Shown here one piece after another: positions 1 through 64,000 of a stretch of DNA of 64,000 nt. A program made the translations under genes and the position numbers. The notes under the pieces were generated by a model. The model saw nothing but the letters and a program-made list of their open reading frames with translations, was not told where the DNA came from and did no database searches. How positions within the stretch are numbered: position 1 is the first letter of the stretch; the number at the start of each line of letters is the position of its first letter. Origin of the DNA: Candidatus Bathyarchaeia archaeon (lineage in GTDB: Archaea; Thermoproteota; Bathyarchaeia; Bathyarchaeales; Bathycorpusculaceae); assembly GCA_041447175.1 (NCBI GenBank), contig CP166960.1:2496519-2560518 (forward strand). The letters run 5' to 3'.

Positions 1-1
1 T

Positions 2-517
2 CTAAAAAACGACTTCAAACTTCAGGACATGGTGGTTAGCTCTCCGACTTCTTGGGTTACTTACATGTTTGGAATTGCCTTGGCAGAAATCGTCTACTCA
101 CTTCCCGCTTTAATCGTGCTGAGTGTGCTGGCGTATTTCTTTCTAACCCTGAGTTTGGCGGGAATTCTGCAGTTCGTCGCGGTGCTGGGTTTGATGTTTC
201 TGGTTTCCATCGCAATCGGCTACACGCTCTCCACCTTCTCCAGCGACATCGTGCAAAGCTTTGCCTTCTCAAGGCTTATCTCTACGCTTTTCTCAACAAT
301 ACCCCCAGTGTATTACCCCATCACCTACATTCCGCTGCCCTTCCGGTACCTTGCATACTTTTCCCCCACGACGTATGTCGCTGAGATTGCTCAAAACGCC
401 GCGGGGTTTTTGCAGGTGCCTTCTTGGAACATTATTTTGGACTGGATAGTGCTGGTTGTTTTGGCGGTGACGCTTTTTTTGGTTGCCAAAACTAAGGCGC
501 GGTGGAGAGAAATCTGA
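2..517 (+). CDS. ABC-2 type transporter permease, C-terminal part
   Basis: The frame is open from the window edge, so the gene is 5'-truncated; an internal ATG at 29 is unlikely to be the true start. The visible ~170 residues contain four to five hydrophobic segments and end in a short basic tail (KTKARWREI). The order of membrane segments and the loop PPVYYPITYIPLPFRYL followed by SPTTYVAEIAQ resemble the last third of ABC-2 family permeases, which form the membrane channel of ATP-driven exporters. The ATPase partner would lie upstream, outside the window. Family-level call only; the substrate cannot be told. The gene ends with an ordinary TGA stop. Confidence 0.7.
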   Translation, partial: LKNDFKLQDMVVSSPTSWVTYMFGIALAEIVYSLPALIVLSVLAYFFLTLSLAGILQFVAVLGLMFLVSIAIGYTLSTFSSDIVQSFAFSRLISTLFSTIPPVYYPITYIPLPFRYLAYFSPTTYVAEIAQNAAGFLQVPSWNIILDWIVLVVLAVTLFLVAKTKARWREI

Positions 518-569
518 CACGAAAAACCATAAAGGCAATTCTTGCTGATTGTTACTTGTGGTGACAAAA

Positions 570-1343
570 ATGAGTGAAGTAGTTAAAGTTGTGGGTTTAA
601 CTCCTGAAAACTATCGTGAACTCGGGTGCCCTTGTTTTTTAAATCCAAAACATCCCGCGCATCTAACTAAGCTGGAGTGGCTTAAAGACCGTTTTGCGGA
701 AGGCTTCACCATCAAGTCGCTTTACGCCGAAAACCAAAAGCGTCCCATAGGCTTCATTGAGTATGTTCCGGGCGAGTTTGCGTGGCGCGCCGTTGACGCC
801 CCAGACTACCTGTTTATTCACTGCATTTGGATTAGTCCCAACAAGTACAAAGAACAAGGCAACGGTTCACTGCTGGTTCAGGAATGCATCAACGATGCCG
901 CGGCACAGGGAAAAGCAGGCGTTGCTGTGGTGACAAGTGAAGGACCGTTTATGGCGTCTAAGGCTTTGTTTTTGAAAAACGGCTTTGAACAGGTGGCACA
1001 AGATGACCATTTCGAGTTGATGGCAAAAAACTTGAAAGCTGATTGTGGTTTGCCCAAGTTTAAGGATTGGCGAACAGAGCTAGCCAAGTACATGGGATTA
1101 AATATCGTATACTCCAACCAATGCCCTTGGGTAGCAAGGTCAATAGATGAAACAGTTGAGATTGCAAAAGAAAAACGCTTGGACCTCAAAGTAACCGAGC
1201 TTAAAACCGCCCAAGACGCTCAAAATGCGCCCTCCATTTACGCCACCTTCACCTTGATTTATGACGGAAAAATCTTAGCCGACCACTACATTTCCAGCAC
1301 ACGTCTCTTAAGCGTCCTAAAGAAAGAGCTGAAACTGATTTAG
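570..1343 (+). CDS. GNAT acetyltransferase with YoaP-like C-terminal domain
   Basis: The product is about 257 aa. The first ~165 residues look like a GNAT acyl-CoA-dependent N-acetyltransferase: FIHCIWISPNKY (beta4) is followed by the pyrophosphate-binding turn EQGNGSLLVQ and later FLKNGFEQV. The C-terminal ~90 residues begin at IVYSNQCPW and resemble the YoaP domain that follows GNAT domains in known bacterial and archaeal proteins. The substrate is unknown. In-frame TTG (549) and GTG (561) codons lie just upstream; I chose the ATG at 570 because MSEVVKVVGL starts directly with the fold, but no clear ribosome-binding site decides between them. Confidence 0.7.
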   Translation: MSEVVKVVGLTPENYRELGCPCFLNPKHPAHLTKLEWLKDRFAEGFTIKSLYAENQKRPIGFIEYVPGEFAWRAVDAPDYLFIHCIWISPNKYKEQGNGSLLVQECINDAAAQGKAGVAVVTSEGPFMASKALFLKNGFEQVAQDDHFELMAKNLKADCGLPKFKDWRTELAKYMGLNIVYSNQCPWVARSIDETVEIAKEKRLDLKVTELKTAQDAQNAPSIYATFTLIYDGKILADHYISSTRLLSVLKKELKLI

Positions 1344-1384
1344 CAGCCTTGAAAAATTGTTGACGAAAAGAAAAGAAGAGTGGG

Positions 1385-2386
1385 TTAGTGGATTTTCTGC
1401 TTTTTCCCTTTAGTGTAGATTACGAAGGCTGCGGCGAAGGCTGTGACTGCGCTGAGGGCACCCAGAATGGATTCTGGAACCACGGTTATGTATCCGAGTA
1501 TGCAAATGTTGGTGGATGTTGTCAGCTGGAAGCATGGTGTAACTGCTATTAGGTCTTGGTTGTTTTCACTGGTTAGATCTAAGAATTTTTGAACCCAGAC
1601 GCCCTGTGTTGAGGCTTTGACTTCGATGGTTGAACCTAGTTGAGTGTCTGCGGGGACGGTGACGGCTACCTGAACTCTGCCTTGGCTGTCAGTGAAGGCT
1701 TCTGCGGGTGTGACGTAGGTTGAGTTTAGCTCTGTGTTTGATGCTCCATTGTTGAGTGTGACTGTGAACTGCATCTTAACGTTGGGGCGTGGGACACCTG
1801 TTGAGTCTTCAAGCTGCGCTGTGAACACTATGGTTTGTCCTGCATTGCCCTGAACGGACCCGCCGTCAGTGGGTATCGGGGAGATCCAGTTGAGTACGTC
1901 GCCTTGTCTTACCCCATCTTTGCCTGTGGCGGCGGTTGCTTGAGCTTCACCTGCGCTGTATATGCTTAAGTCCATCCATGATGGTGGCGTGTAGCTTGGG
2001 TCAAGTAGTTTCCAGATGGAAATCTGATTTGTGGCGGCGGCGTTGTCGGTTGAGGGAGTGTTCCATGAGAGTATGTAGCTGATTGCCCTCCATGTTGCCG
2101 TGTCTGGTGCCATTGTTGCCGTGGCAGAGTAGGTGCTGCCTATATCGACCGTCCGGTCAGGGTGCATGCAGTATGACATGGTTGACTCGGTTTGAGCGCC
2201 TAATGTCACGTCGATTGGGATTTGGCCTACCCAGTGACCACTAGATGAAACGCCCAATGCGCCGTTTGCACTGTTATTTGGGTCTTTTATGTGGACTGAA
2301 TATGGTGCAACGGCGAAGGCGAAGGTGCTCATCATCAAGACAAGCAACCCCAACAATAATGCTGAAAGCATTACTTTATTTTTCAT
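1385..2386 (-). CDS. Secreted, membrane-anchored surface protein with candidate thioester domain and Ig-like domain
   Basis: The product is 333 aa. An N-terminal signal peptide (basic MKNK, then a hydrophobic run to AFA, residues 1-26) and a C-terminal hydrophobic segment followed by KGKKQKIH indicate a surface protein anchored in the membrane. Residues ~60-130 contain SYCMHP (Cys73), YILSWNTP and NQISIWKL (Gln121, Trp125). This Cys...QxxxW layout is that of bacterial thioester adhesin domains, where the Cys and Gln side chains form an internal bond that attacks host or surface nucleophiles. Residues ~185-270 look like an Ig-like domain (FTAQLEDSTGVPRPNVKM). It lies alone between convergent and divergent neighbours. 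The thioester assignment is motif-based; the secreted, anchored nature is firmer. Confidence 0.65.
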   Translation of the reverse strand: MKNKVMLSALLLGLLVLMMSTFAFAVAPYSVHIKDPNNSANGALGVSSSGHWVGQIPIDVTLGAQTESTMSYCMHPDRTVDIGSTYSATATMAPDTATWRAISYILSWNTPSTDNAAATNQISIWKLLDPSYTPPSWMDLSIYSAGEAQATAATGKDGVRQGDVLNWISPIPTDGGSVQGNAGQTIVFTAQLEDSTGVPRPNVKMQFTVTLNNGASNTELNSTYVTPAEAFTDSQGRVQVAVTVPADTQLGSTIEVKASTQGVWVQKFLDLTSENNQDLIAVTPCFQLTTSTNICILGYITVVPESILGALSAVTAFAAAFVIYTKGKKQKIH

Positions 2387-2568
2387 TTTAATACATCTAC
2401 CTGCGGTTTGGAATCACAAGTCTCAAAAATTGATATAAGTAAAACTTCCAAATTCACAATGCGTCCAACCTCGACATATCCACATATGCACAACGGTAAT
2501 TGGCATGGTTGGTTTTGGTTTTTTGTGCGGAAAGAATATGAGAACACACCCAACTATCATTTGTAGGC

Positions 2569-3924
2569 ATGACTTTGCTTCAGAAACCCCGTAGTGCATC
2601 CGCTTCTTCGAACGCAAACAATTGGTTACTGGATGTCATACGGCAAGTTAATCACTCCGCGTTGGATAACAACCAAATCGCCACATCAACCCGCCAAAGC
2701 AGCCTATGCGTCTTGTGCAAAGGCGCACGGAACCTATGCGGCAAAAGCCGATGCCCCCTCATGGTCAAAGTTAACTCTTACCTCAAAAGCGTCCCCCTGC
2801 TGGGCAGCGAAGACATCGACGGCGCCTCCCCACCCAGCGTATTCATTGGCAGAATCGGCTACCCCAACGTCTACGTCGGACCCCTCGTGCCCCCCATTCA
2901 CGAAGACACCCGCCTCTTTGACTTGCCAGAGCATTGGTTTGGCAAATCCATAGACGAAATCGTCGGGTTCCGCAGCCTGCTGGTCCGCGGCAAACACCGC
3001 GTCCACGTACAAGAATTCTCCACGGCGGGCAAAATCATGGAGCAGACCCGCGAGTTGGCGTTAGCCGACAACAGTGTCGATTTGGAGCTTAACCTCACCA
3101 AGAAACCGCGCGGCAACATTACCTTGGATGATGATGTGCAGCCGTTTGGTCCCTCCGCGCCCATCCGCGACCTGCATGTGGGCAACTCCCGTTTCAATCA
3201 ACATGTGGAAAAAGCCTTCTACGACACCGACCTGAAATCCACAACGGCAGTACAGGAACTTTACCGCCGCGGCGTGTTGGTGAGCCAAATCCAAAAAGCC
3301 TTCAGCGTCGGCGCATTTGGGGTGGAGAAGAACCGGCGGTTGGTGCCTACCCGATGGAGCATAACTGCCGTAGACGACATCATTGGTAAGAGCCTTGTGG
3401 CGCAGGTGAAGACTTTCCCCGAAATCAACGAGTACCGCGTCTACGAATCCGTCTATTTGGATAATGTGTTTGAGATTTTGATGTTGCCTGCCGCTTGGAG
3501 CTACGAATCCATGGAGGCATGGTACCCTGGAACCACTTGGAACCCTAACGGCGCCAACGTGGTTGTCTACAGCGACGCGGAAGGCAACAACGGACGAACC
3601 ACCTATGCGCAGATTGGCGGATGCTACTACAGCGCGCGGCTAGCCACCTGCGAGCAACTCATCAAGGAACGCCGCCAAGCCACCGTCGTGGTCCTGCGGG
3701 AAGCCCGCCCCGGCTACATCATGCCCATGGGAGTGTGGCAAGTCCGCGAAAACGTGCGAAATGCTATGCGGCAAAAACCCCTCAAATTCAACACCCTTGC
3801 GCAGTCGCTTCAACATGTTAGTGGCAAGTTGGAGATTCCGATGCAGCAGTGGATTGCTCAGGGCAAGCTGCTGCGGCAGGAGCTGTTTCAGAAGCGCATA
3901 AGTGACTTCTTCGGCAGCAACTGA
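2569..3924 (+). CDS. nre: Nre family DNA repair protein
   Basis: The product is 451 aa. Near the N-terminus CVLCKGARNLCGKSRCP (Cys47, 50, 57, 62) is the four-cysteine zinc motif of archaeal Nre proteins. The body has the family's FIGRIGYPNVYVGPL and YYSARLATCEQL regions. The last residues, QKRISDFFGSN, fit a PCNA-interacting peptide (Q441, I444, F447, F448) as reported for Haloferax Nre, which helps repair DNA damage together with PCNA. The length fits the family. NucS about 3 kb downstream also ends in a PIP-like motif. The stop codon is TGA, showing that TGA terminates normally here. The start is the ATG at 2569. Confidence 0.88.
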   Translation: MTLLQKPRSASASSNANNWLLDVIRQVNHSALDNNQIATSTRQSSLCVLCKGARNLCGKSRCPLMVKVNSYLKSVPLLGSEDIDGASPPSVFIGRIGYPNVYVGPLVPPIHEDTRLFDLPEHWFGKSIDEIVGFRSLLVRGKHRVHVQEFSTAGKIMEQTRELALADNSVDLELNLTKKPRGNITLDDDVQPFGPSAPIRDLHVGNSRFNQHVEKAFYDTDLKSTTAVQELYRRGVLVSQIQKAFSVGAFGVEKNRRLVPTRWSITAVDDIIGKSLVAQVKTFPEINEYRVYESVYLDNVFEILMLPAAWSYESMEAWYPGTTWNPNGANVVVYSDAEGNNGRTTYAQIGGCYYSARLATCEQLIKERRQATVVVLREARPGYIMPMGVWQVRENVRNAMRQKPLKFNTLAQSLQHVSGKLEIPMQQWIAQGKLLRQELFQKRISDFFGSN

Positions 3925-4188
3925 TGGTCAGCTTGTTTGGCTGAAAAAGGTTTTTCGACCTCCCCTCTATAGGTTCTGCATAGATATGCTATTAGCATCC
4001 AAATAGGTCGATGGCGGTACTTCTCTATAGCGTAATTCTGGTTCTTTGGCAGCAACTGAAAGGGCTTAACAAACGTACACACAACCTTTTTTTAAAAAAG
4101 GAGGGTGTTCCCTCATGTAGCCACATAGCCTTAAATGCCAAGGGGAGTCACCTAGCGTAGGTTTTAGAGGCTGTGCTTCTTTGAGTGG
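3925..4188. other. Intergenic region with degenerate copies of neighbouring gene ends
   Basis: No intact gene is seen. Positions 4014-4037 match 22 of 24 bases of the 3' part of the pyrophosphatase gene (6148-6171), in the same orientation. Immediately after, 4042-4059 matches 17 of 18 bases of the very end of nre (3907-3924). Next come an inverted repeat of CC-T7-A6-GG (4085-4101) and a small hairpin GAGGG/CCCTC (4101-4114), which could end the nre transcript. The copies suggest a rearrangement scar. Confidence 0.5.
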
Positions 4189-6042
4189 ATGTTTTTGAGG
4201 CTAGGTGACCATGGAATAATTGGAAATCTCAACACTTGTGCGATAATAAATCGAGACGGGAATGTTGATTGGTGCTGTTTTCCCAACCTTGAATCGCCCA
4301 GTGTTTTCGCTGGAATTCTTGACAGCGAGAAGGGTGGGCGCTTTGTTATTCAGCCCAATCATATGTTTCAGTCAGCCCAGAAATATCTGAAGAATAGCAA
4401 TGTTTTGCAAACCTACTTTTTTTCGTGGTTTGGAAACGCAAAACTAACCGATTTCATGCCCATCCAGACTGCAAGGGCTGAGAAACACCTGCGTCAAGCG
4501 ATATATAGAAAGTTGGAGTGCCTTTCAGGGGGCACGGTTTTCAAAGTAGAGTTTTCACCCAAATTTGATTACGGCAGGGGACAAACAAATCTGAGATTAC
4601 TTGAAAATGGCGCTGAAGCCTCTTACAACTCGCACGATGAACATATCTTCCTTTATTCGCCATACCGTTTGTCGTTATTTGGGGATATGGCGGTTACTCA
4701 ATTTCGTCTTAAACGTGGGGAAAGCGTCTGGTTCTTGCTCAGATACAATTTTGACCACAGAGACGACGATGCTGAATGCGCTCAGGCGTTTGATGAAACT
4801 CTTACCTACTGGCGAACTTGGGCGCGTGAACGTGAAAGTTCTGCTGAGGTTCTTTTTCATGGCAGATGGCGGCAGGCGGCTATTCGTTCTGGCTTGATTT
4901 TGAAATTGTTAATGAATGATGAAACGGGGTCTATTGCTGCAGCGGCAACCACCTCTATTCCTGAAGAGATTGGCGGGACTCGTAATTGGGACTACCGATT
5001 CAATTGGGTCCGAGATGCATCTTTCACGATTCAAGCTCTTTACCATCTGGGGCATCCAGAAGAGGCAAAAAAACACCTATTATGGTTCACTAACGTCTGT
5101 AAACAGCATGAAGACCCTGCTGATATTCAGCCCTTGTATGCACTAAACAATCAAAAAGGTCTAACGGAAGAGGAAATCTACTCTTTAGCTGGGTATAGAA
5201 ACTCCCGTCCAGTGCGTGTTGGCAACAAAGCCTCACACCAGATACAACTGGACGTATACGGAGAGTTAGTCAACGCTTTCTATGAAACTACCCGTTACGG
5301 AATGACCCTGTCAGAAGACGATTGGGCTTTCGTAAAAAAGATAGTTGAACATGTACGCAAAAACTGGAACACAAAAGACTCAGGCATATGGGAAGCTAGA
5401 TCTGAGCCCAGACACTACGTTTACTCCAAGGTGATGTGTTGGGTAGCTTTGGATAGAGGCGTACGCATAGCTGTGGCACACAATTTTGAAGCTCCACTTG
5501 ACGATTGGAGAGCAACAATGGATGAAATAAAAACGGCGGTTCTGCAGAATGGCTTTAGTGAACAATTGAACAGTTTTGTTCAATCGTTTGGCTCACAAGA
5601 CCTTGATGCAACTGGGTTGCTTTTGCCAATAGTGGGTTTTCTGCCAATTGATGATCCAAAAATTCAAGGAACCATAAAAACAATCATCGAAAAATTAGGG
5701 GGAACAGACAACTTGCTTTACCGATATCTCAACGATGACGGGTTACATGGTAGGGAAGGTAAATTCTTTTTATGCTCTTTTTGGCTGGTGCAAGCGTTGT
5801 CTCTTTCTGGCAGAGAATTAGAAGCTGAGAAAGTCCTCTTCAGCATGCTAAAGTACGTGAGCCCAACTGGCTTGATATCTGAAGAAGTTGAAACCGACAC
5901 AGGAGAACTTCTCGGAAACTTTCCTCAAGCGTTTAGCCATATTGGCCTGATTAACAGTTTAATCTATTTGTACCGAGCCCAAGGGGCGTCGCATAAATTA
6001 AGCCTCATCGGCACAGAAGAATTTAACACTCTGCTAATTTAG
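4189..6042 (+). CDS. Glycoside hydrolase family 15 (glucoamylase/trehalase-like)
   Basis: The product is 617 aa, typical for archaeal GH15 enzymes. The N-terminal beta domain opens with LGDHGIIGNLNTCAIINRDG and VDWCCFPNLESPSVFAGILD. The (alpha/alpha)6 catalytic domain follows: GGTRNWDYRFNWVRDASF, a region with SGIWEARSEPRHYVYSKVM carrying the likely general acid Glu, and near the end LLGNFPQAFSHIGLINS, where the catalytic base Glu precedes (EVETDTGELLGNF). Family members hydrolyse alpha-linked glucosides, and several archaeal ones are trehalases; the substrate cannot be decided from sequence alone. There is no signal peptide, so it is probably cytoplasmic. The gene sits between nre and convergent ppa, next to duplicated gene-end fragments, which may mark its insertion. 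Confidence 0.88.
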   Translation: MFLRLGDHGIIGNLNTCAIINRDGNVDWCCFPNLESPSVFAGILDSEKGGRFVIQPNHMFQSAQKYLKNSNVLQTYFFSWFGNAKLTDFMPIQTARAEKHLRQAIYRKLECLSGGTVFKVEFSPKFDYGRGQTNLRLLENGAEASYNSHDEHIFLYSPYRLSLFGDMAVTQFRLKRGESVWFLLRYNFDHRDDDAECAQAFDETLTYWRTWARERESSAEVLFHGRWRQAAIRSGLILKLLMNDETGSIAAAATTSIPEEIGGTRNWDYRFNWVRDASFTIQALYHLGHPEEAKKHLLWFTNVCKQHEDPADIQPLYALNNQKGLTEEEIYSLAGYRNSRPVRVGNKASHQIQLDVYGELVNAFYETTRYGMTLSEDDWAFVKKIVEHVRKNWNTKDSGIWEARSEPRHYVYSKVMCWVALDRGVRIAVAHNFEAPLDDWRATMDEIKTAVLQNGFSEQLNSFVQSFGSQDLDATGLLLPIVGFLPIDDPKIQGTIKTIIEKLGGTDNLLYRYLNDDGLHGREGKFFLCSFWLVQALSLSGRELEAEKVLFSMLKYVSPTGLISEEVETDTGELLGNFPQAFSHIGLINSLIYLYRAQGASHKLSLIGTEEFNTLLI

Positions 6043-6108
6043 TGAATGTTTCCGAAGTACTCTAAGAAACTTGTACGCTTCAGAATTTATCATCGTATCC
6101 GCAGCGTG

Positions 6109-6663
6109 TTATTTGACCTGCTTTTCGGGGGCTTGTATGTTTCGTTCGCGGTACTTCTCCATGGCGTAATTGACGATTTCCTTGGCTTCTTTGGCGTTTT
6201 TCCAGTCCCGCGTTTTTGCCCACTTGTGCGGTTCCAGCCGCTTGTAGGTTTCAAAGAACTCCTGAATCTCCACCAACTGATGCTGGTGCACATCGTCGAT
6301 GTCGTGGTAACCTTCAAATCGTCGGTCGCTAACCAGCACTGACAGAATCTTGGCGTCTAAGCCTGCTTCATCCTCGATTATAAGCGCGCCGATAACCCGC
6401 ACCTTCACAACACAACCCACGTTAAGCGACGCGAAGCTGAGCACCATGATGTCGAGGGGGTCGCCGTCGTCAAACCATGTCTGGGGCACAAACCCGTATT
6501 CCACGGGGAAAACCACCGACGACGGAATAATCCTGTCCAAAACAAAGGCTTCCCATTCTTTGCTGTATTCGTATTTGTCTCTGCTTCCGCTGGTTACTTC
6601 GATGACCATGTTTAGCAGTTCGGGCGGTTTGTCGCCGGCTGGCAAATCCTTCCAGAAGTTCAT
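6109..6663 (-). CDS. ppa: Inorganic pyrophosphatase, soluble class I
   Basis: The product is 184 aa, the usual size for a family I enzyme. It hydrolyses pyrophosphate to phosphate in the cytoplasm. The metal-binding signature is clear as DDGDPLDIMVL, preceded by FPVEYGFVPQTW. VIEVTSGSRDKYEY and the C-terminal region FFETYKRLEPHKWAKTRDW are also family features. Its 3' end converges on the GH15 gene. A short degenerate copy of its C-terminal coding sequence occurs at 4014-4037. Confidence 0.95.
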   Translation of the reverse strand: MNFWKDLPAGDKPPELLNMVIEVTSGSRDKYEYSKEWEAFVLDRIIPSSVVFPVEYGFVPQTWFDDGDPLDIMVLSFASLNVGCVVKVRVIGALIIEDEAGLDAKILSVLVSDRRFEGYHDIDDVHQHQLVEIQEFFETYKRLEPHKWAKTRDWKNAKEAKEIVNYAMEKYRERNIQAPEKQVK

Positions 6664-6699
6664 ATGTATCCTCTGAAGGAAAAAGAGGCGACAGGGTAA

Positions 6700-7521
6700 T
6701 TAAATTTTCTCGGCTGAAACCTGCGGCTTTTTAGGCGCAAAAAAGCTTTCCAGCTTGGTTGTGCCTGTTTTTTTGAGAACTTCCGCACAGGTTTTGGGGT
6801 CCAATGGTTTGTACTCGAGCCCCAATGTGACCAGCATGCGTTGCACATCTTTGCCCAGACTGGGCGCAACCAGCACAGCACGCACTTCACGGTTCACCTT
6901 CGCCTTGATGGGTTCAATGTACTTTGCGAGTTGCAGGGCGGCGTCTTTAGAGGCGTTTTTACGTTTAACTTCCACGATGACGAGTTTACCGTTTTTGTCC
7001 TCGCCATAGATGTCCACAAACCCTGGCTCCACATGTTTTTCCCAGCTAATCGGCTTAAACCCCTCCTCAAACAATTCAGGCTTAAGCAGGATGGCGCGGT
7101 GCATGTCGTCTTCGGTTGCGTGCAGCAAGAAATCTCCTGCGTCCTCCAAGTTGAGGGCGGAAACCATGAAGATGGAGGTGAATTTTACGCGGACGTTTTC
7201 GCGGGGTTTTTGGCGTACACCGTGAACTTCGAGTTCGCCGTCTTTTTGTTGGACGTGAAAGACGCTGCCGGCGGGTTGCCAGTTGACGGGTTCGTAGCCG
7301 ACGGGGCGATGCACCAGCAGGGAACCATCTGATTTGATAATGACAAGACGCTCGCCGGGTTCCAGTGTGGATTTGGCGCGTCCACTGTAATGTACATTGC
7401 AGTTGCCTGCAACCACGAGGGTACGCCTCTGGGCAAGTGCCTTCTCGATTGTGGCTGAAGCTTCGGCAAGGGTGGGGTTTACTTGTACGTCTGCGTTGGA
7501 GGGTTGCATTTGTTTGACCAA
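6700..7521 (-). CDS. nucS: Endonuclease NucS (EndoMS), mismatch-specific
   Basis: The product is 273 aa. The N-terminal beta-rich dimerisation domain is followed by a RecB-like nuclease core: GFVDIYGEDKNGKLVIVEVK carries the catalytic Asp and the ExK motif, then RKNASKDAALQLAKYI. The C-terminus has TTKLESFF (Thr254, Leu257, Phe260, Phe261), a PIP-like peptide expected to bind PCNA, with Thr instead of the usual Gln. NucS/EndoMS cuts mismatched or branched DNA and replaces MutSL in many archaea and actinobacteria. The start overlaps the upstream end of the divergent methyltransferase region, so the exact start is less certain than the identity. Confidence 0.92.
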   Translation of the reverse strand: MVKQMQPSNADVQVNPTLAEASATIEKALAQRRTLVVAGNCNVHYSGRAKSTLEPGERLVIIKSDGSLLVHRPVGYEPVNWQPAGSVFHVQQKDGELEVHGVRQKPRENVRVKFTSIFMVSALNLEDAGDFLLHATEDDMHRAILLKPELFEEGFKPISWEKHVEPGFVDIYGEDKNGKLVIVEVKRKNASKDAALQLAKYIEPIKAKVNREVRAVLVAPSLGKDVQRMLVTLGLEYKPLDPKTCAEVLKKTGTTKLESFFAPKKPQVSAEKI

Positions 7522-7569
7522 ACAGTTTTAGAAGCGGCTATTGTACATAAGACTTCTGAAGGTTTCGCT

Positions 7570-8133
7570 GTGAACAGTTGGAGACAGAAACGTTCGGTCA
7601 TGCGGCGCTACAACCTCACTATCCAGATGTACGATGACCGCTACCGCCAAGAGCAAGAAGCCAAATACCACGCCGCCCTTCAAGACCTAACCCTCCAAAG
7701 CGATAGTTGGTTTCTGGATGTCGGTTGCGGCTCAGGCCTATTTTTCCGTTATGTTGCTGGCTTCGCTAAAGAAGTGGTTGGGGTGGATATTTCCCGTCAA
7801 CTGCTGCTTCAAGCCCAACAACGCGCCAAACCCTACGGAAACGTTGCCGTGGTTTTGGCTGACGCAGACCATTTGCCTTTCAAGGCGGACGTTTTTGGTT
7901 TCGTGTTTGCGTTTACGGTTCTCCAAAACATGCCTAAACCTGTGAATACGCTTAAGCATCTGCAGTCTGTGGCGGCAAAAGGTGCCTGTTATGTGGTCAC
8001 GGGGCTTAAGGGGGCGATGTCTTTGGAGGTTTTTGGGGGTTTTTTGGAGGCGGCAGGTTTAACAGCCGTCGGTCTTCGGGACGATGATGTGCTTCGTTGT
8101 CATGTGGTTAGATGCGTCCAACGTTCTGTTTGA
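7570..8133 (+). CDS. SAM-dependent class I methyltransferase
   Basis: The product is ~187 aa. WFLDVGCGSGLFFRYV is the SAM-binding motif I, VVGVDISRQLLLQAQ is motif II (acidic Asp after beta2), and VVLADADHLPFKADVFGFVF is the motif III/IV region. The substrate is unknown. I set the start at GTG 7570 (NSWRQKRSVMRRYNLTIQMYDDRY) because this helical lead-in is common to related archaeal proteins; ATG 7600 is the alternative. The frame is open further upstream to 7483 but that would overlap divergent nucS. Confidence 0.75.
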   Translation: MNSWRQKRSVMRRYNLTIQMYDDRYRQEQEAKYHAALQDLTLQSDSWFLDVGCGSGLFFRYVAGFAKEVVGVDISRQLLLQAQQRAKPYGNVAVVLADADHLPFKADVFGFVFAFTVLQNMPKPVNTLKHLQSVAAKGACYVVTGLKGAMSLEVFGGFLEAAGLTAVGLRDDDVLRCHVVRCVQRSV

Positions 8134-8192
8134 GCCGTTCTGTTTTTCTGTGCATCTTCCTTTTTTCCTGATGTATCGTGCGAATGCGGTTG

Positions 8193-8218
8193 TTTTTCAA
8201 GCAATATTTATATCATCA
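8193..8218 (+). promoter_or_regulatory. Promoter of the polyferredoxin gene with shared TTTTTCAAGCAAT element
   Basis: The sequence TTTTTCAAGCAAT is followed by ATTTATATC, a good archaeal TATA box about 95-100 bases before the polyferredoxin start. A near-identical element precedes the Sec hdrA (9453-9478), and a shorter version precedes the Cys hdrA (12212-12232). This suggests shared control. The match is by eye. Confidence 0.6.
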
Positions 8219-8308
8219 GACCCCCACTCAAGCCTTCTAATAGACAGCTTAGAGCGTAGAACAAGCTCTGTTCGGGCGCATCTCGTCTATGATGGTGGAA
8301 CAAGATAT

Positions 8309-9244
8309 ATGCCGTTCAAAACTCAAAAACTCGACACGGCAGATGCTCTTACGCTAGAGTGGATTTTGCAAGTTAAAAACTACAAATTAACCCTTGACAA
8401 GAACCTCTGTGTAGGCTGCCAAATCTGCAGTTTAGCCTGCCCAAAGGGCGCTATAACCGTCACCAAACAGCCCAAGGTTGCAGGCGAAGCGGCAAAGAAA
8501 GCTAAAGTGGACATTGACCTTTCTAAATGTAACTTCTGCGGCATATGCGCTGTAACTTGCCCCTACGGAGCCATAAATGTCACTTTAAACGGCAACTCCA
8601 ATCTCCCCGTCGTGGACAAAGAAGGTTATCCAGAGCTTATTCGCGACATCAAAATTGGCAATCACAACTGCCCCAAAGACTGCGTTGCATGTGTCGAAGC
8701 GTGTCCACTGGGGCAAATCAAAGTTTCCAAAGTTACCTACGACGGAAAACCCGTGGAAAACTTAGATGACCTCCCCCCCAACCAAAGACGCCACGTGCAG
8801 GTAATTGTTGACCTCCCCAAAGATAAATGCCCAACCTGCCGCGTCTGCGAGTACAAGTGCCCCGAGGGCGTCATCAAGATGCGAAAAACTTTCGAAGGCA
8901 AAATCGCCATCGACACAGAAAAATGCCCTGAAGGCTGCCACGACTGTGTGGACGTCTGCCCAATAACAGGCACTCTGACGGTTGGAGACGACGGCAAAGT
9001 CATAGTCAACGAAGCCACCTGCACCTACTGTGGTGCCTGCAAGGTGGTTTGCCCAGTGGATGAAGCATTGTCGCTTAAACGCACCAAAGTTTTACACAAA
9101 CCCATTCACTCAGGGGCTTGGAACAAAGCGCTTGAACGCCTCACCTCACCCGTGGACTGCGTCAAAGAACTCAAGGCAACTAGCGGAAGAAACGCCCAAA
9201 AAATGATATGCAGACGTTTCACTACCGAAGAGGTCATCAGATAA
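8309..9244 (+). CDS. Polyferredoxin with six [4Fe-4S] motifs
   Basis: The product is 311 aa. Six ferredoxin-type cysteine clusters can be read in order: CVGCQICSLACP, CNFCGICAVTCP, CPKDCVACVEACP, CPTCRVCEYKCP, CPEGCHDCVDVCP and CTYCGACKVVCP. There is no signal peptide or membrane segment, so it is a cytoplasmic electron carrier. It lies directly before two hdrA-mvhD fusion genes and shares their promoter element, so it probably delivers or accepts electrons for the HdrA complexes. This resembles MvhB/VhuB and ferredoxin-like partners in methanogens, although orthology to them is not shown. There is no in-frame TGA. The start is ATG 8309; the frame is open upstream to 8084 but that part crosses the promoter. 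Confidence 0.9.
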   Translation: MPFKTQKLDTADALTLEWILQVKNYKLTLDKNLCVGCQICSLACPKGAITVTKQPKVAGEAAKKAKVDIDLSKCNFCGICAVTCPYGAINVTLNGNSNLPVVDKEGYPELIRDIKIGNHNCPKDCVACVEACPLGQIKVSKVTYDGKPVENLDDLPPNQRRHVQVIVDLPKDKCPTCRVCEYKCPEGVIKMRKTFEGKIAIDTEKCPEGCHDCVDVCPITGTLTVGDDGKVIVNEATCTYCGACKVVCPVDEALSLKRTKVLHKPIHSGAWNKALERLTSPVDCVKELKATSGRNAQKMICRRFTTEEVIR

Positions 9245-9551
9245 GCAAACAAAAACCCCCCACCCCAAGTGCCTGCGTAGCCGCCCTCGTGCACTGGTGC
9301 TACGGCGGTTTACATCGCTGGTACTACGCATGTTCCTACTGTTATTGAATGTCCAAAACCGTCGTCTTTCTCAAGGAAAACCGCTACAATAATGCTTTCC
9401 ATGTTTTTTATGCAGCATTTTTCCATTAAGTTTTAATTTCAAACTGGTGCACTTTTCAAGCAATGCTTTTATATATCGCACGACGCTAAAGCCATTGTTT
9501 CCCAGATAAGGGAAGAGTATAAACAAGAATGGTTATCGAGAAGGTTGTATA
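9245..9551 (+). other. Intergenic region before Sec-hdrA with long hairpin
   Basis: This stretch holds no gene except a seven-codon mini-ORF at its end. A compound hairpin spans 9274-9330: TGCGTAG (9274-9280) pairs with CTACGCA (9324-9330), CCGCC (9281-9285) with GGCGG (9304-9308), and the tip GCA/TGC (9291-9293, 9298-9300). It lies between the polyferredoxin stop and the next promoter, so it would be in the polyferredoxin 3' untranslated region. Its role is unknown: terminator, stability element or regulatory RNA. Confidence 0.5.
9453..9478 (+). promoter_or_regulatory. Promoter of the Sec-containing hdrA
   Basis: TTTTCAAGCAATGC is followed by TTTTATATATCGC, a strong TATA box about 80 bases before the hdrA start at 9552. 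The upstream half is nearly the same as at 8193-8218. ACTGGTGCAC lies just before it (9444-9453). Confidence 0.6.
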
Positions 9552-9552
9552 A
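9529..9552 (+). CDS. Mini upstream ORF overlapping the Sec-hdrA start
   Basis: ATG GTT ATC GAG AAG GTT GTA TAA encodes MVIEKVV. Its TAA stop overlaps the hdrA ATG by one base. The Cys paralogue has a similar mini-ORF (12309-12329, MVFEVV) with the same overlap and exactly one codon fewer. It may couple translation, or it may simply be a leftover of the gene duplication in which GAGAAGG/GAGGT acts as the ribosome-binding site. Confidence 0.3.
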
Positions 9553-12071
9553 TGAGCAATCCAGAAACACAAAAACCATCTGAAGCCTCCAAACTTGCGG
9601 AAACCCCGCGTGTGGGAGTCTTCGTCTGCCACTGCGGTTTAAACATCGCTGGAACGGTAGACGTTAAACAGGTAGTTGAATACGCTAAAACAATACCTGA
9701 CGTTGTCCTCGTAAAAGAGAGCCGATACACCTGCGCTGACCCCGGACAAGAAGAAATCAGAAAATCCATAAAAGAACACAACTTGAACCGCGTGGTTGTT
9801 GCCGCTTGCAGCCCAAGGATGCATGAGCCGACATTTCGGAAAACCGTAAGTGAAGCAGGGTTAAACCCCTTTGTGTTCGAAATGGCGAACATACGTGAGT
9901 TCGCTTCGTGGTGCCATCCTAATACTCCCGAAGAAGCCACAGCAAAAGCAAAAGATACGGTGCGAATGGCTGTGGCAAAAGCGCGGTTACTTAAGCCTCT
10001 CGCAACCATGGAGGTTCCTGTAACTAAAAACGCCTTGGTTATCGGCGGAGGCATCGCCGGCATCAACTCCGCTTTAGATTTGGCAAATATGGGTTTCAAA
10101 GTTTACCTTGTCGAGAAGAACTCAAGCATAGGAGGTCACATGGCTCAACTCGACAAGACTTTCCCAACTCTGGATTGCAGCATATGAATTGAAGGCCCTA
10201 GGATGGTCGAGGTATTACGCCATCCTAAGGTCGAAGTAATCTCAAACGCTGACGTCCTCAGCGTAGAAGGTTTCGTAGGCAACTTCAGAGTTAAAGTTCG
10301 CAAGAATCCACGATACGTCATTGAAGACAGATGCACCGGCTGCGGAGAATGCAAAGACGTCTGCCCAATCGAGTACCCCAACGAGTGGGACCTCAACTTA
10401 GGTGTCAGAAAAGCCATTTCCATTCCGTTTGACCAAGCAGTGCCTCTTGTCTACTCGATAAACAAGGATTACTGCATCGAGTGCTTCAAATGTATAGATG
10501 CCTGCGGTACACGCCGAGCCATTAACTTTGACCAAGAACCCGAAGAAATCGACTTGGACATTGGGGCAATCATTGTAACAACTGGTTGCGATATTTATCA
10601 GCCTGTGGAGGACGCTAGGTACGGCTATGGAAGATACGATAACGTACTTACAGCTTTAGAGTTTGAGCGCCTCATCACCGCTGGCGGTCCAACAACTGGT
10701 CACGTAGTCCGCACATCTGATGGGAAAAGACCCAAAAGCGTTGCCCTCATTCAATGCGTTGGTTCAAGGGACGTAAACAAGTTCGAGTACTGTTCTGGTT
10801 TCTGCTGCATGTATGGGCTAAAAGAAGCCATCCTCCTGAAAGAACACTACCATGATGACGTGGACGTCTACATTTTCTACATGGACATACGCACTCCCTC
10901 CAAAGGCTACGAAGAATTTTACCGAAAGGCTCGCGAAATGGGCATCACTTTCATCAGAGGAAAGCCGTCCCAAATACTGGAAGACCCCAAGACCAAAAAC
11001 TTGGTTATACGCGCAGAAGACACAGAGCTGGGACAACCCATCGAAGTCGAAACGGAAATGGTCGTGCTTAGCACTGCAGCCATACCTAGCAAGGGCGCTG
11101 GAGAGTTGGCTAACATCCTTCACATAACGCGAGGACCCGACGGCTTCTTCATGGAGAGCCACCCCAAACTCAAACCAATGGATACACCCATGGACGGCGT
11201 GTTCCTAGCGGGTGCCTGCCAAGGGCCAAAGGACATACCTTACAGCGTAGCGCAAGGAAGCGGCGCGGCAGCAAGAGCGGCAACAATCCTTTCTCAACCG
11301 AAATGGATGATTGAACCGATTGTCGCGATAGTTGACCCCGCCAAATGCAGAAACGTGAAAGCAAAATGTGGAGTTTGCGTTAAAAGCTGTCCCTTTGGAG
11401 CCATAACTGCAGCTGAAGGGCAAGCAGCCCAAGTTAACGCTGCCCAGTGCCATGGATGCGGAACATGCGTTGCAGACTGCCCACAAGACGCCATAACCCA
11501 GATGCACTTCACAGACGAACAGATCTTCTCCCAAATCCGAGCGGCTCTAGAAAAAGACCCTGGGGAGAAGATACTAACGTTTATGTGTAATTGGTGAGGC
11601 TACGCCGGCGCGGACCGAGCGGGGACGAGCCGGCTTGAATACCCTCCAACGACACGAGCCATAAGGGTGATGTGTACTGGACGAGTAGATCGGGACTTCG
11701 TTATTGAAGCATTTAGGCTGGGCGCTGGAGGAGTGCTGATTACCGCCTGCCATCTTCCCAGTGACTGCCACTACATCTCTGGAAACGCAAAGATGAAAGT
11801 GCGTATGGATGCCTTGGCTGGTATGCTTCAGAAGCTTGGATTGAGTCCCGAAAGACTCAGGGTTGATTACGTGTCGTCAGCTGAAGGAGAAAAATTCGTC
11901 AATATCGTGAAGGAAATGACTGACCAACTGAAGACGATAGGAAAAGAGAAGATATTAGCAGAGAACGCAAAGCTTTATCCAACCTTGGATAACATGCTGA
12001 AACGCAAAGCTGCAGCAAAACCTTCAGCTTCAGAAGCCAAAGCAACTGCCGACGCAAAAACAACCAAATAA
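9552..12071 (+). CDS. hdrA: HdrA-MvhD fusion selenoprotein with two in-frame TGA (Sec) codons
   Basis: Read through two TGA codons (10185-10187, residue 212; 11595-11597, residue 682), this is an 839-residue protein collinear with the 817-residue paralogue next door. Both TGA codons sit where the paralogue has Cys212 and Cys679. Order: HdrA N-domain ([15 protein letters not shown]); FAD site ([18 protein letters not shown]) ending TLDCSI-U-IEGP; ferredoxin motifs ([45 protein letters not shown]); MvhD-like domain FMCNW-U-GYAG. HdrA subunits bifurcate electrons at FAD, and MvhD links them to a hydrogenase or other donor. HdrA and MvhD/VhuD are established archaeal selenoprotein families. The cluster motif [11 protein letters not shown] is expanded by four residues compared with CKKCGIC in the paralogue. 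Each TGA has a strong hairpin just downstream. Confidence 0.93.
10197..10230 (+). promoter_or_regulatory. Hairpin 9 nt after the first Sec TGA (candidate local SECIS-like element)
   Basis: AGGATGG (10200-10206) pairs perfectly with CCATCCT (10220-10226). CG (10208-10209) pairs with CG (10218-10219) inside, and CCT (10197-10199) with AGG (10228-10230) outside a bulged A. This gives about 12 base pairs with an 8-base loop. It starts nine bases after TGA 10185-10187, inside the coding sequence. I see only a short GGTG/CACC pairing at the same place in the Cys paralogue. A role in Sec insertion is inferred. Confidence 0.55.
11598..11637 (+). promoter_or_regulatory. GC-rich hairpin directly after the second Sec TGA (candidate local SECIS-like element)
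   Basis: GCCGGC (11604-11609) pairs with GCCGGC (11629-11634). Inside it, CG/CG (11611-11612, 11626-11627) and CC/GG (11615-11616, 11623-11624) extend the helix around G.A mismatches and an asymmetric GA/A bulge, with a GAGCGG loop. The 40 bases after the TGA are 80% G+C by count. The encoded residues differ from the paralogue ([11 protein letters not shown] against ADLAGISRCEY), as expected if RNA structure constrains the codons. A role in UGA recoding is inferred. Confidence 0.55.
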
Positions 12072-12328
12072 CAACCCTTTCATTTTTGTTTTTTTGCATT
12101 TTTGTTGTTAGTGCTATTGTGCACCAGTAAGATTCGTGTTTTTTGAAGAATGTTAGCGTAAAAAACTGAACAGGTGACTGAATTTTTTTTCCGTGAGAAT
12201 TGTTGGTTGCTGCAAGTAATGTTTATATTTCCATCAAAAAAGCTAATATGTCTAATTAAAAAAACTGATGCCGCTGCCGCCCAAGAACGGGACAGGGTTG
12301 AAAGAAGAATGGTCTTTGAGGTTGTATA
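12072..12328 (+). other. Intergenic region between the two hdrA genes
   Basis: A T-rich tract (12082-12108) is a plausible archaeal terminator for the Sec hdrA. A weak stem pairs CACCAGT (12122-12128) with ACT (12165-12167) and GGTG (12173-12176), leaving a GAACA bulge; it does not clearly match the published archaeal SECIS core. The element GCAAGTAATGTTTATATTTCC (12212-12232) is the TATA promoter of the next gene. A mini-ORF (12309-12329) overlaps the next start. Confidence 0.5.
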
Positions 12329-12329
12329 A
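12309..12329 (+). CDS. Mini upstream ORF overlapping the Cys-hdrA start
   Basis: ATG GTC TTT GAG GTT GTA TAA encodes MVFEVV and overlaps the hdrA ATG as TAATG. It parallels the mini-ORF at 9529-9552, differing by one whole codon. The function is unproven. Confidence 0.3.
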   Translation: MVFEVV

Positions 12330-14782
12330 TGAGCAATCCACAAACACAGAAACCAAACGAAGGCGATAAACAACTCGAACCTTTACGGATTGGAGTTTTT
12401 GTTTGCCACTGCGGTTTAAACATCGCTGGAACCGTAGACATTAAGCAAGTAGTTGAATACGCCAAGACCATCCCCGATGTGGTCTTCGTTAAAGAAAACC
12501 GATACACCTGCGCTGACCCCGGACAAGAAGAAATCAGAAAAGCCATCAGAGAACAGAAACTCAACCGAGTAGTCATCGCAGCGTGCTCTCCAAGAATGCA
12601 TGAACCCACTTTTAGACGTACCGTCAACGAAGCAGGTCTAAACCCCTTCTATTACGAGATGGCTAACATTCGAGAGTTCGCTTCATGGTGCCACCAAAAC
12701 ACACCACAGGAAGCAACGGAGCGGGCAAAAGACACCGTTCGTATGGCAGTTGCAAAAGCACGCTTTTTGATGCCGCTTCAAACAATAGAAGTTCCCGTAA
12801 CCAAAAAGGCACTTGTCATCGGCGGAGGCATTGCAGGTATGAACGCCGCCTTAGACCTTGCAGAAATGGACTTCAAAGTGTATATGCTTGAGAACACCCA
12901 AAGCATCGGCGGGCACATGGCGGCTTTAGACAAAACCTTCCCAACCCTTGACTGCAGCATCTGCATTGAAGGACCAAAAATGGTGGATTGCGTCAGGCAC
13001 CCTAACATCACGATTTTCGCTTATTCCGACTTGGTTAAAGTTGACGGTTACATAGGTAACTTTAAAGTGAAACTTCGTAAGAGAGCCCGATACATTCTTG
13101 ATGACCGCTGCACGGGATGTGGACAATGCAAAGACGTCTGCCCAATCGAGTACCCCAACGAGTGGGACCTGAACCTTGGCACCCGAAAAGCAATTTCAGT
13201 TCCCCTTGACCAAGCAGTGCCCCTAATTTACGCCATCAACAAGGATTACTGCGTGGAATGCTTCAAATGTGTAGACGCTTGTGGACCACGAGAGGCTATA
13301 GATTTCACTCAAAAGGATGAAGAAGTAGAAATCGATGTAGGCGCAATCATAGTCTCCACCGGCTTTGACGTTTATGAACCATACGACATGCCCCTCTTAG
13401 GCTACGGGAAATACCCCAACGTCATCACCTCCATGGAGTTTGAACGACTCATCCTTGCTGCGGGACCCACTGGTGGCAAAGTCATCAGGCAATCTGACGG
13501 ACAAAAACCCCACAAAATCGCCTTCATCCAATGCGTAGGCAGCCGAGACAAAAACAAGTATCCCTACTGCAGCAACTTCTGCTGCATGTACACGCTTAAG
13601 CATGTTGTACAGTTAAAGGAGAAGTACAAAGAAGACATAGAAGTCTACGTCTTCTACATGGACATTCGAAGCCCAAGCAAAGGCTACGAAGAGTTCTATG
13701 ACCGCGCAAGAGACCGCGGCGTGAACTTTATCCGTGGGCGCGTCAGCCGAATCGATGAAGACCCAAAAACCCACAACATGGTCATTCACTCTGAAGATTC
13801 TAACCTTGGGGCACCTATCGAAGTGGAAGCTGACATAGTGGTCTTAGCAACTGCCGCTATCCCCAAGAAAGGCTCAGCGGACATTGCACGCATAATTAAC
13901 CTGTCCCGAGGCGCGGACGGCTTCTTCATGGAGAGCCACCCCAAACTCAAACCCATGGATGCACCCACTGACGGGGTCTTCTACGCGGGCGCCTGCCAAG
14001 GCTTAAAAGATATTCCCTCAAGCGTCTCCCAAGGAAGCGGCGCAGCAGCCCGCGCAGCAACCGTGCTCTCCAAATCCAAATGGAAGATTGAACCCATCAT
14101 CTCCGTTGTCGACGAAACTAAGTGCAAGAAATGCGGCATCTGCGTTGACAAATGCCCCTATGGCGCCATCAAAATCGAAAAAGGCAAGACCCCCGCTCGA
14201 ATCATCACCGCCAGCTGCCACGGATGCGGAACCTGCGTTGCAGAATGTCCCCAGCACGCAATTACTCAAATGCACTTTACCGACGCCCAAATTTTGGCTC
14301 AAGTTCGGGCTGCGCTTGAAGAAAAACCTGAAGAAAAAATCATGGCTTTTCTGTGCAACTGGTGCAGTTATGCAGGTGCAGATTTGGCTGGCATCAGCCG
14401 ATGTGAGTACCCTGCAAGCGTAAGAGTTGTTCGTGTCATGTGCTCTGGAAGAGTTGACAAAAACTTCATCCTGGAAGCGCTCAGGTTGGGGGCGGGTATG
14501 GTGCTGGTTGGTGCTTGCCACTTACCCTACGACTGCCACTACATAAGCGGCAACTATAAGATGAAAGCACGAACCGACGCACTCAAAACAATGCTAATCA
14601 AGCTAGGCATGACTCCAGAACGGTTCCGGGTAGAATACGTTTCAGCCGCCGAAGGAATACGCTACGCCGAAGTCATCAAGGAAATAGACACCGACATGAA
14701 GACGCTGGGTAAAGAGAAAATTCTGGCAGAAACTGAGAAGCTGCGACCAACCCTGGAAAAAATGCTCAAACGCAACCCCTAA
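12329..14782 (+). CDS. hdrA: HdrA-MvhD fusion protein, cysteine form
   Basis: The product is 817 aa and clearly paralogous to the preceding gene along its whole length, including the shared start MSNP-TQKP. It has the N-domain ([15 protein letters not shown]), the FAD dinucleotide fold ([18 protein letters not shown]), TLDCSICIEGP with Cys212, ferredoxin motifs CTGCGQCKDVCP, CVECFKCVDACG, CKKCGICVDKCP and [12 protein letters not shown], and the MvhD domain FLCNWCSYAGADLAG with Cys679. It is expected to form the flavin-bifurcating core of a heterodisulfide-reductase-like complex. HdrB/C are not in the window, so its electron acceptor is unknown. It may substitute for the Sec form when selenium is scarce, as Cys/Sec isoenzyme pairs do in Methanococcus; that is inference. 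TATA box at 12221-12229. Confidence 0.93.
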   Translation: MSNPQTQKPNEGDKQLEPLRIGVFVCHCGLNIAGTVDIKQVVEYAKTIPDVVFVKENRYTCADPGQEEIRKAIREQKLNRVVIAACSPRMHEPTFRRTVNEAGLNPFYYEMANIREFASWCHQNTPQEATERAKDTVRMAVAKARFLMPLQTIEVPVTKKALVIGGGIAGMNAALDLAEMDFKVYMLENTQSIGGHMAALDKTFPTLDCSICIEGPKMVDCVRHPNITIFAYSDLVKVDGYIGNFKVKLRKRARYILDDRCTGCGQCKDVCPIEYPNEWDLNLGTRKAISVPLDQAVPLIYAINKDYCVECFKCVDACGPREAIDFTQKDEEVEIDVGAIIVSTGFDVYEPYDMPLLGYGKYPNVITSMEFERLILAAGPTGGKVIRQSDGQKPHKIAFIQCVGSRDKNKYPYCSNFCCMYTLKHVVQLKEKYKEDIEVYVFYMDIRSPSKGYEEFYDRARDRGVNFIRGRVSRIDEDPKTHNMVIHSEDSNLGAPIEVEADIVVLATAAIPKKGSADIARIINLSRGADGFFMESHPKLKPMDAPTDGVFYAGACQGLKDIPSSVSQGSGAAARAATVLSKSKWKIEPIISVVDETKCKKCGICVDKCPYGAIKIEKGKTPARIITASCHGCGTCVAECPQHAITQMHFTDAQILAQVRAALEEKPEEKIMAFLCNWCSYAGADLAGISRCEYPASVRVVRVMCSGRVDKNFILEALRLGAGMVLVGACHLPYDCHYISGNYKMKARTDALKTMLIKLGMTPERFRVEYVSAAEGIRYAEVIKEIDTDMKTLGKEKILAETEKLRPTLEKMLKRNP

Positions 14783-14830
14783 GCCCCAGTGGGACTTCAA
14801 CTAAACCTGTGAACCAGCAGCGACAAAGAA

Positions 14831-14854
14831 ACAAGCTTTTTTCTTGAGGCTTGT
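14831..14854 (+). terminator. Possible terminator hairpin after Cys-hdrA
   Basis: ACAAGC (14831-14836) pairs with GCTTGT (14849-14854) around a loop that contains a run of six T. It is placed 50 bases after the hdrA stop and before the tRNA-Sec promoter. Archaeal termination mostly depends on T-runs, so this is tentative. Confidence 0.3.
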
Positions 14855-14943
14855 GGTAAGGCAGTTCCGAGTGATTTAGGGTTAACTCTGTTTCTGTGCT
14901 GCTTCTGGTTTGGCTCATGAGGCGATTTCTATATTCATAAAAC

Positions 14944-14956
14944 AAATTATATATCT
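14944..14956 (+). promoter_or_regulatory. TATA box of tRNA-Sec
   Basis: AAATTATATATCTC lies with its centre about 30 bases upstream of the tRNA 5' end at 14982. This is the expected spacing for an archaeal TBP/TFB promoter. Confidence 0.6.
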
Positions 14957-14981
14957 CCCAACACGAGAGCAATCAATGTAT

Positions 14982-15072
14982 GGCGTCCTACAGCAAGGTG
15001 GTCCTGGCACCGGACTTCAAATCCGGGGAGTCCGATAAGGACTCGGGGTTCAATTCCCCTTGGACGCCGCCA
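14982..15072 (+). tRNA. selC: tRNA-Sec (anticodon TCA)
   Basis: A cloverleaf folds by hand. The acceptor GGCGTCC pairs with GGACGCC (15062-15068); two further pairs, one mismatched, would give the nine-pair acceptor typical of tRNA-Sec. The D stem is long (GCAAGG/CCTGGC with one mismatch) around a four-base loop. The anticodon stem is CCGGA/TCCGG with loop CTTCAAA, giving anticodon TCA at 15017-15019. The variable arm has a perfect six-pair stem GAGTCC/GGACTC. The T stem has four pairs (GGGG/CCCC) with loop TTCAATT. Discriminator G and CCA are encoded. The 9/4 fold, long D stem, big variable arm and UCA anticodon together identify tRNA-Sec. It ends exactly where the convergent SepSecS stop codon begins. 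Confidence 0.97.
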
Positions 15073-16386
15073 CTACGCTACTGTCCTCAAAACAGTGTCT
15101 AACCTCTCAGTTGCCCACCTGATTTCTTTCTTTTGTATTCCTATGCTGGCGTCAAAGTTGATGTACGATGAGACATACTGGGGGCAGCACACTCCAAAAT
15201 CAGTTTTTTCTAACGCTCTTGCCCCACAGACCCTTGCCGTGTACAAGGCTTTACCTATTTTTTTGGCGTTTCTTTCCTCCAGTGTCATAGCCACGGAAAT
15301 GGGGTTGTAAGTATCCAGTATTCTTTGTGAATGCTTCTCTGCAACCTCCTTTAAGGATGATTCAAGAAACTTTCGGTTTTCCTCTTGCTGGTTTCTTAGC
15401 TCCTCGTAGCCTCCTACGCCTATCGAAAGTATCGCCGCAAGGAACTGCACTATGGGCGCCGCTGTTGCCCTCCCTGCATACGCTTCAGACACGTTGTTGA
15501 GGAATTCTTCGTTGGGTGAAGCAACTATTGCTCCTCCGACTGGGGTGAGAAAATTCTTGTCGGTGCTCTGGATTATTGCGTCCACGCGTCCTGCGTCGAC
15601 AGCCCCTCTTACGAGCTTCATGATTTCGCGGCTCTGTACCCCAAAAGAGTTGTTGATGATGTGCGGTACATTTTTTTCCTGTGCGATTCTTGCGATGTCT
15701 TTGATTTTGTCGGGTTCTCTGGGCTGGAAGAATGTGGTTGTTGACAGAATCGCGGCGGTGTTTTCATTGACTGCTTTTTCAATTTCCTCCGCGGGAACGT
15801 TCACTGCGTCTCCGTAGACTTGGCCTTCAATTATTTTTTCTTGCAGACCTGCAAGCTGAATCGCCTTCAACGGTGTTTTGTGGTCAAGCTGTGGGTAAAC
15901 AACCTCTTTTCCTTTGGTGAGGTTTCTTGCGGCGCACAAGGCAAGCGCAAGCGTCATTCCCGTTGCCATAGGAAACACCACTGCCTTCTTGATGTTGGGA
16001 ACTCCGAACCTTTTCATGGCGTCATTTGCCAATTTGTTGGCGAAGAAGTACATAAGCGACCCGCCTGCTGCCTTGGGTTGGGCTTTGGTTAGGTCACCTG
16101 AACGTCCTACTCCATGGTGAAATCCCGCTGCCAGCTTTGAAACCGCTGGAGAGGCAACCCTGCCCTCTCTTTCGCCTACCCACGCTGCTTTACTGTCCTT
16201 GTCCAAATCCATTGTCGACAGCAAATCCAGCAATGTTTCAATTTGGCGGTCTTTCCAGCCTTCTTGGGGTACTCTTCTTTGCTCAAAAAGCAGTTTTATC
16301 GGTCGGGACTCGGTGCCTAACACTGTCAGGCCTCTATCCAGTATGTTTTTGGGGATTGTATCATTTAATTTATCAAGGGGTAACAT
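15073..16386 (-). CDS. spcS: O-phosphoseryl-tRNA(Sec):selenocysteinyl-tRNA synthase (SepSecS)
   Basis: The product is 437 aa, the usual archaeal length. This PLP enzyme converts Sep-tRNA-Sec plus selenophosphate to Sec-tRNA-Sec. The signature STDKNFLTPVGGA carries the PLP lysine (Lys277). The phosphate-loop elements GEREGRV (residues 71-77) and GRSGDLTKAQPKAAGGS (94-110) match those that bind the phosphoseryl group in characterised SepSecS. It is therefore not the related tRNA-Cys enzyme SepCysS. The stop codon TAG (15073-15075) abuts the encoded CCA of tRNA-Sec. The gene diverges from the PSTK-SelB gene. Confidence 0.96.
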   Translation of the reverse strand: MLPLDKLNDTIPKNILDRGLTVLGTESRPIKLLFEQRRVPQEGWKDRQIETLLDLLSTMDLDKDSKAAWVGEREGRVASPAVSKLAAGFHHGVGRSGDLTKAQPKAAGGSLMYFFANKLANDAMKRFGVPNIKKAVVFPMATGMTLALALCAARNLTKGKEVVYPQLDHKTPLKAIQLAGLQEKIIEGQVYGDAVNVPAEEIEKAVNENTAAILSTTTFFQPREPDKIKDIARIAQEKNVPHIINNSFGVQSREIMKLVRGAVDAGRVDAIIQSTDKNFLTPVGGAIVASPNEEFLNNVSEAYAGRATAAPIVQFLAAILSIGVGGYEELRNQQEENRKFLESSLKEVAEKHSQRILDTYNPISVAMTLEERNAKKIGKALYTARVCGARALEKTDFGVCCPQYVSSYINFDASIGIQKKEIRWATERLDTVLRTVA

Positions 16387-16731
16387 GAACTGTGCCTCTA
16401 GTGTTCTGGGGCTTCTTGGCTGCTGCCCGTCTGCAAGTTTTGAGTGCTGCCCTTAACGTGTTACGATATTGATTTCATGCCTGCGAACTTATGAGCGGTC
16501 TTGATTTGTTTGTTGTCTTCAGTGCTTAACTGCTTAGCTGTTCTTTTATTGCTTTGTATGCGTGTTTGTTTCTTTTGATAGGCAGATTGTTGCGGTAACC
16601 TGTTATTATGGAATCAGTCAAAGTTTTCGGAAATATATATAGCCTATTAGAATAACTAAACGGCTGAACTCAAAGTCTGATGTTTGACAGACAGAATTAT
16701 AAACCGAAGACAGTAAAGACAACAGGGGAAC
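16387..16731. other. Divergent promoter region between SepSecS and PSTK-SelB
   Basis: This 345-base region has no gene. Reading right, AAATATATATAG (16631-16642) is a TATA box that would give a leader of about 65 bases. AATTATAAAC (16695-16704) is closer and could drive a nearly leaderless transcript. A GGGGAA stretch precedes the ATG at 16732. The promoter for SepSecS must lie in the left part, but I see no single convincing box. Confidence 0.5.
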
Positions 16732-18930
16732 ATGGTGTCGCAGAATTATCCTTATCTACTTATACTATGCGGGTTGCCTGCTTCAGGAAAAACCACCATC
16801 AGCAAAACCGTTGCCTCCGTGCTTGAGGACAAGCATGGCGTATCCACCATGGTGGTTAGCTCTGACGATTTTCGAGACATGCTCTCGTATTCCTCCAACG
16901 GGTTCAAACCTGAGCGAGAAACATCAGTGAAGACTCTTTATGAGAAGGCAATTGCAACTGGTCTAGAGCAGGGTTTTCTGGTCATCAGTGACGACCTAAA
17001 CTACTACAAGTCCATGAGAAGCGACCTACGGCATATTGCTAAACGGTTAGACTCTGACTATGACCTAATCTTTGTTGACACCCCCGTTGAACAAGCCCTT
17101 AAATGGAACCAAAACCGCGAATCGCCCCTCCCGCAAGCTCTTATTGAGGAACTTAATCAGAAACTTGACCCACCAAAGGGCGATTACAAATGGGACACCC
17201 CCCTTGTAACGGTTGACCCCAGTAAACAAAGCTCCGAAGAAATCGCCAACCTCATTGTAGCCGCGGTTCTCAAAAGGCTGGAAAATCCCAAACGGTCCAA
17301 GCCCAAAAAGATGGTGGAAAACGAGAAGGCACTAAGAGCCCGAGGTATCGAAAGGGAAACCCGCAAGTCCATGATGGAGGTTATGACGCGGTACAAGAAT
17401 CCGGACTTGGGCATTTCGCTTTCAAAAATAAGAAAAGCTGTGGTTAAGAAGGCGCTGGCAGACGGCTCCAAACCCTTGGACGCGGTTGAATTATTCCTCA
17501 GAGAAGCCAACGCGGTCGCTAAAAGCTACAGCTTGGCTGAGGGTGCGGGTCTTATTCCCGTGCATGTCGGTCTCTTTGGGCATGTTGACCACGGCAAGAC
17601 CATGATAGCAAAACAGCTAACTGAAAAGCCTTCGACGGCTTCGCTGGACAAGGCACCCGACTCCGTCAGGCGAGGAATGACCCTAGACATGGGTTTCTCC
17701 GCTTTCACCTTGGGTCAGTATTTGGTTACTCTGGTCGATTTGCCGGGGCACTTCAGTTTGGTTAGACATGCGGTGGCGGGTGCCAACATAATTGACGCTG
17801 CAGTGCTAATTGTCGCCGCTGATCTTGGTCTTCAGGTTCAGAGTGTGGAGCATTTCTCGATAATTAAAAACCTTGGAATAAAGGATCTTGTGGTCGCGTT
17901 AAACAAGGTTGATTTGGCTTCTCCCCAGAGAATTGCTGAAGTCAAAAACAAAATTATGCTTCTCCTGAACGGAACTCCCTATGAGCAGGCAAAGATTGTG
18001 GAGGTCTCAGGCTTAACGGGCAAAGGAATTGACGAACTTAAAAACACCCTGCAGGATTCGCTTAGTCCACCTATTCGTCAATGGAATGGTCCGTTTAAGA
18101 TGCCCATAGACCACGCCTTCACCATAGCCGGCGTGGGAACTGTCTTAACTGGCACGATCCACCGTGGGAAAGTGAAAGTGAAAGACCTTGTTGAAATAAA
18201 ACCTGTCGACAAGAAAGGTCAAGTGCGTTCGCTGCGGTCCTTTGGCGAAGATAAGGAGGAGGCTATAGCTGGAGACAGGGTGGGGGTCGCGGTCAAAGAC
18301 ATAAAACCTGATGACGCTCACAGGGGTTACATCGCTGTTTCTCCTGGCTCCATCACTTCCACTTGCCGTGTAATAGCCGAATTGGAAGTAGACAAATACT
18401 ACCGACGTTCGTTGACGCCGTATAGTTATGTGGACGTGTTTGTGGGCTCTTATGAAGTGCTGGGGAATGTTGTGCCCGGCGTCATCGAAGACGGTAGGTT
18501 TGTTGTGAAATCCTCGGTTACGGCTGCTGAAAAATGTATAGTTTACATTGAACTCAGACAGCAAGTCATGGCGGAAAGGGGTGACCATGTTCTTTTGATG
18601 AACCCTGGGCTCCAAGCCCGCGAATTCCGAATAATCGGAGGAGGAAGAATCACCGAAACAGACAGCAAATTAGATTTCTTCTCAAAAAAGACAAAAGAAG
18701 GCACGGTAAGCCAAAAAAGAGAAGCCAACGAGTACTCAGTGACTGGCTTCTTCAACTCATCGGAAGCTGCCTCAAAATTTGTGGGACAACAAGTTGTCAC
18801 TACATCCGGAATTAGAGGCGAAATCAGGGTTGCGCTGTCATCGGGCGAAGTCTTAGTCAAGTTCAAAGAGGCAGTGCCTGAAGGCGAAAAAGCATTTCTT
18901 TACGCCTACAAAAAGTTAAGAAGCAACTAG
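16732..18930 (+). CDS. pstK-selB: PSTK-SelB fusion: phosphoseryl-tRNA(Sec) kinase joined to Sec-specific elongation factor
   Basis: The product is 732 aa with two complete-looking parts. Residues 1-~265 resemble PSTK: P-loop GLPASGKTT (14-22), SSDDFRDML, then a basic helical region (~190-265) equivalent to the tRNA-binding C-domain. Residues ~275-732 are an archaeal-type SelB, close to the ~468-residue length of stand-alone SelB: GHVDHGKT (283-290), RRGMTLDMGFSAF switch I, DLPGH (336-340), NKVD (391-394), then beta-barrel domains and a short domain IV. PSTK phosphorylates Ser-tRNA-Sec; SelB brings Sec-tRNA to the ribosome at UGA. In studied archaea these are separate genes. The frame is uninterrupted with no stop or start between the parts. 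Confidence 0.94.
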   Translation: MVSQNYPYLLILCGLPASGKTTISKTVASVLEDKHGVSTMVVSSDDFRDMLSYSSNGFKPERETSVKTLYEKAIATGLEQGFLVISDDLNYYKSMRSDLRHIAKRLDSDYDLIFVDTPVEQALKWNQNRESPLPQALIEELNQKLDPPKGDYKWDTPLVTVDPSKQSSEEIANLIVAAVLKRLENPKRSKPKKMVENEKALRARGIERETRKSMMEVMTRYKNPDLGISLSKIRKAVVKKALADGSKPLDAVELFLREANAVAKSYSLAEGAGLIPVHVGLFGHVDHGKTMIAKQLTEKPSTASLDKAPDSVRRGMTLDMGFSAFTLGQYLVTLVDLPGHFSLVRHAVAGANIIDAAVLIVAADLGLQVQSVEHFSIIKNLGIKDLVVALNKVDLASPQRIAEVKNKIMLLLNGTPYEQAKIVEVSGLTGKGIDELKNTLQDSLSPPIRQWNGPFKMPIDHAFTIAGVGTVLTGTIHRGKVKVKDLVEIKPVDKKGQVRSLRSFGEDKEEAIAGDRVGVAVKDIKPDDAHRGYIAVSPGSITSTCRVIAELEVDKYYRRSLTPYSYVDVFVGSYEVLGNVVPGVIEDGRFVVKSSVTAAEKCIVYIELRQQVMAERGDHVLLMNPGLQAREFRIIGGGRITETDSKLDFFSKKTKEGTVSQKREANEYSVTGFFNSSEAASKFVGQQVVTTSGIRGEIRVALSSGEVLVKFKEAVPEGEKAFLYAYKKLRSN

Positions 18931-19051
18931 TTTGGTTTCAAGCAGAAAACACTCAACCTATGTCTGCGCAGACTTTGTCGGAGGATTTTTGGGCAAAATG
19001 TGCATAGGTATGTTTCTAGTCGAGAAAGAATAGAAGGAAAATGGTTGGCAA

Positions 19052-19393
19052 TTAGAAGCCGAACATGGTTTTTTGTTCTGCGCCTGTGTTTTCATTGCCG
19101 TGGCTGTGTTCATGTTCGTTTTCTTCGGAGATGTGATGTGCTACGTGGAACCCTAGACCTGTTGCGGCGCCTGCGGAGAGTCCCAGCAGAAGGTTGGTGA
19201 GCCAGGTGAATTGTGAAGCGCCCACAAGCGCTATGATGAAAAGTACGTCAAAGCCAACCGCTATGGCGAGGTAGCCGGCGCACCAGGTTTTCATGCTCAT
19301 GCCTCTTGGCTTGTTTATGCCTATGCCTACCAGAATGCCAAACATTATTGCGAAGCCAATTACAGCGTAAATCCAGTCGTAGGTCAAATTCAT
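19052..19393 (-). CDS. Small membrane protein with histidine-rich tail
   Basis: The product is 113 aa with no recognised family. Three hydrophobic segments are visible (about residues 8-26, 42-60 and 64-80), followed by a polar tail with eight His residues among many Glu and Asn (HVAHHISEENEHEHSHGN). Such tails often bind metal ions; here it is only a suggestion. It is separated from PSTK-SelB by 121 bases and points towards it. I cannot assign a function. Confidence 0.6.
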   Translation of the reverse strand: MNLTYDWIYAVIGFAIMFGILVGIGINKPRGMSMKTWCAGYLAIAVGFDVLFIIALVGASQFTWLTNLLLGLSAGAATGLGFHVAHHISEENEHEHSHGNENTGAEQKTMFGF

Positions 19394-19733
19394 TACCCCT
19401 TCGGTACCTTATTTCTTGTTAACCCGCTTTTATACGTTATCTGCCTGTTATGAATTAATTTCACGGTAAAACCCAGTTTAACTCGCATTTTATTCACCGT
19501 TAACCTTTTTTACCCAACCTGTTATGTATTTAACTCATTGGCTGGTGGACTAGGTCATACAAACAAACTTTGACGAAAAACAATGCCACAAATGGGCATC
19601 ACTCCTACTTTTAAGGCACCAAAAACTCCTCAACATCCAAACCAAAATCGCCCAACAAGACTACCCGGGCGCAACAGCGCTTTTTCAAGAAATCTTTTAC
19701 GGCGTACCCAAAGGCAAAGCCGCCGAACCCGGC
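19394..19733. other. Upstream region of the radical SAM gene, partly coding-like
   Basis: The left part holds the promoter area of the small membrane protein. From about 19555 the frame of the radical SAM gene is open without stop (LLNIQTKIAQQDYPGATALF and similar, helical and protein-like) but has no ATG, GTG or TTG. An ATG in another frame at 19583 could be joined to it by a two-base indel in the A5 run near 19620. The true start of the next gene is therefore probably here. Confidence 0.5.
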
Positions 19734-21638
19734 ATGGCAGGCTCCCTGCTTTACCACATGGCAATGGTCACCAAAATGGAGACCGAAACCAGCATCCTGC
19801 TCCAAGAACTCAAAGCGCCGCCACCAGAAGTGCAAAAGCAACTCATGCGATTCTACAAAGAATTCGCCTCCGACGCACAGACCCTATTGGAACCCACCAT
19901 CCCCCTGGGCATCGACGTCCAAAAAGCCGCGTCTAACCCCAGCTTAACCACTGACCAAAAAATCCGTCTCTTCATGAACCTGCAAAAGAAAACCCAAACC
20001 ACAGCTGCTATGCTCCGCAACAAAAACCCCCAAGCTTCCCAACCCCTCAACGAGCTCTTCCAAGATTGGTCGCGGCACGTGACGGAAATCCGCCTCATGC
20101 AGGAGTACCACACAATCAAAGGGCTGCTGACCTTAGCGGCGTTGACAAAACAGTTTGGCATTGAACGATTAAGTGCGGCTATGCAGCAGGTTCAGGCAGA
20201 GTTTGGCAAACAAACCGTCAACATCGCCCTTGAAGTCACCTTGAAGGTGGGCATGCGCCGCGAAAAGCTGCAGTCCATCATGCTCAGCGACCACTTCATC
20301 AACTACACCATGAATATGGGCACTTTAGATGGGAACATGCAGTTTCTTAACTGCCCCATCTACGGCGGACACAAACACCTCGGTGAACAACTCGGAATAC
20401 CCGACGAGGTTGCCTCGCTTTTCTGTAATCATTTCTGTTTTGCCCACGCCAAGGCCATGTTGGAAACCGTGATGCCCTTCACCTTTGATTTGACTCAGCC
20501 TGAACGCATGGCAACCCATGGCAAATGTGATTTTTACATGCGCTTGGGGCATTCTCCTGGCTCAAAGGTTCCCGACAAGCATATTCCCCTTGTTGTATCC
20601 TATAATGTGACCCGTAAATGCAACCTCAAATGCGGTCACTGCTACATCAACGCCACCACCGAGGAACTCAAAGGGCAACTAACAACCGAGGAATCCAAAC
20701 AGCTTATTGACCAAATTGCCGAAGTCAGCCGACCCCTCCTTATCTTAAGCGGCGGGGAACCTCTTCTCCGCGAAGACATCTATGAACTGATTCGTTACGG
20801 CACCCAGAAAGGGCTACGTATGGGGCTGGGAAGCAACGGCTGCCTAATCGACTCCACAGCAGCACGGAAACTCAAAGAAGCAGGTATAAAAACCGTATCA
20901 ATCAGCTTAGATTCACCCATCCCCCAGCAGCATGACGAGTTCCGTGGCGTAGCAGGGTCTTGGCAAAAAGCTGTAGACGCCATAAAACTGCTGCGGCAAA
21001 ACGATGTTTTGGTTCAAGTGAACACAACCCTCACGCAAGAGAACTATGACCAAATTGACGACATCATGACCCTCTCAGAACAAATCGGTGTAGAAAACTT
21101 CCATCTCTTCTTCTTGGTGCCGACTGGACGAGGCGCCAAAATCGCCGACATATCCCCCCAAATGTACGAAGACATGATAACCAACACCTTCGCCAAAACC
21201 TCCCGCCACAAACTCAACGTGCGACCCTCATGTGCACCTCAGTTCATGCGCATAGCCAAAGACATGAACCTTGACATGCGGCAGTGGATACGCGGCTGCA
21301 TCGCAGGCTTATACTACTGCCGAATCTATCCTAACGGCGACGTAACCCCCTGCCCCTATCTGCCCATCAAGTTGGGTAACATCCGAGAGACAACCTTCAA
21401 AGACATCTGGTTCAATTCCCCCCTCTTTAAGGCGCTACGCAACCCTGACTCGCTAAAAGGTAAATGCGGCGCCTGCGAATACAAAGTCATCTGCGGCGGA
21501 TGTCGAGCCCGCGCTTACGGATTATCCAGCGACTTCATTGATTACTGCGGGGACCTTCGTGAACCAACCGCGTTAAACGGTGACTACCTTGCAGAGGACC
21601 CTTGGTGCGTCTATCAACCCCCGAAAAAACCTAACTAA
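19734..21638 (+). CDS. Radical SAM/SPASM protein with N-terminal helical domain
   Basis: At least 634 aa. Residues 1-~285 are mostly helical, ending in a segment (FLNCPIYGGHKHLGEQL ... CNHFCFAHAKAML ... HGKCDFYMRLG) that resembles ATC-hydrolase/L-2-amino-thiazoline-type domains. Then comes a radical SAM domain with CNLKCGHCY binding the SAM [4Fe-4S] cluster and ILSGGEPLLREDI. The C-terminal SPASM region has CRIYPNGDVTPCPYLPIKLG and CGACEYKVICGGCRA for auxiliary clusters. Similar proteins modify peptides or take part in haem and cofactor synthesis (AhbD-like); the substrate here is unknown. The ATG at 19734 is the first in frame, but coding-like sequence extends ~180 bases upstream, so the start is doubtful. 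Confidence 0.85.
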   Translation: MAGSLLYHMAMVTKMETETSILLQELKAPPPEVQKQLMRFYKEFASDAQTLLEPTIPLGIDVQKAASNPSLTTDQKIRLFMNLQKKTQTTAAMLRNKNPQASQPLNELFQDWSRHVTEIRLMQEYHTIKGLLTLAALTKQFGIERLSAAMQQVQAEFGKQTVNIALEVTLKVGMRREKLQSIMLSDHFINYTMNMGTLDGNMQFLNCPIYGGHKHLGEQLGIPDEVASLFCNHFCFAHAKAMLETVMPFTFDLTQPERMATHGKCDFYMRLGHSPGSKVPDKHIPLVVSYNVTRKCNLKCGHCYINATTEELKGQLTTEESKQLIDQIAEVSRPLLILSGGEPLLREDIYELIRYGTQKGLRMGLGSNGCLIDSTAARKLKEAGIKTVSISLDSPIPQQHDEFRGVAGSWQKAVDAIKLLRQNDVLVQVNTTLTQENYDQIDDIMTLSEQIGVENFHLFFLVPTGRGAKIADISPQMYEDMITNTFAKTSRHKLNVRPSCAPQFMRIAKDMNLDMRQWIRGCIAGLYYCRIYPNGDVTPCPYLPIKLGNIRETTFKDIWFNSPLFKALRNPDSLKGKCGACEYKVICGGCRARAYGLSSDFIDYCGDLREPTALNGDYLAEDPWCVYQPPKKPN

Positions 21639-21850
21639 GCAAGCTTTGATGTTTGTTTAACAAAAACGGAAATCGGCGTTAATCTGTTAATTTAACGCCA
21701 ACATTTTGTTTTTCATTTTAGAAACCTATTTAAACAATGTCCATCCACCAGAATAGAATTCAAGGCGTCCATTAGTGGCGCTTCGTAAAAGGGCACGAAC
21801 ATCAATGCGTAACAAACCAAAACCGTCGCTCTCCAAGGAGGCAAAAAGGA

Positions 21851-23080
21851 ATGTCACACGCAGGCCACTTAGGTTTCTCAAAAGCCTTACAAGAGACTTT
21901 CATAGCGTACGCATTCGACCTTCTCGGTTTGGCAGCCGGCTTTTTGCTTGCATACCAACTTGGCGTGTTCAGGTTCACCCCTTGGGCTATAGCGCTTTAC
22001 CCCGCCGTTTTGGGCGCTAAAGGCGTAATCGAAGGTTTACTTAGTGGACGTTTAAGCACCGCCTTGCACTTGGGCACTGTTCATCCACGCTTCTCTAAAA
22101 ACACCCCAAGCTTCTACAACCTAATTGAAGCCGTAATCATTTTAACTTTAATAACCAGCGTCGCCATGAGCGCCATATCCTTGGTTTTCGGGAACCTGTT
22201 TTGGGGCATAACTTTCTTTGATTTCCCCGCCATTCTCGGAGTTGTCACTGCCACCATGACTTTAGGTCTTGGTCTTCTGGTTGTAACCGCCAAAATTGCT
22301 TTTTTCTCCTTCAAACGCGGTTTAGACCCTGACATAATGGTTTACCCCGTTATGTCCGCTTTTGCGGCAATCTTTATCACACTTTGCTACTTTGTCACCC
22401 TACACTTGTTTTCCAGCAGTTGGGGCATCTGGGTAATCGCGGCTTTAGGCGTGGCTGACCTGCTTGCCGTCTTGTACATTTTCCCCAAGAAAATGCACGA
22501 ACCCGAATTCATCAAAACCATAAAACAATCCCTAGCAGCACTCATGATTGTCGCCATAATTGTAAACATAACTGGAACCCTGCTCAAAGGCATCGACGAC
22601 CGCTTTGTTCGAACAACTGGACGCATCGATGTATTCCTTGTTTACCCAGCAGCAATTGGGCTAATTAGCGATGTGGGCTCCGTTGTCGGTTCAACAGCAA
22701 CCACCAAACTAGCCTTAGGTCTACTTAGACCCAAACTTTCCTCCATCCTTAAACATGCCAAAAGCATTTTCACATCTTGGATTGTTTCCGTCGTGATGTT
22801 TACTGTTTTAGCTACAATTGCTTTTCTCATGCATGGGGTAACCACTGGAACGTTCACTTTAGAATTCTTCTTGAGCAGGCTATCTTTGCTGCTTACCGCC
22901 AACCTCATTGCCGTCACGCTGATTGTGATTCTATCCTTTGCAGTTTCAATCGTAACCTTCCAAAAAGGACTTGACCCCGGAAACTTTGTTATTCCCATCA
23001 CCAACTCCTTTGCCGCAAGCATAACAACCATGGCTTTCCTGACTGCTTTGATATTGTTGAAATTCGCTGCGATTATATAG
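21851..23080 (+). CDS. MgtE/SLC41-like divalent cation transporter, integral membrane
   Basis: The product is 409 aa with about ten hydrophobic segments forming two related halves. The repeated pattern of a membrane segment ending KRGLDPDIMVYPVMSAFA in the first half and QKGLDPGNFVIPITNSFAA in the second is the duplicated MgtE transmembrane motif, with conserved Asp and Pro residues lining the Mg2+ path. The cytoplasmic MgtE N and CBS domains are absent, as in SLC41-type transporters. A strong AAGGAGG site precedes the ATG. The next two genes encode PhoU/RCK_C proteins and are very close, which suggests that these are its regulatory partners. Confidence 0.82.
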   Translation: MSHAGHLGFSKALQETFIAYAFDLLGLAAGFLLAYQLGVFRFTPWAIALYPAVLGAKGVIEGLLSGRLSTALHLGTVHPRFSKNTPSFYNLIEAVIILTLITSVAMSAISLVFGNLFWGITFFDFPAILGVVTATMTLGLGLLVVTAKIAFFSFKRGLDPDIMVYPVMSAFAAIFITLCYFVTLHLFSSSWGIWVIAALGVADLLAVLYIFPKKMHEPEFIKTIKQSLAALMIVAIIVNITGTLLKGIDDRFVRTTGRIDVFLVYPAAIGLISDVGSVVGSTATTKLALGLLRPKLSSILKHAKSIFTSWIVSVVMFTVLATIAFLMHGVTTGTFTLEFFLSRLSLLLTANLIAVTLIVILSFAVSIVTFQKGLDPGNFVIPITNSFAASITTMAFLTALILLKFAAII

Positions 23081-23133
23081 CATGATTAAAATATTCCTAG
23101 ACTAATACTTATCGACGGAGCGCTTCTAACCGT

Positions 23134-23745
23134 ATGCCCCGCTTTGATCGAATAGAGTATAAACCTATACCTGTCCGAGACCTTCTTATAGAAATGAAAA
23201 ACCTTTCCCAACTCATGATTGATTTAGCCTATTCAGCAGCGTTGTTTAACGACAAAGAACTGGCTGAAGACGTTTTGACCTTGGAAAGCCACGTTGACAC
23301 CATGAGCTACCTGCTGGATATGGAGATTATGGTGGCTGCCCGCGGCGACCCAAGCGACGCCGAAGACCTCATCGGAGTCTCCACCGTCGCGGCTGCTGCA
23401 GACAAGATTTCTGACGCCGCCGCTGATATTGCTGGAATTGTGACCCGCGATATTGGCATTCATCCAATTGTGGGCGAAATATTTGAAAACGTTCAAGAAC
23501 GCCTCATGAAGGCAACCGTAAATGAAAAGTCGGTTATCGTGGGAAAACAGCTAGACGAGCTGGATTTAGCCGCCCGCATGGGCGTGGACGTGATTGCCAT
23601 CCGCAGAAACAAGGATTGGCTAATTAACCCCGAAGACACCGAGCGCATCCTGTCGGGGGACACGCTGATTACCCGAGGAGCACCTCAAGGTACCAAAGAA
23701 TTCAAGGGCCTTGCTGAAGGAACACTCACAACACTTGAGGACTAA
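23134..23745 (+). CDS. PhoU-like helical domain plus RCK_C (TrkA-C) domain protein
   Basis: The product is 203 aa. The first ~115 residues are amphipathic helices of PhoU type (LIEMKNLSQLMIDLAYSAAL ... ISDAAADIAGIV). The last ~75 residues have the RCK_C fold: GKQLDELDLAARMGVDVIAIRR and LSGDTLITRG, a domain that binds small ligands in potassium and divalent-cation transporters. It is paralogous to the following gene, which starts two bases after its stop. It is probably a cytoplasmic regulatory subunit of the MgtE-like transporter upstream; the ligand is unknown. Confidence 0.82.
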   Translation: MPRFDRIEYKPIPVRDLLIEMKNLSQLMIDLAYSAALFNDKELAEDVLTLESHVDTMSYLLDMEIMVAARGDPSDAEDLIGVSTVAAAADKISDAAADIAGIVTRDIGIHPIVGEIFENVQERLMKATVNEKSVIVGKQLDELDLAARMGVDVIAIRRNKDWLINPEDTERILSGDTLITRGAPQGTKEFKGLAEGTLTTLED

Positions 23746-23747
23746 CC

Positions 23748-24341
23748 ATGAACCAACAACAGAGATTTGAGGAAATCGTTGACCAATTCGTGGAGCTCAA
23801 AGACACCTCTGAACTGATGGTTGAACTTGCTTACTCGGCATTGTTTTTGAACAGTAAAGAACTAGCCGAAGAAGTAGCAAGTCTGGAACACACCATAGAT
23901 AAACTTCACACCGACTTCGAGCTGCTGGCTTTAACCAGCGATTTCACCGAGGAAGAAGCCTCCGGTTTTCTGGGCTTAATCAGATTAGGGTTAGCAACAG
24001 AAAAAATTGCCGATGCCGCTTTGGAGATGGCTGAAGTCGTCCTGCGAGGCATTGAGCCTCATCCAGTGCTCAAACTCAGCATCAAAGAAGCCGAAGAAAC
24101 AGTTATGCAAACCTGTGTAACTGAGAATTCGCCTCTTATCAACAAAACTTTGAAGGAAGCGCGGGTTCCTGAAGAAACAGGTATGTCTATTCTGGCCATC
24201 AAACGTGCCAATAAAACGTTGCGCCCTAAGGCGGATTCAACAATTCAGTTAGGCGATATCTTGATTGCTTCAGGTTACGCTGAAGGGGCTGAGGACTTAC
24301 AGAAATTGGCTTCGCCTCAAAAAAACTGTGACTTAGCCTAA
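23748..24341 (+). CDS. PhoU-like plus RCK_C domain protein, second copy
   Basis: The product is 197 aa. It repeats the layout of the preceding gene: PhoU-like helices (VELKDTSELMVELAYSALFL ... KIADAALEMAEVVLRG) and then an RCK_C domain (NKTLKEARVPEETGMSILAIKR ... IQLGDILIASG). With only two bases between the genes, they are surely co-transcribed and may form a heteromeric regulator of the transporter at 21851. Paired PhoU/RCK_C genes next to MgtE- or TrkH-like transporters are known in archaea. Confidence 0.82.
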   Translation: MNQQQRFEEIVDQFVELKDTSELMVELAYSALFLNSKELAEEVASLEHTIDKLHTDFELLALTSDFTEEEASGFLGLIRLGLATEKIADAALEMAEVVLRGIEPHPVLKLSIKEAEETVMQTCVTENSPLINKTLKEARVPEETGMSILAIKRANKTLRPKADSTIQLGDILIASGYAEGAEDLQKLASPQKNCDLA

Positions 24342-24418
24342 GCTAAGCAGCCTGTAAGGGTTATGAATTTAGAATTCATCACCACTATAAACCCCTGTTA
24401 TATTTTCCCCGTGGAGGC

Positions 24419-24800
24419 TTGCTTATTTCAGCCGAACAAGAATCAACAACTAAGCGCGGCTTTATCTGCCCAAATGCTTCCTGCGGCAGAATCTTTACTC
24501 ACCCCTGCGGGCAATCCATGAAGGCGTCTCAATGGAACCTTGCAATGCCTGCCCCTGCTACCTGTCCAAGCTTCCAAGCGATGCTGCCCCAACCGAGTTA
24601 GTCCAACCCAAAACAGAACAAACAGAAACCGAACGTCCACATACCGAAGAACAATCCTCCCTGAACAAATCGTCCCACTGCAAAACCTATTTGGGCTTTC
24701 TTAGCCAAAGACCCCCAAAAGCCCCATCGCCGATGAGTACCTTTCCTGCAAAGTCGTGCAATGTATACTTAATGAAGAGCCGTTTTCTATCCGTAGTTAA
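24419..24800 (+). pseudogene. Frameshifted small zinc-binding protein gene
   Basis: Three frames together read as one ~127-residue protein. Frame 1 gives RGFICPNASCGRIFTHP. After a missing base in the C run near 24509, frame 2 gives LRAIHEGVSMEPCNACPCYL and, later, SSHCKTYLGFLSQRPPK. After another missing base in the C run near 24713, frame 3 gives SPIADEYLSCKVVQCILNEE and ends at TAA 24798-24800. The paired cysteines suggest zinc or Fe-S binding, and the pattern fits a small cysteine-rich archaeal protein family whose function I do not know. Either the gene is broken or two homopolymer errors are present. The start (TTG 24419) is uncertain. Confidence 0.6.
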
Positions 24801-24861
24801 TTAGACACACATTTTCTTTTAAGCCAACAACGAATTATAGATTCAGATAGGCGATGCACAG

Positions 24862-25236
24862 TTGTCGGAAAACGTCCAAGAGAACGTTTCAGGCGTTCTC
24901 ACTTCTGCCGTTCCCGAAATGAAGGAGTTGAACGCTGAAGCAGTGACCGCTATGTCCGCGATTTTTCTTAAACGCATCGGACACAAAGATGGCTTAAAAC
25001 CTAAACGTGTCTCCTTAGAAGGCGACCTGTTCACTGTTGAAGTGGAGCTGAAAAAATTCACTGCAACCGTCAAAGTGGACTCGGCGACGCGGAAAATAAC
25101 CGAATACGACGTGCAGCCCAAAAGTGAAGAGAGCGCTTTATCTTCGTTTTCTCCTAAAACCCTGCTCATAATGGTGGTGGTTTCCTCAATTGTTAACGTG
25201 GGGCTATTTTTTGCTTTCAAGCTCTTCGGGTTTTAG
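24862..25236 (+). CDS. Hypothetical protein with C-terminal membrane anchor
   Basis: The product is 124 aa starting at TTG. The N-terminal ~95 residues are soluble with a beta-rich stretch (KRVSLEGDLFTVEVELKKF, TATVKVDSATRKITEYDVQ). The last ~27 residues form one hydrophobic segment (LLIMVVVSSIVNVGLFFAF). There is no signal peptide, so the soluble part probably faces the cytoplasm. I recognise no family. Neighbours do not suggest a role. Confidence 0.55.
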   Translation: MSENVQENVSGVLTSAVPEMKELNAEAVTAMSAIFLKRIGHKDGLKPKRVSLEGDLFTVEVELKKFTATVKVDSATRKITEYDVQPKSEESALSSFSPKTLLIMVVVSSIVNVGLFFAFKLFGF

Positions 25237-25326
25237 CTAAAAACAAGTTCTTCCTTGAAGATTTTGTGGCGGAAAGAAATGCGGAAAAGAAAAACTGTGA
25301 AATGATAGAAATGGAAAAGAGGTTAA

Positions 25327-25662
25327 TTAGTTGGTCTTTTTCTTCTTTTCTGAAGCTGCACTTGTAGAGTCTGCTGCTGGTTCCTCTCTCTTTTCTTCCA
25401 TCTCGGTTGTGATTTCTTCAATCGGTTTTGGCGGAGGAGTTGTTGCCATTGTCCAGCCTATCCATGCGCCAATCAACAGAATAGCAACGAACGCTACAAG
25501 CACTGGAACTGCAATAAGCCAGTATCTGACCGCTTCTAAGGAGCCTATGTTCAGCCATGGCTGGATAAGTTGTTCATAACCGAAGAGTGCGACTAAGTAA
25601 CCTACTGCTACGACTGCGCAGACGACGAGTATAGCTCCACCTATTGCTTGGTCTTTACTCAT
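25327..25662 (-). CDS. Small two-segment membrane protein
   Basis: The product is 111 aa. Two hydrophobic segments (about residues 7-27 and 46-72) are followed by a charged tail rich in Glu, Pro and Lys ending KKKKTN. It is transcribed divergently from nothing obvious and lies downstream of ahcY on the same strand, 84 bases from the ahcY stop. I recognise no family and cannot assign a function. Confidence 0.6.
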   Translation of the reverse strand: MSKDQAIGGAILVVCAVVAVGYLVALFGYEQLIQPWLNIGSLEAVRYWLIAVPVLVAFVAILLIGAWIGWTMATTPPPKPIEEITTEMEEKREEPAADSTSAASEKKKKTN

Positions 25663-25745
25663 TTGTGATTCACCACTATAGGAGCATGTTTATGCTCATT
25701 GTCCTTTTAAAGTTTGTCGTGAAAATCGACTGGTGCTCTTTCAAT

Positions 25746-27002
25746 TTATGTCGTTCCCATTTCCCACGTTGACAGGTATTTCTGTTGCTCCTCAGTTAAA
25801 GTGTCGATGTTGATGCCCATTGATTTTAGTTTAAGCTCCGCCACGTTTTCATCAATCTGTTTAGGCACAGTGTAAACTTTGGGTTCCATCTTGCCCGTTT
25901 TGACAATGTTTTCAGCGCACAAAGCTTGGTTAGCAAATGACAAATCCATAACTTCAGAGGGGTGCCCTTCTGCAGCGGACAAATTAACTAATCTTCCTTC
26001 AGCCAGCAAGTAAAGTCTTCTGCCATCTTGCAGCGTGTATTCTTCCATGTTGGGGCGGATGGTTCTTTTAGCTTTAGAAAGCGCCTCCAAGTCTTTGATG
26101 CATATCTCCACGTTAAAATGCCCACTGTTCGCAATAATGGCGCCGTCCTTCATTTTTTGCATGTGCTCGCCTCGAATGACGCTTATGTCGCCTGTTGCCG
26201 TCACAAATATGTCCCCTATTTCAGCTGCTTGGCTCATGGGCATAACCCGCAGACCCTCCATGGCTGCTTCCAACGCTTTTGTGGGGATAACTTCAGTCAC
26301 GATGACGTTGGCCCCTAAGCCGCGTGCGCGCATGGCGATGCCCCTGCTGCACCAACCGTAGCCTCCAACCACAAAGTTTTTGCCTGCCAACAGGACGCTG
26401 GTGGCTCTCAGAACGCCGTCTATGGTGCTTTGTCCAGTGCCGTAGCGGTTGTCAAACAGGTACTTAGTGTACGCGTCGTTAACGGCTATGATGGCGTATT
26501 TGAGGCTGCCATCGTTCTCCATGGCTCGGAGCCTCACCACGCCTGTGGTTGTCTCTTCCGTGCCCCCCTTCACCTTGCTAATCTGCTGGGGCCGTTTGCT
26601 GTGCAATGTGCCGACAAGGTCTGCGCCGTCGTCTAACGTTATTTCTGGCTGGTAGTCAAGTACTTTGTCAATGCAGTCATAATATTCTTGGGTGTTTTGT
26701 CCTCGCCAAGCAAAAACATGCACACCTTCATCTGCAAGAGCGGCTGCAACGTCGTCTTGGGTGGAGAGAGGGTTTGACCCGCAAAGAACTACGTTGGCTC
26801 CGCCTGCAAGTAGGGTTTCCATGAGCACGGCAGTTTCCTTAGTTACGTGCAGGCACGCTCCTAAAGTGAGTCCGGTGAATGGTTTTTCTTTTAGGAACCG
26901 AGCTTTAATTTGGCTAAGCACCGGCATGTGCGCTGCTGCCCACTCAATTTGCAGTTTACCTTGAGGCGCTAATGATTTATCTTTAACTTTGAATTCTTCC
27001 AT
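25746..27002 (-). CDS. ahcY: S-adenosylhomocysteine hydrolase (adenosylhomocysteinase)
   Basis: The product is 418 aa from the chosen start. It cleaves S-adenosylhomocysteine to adenosine (or a related nucleoside) and homocysteine, clearing the product of methyltransferases. NAD-binding [18 protein letters not shown], the substrate-domain motif [18 protein letters not shown], and the C-terminal [16 protein letters not shown] are all present. The frame is open 12 codons further upstream to 27038, but [12 protein letters not shown] at 27002 is the usual archaeal start region. Confidence 0.95.
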
Positions 27003-27174
27003 TTTGTTGCCCTTCTTTACACACAAATCGTGAAACACCCTATTTAGAATTTACTTCAGGACCTGAAGACGCCAAGCAAGCTCCAATTCTTTGCTGATGA
27101 CTATTTGGCTTTGAAAACGCCCGCTTGGAAAAACTTAATTATACAGCCTTCTCATAGCCAGATGGGGTTAAGAA

Positions 27175-27780
27175 TTGAAGGAAACTTTCGCTGAATACGT
27201 CAAATTCCACCTTGACCCAAACACGTTACTTATCACATGCGGTTTGCCTGCAAGCGGCAAAACCGTAGTCGCTCAGGATATCGCCAAAATCAAGGGTTAC
27301 ACTGTTCTGCGTAGTGACCTGATTAGGTTGGAAGTTCTAAAAAACCAAGACATAATGGACACCAAAGTCGCAGGCGACATGAACAAACGACTATCCGTCT
27401 ACGATGAACTTTTCCGACGCGCTGATACACTTGCCAAAAAACATGAGAGCGGAATCATTTTGGACGCCACGTTTGTGACACAGGAGCTACGGCGGCGAGC
27501 AGCGGAGATTGCAGCAAAAAACAATTTGAACTTCGTCATCATGCACACCACCTGTTCGCAAGAGATTTCTCTTTGCCGGATTGGAAAACGAACTGCAGAA
27601 AAATATGAATCCAACGCCCTCACTGAAGAGGCTTATCTCGCCAACAAGAACACGTTTGAACCCGTAGATTTGGATGACCTGAAAAACCTGTACCACCTGC
27701 TGCAGGTAACGCATGTGCTGGTTGATACTTGCTGCGACAAAAAAGACCAATGGGTCATCATCAGGGTAGATAAACGATAA
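27175..27780 (+). CDS. P-loop kinase, COG0645-like
   Basis: The product is 201 aa with a TTG start. LLITCGLPASGKTVVAQDIA is the Walker A region, followed by VLRSDLIRLE and GIILDATFVTQELRRRAA, the order seen in small-molecule kinases such as PSTK, Zeta toxins and COG0645 proteins. In many bacteria COG0645 is fused to a COG2187 phosphotransferase; here a COG2187 gene lies 0.9 kb downstream on the other strand, with a PHP phosphoesterase between. It is only distantly like the PSTK half of the 16732 gene. Substrate unknown. Confidence 0.75.
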   Translation: MKETFAEYVKFHLDPNTLLITCGLPASGKTVVAQDIAKIKGYTVLRSDLIRLEVLKNQDIMDTKVAGDMNKRLSVYDELFRRADTLAKKHESGIILDATFVTQELRRRAAEIAAKNNLNFVIMHTTCSQEISLCRIGKRTAEKYESNALTEEAYLANKNTFEPVDLDDLKNLYHLLQVTHVLVDTCCDKKDQWVIIRVDKR

Positions 27781-27794
27781 TTGGGCGCACGCGT

Positions 27795-28664
27795 ATGATA
27801 ATTGACTTGCATGTTCACTCCAAATGTTCCGACGGCAAATTCAGCGTAAACGAAATCATGGCTGAAGCCAAACGACTGGGCATCGGGTTTTTGTCGATTA
27901 CAGACCACGACTCGATTGCCTGCCAAGCCCACGCCGTAAACGCCGCCAAAAACGTTGGCATCCGCTACATGTGTGGCGTCGAGTTAAACGTGACGTTTTC
28001 GCATCCCAAATTCCGCGAAGGCAAATCCGTTTCACTGGACTTCTTAGGCTACAACTGTGACCTCAACGACGAAGCCTTAACGGGCAAGCTGGCTTTGATG
28101 GCTAAGTATCGGCAGGAACGCGCCTCCAAAATCCTGAAAAACCTAAATGATGAATTCGAAAAAGAAGGCACCGCGAAGCTAACTGAGGGGGATTTTGCGG
28201 AGATTGAGGCTTCGGTTGACGGCGTTTTGGGGCGGCCTCATATTGCCGATTATTTAGTGACAAAGCGGGTTGTTCAGTCTCGGCAGGAAGCCTTCGATAA
28301 GTACCTTGTGAAGTGCGATGTTCCCAAGTACCCTTTGTATCTTGAGGATGCTTCCAAGTTGGTGCGGGATGCTGGTGGCAGGCTGGTTTTGGCACACCCC
28401 AACGACCCCCATGGCACTTCACTGACGGCTTTGACCAAGCAGCTGCCTGAACAGACCGCCATAATCGCCGACTCACTGCTGCCCTTCCTTGATGGCGTGG
28501 AGTGCTGGCACTCTCGAAACGAACCCTCTACAACAAAACACTACGTCGAATTTGCTAAGGCGCATGGTTTATTGATGACGGGGGGAAGTGACTGCCACCA
28601 AGAACCCCTAGTCATGGGGACGGTTCAGATTCCTGATTGGGTTGCTACTCAATTCCCTGAGTAA
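27795..28664 (+). CDS. PHP domain phosphoesterase
   Basis: The product is 289 aa. The metal-binding motifs of the PHP fold are clear: MIIDLHVHSKCSDG (HxH), ITDHDS, GVELNVTFSH and, near the end, LMTGGSDCHQEP. COG0613-type members hydrolyse nucleotides or nucleoside phosphates such as 3',5'-bisphosphates; the substrate is not determined here. The start is 14 bases after the kinase stop, suggesting co-transcription. Its TAA stop touches the stop codon of the convergent gene. Confidence 0.85.
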   Translation: MIIDLHVHSKCSDGKFSVNEIMAEAKRLGIGFLSITDHDSIACQAHAVNAAKNVGIRYMCGVELNVTFSHPKFREGKSVSLDFLGYNCDLNDEALTGKLALMAKYRQERASKILKNLNDEFEKEGTAKLTEGDFAEIEASVDGVLGRPHIADYLVTKRVVQSRQEAFDKYLVKCDVPKYPLYLEDASKLVRDAGGRLVLAHPNDPHGTSLTALTKQLPEQTAIIADSLLPFLDGVECWHSRNEPSTTKHYVEFAKAHGLLMTGGSDCHQEPLVMGTVQIPDWVATQFPE

Positions 28665-29684
28665 CTACATTTTTTGGGCGTAGCGGACGGCTAGTTGGAA
28701 GTAGGCTTGGGCTTCTTTTGTAGCTTGCTGTTTTTCTTTTTCGCCTATGTTGGGGTCGCTAAGGCGGAAACCCACGACCTTACCGCGCACATATGCCCTG
28801 TAGCATTTGTAGAACGCCAAAAGCTCAAGCAGTTCTTCATCGCCCGAGTACTCCACGTACTTCTGAACGAAAAAGTCCGAAAGGTCACTTCTCCCCTTAA
28901 AATCCAGATCCATAGCCAAAAACGCCATGTCCGTCGCTACATCACTGTACCTGAAGCGTTCATTAAACTCTATGGCGTCAAAAATGTAGATGCGGTCAGC
29001 CACGAAAATGTTTCCCGAATGCAAATCCCCATGACAATCCCGAACTTTGCCTTCCCGGCTTCTTTTTTCAAACAGCCCTCTCTTTCCCTGTATGAACTGC
29101 TCCACTTTACTGCGAATCAACCCAAAATCTGCAGACGAAATGGTTTTGCCTATGACGTTTTGGGTTTGTTCAAAGTTTTCGTCCCAGTTGACTTTCACGG
29201 TCGCCACGGAGCCGATTTCGCTAATTTTTGGGTTGGTTTCTGCGTTTACGTGGAATTGGGCGATTATTTTTGCGATGTTGTCGATGAGTTGGGTGTCAAC
29301 TTGGTTTTCTTCGAGGAGTTTGGTCATGATTTTTTCTTGAGGAATCCGCTTCATTTTCAACGCGTACTCCACGGTTTCGCCGTCGCCCTTGATTTTGATG
29401 GCGCCTGAGGAAGATTTGGTTATTGGGGCAACTTCGATGTACATGTCTTGGCAGAGGCGCCTGTTCAGCTGCAGTTCCTTTTCGCAGAAGAAACGCCTTT
29501 TCTCCAAAGTCTCAAAATCCAAAAACCCAAAGTTTACTGGTTTTTTTATTTTGTAGGCGAAGTTTTCGGTTAAGAACACGTAGGATATGTGGGTTTGGAT
29601 TAGTTGGATCTGATGGGGGTTTTCTGGGTAGGCTTGGGGGTTTTGTAGCGCTTCGATAACTTGTTTTTGGGGGTTTGCTTGCAT
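28665..29684 (-). CDS. Aminoglycoside phosphotransferase-like kinase, COG2187
   Basis: The product is 339 aa. It has the protein-kinase-like phosphotransferase fold: YVFLTENFAYKIKKPVNFGF (lysine of the ATP site), the catalytic loop VRDCHGDLHSGNIFV, and the metal site IFDAIEFNERFRYSDVATD. Family members are often fused to a COG0645 P-loop kinase, whose separate equivalent is nearby (27175-27780), and they phosphorylate unknown small molecules. Nothing suggests antibiotic resistance. The convergent PHP gene ends immediately next to it. Confidence 0.82.
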   Translation of the reverse strand: MQANPQKQVIEALQNPQAYPENPHQIQLIQTHISYVFLTENFAYKIKKPVNFGFLDFETLEKRRFFCEKELQLNRRLCQDMYIEVAPITKSSSGAIKIKGDGETVEYALKMKRIPQEKIMTKLLEENQVDTQLIDNIAKIIAQFHVNAETNPKISEIGSVATVKVNWDENFEQTQNVIGKTISSADFGLIRSKVEQFIQGKRGLFEKRSREGKVRDCHGDLHSGNIFVADRIYIFDAIEFNERFRYSDVATDMAFLAMDLDFKGRSDLSDFFVQKYVEYSGDEELLELLAFYKCYRAYVRGKVVGFRLSDPNIGEKEKQQATKEAQAYFQLAVRYAQKM

Positions 29685-29841
29685 GTTTTCTGCTTCCTTG
29701 GCGTTATTTTGTGTTTCACATACGTTTTTGGCGAATATAGGGTTATCTGAAACGGTGTTTGCCTTTTTTTGGGTGGGATTTTAATCGAGTAAACTGTTAA
29801 ATACCCTTCAGGGTTTAAGTATTGGTTGCTGGGAGAACTGG

Positions 29842-29952
29842 ATGGAACCCGAAGAAATCGCCAAATTGAAAACGCTTCTTGAAGAATCAGGCTACTCTTC
29901 AAAAATAGCGGACTTAATCATCGCATATTACCTAAAACCCGCTATCGCCTAA
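29842..29952 (+). CDS. Small acidic-helical protein, 36 aa
   Basis: ATG 29842 to TAA 29950-29952 encodes a 36-residue peptide beginning MEPEEIAKLKTLLEESGY and ending LKPAIA. It is strongly helical and amphipathic, with a GGGAG site 8 bases upstream and TTAAAT about 50 bases upstream. Its last 11 bases overlap the end of pyrE on the other strand. The composition looks like a real small protein, but no function is known. Confidence 0.45.
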   Translation: MEPEEIAKLKTLLEESGYSSKIADLIIAYYLKPAIA

Positions 29953-30553
29953 TGTAGGCAGAAACTGACTCCGCCTGCGCTGGCGTGATGTACCCGGATT
30001 TTCCCAGTGCGTTGACAACTTCAGAGATTTTCGCTAACGCATGCACCTCAAAACCCCGCTTCTCCAAATTTTCTTTCCCGCCCTGCTCACGGTTCACCAC
30101 CACAAGCAGATGCTTCACGGTTGCACCCAACTCCTGCAGCGGCTTCACACCCTCGATTTTGGACAAGCCCTCGCTGACCACGTCGTCGAAAAACAGAATG
30201 TTATCTTTTTCTGTCACGTCGGCGCCTGCGGTTCTGCCCGTGACGCCGTAGGCTTTGACTTCTTTTCGGACGATGACGCAAGGCAAGTCCAGTTTGCAGG
30301 CGATGCTGGGTACAATCAACGCGCCCTTCAGCTCGATGGAGGCAAGCTTGTTTATCTGCTCAGAGGCGAGGAGGGGTCGGATTTTTTCTGCCGCAGACTC
30401 CGCAATGATGCAGAGGTCTTTGGGTGACGCCAGCAGGCGTGCCATGTCAATGTAGTAGGGGCTAATTGCTCCGGACTTGATTTTGAATTCGCCAAACTTT
30501 ATGCACCCTGAACGGAAAAGGGCACCCGCAACTTTCTCTGCCACTGCATTCAT
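29942..30553 (-). CDS. pyrE: Orotate phosphoribosyltransferase
   Basis: The product is 203 aa. It makes orotidine 5'-phosphate from orotate and PRPP in pyrimidine synthesis. EFKIKSGAISPYYIDMARL is the N-terminal substrate motif, VRKEVKAYGVTGR the lysine-rich loop and NILFFDDVVSEG the PRPP-binding motif (the usual Thr-Gly after VV is replaced by Ser-Glu). No other pyr genes are nearby. Confidence 0.92.
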   Translation of the reverse strand: MNAVAEKVAGALFRSGCIKFGEFKIKSGAISPYYIDMARLLASPKDLCIIAESAAEKIRPLLASEQINKLASIELKGALIVPSIACKLDLPCVIVRKEVKAYGVTGRTAGADVTEKDNILFFDDVVSEGLSKIEGVKPLQELGATVKHLLVVVNREQGGKENLEKRGFEVHALAKISEVVNALGKSGYITPAQAESVSAYIRR

Positions 30554-30699
30554 GCTGTTCCCAGAGTGGAATATGCCCCCACAGATTTAACCATTTACCG
30601 CGCTTTTCAAAATACATATTTTGACTATAGCGAAACAGTTTCTCTAATTTCGATATAAGCAAAACATCAAACGCCCTCTATGCCCTGCTCAAAATCTCT

Positions 30700-30864
30700 C
30701 TACGCTTCTCCCAACACCGCAGCCAGCTTCGAAAGATAGCTCTTCATCTTCAGTATCTGAAGTTCCAACGTGGGTGATTCTTTCCCTAATCTTGAAGTAA
30801 CATAAGTGGCAACGATGATGCTTAACCAGAGGCGTGATAGTTGGAACCTTTCCGCACCCAACAT
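30700..30864 (-). CDS. Small hypothetical protein, 54 aa
   Basis: I chose the ATG at 30864 because GAGGTGAGG lies just upstream as a ribosome-binding site; the frame is open further, to 30921. The product is MLGAERFQLSRLWLSIIVAT followed by a charged helical stretch with LKMKSYLSKLAAVLGEA. One partly hydrophobic helix is seen. No family recognised. Confidence 0.45.
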   Translation of the reverse strand: MLGAERFQLSRLWLSIIVATYVTSRLGKESPTLELQILKMKSYLSKLAAVLGEA

Positions 30865-30973
30865 ACCCTCACCTCTAAAAATCGCTGGTCGAATCAGGAA
30901 ATAGGTCGTGAAATTATTCAACTCCTTTTTTTACTTATCTAAAGAAATTATGTTTGTTGTTGTGCGTCGGAGC

Positions 30974-31014
30974 ATTTTTCTTTACACAAGTTTTCTTTAC
31001 AAACACTTTTTTTA
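30974..31014 (+). promoter_or_regulatory. TTTCTTTACA direct-repeat element, copy 1
   Basis: TTTTTCTTTACACAAG is followed by TTTTCTTTACAAACAC and a T run. The CTTTACA core occurs twice, 16 bases apart. Nearly identical elements lie at 34260-34298 and, reversed, at 43181-43219; each precedes a gene for a secreted protein. Probably an operator or an upstream promoter element for a shared regulator. Confidence 0.55.
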
Positions 31015-31045
31015 GGAAAGTTCAATCCATACTTATGTGATTGCC

Positions 31046-32890
31046 ATGAATCGCCAAAACTTCTTGGCAGTAATCGCAATCTTGATGCTTGGTGTGTCAT
31101 TTTTAACTGTGGAGCTGTCTGTTAAGAGGGTAGACTCGAACTTTTTTCCCACAGACCTGACAATAACAATCACGTCTCCAGAAAACAAAACCTACACCTC
31201 CCCTTCACTTTTCTTCGACCTATCCTCCAGCGCTCTTGACCCCCTCTGGAATGACAAGACCTCGTGGATTGGCTACAGTTTGGATGGACAAGCAAACCAG
31301 TCAACCACCCACTCTTTTTTCCAGAAAATTGTGGCTGTTTCTGAGGGGTATCACAAGCTGGAAGTTTATGCCCAAACCAACTATACTGACCCCAATCATG
31401 GCATCGTGACTCTAAATGCGTACTCCATTGTCTACTTCACCATAGATACGGCTTTCCCAAATATCCACCTCAATTCACCCAGCAACGACACCTATAATTC
31501 AAACAGCGTACCGTTGAGCTTTTTTATAGATAAACCAGCGTCAAATTTCTCATACAGCCTAGACTCCCCGACAAAACAAACCATACCTGGCAACGTGACA
31601 TTAACAGATTTAGCCGAGGGCTCGCATTGCATAACTGTTTACGCTGACACTGACACAGGAAAAACAGGCGCCTCAAAAACAGTATACTTTAGCATAAAAA
31701 ACACGTCTCCGTCACCGACGCCGACGGCGGTTAGCACGGGTGTTCCGCTTGAAGTGGTTGCCGCGATTGAGATGGGGCCTTCTCCTACGGGTGTGGTTTA
31801 TGATTCTGGCAAAGGCGAAATTTTTGTAGCCAACGGCGGCGGCAGGGTTTCAGTCATCTCCGAGGAAAACAACAGGATTGTAGTAAACATAAGCGTCGGA
31901 GTCAACCCTACGGGGATGGCTTACGATTCAGTTCACGGAAGAGTCTTCGTGTCCAACACAGGAGACAACACCGTCTCAGTCATATCCGACAGTAACTACT
32001 TTGTGGTTGCCACCGTGCCTGTATTAGGGTTACAACCCAAAGGCCTAGCCTACGACCCCGTCAGGGACTTGCTGTTTGTGGCAAATTATGGCTCCAACAC
32101 AGTTTCAGTCATATCCGGCTTCAACAACACCGTGATTGCCACCATAACTGTAGGAGACAAACCGGTAGGTGTAGCCTACGATTCTGGCAAAGACCTAATT
32201 TTTGTCGCTAACTCTCATTCCCCTGCTGGCGACAGTGGTCCAGGCACAGTCACGGTTATCTCCTGTAGCAAGGTGGTTGCGTCTAATCCAGAAACGCCCA
32301 CCGATGTCCCTGTGGTTGAAACCATAGCTGTTCAGGGGCGCCCCACAGAAATCGCGTACGATTCGGGGCGAGGTGAAATTTTTGCGGGTGGACTCGTTAT
32401 ATCAGACGAAAACAACAGCGTTGTTGCCTCCCTTTTTGCACCTCACGTCAGCCCACACAGTGTGGCTTATGCTTCTGGTAAGGGTACCGTTTTCTTTGCT
32501 GTACCTGGTGATGGGCTTAATCTTACGGTTTGGGCAGTGTCAGACGAAACCCACGAGGTCACTGCAACCTTAAACTTGGGTTATCGAGGGGGCTCCAGCG
32601 GAATGGCATACAGCCCTACAACGGAAGTGTTGTACGTAGCCCGAGGGTGGCAACCTTTAGGCTCTCCTGGTGTTGTGTTTGCGATATCGGCTTCTTCTTT
32701 TCACTCCGTGTCCCCTACCCCAACCCCAACGGCGTCTGCCCCGCTGGTCTCCGCTTCTCCGTCGGATTCGTTGCCAAATCTGTCGCCGTCGGTGCCTGAA
32801 CTCGCGCCATTAGCCTTGTTAGTTTTGATGGCGGCAGTTAGCTTTGCCGTTATTGCCCGAGGTAAACGTTGCAAGGTGGCTTCAGGATGA
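31046..32890 (+). CDS. Secreted YVTN/NHL-type beta-propeller protein with PEF-type C-terminal anchor
   Basis: The product is 614 aa. It has a signal peptide (MNRQNFLAVIAILMLGVSF), an Ig-like region to ~residue 225, then a beta-propeller made of ~40-residue repeats with the pattern GVVYDSGKGEIFVANGG..VSVIS. The C-terminus has a Ser/Thr/Pro linker, SVPELAPLA, a hydrophobic segment and GKRCK, a likely sorting or anchoring signal shared by several proteins in the window. It is probably a cell-surface binding protein; the ligand is unknown. GTG 31037 is an alternative start three codons upstream. The direct-repeat element at 30974 precedes it. Confidence 0.82.
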   Translation: MNRQNFLAVIAILMLGVSFLTVELSVKRVDSNFFPTDLTITITSPENKTYTSPSLFFDLSSSALDPLWNDKTSWIGYSLDGQANQSTTHSFFQKIVAVSEGYHKLEVYAQTNYTDPNHGIVTLNAYSIVYFTIDTAFPNIHLNSPSNDTYNSNSVPLSFFIDKPASNFSYSLDSPTKQTIPGNVTLTDLAEGSHCITVYADTDTGKTGASKTVYFSIKNTSPSPTPTAVSTGVPLEVVAAIEMGPSPTGVVYDSGKGEIFVANGGGRVSVISEENNRIVVNISVGVNPTGMAYDSVHGRVFVSNTGDNTVSVISDSNYFVVATVPVLGLQPKGLAYDPVRDLLFVANYGSNTVSVISGFNNTVIATITVGDKPVGVAYDSGKDLIFVANSHSPAGDSGPGTVTVISCSKVVASNPETPTDVPVVETIAVQGRPTEIAYDSGRGEIFAGGLVISDENNSVVASLFAPHVSPHSVAYASGKGTVFFAVPGDGLNLTVWAVSDETHEVTATLNLGYRGGSSGMAYSPTTEVLYVARGWQPLGSPGVVFAISASSFHSVSPTPTPTASAPLVSASPSDSLPNLSPSVPELAPLALLVLMAAVSFAVIARGKRCKVASG

Positions 32891-32978
32891 AAAAAACCCT
32901 TTTTCTCACAATTGCCGGGAACAAATTCCCATGTAAGACTGAATTGGGTTCATCACAGCTAAAGGCAGGAGGCTAACC

Positions 32979-34243
32979 ATGAAAATTTTAGCTTGGCTTT
33001 TTGTAGCTTTATCCTTGGTTTTGGTTGCTGGATTGCCAGTAGTCAGCATGGTCAAACCGCTAAAGCCGTGCCGTCGATTGTTTGGAGCCAATCCTATTCG
33101 GGTTTTGGCGCTAGAGCGCTTGACGTTATCCAAACCACTGACGGAGGATATCTCTTGCTCTGCTTAGATTGGACCCCTCACAATGTAGATTATAGTGGCG
33201 TTTTTTACCTTGTTAAAGTCAACTCCGAGGGAACTGAGCTTTGGAACCAAAGCTACTCTGGAACAATATTTAGCATTGATAGTGGGCAATACCTCGTTCA
33301 AGCCTCAGACGGGGGCTATGCGTTTGCGGCTGAGTATCATCATAAGCTTCTTCTCATAAAGACTGATCAGTTGGGTAATGTGGTTTGGAACCAAACTTAT
33401 GCTGGAGAGGGGACATGTGCAGCATGCGCCCTTATTCAAACTAGCGACGGAGGTTACGCGCTTGTCGCACGCTCAAATTATGACCCAAAATATGGAAAGA
33501 ACAATAAAGTTTGGCTTGTCAAAACTGACTCGGATGGCAATGCTCAGTGGAACCAAACTTACGGTGGAGGTAATGCAAATTCGCTCATTCAAACCGCAGA
33601 CGGCGGCTTTGCAATCGCAGGGCAAACTTTAGGTCCCAACTCTGACTATATGCTATTCAAAGTGGACTCAGAGGGAGAACTGCAGTGGGACAAATACTTT
33701 TATCATCAGGATAAGAATTTTCTTTGTTCTGTTGTTCAAACCTCTGATGGCGGTTACGCCTTGGGAGGATGGATATGGCTGCGCTCTAATGGCGGGGGAC
33801 CAAACATTGCCATAATAAAGACGGATGCAAATGGCACTGAGCTATGGACTCAATATTATGGCGCCAGTATCGCTCGCGAGATGGTCAAGACAAGCGACGG
33901 TGGCTTCGCAATAGCCACTTCCTCTGGCATAGTAAAGGTGGATGATACTGGCAGTGAGCAATGGACAATAAGCAATTTCCCCGCGAGCATCACATGCTTA
34001 ACTCAAATGCAAGATGGCGGATATGCAGTTGCCGGGAACGGGCTATCGTTAAACAAAATCGACGTTGTCAACCCAGAGCAGACAGCTCAGCCTTCTGGGA
34101 CGCGGTCATCCCCACCAACTATGACGACCGCGTCTCCCTCTCCAACAGTGCCTGAATTTCCTCCTGTAGTGGGTTTTGCTTTGATGGTTGTAGTTTGTGT
34201 GTTGATGCTTGTTTTTAGGAAGAGCTGTTTGAACTCTGCCTGA
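32979..34243 (+). pseudogene. Secreted WNQTYGG-repeat propeller protein, frameshifted after the signal peptide
   Basis: An AGGAGG site (32967-32972) sits six bases before ATG 32979, which opens a perfect signal peptide (MKILAWLFVALSLVLVAGLP). That frame ends at 33167. The body continues from about 33050 in another frame with repeats such as WNQTYGGGNANSLIQTADGG and LIQTSDGGYALV, a Thr/Ser/Pro linker, TVPEFPPVV and a membrane segment with RKS. One base missing from a G run (ATGG(G)TCAA near 33050) would join them as VVSMGQTAKAVPSIVW. Either a sequencing error or a disabled gene. The intact protein would be a cell-surface propeller of ~420 aa. Confidence 0.75.
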
Positions 34244-34259
34244 GTGGTTAGTTTGAAAA

Positions 34260-34298
34260 TTTTTCTTTACACAGTTTTTCTTTACAAACACCCTTTTT
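34260..34298 (+). promoter_or_regulatory. TTTCTTTACA direct-repeat element, copy 2
   Basis: TTTTTCTTTACACAG then TTTTTCTTTACAAACACCC, almost the same as copy 1. It lies upstream of the small ORF at 34324 and the secreted protein gene at 34449. Confidence 0.55.
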
Positions 34299-34323
34299 AC
34301 GCGGGCTAAACCAAGGTTACCTG

Positions 34324-34452
34324 ATGGTGGCGATGGGTGACCAAAAATTTATAGCAACAATTTTGCCCCTGACCGTTTTAACCTCCAAAGTCGGCAAACT
34401 CCTCGGTTTGGCGGTGGTTGTATTTGCTTTGACAGGAGGATTGGGTGAATGA
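34324..34452 (+). CDS. Small hydrophobic protein, 42 aa, coupled to the next gene
   Basis: ATG 34324 to TGA 34450-34452 encodes MVAMGDQKFIATILPLTVL followed by a hydrophobic stretch ending FALTGGLGE. The stop overlaps the next start as ATGA, typical of translational coupling. The downstream AGGAGG site is inside this ORF. It could be a real small membrane protein or only a leader. No family recognised. Confidence 0.4.
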   Translation: MVAMGDQKFIATILPLTVLTSKVGKLLGLAVVVFALTGGLGE

Positions 34453-35375
34453 AAAAACGGTTACTCTTCTGTGGTCTATTGCTATGGTTGCTGGTTTTTT
34501 CGTGTTCCCTTAGTGCAGTTAAGGCGCTTAATAACCCTCAAATACCAAATTTTACCCTTAGTCTTGTAGATCGCTCCTTTGATGTGCCTCCAGTGTACGA
34601 CGTGAACTCCTTCACTGGCCAAAACGAAACCATACAACCCGGATATCACGTTGAGAAAAAACTCATAGAAGTAAAAATAGAAAACCAGTACTCTTACTCT
34701 GATTATGGCTTCATAAACAGTAGCCAAGTCAAAGTGTACTACGACGTCCGCTACAAAGGACACTTTGATAACACGTGGATAGAGTCCAGCTCCATAAGCA
34801 ACCTTGCTCCCTCAGAAGGCTACTACACAACCGTAGACTTTGGTTACGGAAGCAACAATCCTGGCGGCTTCCTTATTTGGCTCGGTTACGTTCCTCCAGA
34901 TGGGCAAGTGGATTTTCAAGTTCAAGCCTTCTTAGGCTACTACAGAACAACCACGGTTCAAACGGGTAGTGCGGGCTGTTGGCGAAACGAAACCACATCA
35001 GTTTTTGAAAAGACTGGACTAAGCGGATGGAGTGCAACGCAAACAATCACCGTTGACCCTGCATCCACAAGCCAAACTAATGAAACTCTGCCTCCTACTT
35101 CGCCCGCCCCAACCGCAGGCATCGTAAACAACACCACCCCGGTTCCTACCCAAAACTGGACCCCGACACAAACAAACCTCCCAACGCAAACTATTATACC
35201 CGCTGCCGATACTTCCCCCGCAGAAACCCCCACTCCGTCCGTACCTCTAATCCTTCAAGTGGTCATCGGCTTTGCAGCAATCTCCATTATCGCTGTTATC
35301 GCATTACTCATAGCTAGCAGAAGAGCCCAGAAAAAATCTGCCCCCAAAGGCAACCTGACCAAAACGGACACATAA
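34449..35375 (+). CDS. Secreted, membrane-anchored protein with Thr/Pro-rich stalk
   Basis: The product is 308 aa. A signal peptide (MKKRLLFCGLLLWLLVFSCS) is followed by a ~180-residue beta-rich domain with several N-glycosylation sequons (NET, NTT), then a Thr/Pro-rich stalk and the C-terminal segment SVPLILQVVIGFAAISIIAV with RRAQKK. The PEFP motif of its neighbours is not complete here (SVPLI). The extracellular domain is not one I recognise. AGGAGG at 34435-34440 serves as ribosome-binding site. Confidence 0.7.
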   Translation: MKKRLLFCGLLLWLLVFSCSLSAVKALNNPQIPNFTLSLVDRSFDVPPVYDVNSFTGQNETIQPGYHVEKKLIEVKIENQYSYSDYGFINSSQVKVYYDVRYKGHFDNTWIESSSISNLAPSEGYYTTVDFGYGSNNPGGFLIWLGYVPPDGQVDFQVQAFLGYYRTTTVQTGSAGCWRNETTSVFEKTGLSGWSATQTITVDPASTSQTNETLPPTSPAPTAGIVNNTTPVPTQNWTPTQTNLPTQTIIPAADTSPAETPTPSVPLILQVVIGFAAISIIAVIALLIASRRAQKKSAPKGNLTKTDT

Positions 35376-35523
35376 CACGTTATTGACGAAAAAGGCAGTT
35401 CATGGCTACCTCCCCTACATCTTTTTCAAGGTAACAACAACGTTCCCGATTTGAAAACCCTTACTTACTGCACGACACCAAAGAAACATAGTTGCCTTTT
35501 TTACCCGAAACCACCGAAAAAGG

Positions 35524-36270
35524 CTATCGCGGTTTTTTGTCTGACCAAAACAAACGTTTTTCATAGGCAGATTTAGGTTTGAAGCCCTTACCTGAACTGT
35601 ACCCTGCGTTACGTTGCCGCTCTGCATTCAAAATCCGCGCATACAATTTGGAAACTTTCGTTTTGGATGGCAGGTTCTTTTTGGTGGAACGGACAGGAAC
35701 AGGCGTGAAGGGTCTGGTTATTTCATTTGAAACCTTTTTTTTGCGTCCTCGAGGCGGTCGAGGGAGCTGGCGGACTTTCCTAAAAACCACCGTGCCCTCT
35801 TGCAAGTTAACTTTCTGCACTTCCCAACCCGCATCCAGCCAGCCTTTAGCATGGGCGCTGGATTTAGCGTTACTCCACCATGACTCGTTACGGTAAGCCG
35901 CCATAGGCAGATTAGTGCCGATTAAGCCGTCAATACGCGCAAAGCTGAGTGTGACTATGCTTGTGAAGGCGGCGCGGAACTTCAGATGCTTTGTTAAGCC
36001 TTCATATTTTGAGGTCGTTCGGGGTGAGACAACTCGGCGGGCGCAGTTTAGGCAAAGAAGGGCGGTGGGGTCGCCTGTGGATACGTCGGCAACCATGCAG
36101 TCACGGCAGTACAGCTTCTTGCAACGTTCACACTTATGCAGTCGACTGTAAGAAAGAACCCTTTTGCAGATGCCGCATTCATCTTTCACGGCGCCAACCT
36201 CAAACAGCACTTCTGCCGCTTTGTTACCTACCAATTGGCTCGGTATTAACTTAATCCAAAAAACAAACAA
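35524..36270 (-). CDS. Zinc-finger protein with DUF7662-like domain
   Basis: The product is 248 aa. Residues ~30-80 hold eight Cys and one His in a RING/FYVE-like zinc pattern (CGICKRVLSYSRLHKCERCK, YCRDCM, LCLNC). Residues ~88-170 (YEGLTKHLKFR ... LSFARIDGLIG.NLPMAAYRNESWWSN ... GWLDAGWEVQKVNL) match my memory of the DUF7662 domain. The C-terminal ~75 residues are basic and may bind nucleic acid. Function unknown. It ends convergent to the secreted protein gene. Confidence 0.7.
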   Translation of the reverse strand: MFVFWIKLIPSQLVGNKAAEVLFEVGAVKDECGICKRVLSYSRLHKCERCKKLYCRDCMVADVSTGDPTALLCLNCARRVVSPRTTSKYEGLTKHLKFRAAFTSIVTLSFARIDGLIGTNLPMAAYRNESWWSNAKSSAHAKGWLDAGWEVQKVNLQEGTVVFRKVRQLPRPPRGRKKKVSNEITRPFTPVPVRSTKKNLPSKTKVSKLYARILNAERQRNAGYSSGKGFKPKSAYEKRLFWSDKKPR

Positions 36271-36288
36271 AACCGATGAAGAATCTGC

Positions 36289-36504
36289 CTACAGTGTCAA
36301 CTCACGGCTTTTTATCCTTCGTAGCAGAAAGTTTGCGATTAGCCATACAGCAGCAACGCCGATTATCCACTCCAAAAAATCAATGATTCTGAAGAACAGA
36401 AGCAAAAACAGCACTACGATAAGTGCTATGGAAACCACGCCGATTGTTCTTTTGCTTCCTCGTGAGGGGTCATTTTGGGAGGCGTTTTGTTGCGTCATGT
36501 CCAA
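36289..36504 (-). CDS. Small two-segment membrane protein behind rtcB
   Basis: The product is 71 aa. A polar N-terminus is followed by two hydrophobic stretches (IGVVSIALIVVLFLLLFF and LEWIIGVAAVWLIANFLL) and a basic tail. It starts two bases after the rtcB stop, so it is co-transcribed. No family recognised. Confidence 0.6.
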   Translation of the reverse strand: MDMTQQNASQNDPSRGSKRTIGVVSIALIVVLFLLLFFRIIDFLEWIIGVAAVWLIANFLLRRIKSRELTL

Positions 36505-36505
36505 T

Positions 36506-37987
36506 CTATCCTTTGACTACGGCTAGGGGAATCATCCGTGCCACTTTGGTTGCGATGCCTGCCCCGTCGCTAACTTCTGCGACGACATCTACGTTCTTGT
36601 AGGCGGGGTCAGCTTCTTCAGCCAGAACCATCGCGCTTGCACTACGCACGACGATGCCGCGTTTCTCCAAACTCGTTTTGATGTCGCCGCCCCAGAACTT
36701 TCGCTTCGCTGCTGCTCTGCTCATCATTCTTCCTGCGCCGTGGGCGGTGCTGCCAAAACTCAAATCCAAAGCTTTCTCCGTGCCAACAAGCACCCACGAG
36801 CTGGTGCCCATGCTGCCTGGGATAAGCACTGGTTGGCCGTAGGTGCGGTAGTCTTGGGGGATTTCTTCGCGCCCCGCGGGGAAGGCTCGGGTGGCGCCTT
36901 TGCGGTGAACCCAGACCTTCTTGGTTTTGCCTTTGTCGTTTATTTTGTGGTTTTCAGCTTTGGCGATGTTGTGGGCTACGTCGTAGACGAGTTTTAGTCC
37001 GAACTTTTCGGGGTCTTGTTTGTAGACTTGTTGAAAACTTTGCCGTACCCAATGCATGATTGCTTGGCGGTTACAGAAGGCGTAGTTTACGGCGCAAGCC
37101 ATCGTTTGCACGTAATCGGTTGCTTCTTTGCTGTTGCCTGGCGCACAGGCAAGTTCTCGGTCAGGCAATGTTATGTGATACTTCTGCACGGCGTGTTCCA
37201 TGACGCGTAGGTAGTCGCTGCAGACCTGATGCCCGTAGCCTCGGCTACCGCAGTGAATCATAACGGTAACTTGTCCTTCTTCGTTGATGCCAAACGCTTT
37301 GGCGGTTTGGGGGTTGTAGATTTTGTCGACTTTTTGGATTTCTAGAAAGTGGTTGCCTGAGCCCAAGGTGCCCATTTGGCTTAGTCCTCGGCTTTTCGCT
37401 GTGGAGGAGACTTTGTCAGGGTTGGCGTTTTGCATTTGTCCCTGCTCTTCACAGTGTTGGGTATCTTCGGTCCAACCCAAGCCCTTGTTTATGAGCCACT
37501 GAACGCCTTCGGTGACGAGTTGGTCTAAGTCGCGGGAGCTAACGCTGAAATCCTTTCGGCGACTTCCCAGCCCAGAGGGAACATTGTCAAATATTGTGCC
37601 TGCTAACTCCACCAGTTTGGGGCGGACGTCTTGTTCGGTTAGGTTGGTGCTCAGTAAGCGGACGCCGCAGTTTATGTCGTAGCCTACGCCGCCGGGGCTT
37701 ATGACGCCTTCTTCGTAGTCGGTTGCAGCCACGCCGCCTATGGGGAACCCGTAGCCTTCGTGGCCGTCGGGAAGGGTGATTGCGTTTTTATAGATGCCTG
37801 GGAGGTGGGCGACGTTAGCACACTGTTCTAAAGTGCGGTCGGTCTTCATTTTTTCCATGAGGGCGTCGTTGGCGAAAACTAAGCCTGGAACTTGCATGCC
37901 TTCTTTGTATTTGGGGATACGCCATGTGTAGGCGTCAATTTTTTCCACGGGGATTTTGGTGTGTGACCGACTTGAATCTGCGCCCAT
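36506..37987 (-). CDS. rtcB: RNA-splicing ligase RtcB
   Basis: The product is 493 aa, full length and without an intein. RtcB joins RNA 2',3'-cyclic phosphate and 5'-OH ends in tRNA splicing and repair using GTP and Mn2+. Metal ligands are seen in YDINCGVRLL (Cys), GSGNHFLEIQ (His) and MIHCGSRGYGHQV (His). The GMP-attachment His lies in FGSTAHGAGRMMSRAAAKR. The cofactor archease is encoded 2.5 kb away on the same strand. Confidence 0.96.
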   Translation of the reverse strand: MGADSSRSHTKIPVEKIDAYTWRIPKYKEGMQVPGLVFANDALMEKMKTDRTLEQCANVAHLPGIYKNAITLPDGHEGYGFPIGGVAATDYEEGVISPGGVGYDINCGVRLLSTNLTEQDVRPKLVELAGTIFDNVPSGLGSRRKDFSVSSRDLDQLVTEGVQWLINKGLGWTEDTQHCEEQGQMQNANPDKVSSTAKSRGLSQMGTLGSGNHFLEIQKVDKIYNPQTAKAFGINEEGQVTVMIHCGSRGYGHQVCSDYLRVMEHAVQKYHITLPDRELACAPGNSKEATDYVQTMACAVNYAFCNRQAIMHWVRQSFQQVYKQDPEKFGLKLVYDVAHNIAKAENHKINDKGKTKKVWVHRKGATRAFPAGREEIPQDYRTYGQPVLIPGSMGTSSWVLVGTEKALDLSFGSTAHGAGRMMSRAAAKRKFWGGDIKTSLEKRGIVVRSASAMVLAEEADPAYKNVDVVAEVSDGAGIATKVARMIPLAVVKG

Positions 37988-38161
37988 TGTTGTTCACCTA
38001 CAGGTTAAAGAGGCTCTTGGATATAAAACGGTTATCCACTTTGGGTTTATTGCTGTTTGGAATGGGTGGTTTGTGTGGTTTTAGTTGTGTTTTTGTGTAG
38101 TACACTAAGGCAATAGTGTTTATTAATACGTAATATACAAGACGATTGTTGGGGGAAAACA

Positions 38162-38707
38162 TTGGCTATTAAAAATCAATCAGCCACGAAAAAGAAACCT
38201 TTACTTATTGTAGCGTCGTTGGCTACAGTTGCCATAGTGTTAACTTTAGTCACGTCTGCAGCCATAAATGTAACTAGCACTTTTCGTGCGATACCCTCGG
38301 CGGGGTCTATTACTGCGGTTTCGTCAGGGGGCGGTGGTGGAGGAACCCCTGTTGGTGAAAACGTTACTGTTGCAGAGTTAGGCATCTACGTTGACAGTGA
38401 CTGCACCTTGAACTTGACTTCGATTGATTGGGGTGACATTGAGCCCGGAGAAGAAGTGAGCTATATTGCTTACATTAAGAACTTGGGTAATGCCAGCGTC
38501 ACCTTGAACTTAACCACAACTAACTGGATTCCTCAAGAAGCCTCTTCGTCCTTTGATTTAAGTTGGGACATCGACAGCAGCTATGTCTTAGCACCCGACC
38601 AAACCGTCCAAGCACTGCTCACCTTAGCTGTAGCCGAAGGCATCGACCCTGAAATAACAAGCTTCAACTTCGACATACAAGTGCTCTACACCACCGTGGA
38701 CAGCTAA
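38162..38707 (+). CDS. Signal-anchored secreted beta-sandwich protein
   Basis: The product is 181 aa from a TTG start after a GGGGG ribosome-binding site. A hydrophobic N-terminal anchor (LLIVASLATVAIVLTLVTSA) is followed by a Gly-rich stretch and a beta domain with many N-glycosylation sequons (NLT, NAS, NVT) and IEPGEEVSYIAYIKNLGNAS. This looks like a small surface or filament-associated protein similar in type to archaeal CARDB/TasA-like proteins, but I cannot assign a family. Confidence 0.65.
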   Translation: MAIKNQSATKKKPLLIVASLATVAIVLTLVTSAAINVTSTFRAIPSAGSITAVSSGGGGGGTPVGENVTVAELGIYVDSDCTLNLTSIDWGDIEPGEEVSYIAYIKNLGNASVTLNLTTTNWIPQEASSSFDLSWDIDSSYVLAPDQTVQALLTLAVAEGIDPEITSFNFDIQVLYTTVDS

Positions 38708-38779
38708 ACAACCCTCCTCTTCTTTTTGTTTCATTCCCTTCTTTTAAAAAAATAACAAAAAAGACCACACTTGGCGTTT

Positions 38780-39703
38780 TCAAGCTTGCACTTTTCTGGC
38801 AAAGTTCACAAACCCTGCCAAGCTGTTTTCAATGAGCGTTTTTTTGTGAACCGGATTTGCCTTAAGCGCCAAAACAACTTCCTCTCGGATTGTCGAGTCC
38901 TTTTTCAGTACTGTTTCCCTGATGTCCTCCTCCGACTTGCCCTGCCCCAGTTCTTGCTGCACAATGCTTAGCCACCGCGTTATCTGCTTCTGATAGTCCC
39001 TCAGACGCCTAACCGCATCAGAAGCACTTCCGAAATGGCTATAGTACAAAACTTTGGGGTCAAGGCTGACAAGTTTATCCAGCGAAACCAAGGCGATGTC
39101 AGGACGAAACGGCGGCGGCGTAGTTGGAACCACAGTGTCAAATTCCGCCAGATATGCCCCCGCAGAGTCGCCAGCAAAAACTCCTCCACTTATAGGTTCA
39201 TAAAAGCTCAAGTTATGAGCGGCATGACCTGCCGTCTCCAACGCCTGCACCGTGACGCCTTCTCCGATGTCAAAGGTTTGGGATTCAGAAGCCACAATTA
39301 TGCGGTCTTGGGGTACAGGTTGAGGTTCGCCAAACATCTCCGCTACTTGACCCAGTGTTTGTTTGGAGGCTGCCCAAAGTTTGGCGGGGTCTTGAAGGTG
39401 GGGTACGCCTTTGCGGTGAACGATGACTTTGGCGTTGGGCAAAGTCTGCAGTAGACTGCCTGCGCCTCCTCCGTGGTCAATGTGGATGTGGGTGAGCGCA
39501 ACATACGCAACAGATTCTGGTTCCACTTGTATCTCTTTAAGTCCAGAAAGTAAATTGGGAATAGACGAGGTTGGTCCAGTTTCTACTATGAGCGTTTTTT
39601 CTCCTTTAAGAACGTAGCTTGCTATGAGGTTTCTGAACCCGCCCGTCTGCAGGTCTACTTGGAACAGGTTGTTCCCAATTTGTTTTGTGTGAATTTTTTG
39701 CAT
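38780..39703 (-). CDS. Metallo-beta-lactamase fold hydrolase
   Basis: The product is 307 aa. LTHIHIDHGGGAG is the HxHxDH metal motif, AGHAAHN and GDSAGAYL carry the further ligands, and YYSHFGSASDAVRRL the last His. The fold is that of glyoxalase II-like and related hydrolases with two metal ions. The substrate is not known. It sits alone, divergent from adenylate kinase. Confidence 0.85.
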   Translation of the reverse strand: MQKIHTKQIGNNLFQVDLQTGGFRNLIASYVLKGEKTLIVETGPTSSIPNLLSGLKEIQVEPESVAYVALTHIHIDHGGGAGSLLQTLPNAKVIVHRKGVPHLQDPAKLWAASKQTLGQVAEMFGEPQPVPQDRIIVASESQTFDIGEGVTVQALETAGHAAHNLSFYEPISGGVFAGDSAGAYLAEFDTVVPTTPPPFRPDIALVSLDKLVSLDPKVLYYSHFGSASDAVRRLRDYQKQITRWLSIVQQELGQGKSEEDIRETVLKKDSTIREEVVLALKANPVHKKTLIENSLAGFVNFARKVQA

Positions 39704-39836
39704 CCCCTTTTGATTCTGCGTTTTTTAGGGTTCAAGGTGGCGACTTATAAGTCTCTTTTCAGAATAAGTAAGGTAAACACATAAGACTTAATTACACCAG
39801 TTTTCTCCTCATAGGAGAAGACCTTTAGAGGCTGCT

Positions 39837-40499
39837 ATGCAAAAAATGAATGCAATCATTTTCGGCGCCCCCGGCTCTGGAAAAGGAACATACTCCGCAA
39901 GACTTCGAGACCGACTTGGGATCGAAGTGATTTCAATGGGCGACATCTTTCGGGGTATGATGCAGGAAAACAGCATTCTCGGCAGGATAATCAAACGTTA
40001 CGTTGAGGCAGGGCTTTTGGTGCCTGACCCCATCGTTATAGAGGTGCTGGCAGACCGTATCTCAAACATGCAACAAGGAAGCGGCTTTATTTTAGATGGG
40101 TTTCCTCGTACCTTGGCGCAGGCAGAAGTTCTGGAGAAAACTGCTAAAATTGATGTTGTTATTGAATTGGCTGTGCCTGACTGGATAATTATCGAACGGT
40201 TGTCCTCGCGTCGGATATGCAAAAACTGCGGTGCCGCCTATAACCTGCGTTTCATGAAGCCAAAAGTGGAAGGGGTCTGTGACCGATGCGGTGGCCAACT
40301 GTATCAGCGGTCCGATGATAACCCCGCAGTGATTAAAATGCGGCTTGAGCTTTATGAATGTGAAACCAGCCCAATACTGAGGTTCTACCAAACTTCCAAT
40401 GTTCCTGTAATAAAACACACAACAGACGTTTTAGAGGCACCGCCAGAAAAAGTGGTTGACTACATCGTAAGCGAACTCAAAAAACTCAAGCTTGCCTAA
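39837..40499 (+). CDS. adk: Adenylate kinase with zinc-binding lid
   Basis: The product is 220 aa. It interconverts ATP+AMP and 2 ADP. IIFGAPGSGKGTYSARL is the P-loop, GFILDGFPRT the AMP-site motif, and the lid has CKNCGAAYN ... CDRCGG, four zinc-binding cysteines. ATG 39846 (MNAIIFG) is an alternative start. The last four bases overlap the end of the archease gene on the other strand. Confidence 0.93.
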   Translation: MQKMNAIIFGAPGSGKGTYSARLRDRLGIEVISMGDIFRGMMQENSILGRIIKRYVEAGLLVPDPIVIEVLADRISNMQQGSGFILDGFPRTLAQAEVLEKTAKIDVVIELAVPDWIIIERLSSRRICKNCGAAYNLRFMKPKVEGVCDRCGGQLYQRSDDNPAVIKMRLELYECETSPILRFYQTSNVPVIKHTTDVLEAPPEKVVDYIVSELKKLKLA

Positions 40500-40966
40500 A
40501 TATCCAGCAAAAACATCAACGTAACTTTTTCTTCTTCCTTAATGAACTCCATCTGATGGTAAGTTGCCGCTTTGACGCCGACTTTCTGCGGGTGCTTTTG
40601 GGGGTTAAAGTTTTCTCCGTAAATTGCGGCTTTAAGCTTGAATCCGTCGTTGCTCTGCTCAATGCTGTGGACATCGAATTTTGAAAAAACCTTGCCTTCT
40701 ACTTCAAATTTTACCAGCAATGCTTCCAACCAGTTGTAGAGCAGAGCGTATTCGTCTTCTGCTTCAACTTCAACTTCCTCTCTTGTTGCGGGGCTGATTT
40801 TTTGTGTGTCAGTCATGACTTCAAACATGGCAAGAGCAGCGTTTCCCATGGCTTCCTCCATGGTTGCTCCATAAGCGGCGATGTAGGCGTCTGCTGTGTG
40901 CTCCAGAAACTCAAATTTGCCTTCTTTTCCGTCTGTTTTTTCCAAGCTTAACCCCACTGGTAGCAT
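40496..40966 (-). CDS. Archease, RtcB cofactor
   Basis: The product is 156 aa. FEFLEHTADAYIAAYG is the start of the archease fold with its conserved His-Thr-Ala-Asp. YALLYNWLEALLVKFE and GVKAATYHQMEF follow as in the family, ending in the conserved LLDI. Archease helps RtcB load GMP and turn over many times; RtcB lies at 36506-37987. The first ~15 residues precede the fold, so the start could be slightly later. Confidence 0.92.
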   Translation of the reverse strand: MLPVGLSLEKTDGKEGKFEFLEHTADAYIAAYGATMEEAMGNAALAMFEVMTDTQKISPATREEVEVEAEDEYALLYNWLEALLVKFEVEGKVFSKFDVHSIEQSNDGFKLKAAIYGENFNPQKHPQKVGVKAATYHQMEFIKEEEKVTLMFLLDI

Positions 40967-41013
40967 TGGTGAATGCGGTATAAACAGTTTCGCTAAACAA
41001 AGAGAAGGAAAAG

Positions 41014-42057
41014 TTAGAATTGTTCTTGGATTTTTTGTACTGCAGCTGCGGTCAGTTTTGCACAGTTTTCTACGTCCGCGAGGTTGACTATGCCAACGGG
41101 ACTGTGGATGTAGCGTGCGGGAACGGATATGGTTCCGCTTGGTACTCCTTGTCGGGTTAACGCGATGCGGGCGGCGTCGGTGGTGCCCATAAGCCCCGTT
41201 TCAAGTTGGTAGCTGATGTTGTTTGCGGTTGCGGTGTCGATGAGCCAACGCAGAATTTTGGGGTGAACAATCAAGCCTGAATCCGTTACGGTCAAGGCGG
41301 GTCCTTTGCCCATTTTCACGGAGGTGTCAAATTCTCTCACCCCCGGCGTGTCGCCCGCGATGGTCACGTCTAAAGCTAAGCCTGCGTCAGGGTCAACGCC
41401 GAACGCGGCTGTAGCTACGCCCCTCAACCCTACTTCTTCCTGAATGGTGCCCACCGCGTAAACAGTGCATTCTAATTCGGTTATCTGTTTGAGGGCTTCC
41501 ACCATGACCGCACAGCCCGCCCTGTTGTCAAATGCCTTTCCCATCGCGTTATCGTTGCCTAACTTTTCAAACTGCACATCAAAGGCCACGGGGTCGCCTA
41601 CCCTAACACCCATGGCTTTGGCGTCGTCGCGGTTCTGGGCGCCTATGTCAAGAAACATTTCGTCGTAGGGCACGATTTTTTTGCGTTCCTCCTCTTTTTG
41701 GATGTGTGGCGGTTTAGAGCCAACTACAGCGGGTAGGGTTCCTTTTTCGGTGAGGACTTTGACTTTTTGCCCCAGAAGAATGCGGTCGTCTATGCCTCCC
41801 ATCTTAGTGAATTTGAGAAAGCCATCCTTGGTTATGTTTTTTACCAGTAACCCGACCTCGTCCATGTGGGCGGCAAGCATGATTTTGGGCGCGTCTGTTT
41901 TGCCTTTTTTTATGGCGATGACGTTCTCCATGCGGTCCACAGTGACTTGGTCTGTGTAGGGCTTAAGCAGGTCAATCATGAGGTTTCTGACTTCATTTTC
42001 TCTGCCCGCGACACCGCAGGCGTTGGAAAGCTTTTCTAAATTCTCAACAAGCGACAT
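41014..42057 (-). CDS. M42 family aminopeptidase
   Basis: The product is 347 aa. This zinc/cobalt peptidase family forms large tetrahedral complexes that trim peptides in archaeal cytoplasm. Metal sites are seen in MLAAHMDEVGLLV, KAFDNRAGCAVM, IQEEVGLRG, ALDVTIAGDTPG and YIHSPVGIVNL. All catalytic motifs are intact. The exact specificity is unknown. Confidence 0.92.
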   Translation of the reverse strand: MSLVENLEKLSNACGVAGRENEVRNLMIDLLKPYTDQVTVDRMENVIAIKKGKTDAPKIMLAAHMDEVGLLVKNITKDGFLKFTKMGGIDDRILLGQKVKVLTEKGTLPAVVGSKPPHIQKEEERKKIVPYDEMFLDIGAQNRDDAKAMGVRVGDPVAFDVQFEKLGNDNAMGKAFDNRAGCAVMVEALKQITELECTVYAVGTIQEEVGLRGVATAAFGVDPDAGLALDVTIAGDTPGVREFDTSVKMGKGPALTVTDSGLIVHPKILRWLIDTATANNISYQLETGLMGTTDAARIALTRQGVPSGTISVPARYIHSPVGIVNLADVENCAKLTAAAVQKIQEQF

Positions 42058-42149
42058 ACAAGCGACTTCCCGAGTTAGAGAGAATTGGTTGGCAAACTAA
42101 TAAACCAATTGTGGCATTCCAATCACGTCCTGAACCCCTCATTTTCTGG

Positions 42150-43151
42150 TCAATGCTTCTCTTTTTTATTTTGGTTTGAGCTTAGTTTCGCCCTGTGTAA
42201 CGTCGCTGTAGCGATTAATGCTACAATTAAAAAAGATACAATTATTGTAGTGGGGAACTCGGGGATTGTAGGCGAAGGACTAGGTGTTGCTGTTGGTTGT
42301 TGCATCGGTGAATTAGTTTCTGTTGTGAAGTGCCAGGTTCTAGTGGTTGTTGGTTTAGAGCCTTCTGGAGCAGTTTCTTGTCCATAAGTCGCTGTTACAG
42401 TGTATGTTGTTTTTGGCTGTAGTTGTTCAGATAAATAAAAAATGAATGTTGCATCAATGCCTTCCGCTCTGAAAACTCTCTCCTTTATGGCTATATTTGG
42501 TGATATGGACATGTTACAAATTGAGGGGCGTCTACTAAATGAAATAGAAATTGTTGTGTTAAGAGAAACATTTGTAGAGTTAGGCAATGGGTAAAAGTTT
42601 CCTGCAGCATAGGGCAATTCCATTAGGCTTTGAGTGGGACTAGGAGTAGGTAGTTTAGACGGTTTAGCTGTTGGAGCTATATTTGTAGTTGGCTTTGCTG
42701 TTTCTACTAAGAATGTGACTGAAGCGTTAAATTTTTTGTCGAATGTTGTTTCTCCCTGGATACGTAAACTGTGATTCCCCTCAGATAAGCTCCATAGTGT
42801 GCCATTTCCAGTTACAAGACAACTTGGACTTACCGGACCCTTCGTGTATGTTTCAGTCTGTATTGGTACTGCTTCTTGTTTGTCTAAGCTATAATTTAGC
42901 CACTTGAGCTGTTCCACATCTATGAAGGTCCAATCGAATAACTCAACTTTAACATCAAAAGGAACATCGCTTGTGTTATATTTGCCCAATTGAATCGGAG
43001 AAAAAATTGTTACCTCAGGTGGAAGAGGCGGACCCATAAAATTAGCTCTAGTTTCCTCAACAGTTAGTATGTCTTGCATTCCTGCTAGTATTGAGATGAG
43101 AATGAGTGAGGTTGTGATTGCTGCTATGAATGCCTTTTTGCTCATAGCCAT
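42150..43151 (-). CDS. Secreted Ig-like (Big_5-type) protein with PEFP C-terminal anchor
   Basis: The product is 333 aa with a signal peptide (KKAFIAAITTSLILISILAG). A first beta domain ends near residue 165, a Pro/Thr linker follows, and then a domain starting SLNTTISISFSRRPSI and ending TTTRTWHFTTE has the look of SbsA/Big_5 Ig-like domains. The C-terminus has TIPEFPTTI, a hydrophobic segment and SNQNKKEKH. The TTTCTTTACA repeat element lies just upstream (43181-43219), as for two other secreted protein genes. Confidence 0.75.
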   Translation of the reverse strand: MAMSKKAFIAAITTSLILISILAGMQDILTVEETRANFMGPPLPPEVTIFSPIQLGKYNTSDVPFDVKVELFDWTFIDVEQLKWLNYSLDKQEAVPIQTETYTKGPVSPSCLVTGNGTLWSLSEGNHSLRIQGETTFDKKFNASVTFLVETAKPTTNIAPTAKPSKLPTPSPTQSLMELPYAAGNFYPLPNSTNVSLNTTISISFSRRPSICNMSISPNIAIKERVFRAEGIDATFIFYLSEQLQPKTTYTVTATYGQETAPEGSKPTTTRTWHFTTETNSPMQQPTATPSPSPTIPEFPTTIIVSFLIVALIATATLHRAKLSSNQNKKEKH

Positions 43152-43180
43152 CAGCAGGTAATTATGGGTTCAACTTAGCT

Positions 43181-43219
43181 AAAAGAGTGTTTGTAAAGGT
43201 TTGTTGTGTAAAGAAAAAC
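43181..43219 (-). promoter_or_regulatory. TTTCTTTACA direct-repeat element, copy 3
   Basis: On the minus strand this reads TTTTTCTTTACACAAC then CCTTTACAAACACTC, matching copies 1 and 2. It is 30-70 bases upstream of the secreted protein gene 42150-43151. Confidence 0.5.
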
Positions 43220-43492
43220 TGTCTGTTGCAAAGTTTCTTGCGGGACCTCAAAGGTGGCTATTACCGGAATTTGAGTCCAAAACCTTGTTAAAACCAGAAA
43301 GCATAGATGGGATAGGGCTATCAAAAAGGTAGTCACCCTACTAACCCAGAGCAACCTAAGGCAAAACAAGTAGATGACCCATAAGCGACTTTTGCATGTT
43401 TCCAGTTACCGATGCTGCGGGGGTTCGGGGGCTGGTGGTAATTCTTAAATGCGTCAACCGCTTCACTCTGCTTATTCAGGTGTGAACTTAAA
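43220..43492. other. Intergenic region before the MtdB-like gene
   Basis: No gene is supported here. TTCTTAAATGCG (around 43442-43453) is a possible TATA region about 40-50 bases before ATG 43493. No RNA gene fold was found by eye. Confidence 0.4.
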
Positions 43493-44431
43493 ATGGCACA
43501 ACCAAGTTTCAAAACAGTTTTCGTTTTCCTAGACACAGACAAATACTGCAGCCCCTTTGACATGCTCGTCGCCATCGACGCTTTTCCCGACTCCATGATT
43601 TTCAAGTACGAAAACGTCAATGACCAAGAAGCACCAAAAATCGTCTACGACCTGCTTTTCCCCCGTGGACCCATGGGTGCGGCACACACAAAAATCTTCA
43701 TCAACGGCAGCAACTTTGACATGGTGGAAAAAGTTGTTGAAGCCACCCAGAAATGCATGGCTTCCGCGCCGTGGGGCAACAGCATCATCGTAGACCCCCG
43801 AGGCGGCTACTCAACCGCCGCTGCAGCCGTAGCAAAAACCCTTGGCGCATCCCTCGAGAAAGGGTTTGGTACGCTGGAAGGCAAAAACGTCACCGTCCTC
43901 GCAGGCACAGGCCCTGTCGGACAAACCGCAGCCCGAATCTACGCCGCCGAGAAAGCCAACGTAACAATCACTTCTCGCACGATGGCGAAAGGTCAAGCGG
44001 TCGCGGAAAAAATCAACAAAGAAGCAGGCGCGGAACGTGTCAAAGTAATCGAAGTTAGCAAACCTGAGCAGACAGCTGAGGCAGTGAAGGACGCCGAAAT
44101 TATTCTGGCGGCAGGTGCCGGAGGTATCCAGCTGCTTAGCGCCGCTGACCTCAAGAGCGCAACAAAATGCAAGATAGTTGCTGACATTAACGCGATTAAG
44201 CCTTTGGGCGTTGAAGGCTTAGGCTCAAACGACGACAGCAAAGAGATTGCTGCTGGCGTGTTTGGTATTGGTGCACTTGCCATTGGTAAGCTTAAAATCA
44301 AAATCGAAACCAACATGATTAAACGCGCCACTGAAGCCGCATCGGGACTGTTTGACTACTCCATCGCCTACGACATCGGCAAAGCCCAGATTCTTAAAAA
44401 GCTCGAGAAAGACAAAGCCGCCAAACAGTAA
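43493..44431 (+). CDS. mtdB: Methylene-tetrahydromethanopterin dehydrogenase, MtdB-like
   Basis: The product is 312 aa. The N-terminal region (VFVFLDTDKYCSPFDMLVAI ... LLFPRGPMGAAHTKIFINGS) matches the pterin-binding part of NAD(P)-dependent methylene-H4MPT dehydrogenases. VTVLAGTGPVGQTAARIYA is the NAD(P) dinucleotide fold. These enzymes oxidise methylene-H4MPT to methenyl-H4MPT. With Ftr at 58897 this supports a tetrahydromethanopterin C1 pathway (archaeal Wood-Ljungdahl branch or C1 oxidation). Cofactor preference cannot be decided. Confidence 0.88.
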   Translation: MAQPSFKTVFVFLDTDKYCSPFDMLVAIDAFPDSMIFKYENVNDQEAPKIVYDLLFPRGPMGAAHTKIFINGSNFDMVEKVVEATQKCMASAPWGNSIIVDPRGGYSTAAAAVAKTLGASLEKGFGTLEGKNVTVLAGTGPVGQTAARIYAAEKANVTITSRTMAKGQAVAEKINKEAGAERVKVIEVSKPEQTAEAVKDAEIILAAGAGGIQLLSAADLKSATKCKIVADINAIKPLGVEGLGSNDDSKEIAAGVFGIGALAIGKLKIKIETNMIKRATEAASGLFDYSIAYDIGKAQILKKLEKDKAAKQ

Positions 44432-44463
44432 ACTCCAAAATTGAGTCTCACTCAATTCTTTTT

Positions 44464-45023
44464 TTATTTGTAGGTTTGATGGTGAACTGTATACGGTGCT
44501 TTTAGAGTAACCTGCCAAGTTGCGTTTAATTCCATAAAATTAATTGAAACTCCTGAGCCCTCAACATGCCCTCTAATTTCTTGGCTTTCACTTGCAATAA
44601 GCGTTGGAAGCTGAACAACACCCCTGATTAATTGACCGTTACTGATCATCAAGTTAACTTCAAGAATTCCATTGCTTACATTATTTTTACCGTAGTTCTC
44701 AATTTGGGCGGTGTAATCCCATGCTGTCCAACCAAAAACAACAGAGATTGGACCACTATGCGAGAATGATGTAATTTTCAGTTCCGCAGTGCTCTGTATA
44801 TCACTTATTGATTTGTTAAGCTCGTCAAGTTGGTTTTTGAGTTCAGAATTATAACTTAAGAGGGCAGCATTCTGGCTTTGAAGAGCACTGTTTTGTTTTT
44901 GAATTTCTATGTTCTGATTAAAAGAAAACCACGTAACAATGAAAATGTGGTGGCACCTATCAAAAAGACAATCAATAGACCCTTCGTGGCTGCTGAAAGC
45001 TTGACCATACTCATCAAATACAT
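44464..45023 (-). pseudogene. Membrane-anchored coiled-coil protein, frameshifted
   Basis: The start frame (ATG 45008 or 45023) reads MVKLSAATKGLLIVFLIGAT, a membrane anchor. The remainder lies in another frame: FIVTWFSFNQNIEIQKQNS, a coiled coil to about LNKSISDIQST, then a beta domain. One missing T in the T4 run near 44943 would join them. The other-frame N-terminus continuing to 45111 is Arg/Cys-rich and not protein-like, which supports the frameshift reading. Family unknown; the intact protein would be ~185 aa with the coiled coil and beta domain outside the cell. Confidence 0.65.
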
Positions 45024-45124
45024 GAAACGCCCGCCATCTAATAGCTCTCCCCCGAGAACACCTTGTTCTCCAAAAAGAACAGCGACTGCCTGCTCTTTTC
45101 GCAAAAATCAAGCGAAATTTGTTG

Positions 45125-46216
45125 TTAGAGGGCTTTGGCTTGCTTTTCCAACTCTATCAAGTTAGCGGGGTCACCAAAAACCAGCAACGTGTCGTCTTCC
45201 TGAATCCTGAAGTTCGGGTCAAACAAGTTCTGAATAACGTCCCCCCGACGCAGAACCCCAATAATGGTGGCTGCTTTAGAAATTTCCTGCATGCCCTTTC
45301 CGATAAGCTTTGAGGATTTGAAAACCGAAAACTCGGCAATCTCGTGTGCCCCAATTCTTTCAGAGAAAACCACGCCCACAATGTTTTTGGTCACCGCGGA
45401 AAGCGCCAGCAGATGCCCCACTGTTACCGAGGAGGGGATGACCATGTCGGCGCCTGCGTTTTTGGCGGTTTCGGTGAGGCTGGGGTTGTGAATGACGCTG
45501 ACTATTCGGATGTCGTGACGCATTTTTCTGGCGCTGAGAATGGAGAGCATATTGTCGGGGTCTTTTTCGTGAGCCACGACAATCATGGAGGCCTGTTTTA
45601 TCCCCGCTGTGGTTAATGCTTCCAAGGGTTGATTTTCTGATTCTAGCACAGCAAAAAAGTTGCGTTTTACCATCTCGTCGTATTTGGTTGGGTTCTTGGT
45701 TATCACAACGTAGTCTAAGCCTATTTCATCCAGCTTATCCGTAACGTATCTGCCCAGATGGGTGTATCCGAAAACGATAACGTGCCCCTTAAGTTTCTTC
45801 ATCAACCGTTTTCCAACCTGCCCCTTAGCTAAGTCCCCTTTCGCAAGCGTGTTCACGCTACTTTGGAGTATCGACGCCACTGAACCTACAGAAATCACAA
45901 TCATAGTAATTAAGAGCGCGGATTCCGTTGGGTCCATCGTGTACAGGTTTCCTCCGTTTGGCGAATAGAACCCCAGCGTAGTCACCGTGGAAACCGCCGC
46001 AAGAATTGCCCCCATAAGCGGAAGCTGCTCATAATAAGAGTAAATCACTGCGCCCCCAACAATCATCAACGCCAAAAGAATGAGTTGGCGGTAGATGGCT
46101 CGGAAAAACACGAAGGGCCCGTAGAGCGCTTGATAAAAAACAAACGTGAATCTGCGGCTCTGCTTTTTTAGTCTCCGCTTCATCGGTATACGACTGAAAA
46201 TTTCTTTTCGGCTCAT
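45125..46216 (-). CDS. RCK-domain ion channel (TrkA-N/TrkA-C) with divergent pore
   Basis: The product is 363 aa. Two membrane helices flank a pore loop (residues ~44-115), then an RCK_N Rossmann domain (HVIVFGYTHLGRYVTDKLDE) and an RCK_C domain near the end (LIGKGMQEISKAATIIGVLR, QEDDTLLVFGDP). The layout is that of MthK-like potassium channels. The selectivity filter, however, reads TTLGFYSPNGG (residues 79-89) rather than TVGYGD, so ion selectivity is uncertain. It may be a channel for another cation. No partner gene is adjacent. Confidence 0.83.
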   Translation of the reverse strand: MSRKEIFSRIPMKRRLKKQSRRFTFVFYQALYGPFVFFRAIYRQLILLALMIVGGAVIYSYYEQLPLMGAILAAVSTVTTLGFYSPNGGNLYTMDPTESALLITMIVISVGSVASILQSSVNTLAKGDLAKGQVGKRLMKKLKGHVIVFGYTHLGRYVTDKLDEIGLDYVVITKNPTKYDEMVKRNFFAVLESENQPLEALTTAGIKQASMIVVAHEKDPDNMLSILSARKMRHDIRIVSVIHNPSLTETAKNAGADMVIPSSVTVGHLLALSAVTKNIVGVVFSERIGAHEIAEFSVFKSSKLIGKGMQEISKAATIIGVLRRGDVIQNLFDPNFRIQEDDTLLVFGDPANLIELEKQAKAL

Positions 46217-46351
46217 CGGAAGCGCTCGAAGAACTGCAACAAAAAAAGCTTTTATAGGTTTCGGAGCCGTATTTCAGCGTTTCAAGCAAAAAACGTGAAT
46301 TCAACACAAACTTTGGTTCTTGCCTAATTTATCAAAAGAAAAAAGAAAAAG

Positions 46352-47524
46352 TTACTTGAAAAGCCCGCGGATTCTTTCGCAGGCTTCCCGTATGCGTTCA
46401 GCTGGCTGCGTAAACGTAATTCGAACGTAGCCTTCTCCGTGTTCGCCAAACCCAACGCCCGGGGTTACAGCTACTCCTGCGTCGAGCAGTTTGGCGGCAA
46501 ACTTCATGGAGTCGCCCTTGCAGTTGGCCCAGACATAGAAGGTTGCCTTAGGTTTTTCGCATTCAAAGCCTATGTCGTGGAGGTTTTTCACCAGCAGGTC
46601 GCGGCGTTCTTGCAGAATCTGGTTTGTTTGGCGCAGAAACTCTGGCTGCTCTGGACCGTTGTAGGTGTTGAGGGCTTTGACGGCGACTTTTTGAGTGTAC
46701 ACCGGTGGACCTGAATCAATTTGTGCTTTCACTTTCGCTAAGCCTGCCACCAAGTCTTTGTTGCCTACTGCAAAGCCGATGCGATCTCCCGTCACGTTGA
46801 AGGTTTTGGAGAGCGAGTTGAATTCGATGGCGCATTCCATGGCGCCGTCAATTTCCAAAATGCTAGGCGCACGGTAGTCGTCGTAGGTTATTTCTGAGTA
46901 TGCGTTGTCGTAGCAGAGGATGATGTTGTTGTCTTTGGCAAAATCAACCGCCTCCTTCAGAAACGCCTTGTCTACGGTGGCGGCTGTGGGGTTGTTGGGG
47001 TAATTGAGAAACATCATTTTAACCCCCTCGGTTGGCAACGTTTCAAAGTTTGGTTTGAATCCGTTTTCTTCCATCAACGGCATCGCCACTGGGGTTCCGT
47101 CGCAGAGGATGGTGCTGCCGTTGGCGTACACGGGGTACGCGGGGTCAGGACACAAAACCTTGTCGTCTGGGTTCACAAACGCCCTTGCGACGTTGGCTAT
47201 GCCTTCTTTGCTGCCCAAAAGCGCAACCACTTGTTCCTGAGCAACGTCAACGCCGAAACGCTTCTTGTACCATGATTTGACGGCGGCGCGAAAATCAGTT
47301 TCGCCTTGGCTGAAGCTGTAGTTGTGGTTTTTGGGGTTGGCTGCCTCTTCTTGCAGGGCGTCAATGACGACCTGTGGCGGGGGAAGGTCGGGGTCGCCTA
47401 TGCTCAGAGAAATAAGGTCCACGCCTGCGGCTTTCTTGTCTTTGATTTGTTTTTCGATTTCTGCAAATAGGTAAGGGGGAAGTCTCTTAATTCGGTCAGC
47501 GAACTCTACATTCATTTCGGTCAC
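46352..47524 (-). CDS. dapL: LL-diaminopimelate aminotransferase
   Basis: The product is 390 aa. It converts tetrahydrodipicolinate directly to LL-diaminopimelate with glutamate as amino donor. RIKRLPPYLFAEIEKQIKDK and LISLSIGDPDLPPP are the N-terminal substrate region, and SLSKTFNVTGDRIGFAVGN carries the PLP lysine. It is the last gene of a lysine operon and lies eight bases after dapF. It replaces the succinylase or acetylase route, of which no genes are present here. Confidence 0.93.
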   Translation of the reverse strand: MTEMNVEFADRIKRLPPYLFAEIEKQIKDKKAAGVDLISLSIGDPDLPPPQVVIDALQEEAANPKNHNYSFSQGETDFRAAVKSWYKKRFGVDVAQEQVVALLGSKEGIANVARAFVNPDDKVLCPDPAYPVYANGSTILCDGTPVAMPLMEENGFKPNFETLPTEGVKMMFLNYPNNPTAATVDKAFLKEAVDFAKDNNIILCYDNAYSEITYDDYRAPSILEIDGAMECAIEFNSLSKTFNVTGDRIGFAVGNKDLVAGLAKVKAQIDSGPPVYTQKVAVKALNTYNGPEQPEFLRQTNQILQERRDLLVKNLHDIGFECEKPKATFYVWANCKGDSMKFAAKLLDAGVAVTPGVGFGEHGEGYVRITFTQPAERIREACERIRGLFK

Positions 47525-47532
47525 GTGCCTAC

Positions 47533-48366
47533 TTAGAAGAGTCTTCCTTCAAAAACCTTCTCCGCGGCTCCCTTCAAAAACAGAGTTTTCCCTACTTCTA
47601 CCTGCAGGTCGCCGCCCAACACGTGTACGGTAACTTTGTCTTTGACTTTTCCCAGCTTGTTTGCTGCTGCAACCGCCGCGCAGGTTCCCGTGCCGCATGC
47701 AAGGGTTTCGCCGCAGCCTCGCTCCCAAACCCGCACGTTCAACTCGTTCTTGCCCACTACTTGGACAAAGCCGACGTTGGTTCGTTTGGGAAATGCTTTG
47801 TGGGTTTCAATCATGGGTCCAATGTATTCGACGGGAAACTCGTCGGTGTTTTCGACGAATATGACGCAGTGGGGGTTGCCCATGGAAAGACAGGTTACGC
47901 TGTAGGTTTCATCGTCTACCAGTAGGTCATCGTTTATGCATGTGCCCTCACCCATCATCGGCAGGGTTTGGCGATTCCAATCAGGTGCACCCATATCCAC
48001 CTTAACCAACTTGACCTCCCCGTCTTGAAGGGTTAACCAGACAGGCTTCACACCCGCCAAAGTTTCTACTTCAAACTCGGTTTTCGTGACGATGTTGTTT
48101 TCGTAGCAGAATTTGGCAAAGCATCGGATGCCGTTGCCGCACATTTCAGCTTCACTGCCGTCCGCGTTAAAGATACGCATCCGCACGTCCGCCTTGGTTG
48201 AGGGGTAAACGAGCAAAAGTCCGTCGGCGCCGACGTTGAATCGGCGTTCACAAAGCTTCTTGGCAAAGACGGATGTGTCTTTGTCGGCGATTTTTCCGTC
48301 GCGGTTATCGATGACGACGTAGTCGTTGCCTAACCCATGCATCTTCCAAAAGTTCATCCTTTCCAC
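47533..48366 (-). CDS. dapF: Diaminopimelate epimerase
   Basis: The product is 277 aa. It turns LL- into meso-diaminopimelate using two cysteines, seen in MCGNGIRCFAKF and ACGTGTCAAV. FWKMHGLGNDYVVID is the conserved start. It overlaps the end of lysA by 13 bases, indicating coupled translation. Confidence 0.95.
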   Translation of the reverse strand: MERMNFWKMHGLGNDYVVIDNRDGKIADKDTSVFAKKLCERRFNVGADGLLLVYPSTKADVRMRIFNADGSEAEMCGNGIRCFAKFCYENNIVTKTEFEVETLAGVKPVWLTLQDGEVKLVKVDMGAPDWNRQTLPMMGEGTCINDDLLVDDETYSVTCLSMGNPHCVIFVENTDEFPVEYIGPMIETHKAFPKRTNVGFVQVVGKNELNVRVWERGCGETLACGTGTCAAVAAANKLGKVKDKVTVHVLGGDLQVEVGKTLFLKGAAEKVFEGRLF

Positions 48367-49643
48367 TCCGTCGTCTGATACTGTCCCCGCATGAGGTCAT
48401 CTAGCTGTTCCCGTTCCCGAATCAGGCGGTACTTGCCTTCCTTGACCAGGACTTCAGCGGCTCGGGGACGCGAGTTGTATTGGCTGCTCATGCTGTATCC
48501 GTATGCTCCAGCGTTCTGCACCGCTAGCAGGTCGCCTTCTTCAACTCTGGGCAGACTTCGGTCTTTAGCAAGCAGGTCGCCTGACTCACATATGGGTCCA
48601 GCTACGTCGTATTTGTCTTCGTCGGTAGCAACCAGCTTGTTGGCTACCAAGACATGGTGATAGCTTCCGTACATTGCAGGGCGAACCAACGTGTTGAAGC
48701 CTGCATCTACGCCTACAAACTTGCGGTAAGGCGTAACCTTGACGGTGTTCACCGAGGTTAACAGGACACACGCATCCGCGACCAAATACCTGCCTGGTTC
48801 TACGTGTAAATATGGTTCCCCAAGCTCGTACTGGCTGGTCTTCGCTTTGAATAGGGTGAGAACATTGTCAGAGAACACCTGCAAATCCAGCGTCTTATCT
48901 TCAGGCTTGTACGGTATGCCTAAGCCTCCGCCGATGTCTATGAACTCAAAATCCATGCCTACCTGTTCGTGAACTCGCTTTGCTACAGAGAGAAACTTGT
49001 CCAGCGCCCCCAGAAACGGCTTCACATCAAGAATACCTGAGCCAATGTGCATGTGGATGCCGAAACGCTCCACACCTGCTTCTTTTGCGGTTGTGTAGGC
49101 GCGGACGGCGTCTTGCTCCCAAACTCCAAATTTGGATTGCTTGCCCGCGGTTATGCAGTGGTCGTGGTGTCCTGCACCGATTTCGGGGTTCACTCGAACT
49201 GACAAGATTTTTGGAACCGTGATTTTCAGCAGCCTGTCCAGTTGGGATTGGCTGTCGATGTTTATGGTGACGTTAGCGTCTGCCAAAAACTTGAGCTCGT
49301 CGGTGCGTACGCTTGTTCCCGTGAACAGAATGCGGTCTGGGGTAAAGCCGCTGGTCAAAGCCGTGAAGACTTCGCCTGGACTAACCGCATCCAAGTTGGC
49401 GCCTTCCGTTTCCAGAATCTTTAACACCGAAAGATTCGAGTTTGCCTTCATTGCATAGAAAATCTTTGTCTTCTTATAATTCTGAGTCAACGCTTCCTGC
49501 AGGCGGTGATAGTTGTTTCGGATTCGGCATTCGCTAACAACGTAAAGGGGAGTGTCAAACTTTTCAGCAAGCGTCTTCGCTTGGACCCCGTCGATGAAAA
49601 GCTGCCCATTTCGGTTCTCTAAGGGTTCGTTAAGAGTATTCAC
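48354..49643 (-). CDS. lysA: Diaminopimelate decarboxylase
   Basis: The product is 429 aa. This fold-III PLP enzyme makes lysine from meso-diaminopimelate. The PLP lysine is in KIFYAMKANSNLSVL. HMHIGSGILDV, IDIGGGLGIPY, VEPGRYLVADA and CESGDLLAKDR are the family motifs. It sits between asd and dapF in the same direction. Confidence 0.95.
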   Translation of the reverse strand: MNTLNEPLENRNGQLFIDGVQAKTLAEKFDTPLYVVSECRIRNNYHRLQEALTQNYKKTKIFYAMKANSNLSVLKILETEGANLDAVSPGEVFTALTSGFTPDRILFTGTSVRTDELKFLADANVTINIDSQSQLDRLLKITVPKILSVRVNPEIGAGHHDHCITAGKQSKFGVWEQDAVRAYTTAKEAGVERFGIHMHIGSGILDVKPFLGALDKFLSVAKRVHEQVGMDFEFIDIGGGLGIPYKPEDKTLDLQVFSDNVLTLFKAKTSQYELGEPYLHVEPGRYLVADACVLLTSVNTVKVTPYRKFVGVDAGFNTLVRPAMYGSYHHVLVANKLVATDEDKYDVAGPICESGDLLAKDRSLPRVEEGDLLAVQNAGAYGYSMSSQYNSRPRAAEVLVKEGKYRLIREREQLDDLMRGQYQTTEWKG

Positions 49644-49693
49644 TCAATCTCACCAGTATCGTCTCTCTTCAGATAATGATATGGAATTAGCTT

Positions 49694-50752
49694 TTAAGCT
49701 AATCCTTTGGCGACTGCAAGCTCCGCGCTTAGTATTCCTGCGCCAGCGCCGCCCCTAATGGTGTTATGACCCAGACACATATACTTGAGGGTCATGATGG
49801 GGTCTTTTCGGATTCTGCCCACTGAAACCGACATGCCTTTGCCTGCGTCTCGGTCAAATCTGGGTTGGGGACGATTCGCCTCTTCTCTGACAATGATGGG
49901 GTTTTCGGGGGCTGAAGGCAACTTGAGCGCTTGAGGTTCGCCTTTGAAGCTCCGAAATGCCTCGGCAACTTCCTCTGCAGCCGGGCTTTTGTCCAGCTTC
50001 ACAAAAACCGACTCCAAGTGGCCGTCTATAACTTGGACGCGGTTACAGCTGGAGCTCACCACGAATTGGGCGTTTTGTACTGCTTTGCCGTTGAAGGTGC
50101 CCAGTATCTTGTTGGACTCGGACTCCATTTTGTCTTCTTCTTTGCCGATGTAGGGCACCACGTTGTCGATGATGTCCAATGAGGGAACACCTGGGTAGCC
50201 TGCGCCGCTAAGCGCCTGCATAGTTGTAACCATAACTTGCTGAAGCCCAAACTGCATAAGCGGCTTAAGCGTCAAAGCCATCTGGATGGTGCTACAGTTA
50301 GGGTCAGTGGTTATGAAGCCCTTCCAGCCACGGTTCTTCTGCTGAACAGCAACAAGAGCAAGGTGCTCAGGATTCACTTCAGGAATCAACAGGGGAACAT
50401 CGGTTTCCATACGGTGCGCAGATGCCTTGCTAAACACAGGGTACTGCGCCGCGAATTCTTCCTCGACGGGTCCAGCAGGGTCTCCAGGCAACGAACTGAA
50501 GACCAAGTCTACTTTGCCTGCCTTTTGTACGGCTTCAAGGTTAGCGTCAGCGACGGTTAAGTTTGCGATTTCTTTGGGTAATTCGGATTCCATTGTCCAG
50601 TTGCAGGCGTTGCGGTATTTTTTGCCTGCTGACCGCTCTGAGGCTGCTAAAACTTCAATTTGGAACCATGGGTGCCCTTGGAGAAGTTGGATGTATCTTT
50701 GACCGATGGCTCCAGTGGCGCCCAATATTGCTACTTTACGTTTTGAGGACAT
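49694..50752 (-). CDS. asd: Aspartate-semialdehyde dehydrogenase, archaeal type
   Basis: The product is 352 aa. It reduces aspartyl phosphate to aspartate semialdehyde. VAILGATGAIGQRYIQLL is the NADP site, TTDPNCSTIQM has the catalytic Cys, and LGHNTIRGGAGAG a conserved later segment with His. Aspartate kinase, the step before it, is not in the window. Confidence 0.94.
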   Translation of the reverse strand: MSSKRKVAILGATGAIGQRYIQLLQGHPWFQIEVLAASERSAGKKYRNACNWTMESELPKEIANLTVADANLEAVQKAGKVDLVFSSLPGDPAGPVEEEFAAQYPVFSKASAHRMETDVPLLIPEVNPEHLALVAVQQKNRGWKGFITTDPNCSTIQMALTLKPLMQFGLQQVMVTTMQALSGAGYPGVPSLDIIDNVVPYIGKEEDKMESESNKILGTFNGKAVQNAQFVVSSSCNRVQVIDGHLESVFVKLDKSPAAEEVAEAFRSFKGEPQALKLPSAPENPIIVREEANRPQPRFDRDAGKGMSVSVGRIRKDPIMTLKYMCLGHNTIRGGAGAGILSAELAVAKGLA

Positions 50753-50804
50753 TTCTATCGATTCCTCTGTTTTGTGGGGTTTTCTTGGATAAAAACTTTG
50801 GTGG

Positions 50805-51596
50805 TTAAAGCCCCAACACGGTTGCCATGCTGTAGATGCCGGGGGTTTGTTGTTTGCTTATCCACTCTGCCGCAACAACCGCACCCTGCGACAGCACGTT
50901 TCGGTTAAAGGCTGTGTGTTCGATGCGAAGCATCTCGTTGGGTCCCGCCACAATCAGGTCATGGATGCCTGGAACGCCGCCTGCACGCATCGCCACCACT
51001 TCAAGTTCCTCTGGTTTTCGGACGCTGATGCCTTCTCTGCCGTGGACGGTTGTGGTGTAGCCTCGTATGCCTGAAACAATTTCGGCGAGTTTTACGGCGG
51101 TTCCGCTGGGGGCGTCCTTTTTGGCGGTGTGGTGAATTTCGCTTATGCTAAAGGTGTAGTCGGGGGGTAATGCCTTGAGCACTTCGGCTAACTTGAAGAG
51201 TATGTTAATGCCTACGCTGTAGTTGGGAGAGAACACGGCGGGAACCTTGGTTTCGACGGCAGCACGGATTATCTGGTTCTGCTCCGCAGTCAAGCCCGTG
51301 GTGCCTAAAACTATTCTTTTGCCCATCTTTGCGACGGCGGGCAGGTTGAGCACTTCTGCGGCGGGCGACGTGAAGGTTATGTAGACGTCGGCGTCGGCGA
51401 CGGCGTCGCAGAGGTTGTCGGGTCCCATGAGGGAGGTGTCTGAGTTGACGATGCCCAGTTCTCTAAGGCTTTTGCCTATGGCTGGGTGATTTGCGGCTTC
51501 GACGGCCCCCACAATCTGGTGTCCCTTTGCCGTGGCTTCCCCAATAATTGCCTGACCCATTCTGCCGGCGGCGCCTGCGATACAGAGCTTAAGCAT
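50805..51596 (-). CDS. dapB: 4-hydroxy-tetrahydrodipicolinate reductase
   Basis: The product is 263 aa from the chosen start MLKLCIAGAAGRMGQ, which begins the NAD(P) fold directly; the frame is open 19 codons further upstream inside dapA. SEIHHTAKKDAPSGTAVKLA is the signature with catalytic His and Lys, and VFSPNYSVGINILFKL is also conserved. The start overlaps the end of dapA by eight bases. Confidence 0.94.
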   Translation of the reverse strand: MLKLCIAGAAGRMGQAIIGEATAKGHQIVGAVEAANHPAIGKSLRELGIVNSDTSLMGPDNLCDAVADADVYITFTSPAAEVLNLPAVAKMGKRIVLGTTGLTAEQNQIIRAAVETKVPAVFSPNYSVGINILFKLAEVLKALPPDYTFSISEIHHTAKKDAPSGTAVKLAEIVSGIRGYTTTVHGREGISVRKPEELEVVAMRAGGVPGIHDLIVAGPNEMLRIEHTAFNRNVLSQGAVVAAEWISKQQTPGIYSMATVLGL

Positions 51597-52626
51597 AGAA
51601 TAAGCCCTCCAAGTAACGTTCATTGTTGAGTCTGTCGGAGAGGTCAACGCCAAAGAACTGTTCTATGGGTGTGAAAACTTCGGGGTGTTCTTGGTGGACT
51701 TTGCGTGCGGTGGATAGCACAACTTCCAGTCCTGTATGGGTCATCTTGCCTATCGGTTGCCTGCAGGGGCCTGAAGGTATGCCTAAAATGTTCATGAGGG
51801 TCTTTGCTGGAAGAGGATTGCGTGCCCTAACAGTGACGGGGCCGTAGGGGGTTGGTTCTTGGGTCTTAACGGTGACTAGACTGAAGAGGGGTTGCAGCGT
51901 TTCGTAGAGTTGCTTTGCCTGCTCCAAGTTTCCGTCTAAGATGTGGCGCATCATGTCGCTGACTGCCTTGGGGGCGTAGTTGCTGGTCACGGAGATGGCT
52001 CCTGTCGCTGCCATATCTGGGGACGACATCATGGCAAAGGTTTTGTCGTCGTCGCCTGAGAGAATGTCAAAGTCGCTTCCGCAGACTTGGCGGGTTAAGC
52101 GGGCATTGTCCAAGTTGCCTGTGGCTTCCTTGACGCAACGCACGTTGGGGTAGGTAGCGTGGAGTATGGCGAGGTCTTGGGGAAGAAGCTGGGTGCCTGT
52201 TCTCCCAGGGATGACGTAGGGGATGACTTGCATGTCGGGGAACTGCTTGGCGACGGGTTCGATGTATTCGCGGCGAATTTCGAGGCTGCTGGGGCCGTTG
52301 TAGTAGGGGTCAACGAGGAGCACGGCGGGGATGCCTAGGTGTTGGGCGTGGACGGTGCCTTCGATGGCTTCTTGGGTGCTGTTGCTGCCTGCGCCTGCGA
52401 TGGTTGTGCCTTTTTGGTGGGTGTATTCGTGGATGCGTTCTGTGACTTTGTTATGTTCATTCCAGTCTAGGGTGGCGCTTTCGCCTGTGGTGCCGCAAGC
52501 TAGGATGCCGCTGACACCGTTTGCTAGTTGGAATTCTACAATTCTTTGTAACCCTTCGTAGTCTACTTCGCGGTTTGCGCGGAAGGGGGTGATGAGGGCG
52601 GTGTAACAACCGCTAAATAGCGTCAT
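51589..52626 (-). CDS. dapA: 4-hydroxy-tetrahydrodipicolinate synthase with C-terminal extension
   Basis: The product is 345 aa, about 45-50 longer than typical DapA. It condenses pyruvate with aspartate semialdehyde. GILACGTTGESATLDWNEH is the signature, VRCVKEATGN carries the Schiff-base lysine, and IPYVIPGRTG the conserved loop. The extra C-terminal part (HQEHPEVFTPIEQFFGVDL ... YLEGLFYA) is unusual. First gene of the lysine operon. Another member of the pyruvate aldolase family is possible in principle, but the operon strongly supports DapA. Confidence 0.93.
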   Translation of the reverse strand: MTLFSGCYTALITPFRANREVDYEGLQRIVEFQLANGVSGILACGTTGESATLDWNEHNKVTERIHEYTHQKGTTIAGAGSNSTQEAIEGTVHAQHLGIPAVLLVDPYYNGPSSLEIRREYIEPVAKQFPDMQVIPYVIPGRTGTQLLPQDLAILHATYPNVRCVKEATGNLDNARLTRQVCGSDFDILSGDDDKTFAMMSSPDMAATGAISVTSNYAPKAVSDMMRHILDGNLEQAKQLYETLQPLFSLVTVKTQEPTPYGPVTVRARNPLPAKTLMNILGIPSGPCRQPIGKMTHTGLEVVLSTARKVHQEHPEVFTPIEQFFGVDLSDRLNNERYLEGLFYA

Positions 52627-52863
52627 GTGTTTTAACCTCTTGCGGAGAATTATTCTTGCAGGGGCTTATTTAAGCCTTTCCGAATTCAATACTTTATTTA
52701 CGTAATCCGTATCTTTAAGGCAATTAAAATGCATACAACACAAAAAAATGACGATTTCCGCACTCAGCAGTAGAAAAACGGTTGCCCGAAAACAGCCCCG
52801 AACCCCTAACCCGCGCCTAGTAAGACACATAAATACCATAAACGTTTTGGAAGACGAACAACC
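52627..52863. other. Intergenic region with lysine operon promoter
   Basis: On the minus strand, CGTAAATAAAGTATTG (around 52693-52708) is an AT-rich, TATA-like stretch about 70-80 bases before dapA. No gene, leader peptide or riboswitch-like fold was recognised. Confidence 0.4.
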
Positions 52864-53094
52864 GTGCCCCACAAACCCCAACCCCCCCGCCAACCAACCC
52901 TAAAAGCAGGCGCCCCCATCTGCCCCATATGTCTCGTAGAACTCCTCGAGGCTGAAGTGGACGTAGAAATCAACGGCACCATACTACGCAAACTCAAAGT
53001 GCTCCGATGCCCCATCTGCCTAGAAGAACAATTCACCGAGCAACAGCAAAAAGCCCTCGAACAACAACTCCGCCAAACTGAAACCAAACCTTAA
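52864..53094 (+). CDS. Small zinc-ribbon protein
   Basis: The product is 76 aa from a GTG start. Two CPICL motifs (ICPICLVELLEAEVDVEI and LRCPICLEEQFTE) about 30 residues apart form a likely zinc ribbon. A Gln/Glu-rich tail follows. No family recognised; possibly nucleic-acid or protein binding. Confidence 0.55.
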   Translation: MPHKPQPPRQPTLKAGAPICPICLVELLEAEVDVEINGTILRKLKVLRCPICLEEQFTEQQQKALEQQLRQTETKP

Positions 53095-53163
53095 CCTGCC
53101 AACTGCCCTTTTACACGGAAACCTTTAACCTCTTCTCTTCCCTCATGTCCTGAAGATGAATCC

Positions 53164-53379
53164 ATGGCTCCCTTAAGCCAAACCCGCAAAGCCGACCTCA
53201 CAACCCTTGCCTTCGCCGTAATCTACATTGCCGTAGGAGCCTTGCTAATCTACTGGAACTTCACCGGCGCCATCTCAAGCACCTTTTTTGCCATAGGCAT
53301 CTTTTTGCTCATCGCCGTAAGCTTACTTTTCAAGTTTGCAACAGATTTTTCCCGAAAAAGAAAACGCCCCTTATTATAA
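53164..53379 (+). CDS. Small two-segment membrane protein
   Basis: The product is 71 aa. Two hydrophobic segments (LAFAVIYIAVGALLIYWNF and TFFAIGIFLLIAVSLLFKF) are separated by a short turn, with a basic tail RKRKRPLL. No family recognised. Confidence 0.55.
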   Translation: MAPLSQTRKADLTTLAFAVIYIAVGALLIYWNFTGAISSTFFAIGIFLLIAVSLLFKFATDFSRKRKRPLL

Positions 53380-53450
53380 TCAATTGTTTAACTTCGGAAG
53401 GCTTTTAAGAACAAGCCCTCTAACCTAAAGAAAGCACCTTGGTGGTTTAA

Positions 53451-53789
53451 ATGGCACGATTAATCGTAACCGCTATAACTGAAGACACGGTAGCCGCGCC
53501 CGGAAACCGGCTGTCAAACTATATCTGCGTTTCAGTCACCGACACTGAAGGCAACCCCCTCTCAGGGTTAACGCAAGATGACGTGAAGGTTGACCCCATG
53601 ATTTCCGCGCCCGGCGGCGTACCCGTTTACATAGCAACATTCTTTGAAGGCAGACTGCCCGGCTTCTACTACATCAACGTTATCCCAACCGAAATGCACA
53701 CCTGGAAACACGGCGTCTACATCTTTGCAATAACAGTACAGAAGGGCGATGACAAAGGGCAGACGCTAGCGTCAGTGCTGATGGACTAG
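53451..53789 (+). CDS. Hypothetical beta-rich protein, Ig-like
   Basis: The product is 112 aa with no signal peptide. The pattern VTDTEGNPLSGLTQDDVKV and HTWKHGVYIFAITVQKGDDK suggests a single Ig-like beta-sandwich. It precedes a cluster of secreted proteins, but its own location looks cytoplasmic. Function unknown. Confidence 0.6.
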   Translation: MARLIVTAITEDTVAAPGNRLSNYICVSVTDTEGNPLSGLTQDDVKVDPMISAPGGVPVYIATFFEGRLPGFYYINVIPTEMHTWKHGVYIFAITVQKGDDKGQTLASVLMD

Positions 53790-53867
53790 TCATAAACTAA
53801 TGTATCATTTTTTTAACCAAGCCTTTTTCCTACAGCTGACAAACCTGTAGTGTCCACGACCGTGCTT

Positions 53868-53937
53868 GGTCAAGAAACCTTGACCTGACATTAGGCAGCA
53901 GCGGGGTGTTTTTAGTCAAGAAACCCTGACAAAAACC
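53868..53937 (+). promoter_or_regulatory. GTCAAGAAACC..TGAC tandem element
   Basis: GGTCAAGAAACCTTGAC (53868-53884) and AGTCAAGAAACCCTGAC (53914-53930) are near-identical and 46 bases apart. Each contains an imperfect inverted repeat (GTCAAG/CTTGAC in the first). The pair lies just before the surface protein cluster, so an operator is likely. Confidence 0.5.
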
Positions 53938-53968
53938 CTCTTAGGCAATCAAACCTGTGCTTTTCTAG

Positions 53969-54530
53969 ATGGTAATGTCCCAAAAGCCTCTCGTGTTGAC
54001 CGTTTCATTGGCAGCCTTTGTGCTGTTAGGCTTTGTCCAAATCCAAATGGTCAAGGAGGCTGACGCTAACCCCGTAATACCCTACCGATTCTCTGTCCAG
54101 TCCCCCGTCAACGGAACCGAGTATGCCTCGGCTTGTGTTCCTTTGGATGTGGTAATAAAAACTCCTGACTCCCACTTCTACAACAAATCCATCTCCGCCG
54201 CAGTCTACAGCTTAGACGGAAACGCCAACGTTTCCCTTGTAGGCGTAGGCGAAGGCTTAGATGACGAGAAATGGTTTGTCACCTCCGCAAACACAATCCT
54301 CCATAATCTGTCCGAGGGTACCCACGAGCTAAAAGTAACCACCAACGACAGCTGGACAAACCATGTCTCAAGCACCGTTTTCTTCACCGTAAACACCCCG
54401 TCAAGTTCCTCCTCAAGTTCCACGGTTTTCCCTACTGTTCGAGTTTCCTTCGTTGATGCTTCTGCCTTTGGGGGCTGCGGTTTTTGCGTTTTTCTTGGTT
54501 TTAAAACGTGGAGGGCAACCCGATGAATAA
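53969..54530 (+). pseudogene. Secreted protein, frameshifted before the C-terminal anchor
   Basis: The first ~160 residues in one frame are a signal peptide (LVLTVSLAAFVLLGFVQIQ) and an Ig-like domain (RFSVQSPVNGTEYASA ... LSEGTHELKVTTND) plus a Ser-rich stretch. That frame then runs into FVDASAFGGCGFCVF, which is atypical. A different frame from about 54443 gives EFPSLMLLPLGAAVFAFF then KRGG and stop TAA 54528-54530, the usual anchor. Restoring two C residues at ACTGTTC(CC)GAG would give TVPEFPSLML. Assembly error or decay. Confidence 0.7.
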
Positions 54531-56958
54531 ACCTGCTTCTGTGGTTTTGTCTGTGGCTTGTTTGGTTGCGTCATGTTTCTTTCTTGTGCCTTTGGGTGCA
54601 GGCGCCACGATAATTGTTGTGCCCGACGATTACGCTTCCCTTCAGGCTGCCCTTGACCACGCCGCTTCAGGCGACACGGTGCTCATCAAAGAGGGCGTCT
54701 ACACCGAGCAGACTTTGCAGGTAAGCAAGCCTCTTACCCTCATAAGCTCAACCATTGGTGGCGCTACGGTGAATCTCCATCCGCCCCAACACCAAGTGAA
54801 CTATTTCGGCTCAATCCTGATGGTCTACAACCACTCCATCCAAATCAACGCTGACAACGTCAACCTCATCGGCTTGAACATAGTCAGCGACGGCGGCGAC
54901 ATCTCTGCAAACGGCAACAACCTCAAAATCGCCGACAACAGCTTTCAAACTCAAACAGCCCAACTCGGATTCTACTTCACAGGTAACGCAAGCAAAATAA
55001 TCAACAACACACTAAGCTCCCTTGCTGTCGTGGGCTCCAACAACACCCTAACAGGCAACCGCGCCACTTCCATGTCTGTTACGGGCACCTTCAACTTCAT
55101 CAATCAAAACGGCGCTGGCGGCATCACGTTAACGGGCTCCAAAAACGCCGTGACAGGAAACTCTTTCATCGGCGGGGAAGGCGTGGGTATTCATCTGCTT
55201 GGAGCCGACTACAACATAGTCACTAACAACAAAGAAAGCGGCAGTGGCGTAGGCATTGCCATCGGCTACACAGGAACTGGTGGTTCCTGCAACCTGTTTG
55301 CGGGTAACACTGTGGAGGACGCGGGTTTGTGGGGGATTCTGTTGGGCAACGGCTCCTACAACGTGTTTTACGGTAACCAAATCGCCAACAATCTCGGGTA
55401 TGGTCATGATGGGTATGGGTTGGCGATGGGTGGAACCCACAGTCAAGTAGATAACAACCTGTTTTTTGGTAACCTTTTTGAGAACAACGCCAAAAACTTT
55501 GGCACTAACTGGGAGGTGCTTGGCTCTAACTCGTTTGACAACTGCACAGTGGGCAACTACTGGGACGACTACTTGACGCTGTATCCTAACGCCAGCGAAT
55601 TAGCGGATTTGGGCACGGGGGATACGCCCTACTTGGTTTACCCTAACCACACAGACAACCATCCCTTAATGAGCAAGCCTCCAGTTTCCAGCGTAATTCC
55701 CCCTTTACCCAACCCCTGGGCAGAACTCATACCCCTAACCTCCCCTGAAGACCTCCTCCCAAACGTTTTTCCAACGCCGCCTCCAACGCTACCTCCCATT
55801 CCAATGCCTTCCCCAACCCCCAGCCCCATCCCCTACATCTGGTCCACTGGACCCGATTCATGGGCTGCGATGACGCCGTTGCAACCCAAATTCTACGGCA
55901 CCTTAGGCGCGGCAGTGGTTGATGGTAAAATCTACTTTGTGGGCAGCAACGTTAACATGCAATATGACCCGCAGACAGACACTTGGATTGAGAAAACGCC
56001 CAGCCCCTCCTTTGTCTATGGCGGGAACGGTGGAGTCGCTGAATGCGGCGGAAAAATCTATGTGATAGGCAGCAAAACCACCGAAATGTACAGCCCCTCA
56101 ACAGACACTTGGGAAAACCGAACCGCCATGCCAACCGAGCGGGCTGGATTTACCCCTTGTGTGGTTGACGGCAAAATCTATGTCATAGGTGGAGCAAAAC
56201 CCGCCCCTTACGGCGTGACAGCCACCACTGACGTGAATGAGGTTTACGACCCCAAAACCGATTCTTGGACGCAAATGGCTCTGTTGCCCTCAGCAGTCAC
56301 AGGTTACTCTTCTGTGGTTTTAGACGGCAAAATCTACATAATGGGCGGATACGCTGGTGACCTTCACCAGTCTGCCCTTACGCAAGTACAGGTTTATGAC
56401 CTCCAGACTAACCAGTGGACGCAGGGCACGCCTCTCCAGGAGGCTGTCAGAGGAGGCGCCGCAGCCATAACCACAGGAGCTATAGCGCCTAAACGCATAT
56501 ACGTCATCGGCGGAAACATCGTGAGCGCGGGATGGTATATCCGCTTCTGCGACCACGTCCAAATCTACAACCCCGAAACGGACAGTTGGTCGTTTGGGCG
56601 TCAAATGCCTACAGGGCGTTCCGATTTAGCCTTAGTCAACATCAACGACACGCTGTATGCTCTTGGCGGAACCAATTCAAGCGTAACCGTTACCGTCCCC
56701 GGTGGAGCGTCTCAAGAAGAGTGGGATGCTGCATGGGACAAAATTGCATCCATGCGGTGCCACGCAAACGAAAAATACTTGCCACTTGGACACGGCACAT
56801 TGCCAACCACAACTGCTACGCCTTCACCCACGCAGACGCAAACTCTACCCAGTCCAACTTCATCCGTCCCAGAGTTTCCCATCGAAATTATCCCTTTGGT
56901 TATGGTTGTGATGTTTGCGTTTGCCGTTGTTTACAGACGGAGAGTGAATGTTAAATGA
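54523..56958 (+). CDS. Secreted beta-helix (NosD-like) plus kelch-repeat protein with PEFP anchor
   Basis: The product is 811 aa. Signal peptide, then VPDDYASLQAALDHAASGDT, the usual start of a NosD/pectate-lyase-like right-handed beta-helix. N-rich repeats follow to about residue 370, including the NosD terminal motif VGNYWDDYLTLYPNASELAD. After a Pro-rich linker come kelch repeats (AVVDGKIYFVGSN, CVVDGKIYVIGGA, VVLDGKIYIMGGY). It ends SVPEFPIEIIPLVMVVMFAF then RRR. Probably a cell-surface carbohydrate- or protein-binding protein. It overlaps the next gene by ATGA. Confidence 0.83.
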   Translation: MNKPASVVLSVACLVASCFFLVPLGAGATIIVVPDDYASLQAALDHAASGDTVLIKEGVYTEQTLQVSKPLTLISSTIGGATVNLHPPQHQVNYFGSILMVYNHSIQINADNVNLIGLNIVSDGGDISANGNNLKIADNSFQTQTAQLGFYFTGNASKIINNTLSSLAVVGSNNTLTGNRATSMSVTGTFNFINQNGAGGITLTGSKNAVTGNSFIGGEGVGIHLLGADYNIVTNNKESGSGVGIAIGYTGTGGSCNLFAGNTVEDAGLWGILLGNGSYNVFYGNQIANNLGYGHDGYGLAMGGTHSQVDNNLFFGNLFENNAKNFGTNWEVLGSNSFDNCTVGNYWDDYLTLYPNASELADLGTGDTPYLVYPNHTDNHPLMSKPPVSSVIPPLPNPWAELIPLTSPEDLLPNVFPTPPPTLPPIPMPSPTPSPIPYIWSTGPDSWAAMTPLQPKFYGTLGAAVVDGKIYFVGSNVNMQYDPQTDTWIEKTPSPSFVYGGNGGVAECGGKIYVIGSKTTEMYSPSTDTWENRTAMPTERAGFTPCVVDGKIYVIGGAKPAPYGVTATTDVNEVYDPKTDSWTQMALLPSAVTGYSSVVLDGKIYIMGGYAGDLHQSALTQVQVYDLQTNQWTQGTPLQEAVRGGAAAITTGAIAPKRIYVIGGNIVSAGWYIRFCDHVQIYNPETDSWSFGRQMPTGRSDLALVNINDTLYALGGTNSSVTVTVPGGASQEEWDAAWDKIASMRCHANEKYLPLGHGTLPTTTATPSPTQTQTLPSPTSSVPEFPIEIIPLVMVVMFAFAVVYRRRVNVK

Positions 56959-58748
56959 TAAAGTGTCCGGTCATTGTAGTTTTGCTGGTTACTTTTGCTG
57001 CTTTTGGGTTAATTGAGGTTGCGCCTGCCTTGGCGCAGATTCATTGGGCATCCACACCACCAATAAGCATCAATATCCTGTCAGACGGTAGCGTCGAAGG
57101 AACAGCCAACATCAAGCAGGAAGGCAACTTGTACACGTTAACGGCTGACATTGACATTTCACGGGATGAAACCAACTTTTTTGCGGGAATCGCTGTGCAA
57201 AAAGACAACGTCGTAATTGACGGTGCAGGTCACCGTATTCGAGCTTACGGCTATATCGACAGAGGCGTAGACCTTACCGAAAGGAAAAACGTCACCGTCA
57301 AAAACCTAATCATCGACGGCTTTGTCCACAGCATCTATCTGCAGGACTCCAAAAGCAACACCATACTAAACAACACGCTGGTGGCTCCAAGCGACGAAGG
57401 CTACCAGACTGGGTTTTGGGTCAGCAATTCCCAACACAACCGCATAGAGGGCAACAGTGTAACGGGCTTTAACGAGTACGGCATGCTCTTCCAATCCTCC
57501 TCAACCAACAACCAAATCATCCACAACACCTTCACCGACAACAAAATCGACCTCTACCTCGGCTACTGCGGAAGCAACGTCCTCACGGGAAACCAACTCA
57601 GCAGCCCAAGCAACAACTTGGAAATCCGCTACCACTCCTACGATGATTTTTTCCAAGAAATCGACACCTCCAACACAATCCGCGGCAAACCCATCTACTA
57701 CTGGATTGGCATGCACGACAGGGCTGTTCCTTTGGATGCGGGGTTTGTGGGGCTGGGGAACTGCACCAACATCACCGTGCAAAACCTCAAAATCTCGGGC
57801 AACAGCGAGGCGATAATTCTGCACTCAACAAGCAATGTCACAATCACAAAAAACCTGTTGAGCAATAACTCTGAAGGCGTTTCCTTGAATGCCTGCACAG
57901 ACGTCACCATAACCGAAAACGCAGTTATAAGCAACAGTGGCAGCTGCGTAACCCTTGTGGGGTCAAGTAACGTGTCTGTTACCCGAAACCTTCTTTCAGG
58001 CTTTACCTCCCCAGATTTACCCTCCATGGGCCTTAGCTTATCCTCCGCCAACAACTGCCTGGTTAAAGCTAATAACATCACCCGCCTCGACCAAGGGATA
58101 AGCCTTGCAACCTCCACGGACAACCTTGTTGTAGACAACTACCTTGCCCAAAACGGTTTAGGCATCTACATCTACATGGGCGGCAAAAACATCATCTTCC
58201 AAAACACCCTCAAACAAAACAGCATGTGGGCTATGCAGCTTAGCAGTTCCCCCGCCCAAACAAACAACAACCTGATTTACTGCAACAGCTTCCTCGACAA
58301 CACTTCTGTGGAAGGGGGCACTGAGGGGAACTTGCAGGTTTCTAACCCGTGGTATTTTGGTCCAGAAACCAACCGTTGGGACAACGGCACAGTGGGCAAC
58401 TACTGGAGCGACTACCACACACGGTACCCCAACGCCTCCGAAATCGGCAACTCCGGCATAGGCGACACCTACTTTGAAGTAAACCCCAACAGCATCGACC
58501 ACCACCCCCTCCTCAACCCTGTACCCCTTCCAGAAGTTCCCGCCTCGCATACTTCTTCTCAACCCACCCAAACACCCACCACAACCACAGAGCCTTCCCT
58601 AAGCCCAACGCCCTCCCCTTCCATCCCCGAATTTCCCACATGGGCGATTCTCGGAGTGCTTTTGGTCGCCGCCGTGGTGTTGCTTGTTAGAAAAAGGCGA
58701 CGTTGCTTCTATTTGCCAAGAAAAAGGAACGCATTAACGGCAGGGTAA
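56955..58748 (+). CDS. Secreted NosD-like beta-helix protein with PEFP anchor
   Basis: The product is 597 aa. Signal peptide (VIVVLLVTFAAFGLIEVAPA), then parallel beta-helix repeats of Asn-rich type (NTILNNTLVAPSDEG, NRIEGNSVTGFNEYG), the terminal motif VGNYWSDYHTRYPNASEIGN, a Thr/Pro-rich stalk and SIPEFPTWAILGVLLVAAVV then RKRRR. Its start overlaps the preceding stop as ATGA, so the two surface proteins are made together. Confidence 0.83.
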   Translation: MIKCPVIVVLLVTFAAFGLIEVAPALAQIHWASTPPISINILSDGSVEGTANIKQEGNLYTLTADIDISRDETNFFAGIAVQKDNVVIDGAGHRIRAYGYIDRGVDLTERKNVTVKNLIIDGFVHSIYLQDSKSNTILNNTLVAPSDEGYQTGFWVSNSQHNRIEGNSVTGFNEYGMLFQSSSTNNQIIHNTFTDNKIDLYLGYCGSNVLTGNQLSSPSNNLEIRYHSYDDFFQEIDTSNTIRGKPIYYWIGMHDRAVPLDAGFVGLGNCTNITVQNLKISGNSEAIILHSTSNVTITKNLLSNNSEGVSLNACTDVTITENAVISNSGSCVTLVGSSNVSVTRNLLSGFTSPDLPSMGLSLSSANNCLVKANNITRLDQGISLATSTDNLVVDNYLAQNGLGIYIYMGGKNIIFQNTLKQNSMWAMQLSSSPAQTNNNLIYCNSFLDNTSVEGGTEGNLQVSNPWYFGPETNRWDNGTVGNYWSDYHTRYPNASEIGNSGIGDTYFEVNPNSIDHHPLLNPVPLPEVPASHTSSQPTQTPTTTTEPSLSPTPSPSIPEFPTWAILGVLLVAAVVLLVRKRRRCFYLPRKRNALTAG

Positions 58749-58896
58749 CCCGAAAACTACACGTTCGCTTCGCCACTCCGCAACGTTCAAAAATTCCAGA
58801 AACGCGGAAAGCACCCAAGAATGCCCTTTAAGCTGCATGGTCTGTCACGAAAACTCTTAAATCATACCAGACACAACACAATTCAAGGTCTCACTC

Positions 58897-59868
58897 ATGT
58901 CAAGCGACAATATCAAGCTGGAAATTCTCGGTTACGACGACAAAGAGAAAGTCTTCAATGTTAAATCGCCCGCAGGAAACACGGTGAAAATCCAAGACAC
59001 TTTCGCCGAAATGTTTGGTCTTTGGGCGGGAAGAGTTCTCATAACCGCTCAAAACGAGAAATGGGCGCAAATCGCCGCAAGCCTGACCACAGGTTTTGCC
59101 ACAAGCGTAATTGAGGCTACTGCGGAAGCCGCAATCGAACGAGCCGTTCCAGCAGACCAGACACCTGACAAGCGTCCAGGTGTGCTTATTCAAATTTATA
59201 ACCGTGACCGATTCGAACTTAAAGAGCAACTTATGCAGCGTATCGGTCAATGTACCCTAACTTGCCCCACGACCGCAGCCTTCAACGGGCTTGTAGGCAA
59301 ACGCACCCTCACTGTTGGTAGCAGTCTCCGATACTTTGGTGACGGCTTCCAAAAGAAAGCTATGGTCGGCGGTAGAAGATGCTGGAAAATCCCCGTTATG
59401 GAAGGCAACTTTATCGTCGAAGAAGGTTTTGGCGCCACCCAAGCAGTTGCAGGCGGTAACTTTATGATTTTTGCCCAAACCCAAGAGGCAGGACTCAAAG
59501 CCGCAGAAGCAGCCGCCGACGCCATCCGTGCAAATGCGCCTGACGTAATCATGCAGTTCCCCGGCGGAGTTTGTCGCGCAGGCAGCAAAGCAGGCAGCCT
59601 TAAATACAAACTGAAAGCTTCAACCAACCATCCCTACTGCCCCACGCTGCGAACGTTGGTTCCCGACACGGTGGTTCCTGAAGGTGTGCAGTGCGTCTAC
59701 GAAATCGTCATGAACGGCTTAACCCTTGATGCAGTGAAGAACGGCATGAAGCAAGGCGTAACCGCCGCTGCGTGTCAGCCTGGTGTGGTAAAAATCAGTT
59801 CAGGCAACTACGGTGGAAAGCTGGGTCCCTTCAAGGCTTTCCTCAAAGACGCCATCGGCGCCACCTAA
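58897..59868 (+). CDS. ftr: Formylmethanofuran:tetrahydromethanopterin formyltransferase
   Basis: The product is 323 aa. Ftr moves a formyl group between methanofuran and tetrahydromethanopterin. IQDTFAEMFGLWAGRVLITA, TGFATSVIEATAEAAIER, RIGQCTLTCPTTAAF, GFGATQAVAGGNFMIFAQT and VKISSGNYGGKLG line up with methanogen Ftr. The N-terminus has ~25 extra residues compared with Methanopyrus Ftr. With the MtdB-like protein this supports an H4MPT-linked C1 pathway. Confidence 0.94.
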   Translation: MSSDNIKLEILGYDDKEKVFNVKSPAGNTVKIQDTFAEMFGLWAGRVLITAQNEKWAQIAASLTTGFATSVIEATAEAAIERAVPADQTPDKRPGVLIQIYNRDRFELKEQLMQRIGQCTLTCPTTAAFNGLVGKRTLTVGSSLRYFGDGFQKKAMVGGRRCWKIPVMEGNFIVEEGFGATQAVAGGNFMIFAQTQEAGLKAAEAAADAIRANAPDVIMQFPGGVCRAGSKAGSLKYKLKASTNHPYCPTLRTLVPDTVVPEGVQCVYEIVMNGLTLDAVKNGMKQGVTAAACQPGVVKISSGNYGGKLGPFKAFLKDAIGAT

Positions 59869-59949
59869 CTTTCCCTTCTTTTCTCAACGGAACTTTTAGT
59901 TTAACCGCAAGTACTTTATGGACTTTAAACAGAAAAATTGTGAAAAAAT

Positions 59950-61218
59950 TTGAGCACCGCAAAAAAATCCTCCCTTGAACTGTTTCGCCTACGCAAGACT
60001 CTGAGTGTGTTAGCCAACAAGGAAGGCAGCCACACCGAGCTCATTACCCTTTATCTGCCCCCGGGCAAACAAATCAGCGACGCCGTCAACATGCTGCGCG
60101 ACGAATACGGAACCGCAAGCAACATCAAATCCAACGTTACCCGTAAAAACGTCCTAGACGCCATCATTAAAGTTCAACAAAAACTCAAACTCTTCAAAGA
60201 CCCCGGCGAAAAAGGCATCGTGATTTTTGCAGGTGCACTCCCTCAAGAAGGCGGCGGACCAGGAACCGAACGTATGGAAACCTACGTTATTACCCCGCCT
60301 GAACCCATCAAGATTTTCCTTTACCGATGCGACAGCCGCTTCCACACTGAGCACCTGCAGGAGATGCTGCGGGAAAAAGAAACCTACGGCATCCTGCTGG
60401 TGGACGCAACCGACGCCACCATTGCGACGTTGCAGGGTAAAAGCCTCAACATCGTGATGCAGATGTACTCAGGGGTTACCGGCAAGACCCGCGCTGGAGG
60501 GCAGTCTTCGCGCCGTTACGAACGACTGCGGGACATGCAGCTTAACGAGTACTTCCATCGTGTCGCTGACCACGCAGACGAGGTTTTCTTGCCAATCGAA
60601 ACTTTGAAGGGCATAATTTTGGCTGGTCCCGGACCCACCAAATACGACTTCCAAAAAGGCGAATACCTCAACTACCAACTCAAAAACAAAATCCTTGAAG
60701 TAGTCGACACCGCCTACGTGGAGGAGCAAGGCGTCAAAGAAGTGGTCGACAAAGCCCCTGAAATCATGCGCAAAGTCCGCTACATCGAAGAAAAAGAGCT
60801 CATGCAGAAATTCCTCTACGAAGTCGGCCACGACACAGGCCTGATAACCTACGGCGAAATGGAAGTCCGCCAAGCTCTGCAAGCAGGCGCAGTAAAAACG
60901 CTGTTGCTTTCCGAAAGCTTGGATCTTTCTCGGGTCACAATCAAATGTAGCGCCTGCGGCTACACCGAGCAGCAAACCGTCAAAAACGTGCAAATGGCAA
61001 CTTTTGAGCAAGAGCTCTCGGAAAAGCCGTGTCCAAAATGTGAAGCGCCTTCTTTGGGCGTAGCCGAGAAGGTTGACATCGTGGATGACCTTGCCCAGCT
61101 TGCTGAGTACTCCAACACGGATGTGGAGGTTATTTCGGCTGAGACTGAGGAGGGGCAGATGCTGAAGAACGCGTTTGGTGGAATCGGCGCGGTGTTGCGG
61201 TTCAAACAGCAAAGCTAA
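59950..61218 (+). CDS. prf1: Peptide chain release factor aRF1
   Basis: The product is 422 aa from a TTG start. It recognises all three stop codons and frees the peptide. NIKS (58-61) and YRCDSRF (YxCxxxF, 125-131) are the stop-codon-reading motifs, and GGQ (183-185) triggers hydrolysis. The C-domain has a four-cysteine mini-domain (CSACGYTEQ ... CPKCEAP). All are canonical, so UGA should still be read as stop, in competition with SelB at the Sec codons of hdrA. Confidence 0.95.
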   Translation: MSTAKKSSLELFRLRKTLSVLANKEGSHTELITLYLPPGKQISDAVNMLRDEYGTASNIKSNVTRKNVLDAIIKVQQKLKLFKDPGEKGIVIFAGALPQEGGGPGTERMETYVITPPEPIKIFLYRCDSRFHTEHLQEMLREKETYGILLVDATDATIATLQGKSLNIVMQMYSGVTGKTRAGGQSSRRYERLRDMQLNEYFHRVADHADEVFLPIETLKGIILAGPGPTKYDFQKGEYLNYQLKNKILEVVDTAYVEEQGVKEVVDKAPEIMRKVRYIEEKELMQKFLYEVGHDTGLITYGEMEVRQALQAGAVKTLLLSESLDLSRVTIKCSACGYTEQQTVKNVQMATFEQELSEKPCPKCEAPSLGVAEKVDIVDDLAQLAEYSNTDVEVISAETEEGQMLKNAFGGIGAVLRFKQQS

Positions 61219-61328
61219 CCGCCCGCAGAGCAAGCATCAACATGTCGTACGCCTAATCCGAATTAGACCTGGCTGCTGCTTACCGGGCTTGGCAAAACCT
61301 TTTTACACATTTTTCAGTATTTTACTTG

Positions 61329-62474
61329 ATGGCTGAGATGAAGAAACCGTTCCAGCTCTCACCTTTTCCGCTTATCCTACTCTTGGTGTTGTCCAGTTTT
61401 TTGCCGTCAGCCGTCGCAGCTACTTTTGAGGTGACTGGCACGCTTTTTTTGGAAAATCCCGGCGGCTACTATGGTTTGGCTTATGATTCTGCTGACGGCG
61501 AGGTATACATAACCAACGTGGATTTCGATTCAGTGGTTGTGATATCTGACAGCACCAACACAGCGGTTGCCGACATACCCGTCGGAAGCCAGCCGGTGGG
61601 AATAGCTTACGATTCTGCCACGGAGGAATTATTTGTGACCAACCACGCTTCTGACGCCGTCGCCGTGATATCTGCCCGGACTCATGTGGTGGTTGCAGAG
61701 ATTCCTGTGGGGCGTCAGCCCTTTGGTGTAGTTTACGATTCAGGAATGGGCGAAGTCTACGTAGCCAACTACAATTCCAGTTCCGTCTCGGTGATTTCCG
61801 ACGCCTCCAAAGCGGTGGTTGCCACAGTCCCTGTAGGAAGCCAACCCTGCGCCTTAGCCTACGATTCGGATAAGGGTGAAGTTTATGTGGGGCACGCTAA
61901 CTGCAGTCAAGTCCTGGTGATTTCTGACCTTACCCACACCGTGGTTGCAAATATAACTGTGGAAGGTGAACCGTTGAGTTTGGTTTACGCTTGGGGCAGA
62001 GACATGGTTTTTGTGGCTAACTACAACGCCAGCTCCGTCTCAGTCATATCCAGTGCCACACACAGCGTTGTAGCAACCATCAACGTAGGCGTCAACCCTT
62101 TTGGTCTTGCGTATGACCCGAATGTTGGTCAAGTTTTTGTGGCGAACTATAATTCAAGCTCAATTTCCGTAATATCCGACGCAACCCACACCGTGACCCA
62201 AACTGTCCCCATCGAAAACCAGCCCCAAGGTATAACATACGCATCAGGTGCAAAAAAGGTCTTTGTGACCTATTCCGAAAGCAGGCGGGTTTCCGTGATT
62301 TCCGACCCCTCCGACACCCACGACTCGCCAAATCCGTCTGCTGTCCTGCCTTCGCCTTCTGTTCCAGAATTACCCCTCTGGGTAGCTATCACGTTTGCTG
62401 CCGTGGGAACAGCTGCATCAATAATGGTTGTCACAATAAGCATTAAACGGCGAAAACAGGCATCCGCAACTTAA
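61329..62474 (+). CDS. Secreted YVTN beta-propeller protein with PELP anchor
   Basis: The product is 381 aa. Signal peptide (LILLLVLSSFLPSAVAA), then seven ~42-residue repeats of the YVTN type, for example GVVYDSGMGEVYVANYNSSS and GLAYDPNVGQVFVANYNSSS, each followed by VSVISD, enough for a full seven-blade propeller. C-terminus SVPELPLWVAITFAAVGTAA then KRRK. It resembles the repeats of the protein at 31046. Role probably in surface binding. Confidence 0.85.
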   Translation: MAEMKKPFQLSPFPLILLLVLSSFLPSAVAATFEVTGTLFLENPGGYYGLAYDSADGEVYITNVDFDSVVVISDSTNTAVADIPVGSQPVGIAYDSATEELFVTNHASDAVAVISARTHVVVAEIPVGRQPFGVVYDSGMGEVYVANYNSSSVSVISDASKAVVATVPVGSQPCALAYDSDKGEVYVGHANCSQVLVISDLTHTVVANITVEGEPLSLVYAWGRDMVFVANYNASSVSVISSATHSVVATINVGVNPFGLAYDPNVGQVFVANYNSSSISVISDATHTVTQTVPIENQPQGITYASGAKKVFVTYSESRRVSVISDPSDTHDSPNPSAVLPSPSVPELPLWVAITFAAVGTAASIMVVTISIKRRKQASAT

Positions 62475-62660
62475 GGCAGAATCAAAACGAACTCTCCTCT
62501 CCAAACAAACACTGTTAGGTTGTTTGGTTTGGTAGTTCAGCTATGCGGGGGACGACCTCTATCCCTCTACCTGTTTTTTGGTTTTGGCTACTACCCCAAA
62601 TTTTTCGCCTTATCCAGTTTTAGGATAATCCTGTTTCTGGATAATCTGCAGAAAAAACAG

Positions 62661-62948
62661 CTAAGTGCTTTGTTCACGCAGGATGCGTTCCACGTCGTCA
62701 CTTTTGGCATTCTTTATCAGGAGCTTTTTTTGCCTTGAAGTTGCCCCCGACGCCAACTCAACTTCTGCGTGGAACATTTTAGAAAACGCCTTCAGCAGCT
62801 TCTTGTTCACTTTGCCCCTCTCTGGCTCCTCGGTGCATCGAACCACAACTTCCTCTTCCTCACCCTCCACGGTGATGACGAACTTAGGGGAGTTGGGCTT
62901 CACAAACACCTCCATCAGTGTGCCCTCTTTGGTTTGGGTGAGTTTCAT
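62661..62948 (-). CDS. DUF167 (YggU) family protein
   Basis: The product is 95 aa from the start MKLTQTKEGTLMEVFVKPNS. FVKPNSPKFVITVEGEEEEV, PERGKVNKKLLKAFSKMFH and VELASGATSRQKKLLIK match the DUF167 fold. Biochemical function is unknown. The first four bases overlap the end of the topoisomerase gene, so they are co-transcribed. Confidence 0.85.
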   Translation of the reverse strand: MKLTQTKEGTLMEVFVKPNSPKFVITVEGEEEEVVVRCTEEPERGKVNKKLLKAFSKMFHAEVELASGATSRQKKLLIKNAKSDDVERILREQST

Positions 62949-64000
62949 ACTGTGACGCACTCGGAGTCCGCCGACGATTTCCTGCTGCTGTTTAGCGCCC
63001 AACTGAACTTTTTCTGCAGCGTCGTGGGGTAGAATTTGTTTATGTCAAATTTGACTTTTTTCGCCCACTTCGCATACGCCGTCGGGTCAATGTAGGATTT
63101 TAGTGAGGTGCCTAAGTTGTACTCTTTGGCTTCTCGGGTGAGTTTGAGGTCCAGTTCGGCTTTTTTGATGCGTTTCTCAAGGGATTCGGTTTTTTTGCCC
63201 TCCGTCTTCTTTGCCTCCAACTGCGTCCGCATCTCTTTGAGCCGTTCCTCCTTTTTCGATAGCCGGTCCTCAAACGTGGCGGGAACTTTACGTTTGTGGT
63301 TAGCAACTTCAGCGACTTTTAGGTTCGCTCTTTTAGCTGCATATTTTTTGAGGTATTCAGGGTCATCTTTGGTTACGCCGCTGTTTTCCAGTTCTTCCCT
63401 CACGGTTTTTGTGCATCGCCACGTACGGAAAACCTTCGCTGTCAGCTTGGGCATTTTTTCCGAGAGGAAACGGGACACTTTTTTGCTGTCGATTCCCTCG
63501 AAAAGGTATTCTTTGCTGTTGTTGCCGAAGTATTCGATGTTACGGATAACGGCAGGGGGCGCTTGTACTTCTTTGACCCACCGCACCGAGTCCTTGCCCA
63601 AAAAGTCAAAATGCAAGCTGTCGCCTTGGATAGTTATGTGCTCTTTTCGGAGCGTTATGGCGCCCACGGTGTCGGCTTCATCAGGGTCTTTTTCGTCACC
63701 TACCCTCATGTTCGGACGCAAAATCAGCCAGCAAACCGTGGCAACTTTGCGGCGGTTCTCATCTTTCGCGTCCAGATTGCGCATGATGTGGTCTTCAATT
63801 TTCTTAATCTGCTTACCCAAGGTTTCGGCTTTTAGGAATTTCTCTTTCTCACGGTTTTGCTTCAGAAACGCGGTGTCGCTAAACCACACGTACTTGATTT
63901 TGCCCGTCAGTTTGTCTTCCCACTTCGCCACATACATCTTCTGTGGCTCCCAAACCACGGCTTTCCAATTCCCCGGCGGCACGGGAACATCTTTGGGCAA
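62945..64000 (-). CDS. DNA topoisomerase IB, eukaryote-like, C-terminal part
   Basis: At least 351 residues are visible; the N-terminus lies beyond the window edge. Type IB enzymes nick one strand through a 3'-phosphotyrosine link to relax DNA. Catalytic regions are seen: LRPNMRVGDEKDPDEADTVG (first Arg), LTAKVFRTWRCTKTVREEL (second Arg), VANHKRKVPATF (His area), a coiled linker, and GTSLKSYIDPTAYAKW with the active Tyr. This eukaryote-like enzyme is known from Thaumarchaeota, Bathyarchaeota and related lineages, which supports the placement of the organism. Confidence 0.92.
   Translation of the reverse strand: MPKDVPVPPGNWKAVVWEPQKMYVAKWEDKLTGKIKYVWFSDTAFLKQNREKEKFLKAETLGKQIKKIEDHIMRNLDAKDENRRKVATVCWLILRPNMRVGDEKDPDEADTVGAITLRKEHITIQGDSLHFDFLGKDSVRWVKEVQAPPAVIRNIEYFGNNSKEYLFEGIDSKKVSRFLSEKMPKLTAKVFRTWRCTKTVREELENSGVTKDDPEYLKKYAAKRANLKVAEVANHKRKVPATFEDRLSKKEERLKEMRTQLEAKKTEGKKTESLEKRIKKAELDLKLTREAKEYNLGTSLKSYIDPTAYAKWAKKVKFDINKFYPTTLQKKFSWALNSSRKSSADSECVTV

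Follow-up and report, generated by a model that had tools for sequence, protein, structure and literature searches.

The PSTK-aSelB fusion gene of a Bathyarchaeia archaeon without SepCysS probably encodes a bifunctional Sec protein kept for equal dosage and tRNA-Sec retention

The Sec pathway proceeds in an established order, from PSTK via SepSecS to SelB (PMC9499178). Mukai et al. (Front Genet 2022, section 3.4.1; PMC8762117) described a PSTK-aSelB fusion in diverse Bathyarchaeota as well as in one Archaeoglobus, and a review took it up again (PMC9499178). The fusion was proposed to shield Sep-tRNA-Sec from SepCysS, with its co-occurrence with SepRS-SepCysS systems lacking SepCysE as the rationale (PMC8762117). 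The PSTK-SelB architecture is thus already known, and the suggestion in the initial annotation of the gene studied here, that no such fusion had been described, fails. Beyond the published account, we add another Archaeoglobi genome with the fusion, a tree for each half and the neighbouring position of the two genes in Sifarchaeia as the likely precursor, and we tested the published explanation.

The gene is located in a window of 64,000 nucleotides, the whole stretch of DNA that was analysed, from a source genome consisting of one contig of 2.73 Mb. An ATG opens the frame of 732 codons, which contains no internal stops. The features discussed here are collected in Table 1.

Table 1. Features of the fusion gene and of the neighbouring Sec genes, in window positions
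Feature	Position	Strand	Basis and remarks
PSTK-aSelB fusion gene	16732..18930	+	single ORF, 732 aa; carried by 9 class genomes (this one included) and 2 Archaeoglobi
PSTK part: kinase domain (residues ~9-184) and three-helix C-domain (~198-263)	16756..17520	+	TIGR03574, 3adb alignment, AlphaFold2 helices
Linker, residues 264-274 (~11 residues)	17521..17553	+	AlphaFold2 secondary structure; junctions of 11 fused genes
Archaeal SelB part (residues 275-732): G domain, domains II and III, short domain IV	17554..18927	+	TIGR00475, PF00009, PF03144, PF21440, PF21131; Foldseek to 4ac9
HdrA-MvhD/FlpD fusion, in-frame TGA at each of two putative Sec sites (U212, U682)	9552..12071	+	Cys in tandem paralog
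SepSecS	15073..16386	-	TIGR03531, 474 bits (cut-off 224.85)
tRNA-Sec (UCA), 9-bp acceptor stem, U:U at pair 8	14982..15068	+	Rfam RF01852, 69.7 bits; ARAGORN; sequence

The initial annotation had read the gene as a PSTK-like kinase with a P-loop and a C-terminal domain that runs without a break into a complete archaeal SelB with G1, G3 and G4 motifs, and both parts of this reading stand. The N-terminal part matches the NCBIfam PSTK model TIGR03574 with 143.5 bits (E 7.6e-42, residues 9-241), under the cut-off of 290.5. Four of 20 Sec-coding genomes tried reach this cut-off, all of them of the Methanococcales type, and the others score 144-253 bits; judging from these scores, the equivalog cut-off depends on the lineage and leaves PSTK identity undecided. 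The top PDB match of the N-terminal part is the PSTK of Methanocaldococcus jannaschii (3adb, 92.8 bits, residues 6-241), with both PSTK domains covered, and the next family, PAPS synthetase, follows at 28 bits, more than 60 bits lower. The PSTK catalytic pair is present as the P-loop GLPASGKT (residues 14-21) and the DxxR motif D45xxR48, which aligns with the SDLIR segment of the M. jannaschii enzyme. Also present is the C-terminal helical tRNA-binding domain, into which the 3adb alignment extends up to residue 241 and whose helices span residues 198-263 in the structural model. The C-terminal part exceeds the cut-off of the SelB equivalog model TIGR00475 (273.8 bits against 242.25, residues 278-643), and the GTPase motifs G1 (GHVDHGKT), G3 (DLPGH) and G4 (NKVD) can be read in the sequence. 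Domain III of aSelB exceeds the cut-off of PF21440, and the eEFSec domain IV model PF21131 matches weakly (E 0.0007), under its cut-off. A second PSTK or SelB is absent from the one-contig source genome, in which the second-best TIGR03574 candidate reaches only 23 bits and the next matches of the protein P0001 score at most 102 bits with partial coverage of the GTPase half.

Structure prediction, proposed as a check at the outset, was run with AlphaFold2 from 32 related sequences and returned the kinase part, the C-domain helices (198-221, 224-244 and 248-263), the linker and SelB from residue 275 onwards (mean pLDDT 84.8). With a pTM of 0.63, this model does not fix the placing of the PSTK half relative to the SelB half. 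The top fold match found by Foldseek was Methanococcus maripaludis SelB (4ac9; TMt 0.78, 33% identity in the fold alignment).

The fusion is carried by nine of the 257 genomes of the class, belonging to nine species and including the window copy. All class copies are uninterrupted, one of them ending at a contig end, and every class genome with a SelB of this type has it fused (9/9). Across 84,980 species genomes, the search added two Archaeoglobi (L057 and L058) for a total of 11 fused genes; methanogens and Asgard archaea had SelB in unfused form. No further carriers were detected in a phylum-wide sample of 398 genomes beyond the nine, or in 295 genomes of the phylum of Archaeoglobi beyond L057 and L058. 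For copies from the same genus, dN/dS lies at 0.05-0.12 across the whole gene and, in pairs with unsaturated dS, at about 0.06-0.09 near the junction; purifying selection acts across the PSTK-SelB junction. A read error that removed a stop between the domains, a possibility raised in the initial annotation, is ruled out together with assembly error and chance by the low dN/dS at the junction and by the same single frame in eight other genomes of the class, whose copies share 38-87% identity with that of the window.

In unrooted trees, one branch separates the 11 fused sequences from the rest, with support of 100/99 for SelB and 99/99 for PSTK, so that a single origin is to be read as one side of a branch and not as a proven clade. 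In the SelB tree, the Archaeoglobi are nested among the fused forms of Bathyarchaeia (93/91). In Sifarchaeia, PSTK is located directly upstream of SelB on the same strand as an adjacent, separate gene; the two lie in different frames in two genomes, and TGA and TAG stand between them in a third. These stops were considered as recoded codons; in the two genomes in which the genes are out of frame, read-through cannot join them. This tandem is the arrangement expected of a precursor and likely represents it as judged from gene order, although the trees do not single out Sifarchaeia as the nearest group. Three fused relatives have an ATG at precisely the position where SelB formerly started, and elsewhere the codon is ATA or missing. 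In two relatives (G192 and G156), an SD-like GGAG stands shortly upstream of that ATG, and some fused relatives may also make free SelB from the old start. Near the SelB start of the window copy, TTG-268 and GTG-277 are the only start codons, without a well-spaced Shine-Dalgarno sequence. The G domain starts at about residue 270-280 in all full-length fused copies. The tandem pair in Sifarchaeia, the relict ATG and the grouping of the fused forms together fit a single stop-loss fusion. The fusion would thus have arisen once, when the stop between two neighbouring genes was lost, and would have spread by descent and probably also by transfer between Bathyarchaeia and Archaeoglobi.

SPS over its cut-off and with an in-frame TGA is encoded in eight of the nine class carriers, and in none of three genomes of the same genus that lack the fusion. 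The remaining fused lineages have SPS, the fusion and SepSecS as neighbours, and SepSecS follows directly downstream of the fusion on the same strand, hence PSTK, SelB and SepSecS are likely co-expressed there. The U:U pair of the window tRNA-Sec fits the U6:U67 mismatch described for the tRNA-Sec of a wetland Bathyarchaeota lineage, the match in position being a reading of the numbering (PMC8762117). A second tRNA-Sec gene of the source genome (L131:8865-8951, corresponding to G000:C1:1577364-1577450) differs at 7 of 87 bases and adjoins genes for a Rieske protein and formylmethanofuran dehydrogenase-like proteins. It lies about 7 kb from an SPS gene that carries an in-frame TGA, both within a selenium-related cluster, with YedE-like and Se/S-carrier-like genes in between. 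Two tRNA-Sec genes were also observed in genome G130. In the source genome, GCCA comes directly after each of the two tRNA-Sec genes (15069-15072 in the window), and G73 together with CCA may be encoded for both, which would differ from what is usual in archaea. In fused relatives, tRNA-Sec is about 109-110 nt long with extra sequence in the T arm (L043:1501-1609 and G156:C16:18008-18117), which is probably an intron like the one reported for Lokiarchaeota.

Among other genes, a second, shorter CysRS-like gene (G000:C1:529572-530831; 305 bits, under the cut-off) was seen beside the full CysRS gene, as well as in G127, G129 and G130. A radical SAM/SPASM protein resembling AhbD/NirJ2 is encoded at 19734-21638 of the window, with no Pfam match to its N-terminal ~280 residues.

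A candidate client of the Sec machinery is encoded upstream in the window. The HdrA-MvhD gene breaks into three ORFs under the standard code, and its tandem paralog (12329-14782) has Cys at both positions matching U212 and U682; the HdrA-MvhD/FlpD product is likely a selenoprotein on the basis of this comparison. A search with the Rfam SECIS families (window 9400-16800, E up to 1) yielded no match, despite the two predicted Sec codons. A stretch that is conserved in relatives downstream of the HdrA-MvhD gene was considered as a SECIS element and rejected, as it bears more resemblance to a promoter region of the gene that follows; its fold is no better than that of shuffled sequences. By eye, no shared motif was recognized in the 3' regions of SPS.

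The most economical reading of these data would be a bifunctional protein that serves equal dosage and the local retention of tRNA-Sec. We consider it probable that this stop-loss fusion encodes such a bifunctional Sec protein and that it is kept for these benefits, and not for protection against SepCysS. Both halves would be active, with tethering or dosage as the benefit. The N-terminal half is predicted to carry out the first step as PSTK, phosphorylating Ser-tRNA-Sec, after which a separate SepSecS would produce Sec-tRNA-Sec; the C-terminal half would bind GTP and bring Sec-tRNA-Sec to UGA codons. The present benefit would likely lie in an equal dosage of two rare tRNA-Sec proteins and in holding tRNA-Sec near both sites.

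A possible but rather improbable alternative is a channelling hub, in which PSTK and SelB in one chain are joined by a docking SepSecS and the tRNA is passed on without release, which would guard against misuse of Ser- and Sep-tRNA-Sec. The short linker with its near-constant spacing in all fused lineages favours it, as does the position of SepSecS right next to the fusion gene in other lineages. However, SepSecS acts between PSTK and SelB, which makes a direct hand-over in one step impossible and requires a third protein at this point, and unfused archaea manage without the fusion. That such a hub, with the SepSecS of the neighbouring gene, would keep tRNA-Sec bound throughout the Sec cycle independently of any SepCysS appears still less likely.

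The loss of a stop between adjacent co-transcribed genes could also have been neutral, with no gain beyond co-expression. The tandem arrangement in Sifarchaeia and the in-frame ATG that some lineages retain where SelB once started would agree with such an event, which we nevertheless regard as comparably doubtful: one frame is maintained in all 11 carriers across two phyla, in spite of the sequence divergence, and the old start is gone in several.

The published proposal is that the fusion hides Sep-tRNA-Sec from SepCysS, which would convert it to Cys-tRNA-Sec (PMC8762117). SepCysS is indeed encoded in both fused Archaeoglobi (504-511 bits), for which the proposal may still hold, and the fusion could date from an ancestor that had SepCysS. 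In the class, however, neither SepCysS nor SepRS exceeds its curated cut-off in any of the nine carriers, three of which are less than 80% complete, so that a few genes could be missed, and four at least 94% complete; those of the best matches that were inspected are SufS/NifS-type desulfurases and PheRS alpha, respectively. The SepCysS search found two positive controls, and 28 of the 257 class genomes are over the cut-off; none of the 28 carries the fusion, a lack of overlap that is not statistically surprising on its own, with about one expected by chance, but which shows that the fusion can be kept without SepCysS. CysRS is over its cut-off in seven of the nine class carriers, and 8 of 11 unfused Sec archaea tested tolerate SepCysS. 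Guarding against SepCysS therefore cannot be what maintains the fusion in the class, where it must be kept for another reason, and as a general explanation the proposal is quite unlikely. Weakest of all, a Kti12-like identity of the N-terminal half, suggested by a match to the Pfam KTI12 model (128.9 bits) and an instance of the alternative P-loop kinase that the initial annotation had envisaged, is hardly credible, since the best solved-structure match is a PSTK over both domains, with PAPS synthetase as the next family at 28 bits, and the source genome codes Sec yet offers no other PSTK candidate.

The fusion may be compared with several known systems. The one reported in PMC8762117 likewise joins PSTK and aSelB, in this order, in a single ORF of a Sec-coding archaeon, but the role proposed there requires SepCysS, which the source genome and its fused class relatives lack. 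M. jannaschii PSTK (3adb, 3a4l) shares the kinase domain, helical C-domain, P-loop and DxxR motif, and M. maripaludis SelB (4ac9) and human eEFSec (5izk) are likewise four-domain Sec elongation factors with a short domain IV; unlike the fused halves, all of these proteins are free-standing. If the halves acted together with SepSecS as a hub, the assembly would be a selenium counterpart of the transsulfursome. In Sifarchaeia/Borrarchaeia, PSTK and SelB are adjacent in the same order and on the same strand, but as separate ORFs. The 11 fused genes and the tandem pairs of Sifarchaeia hence provide a natural series in which to ask whether PSTK, SepSecS and SelB form a complex.
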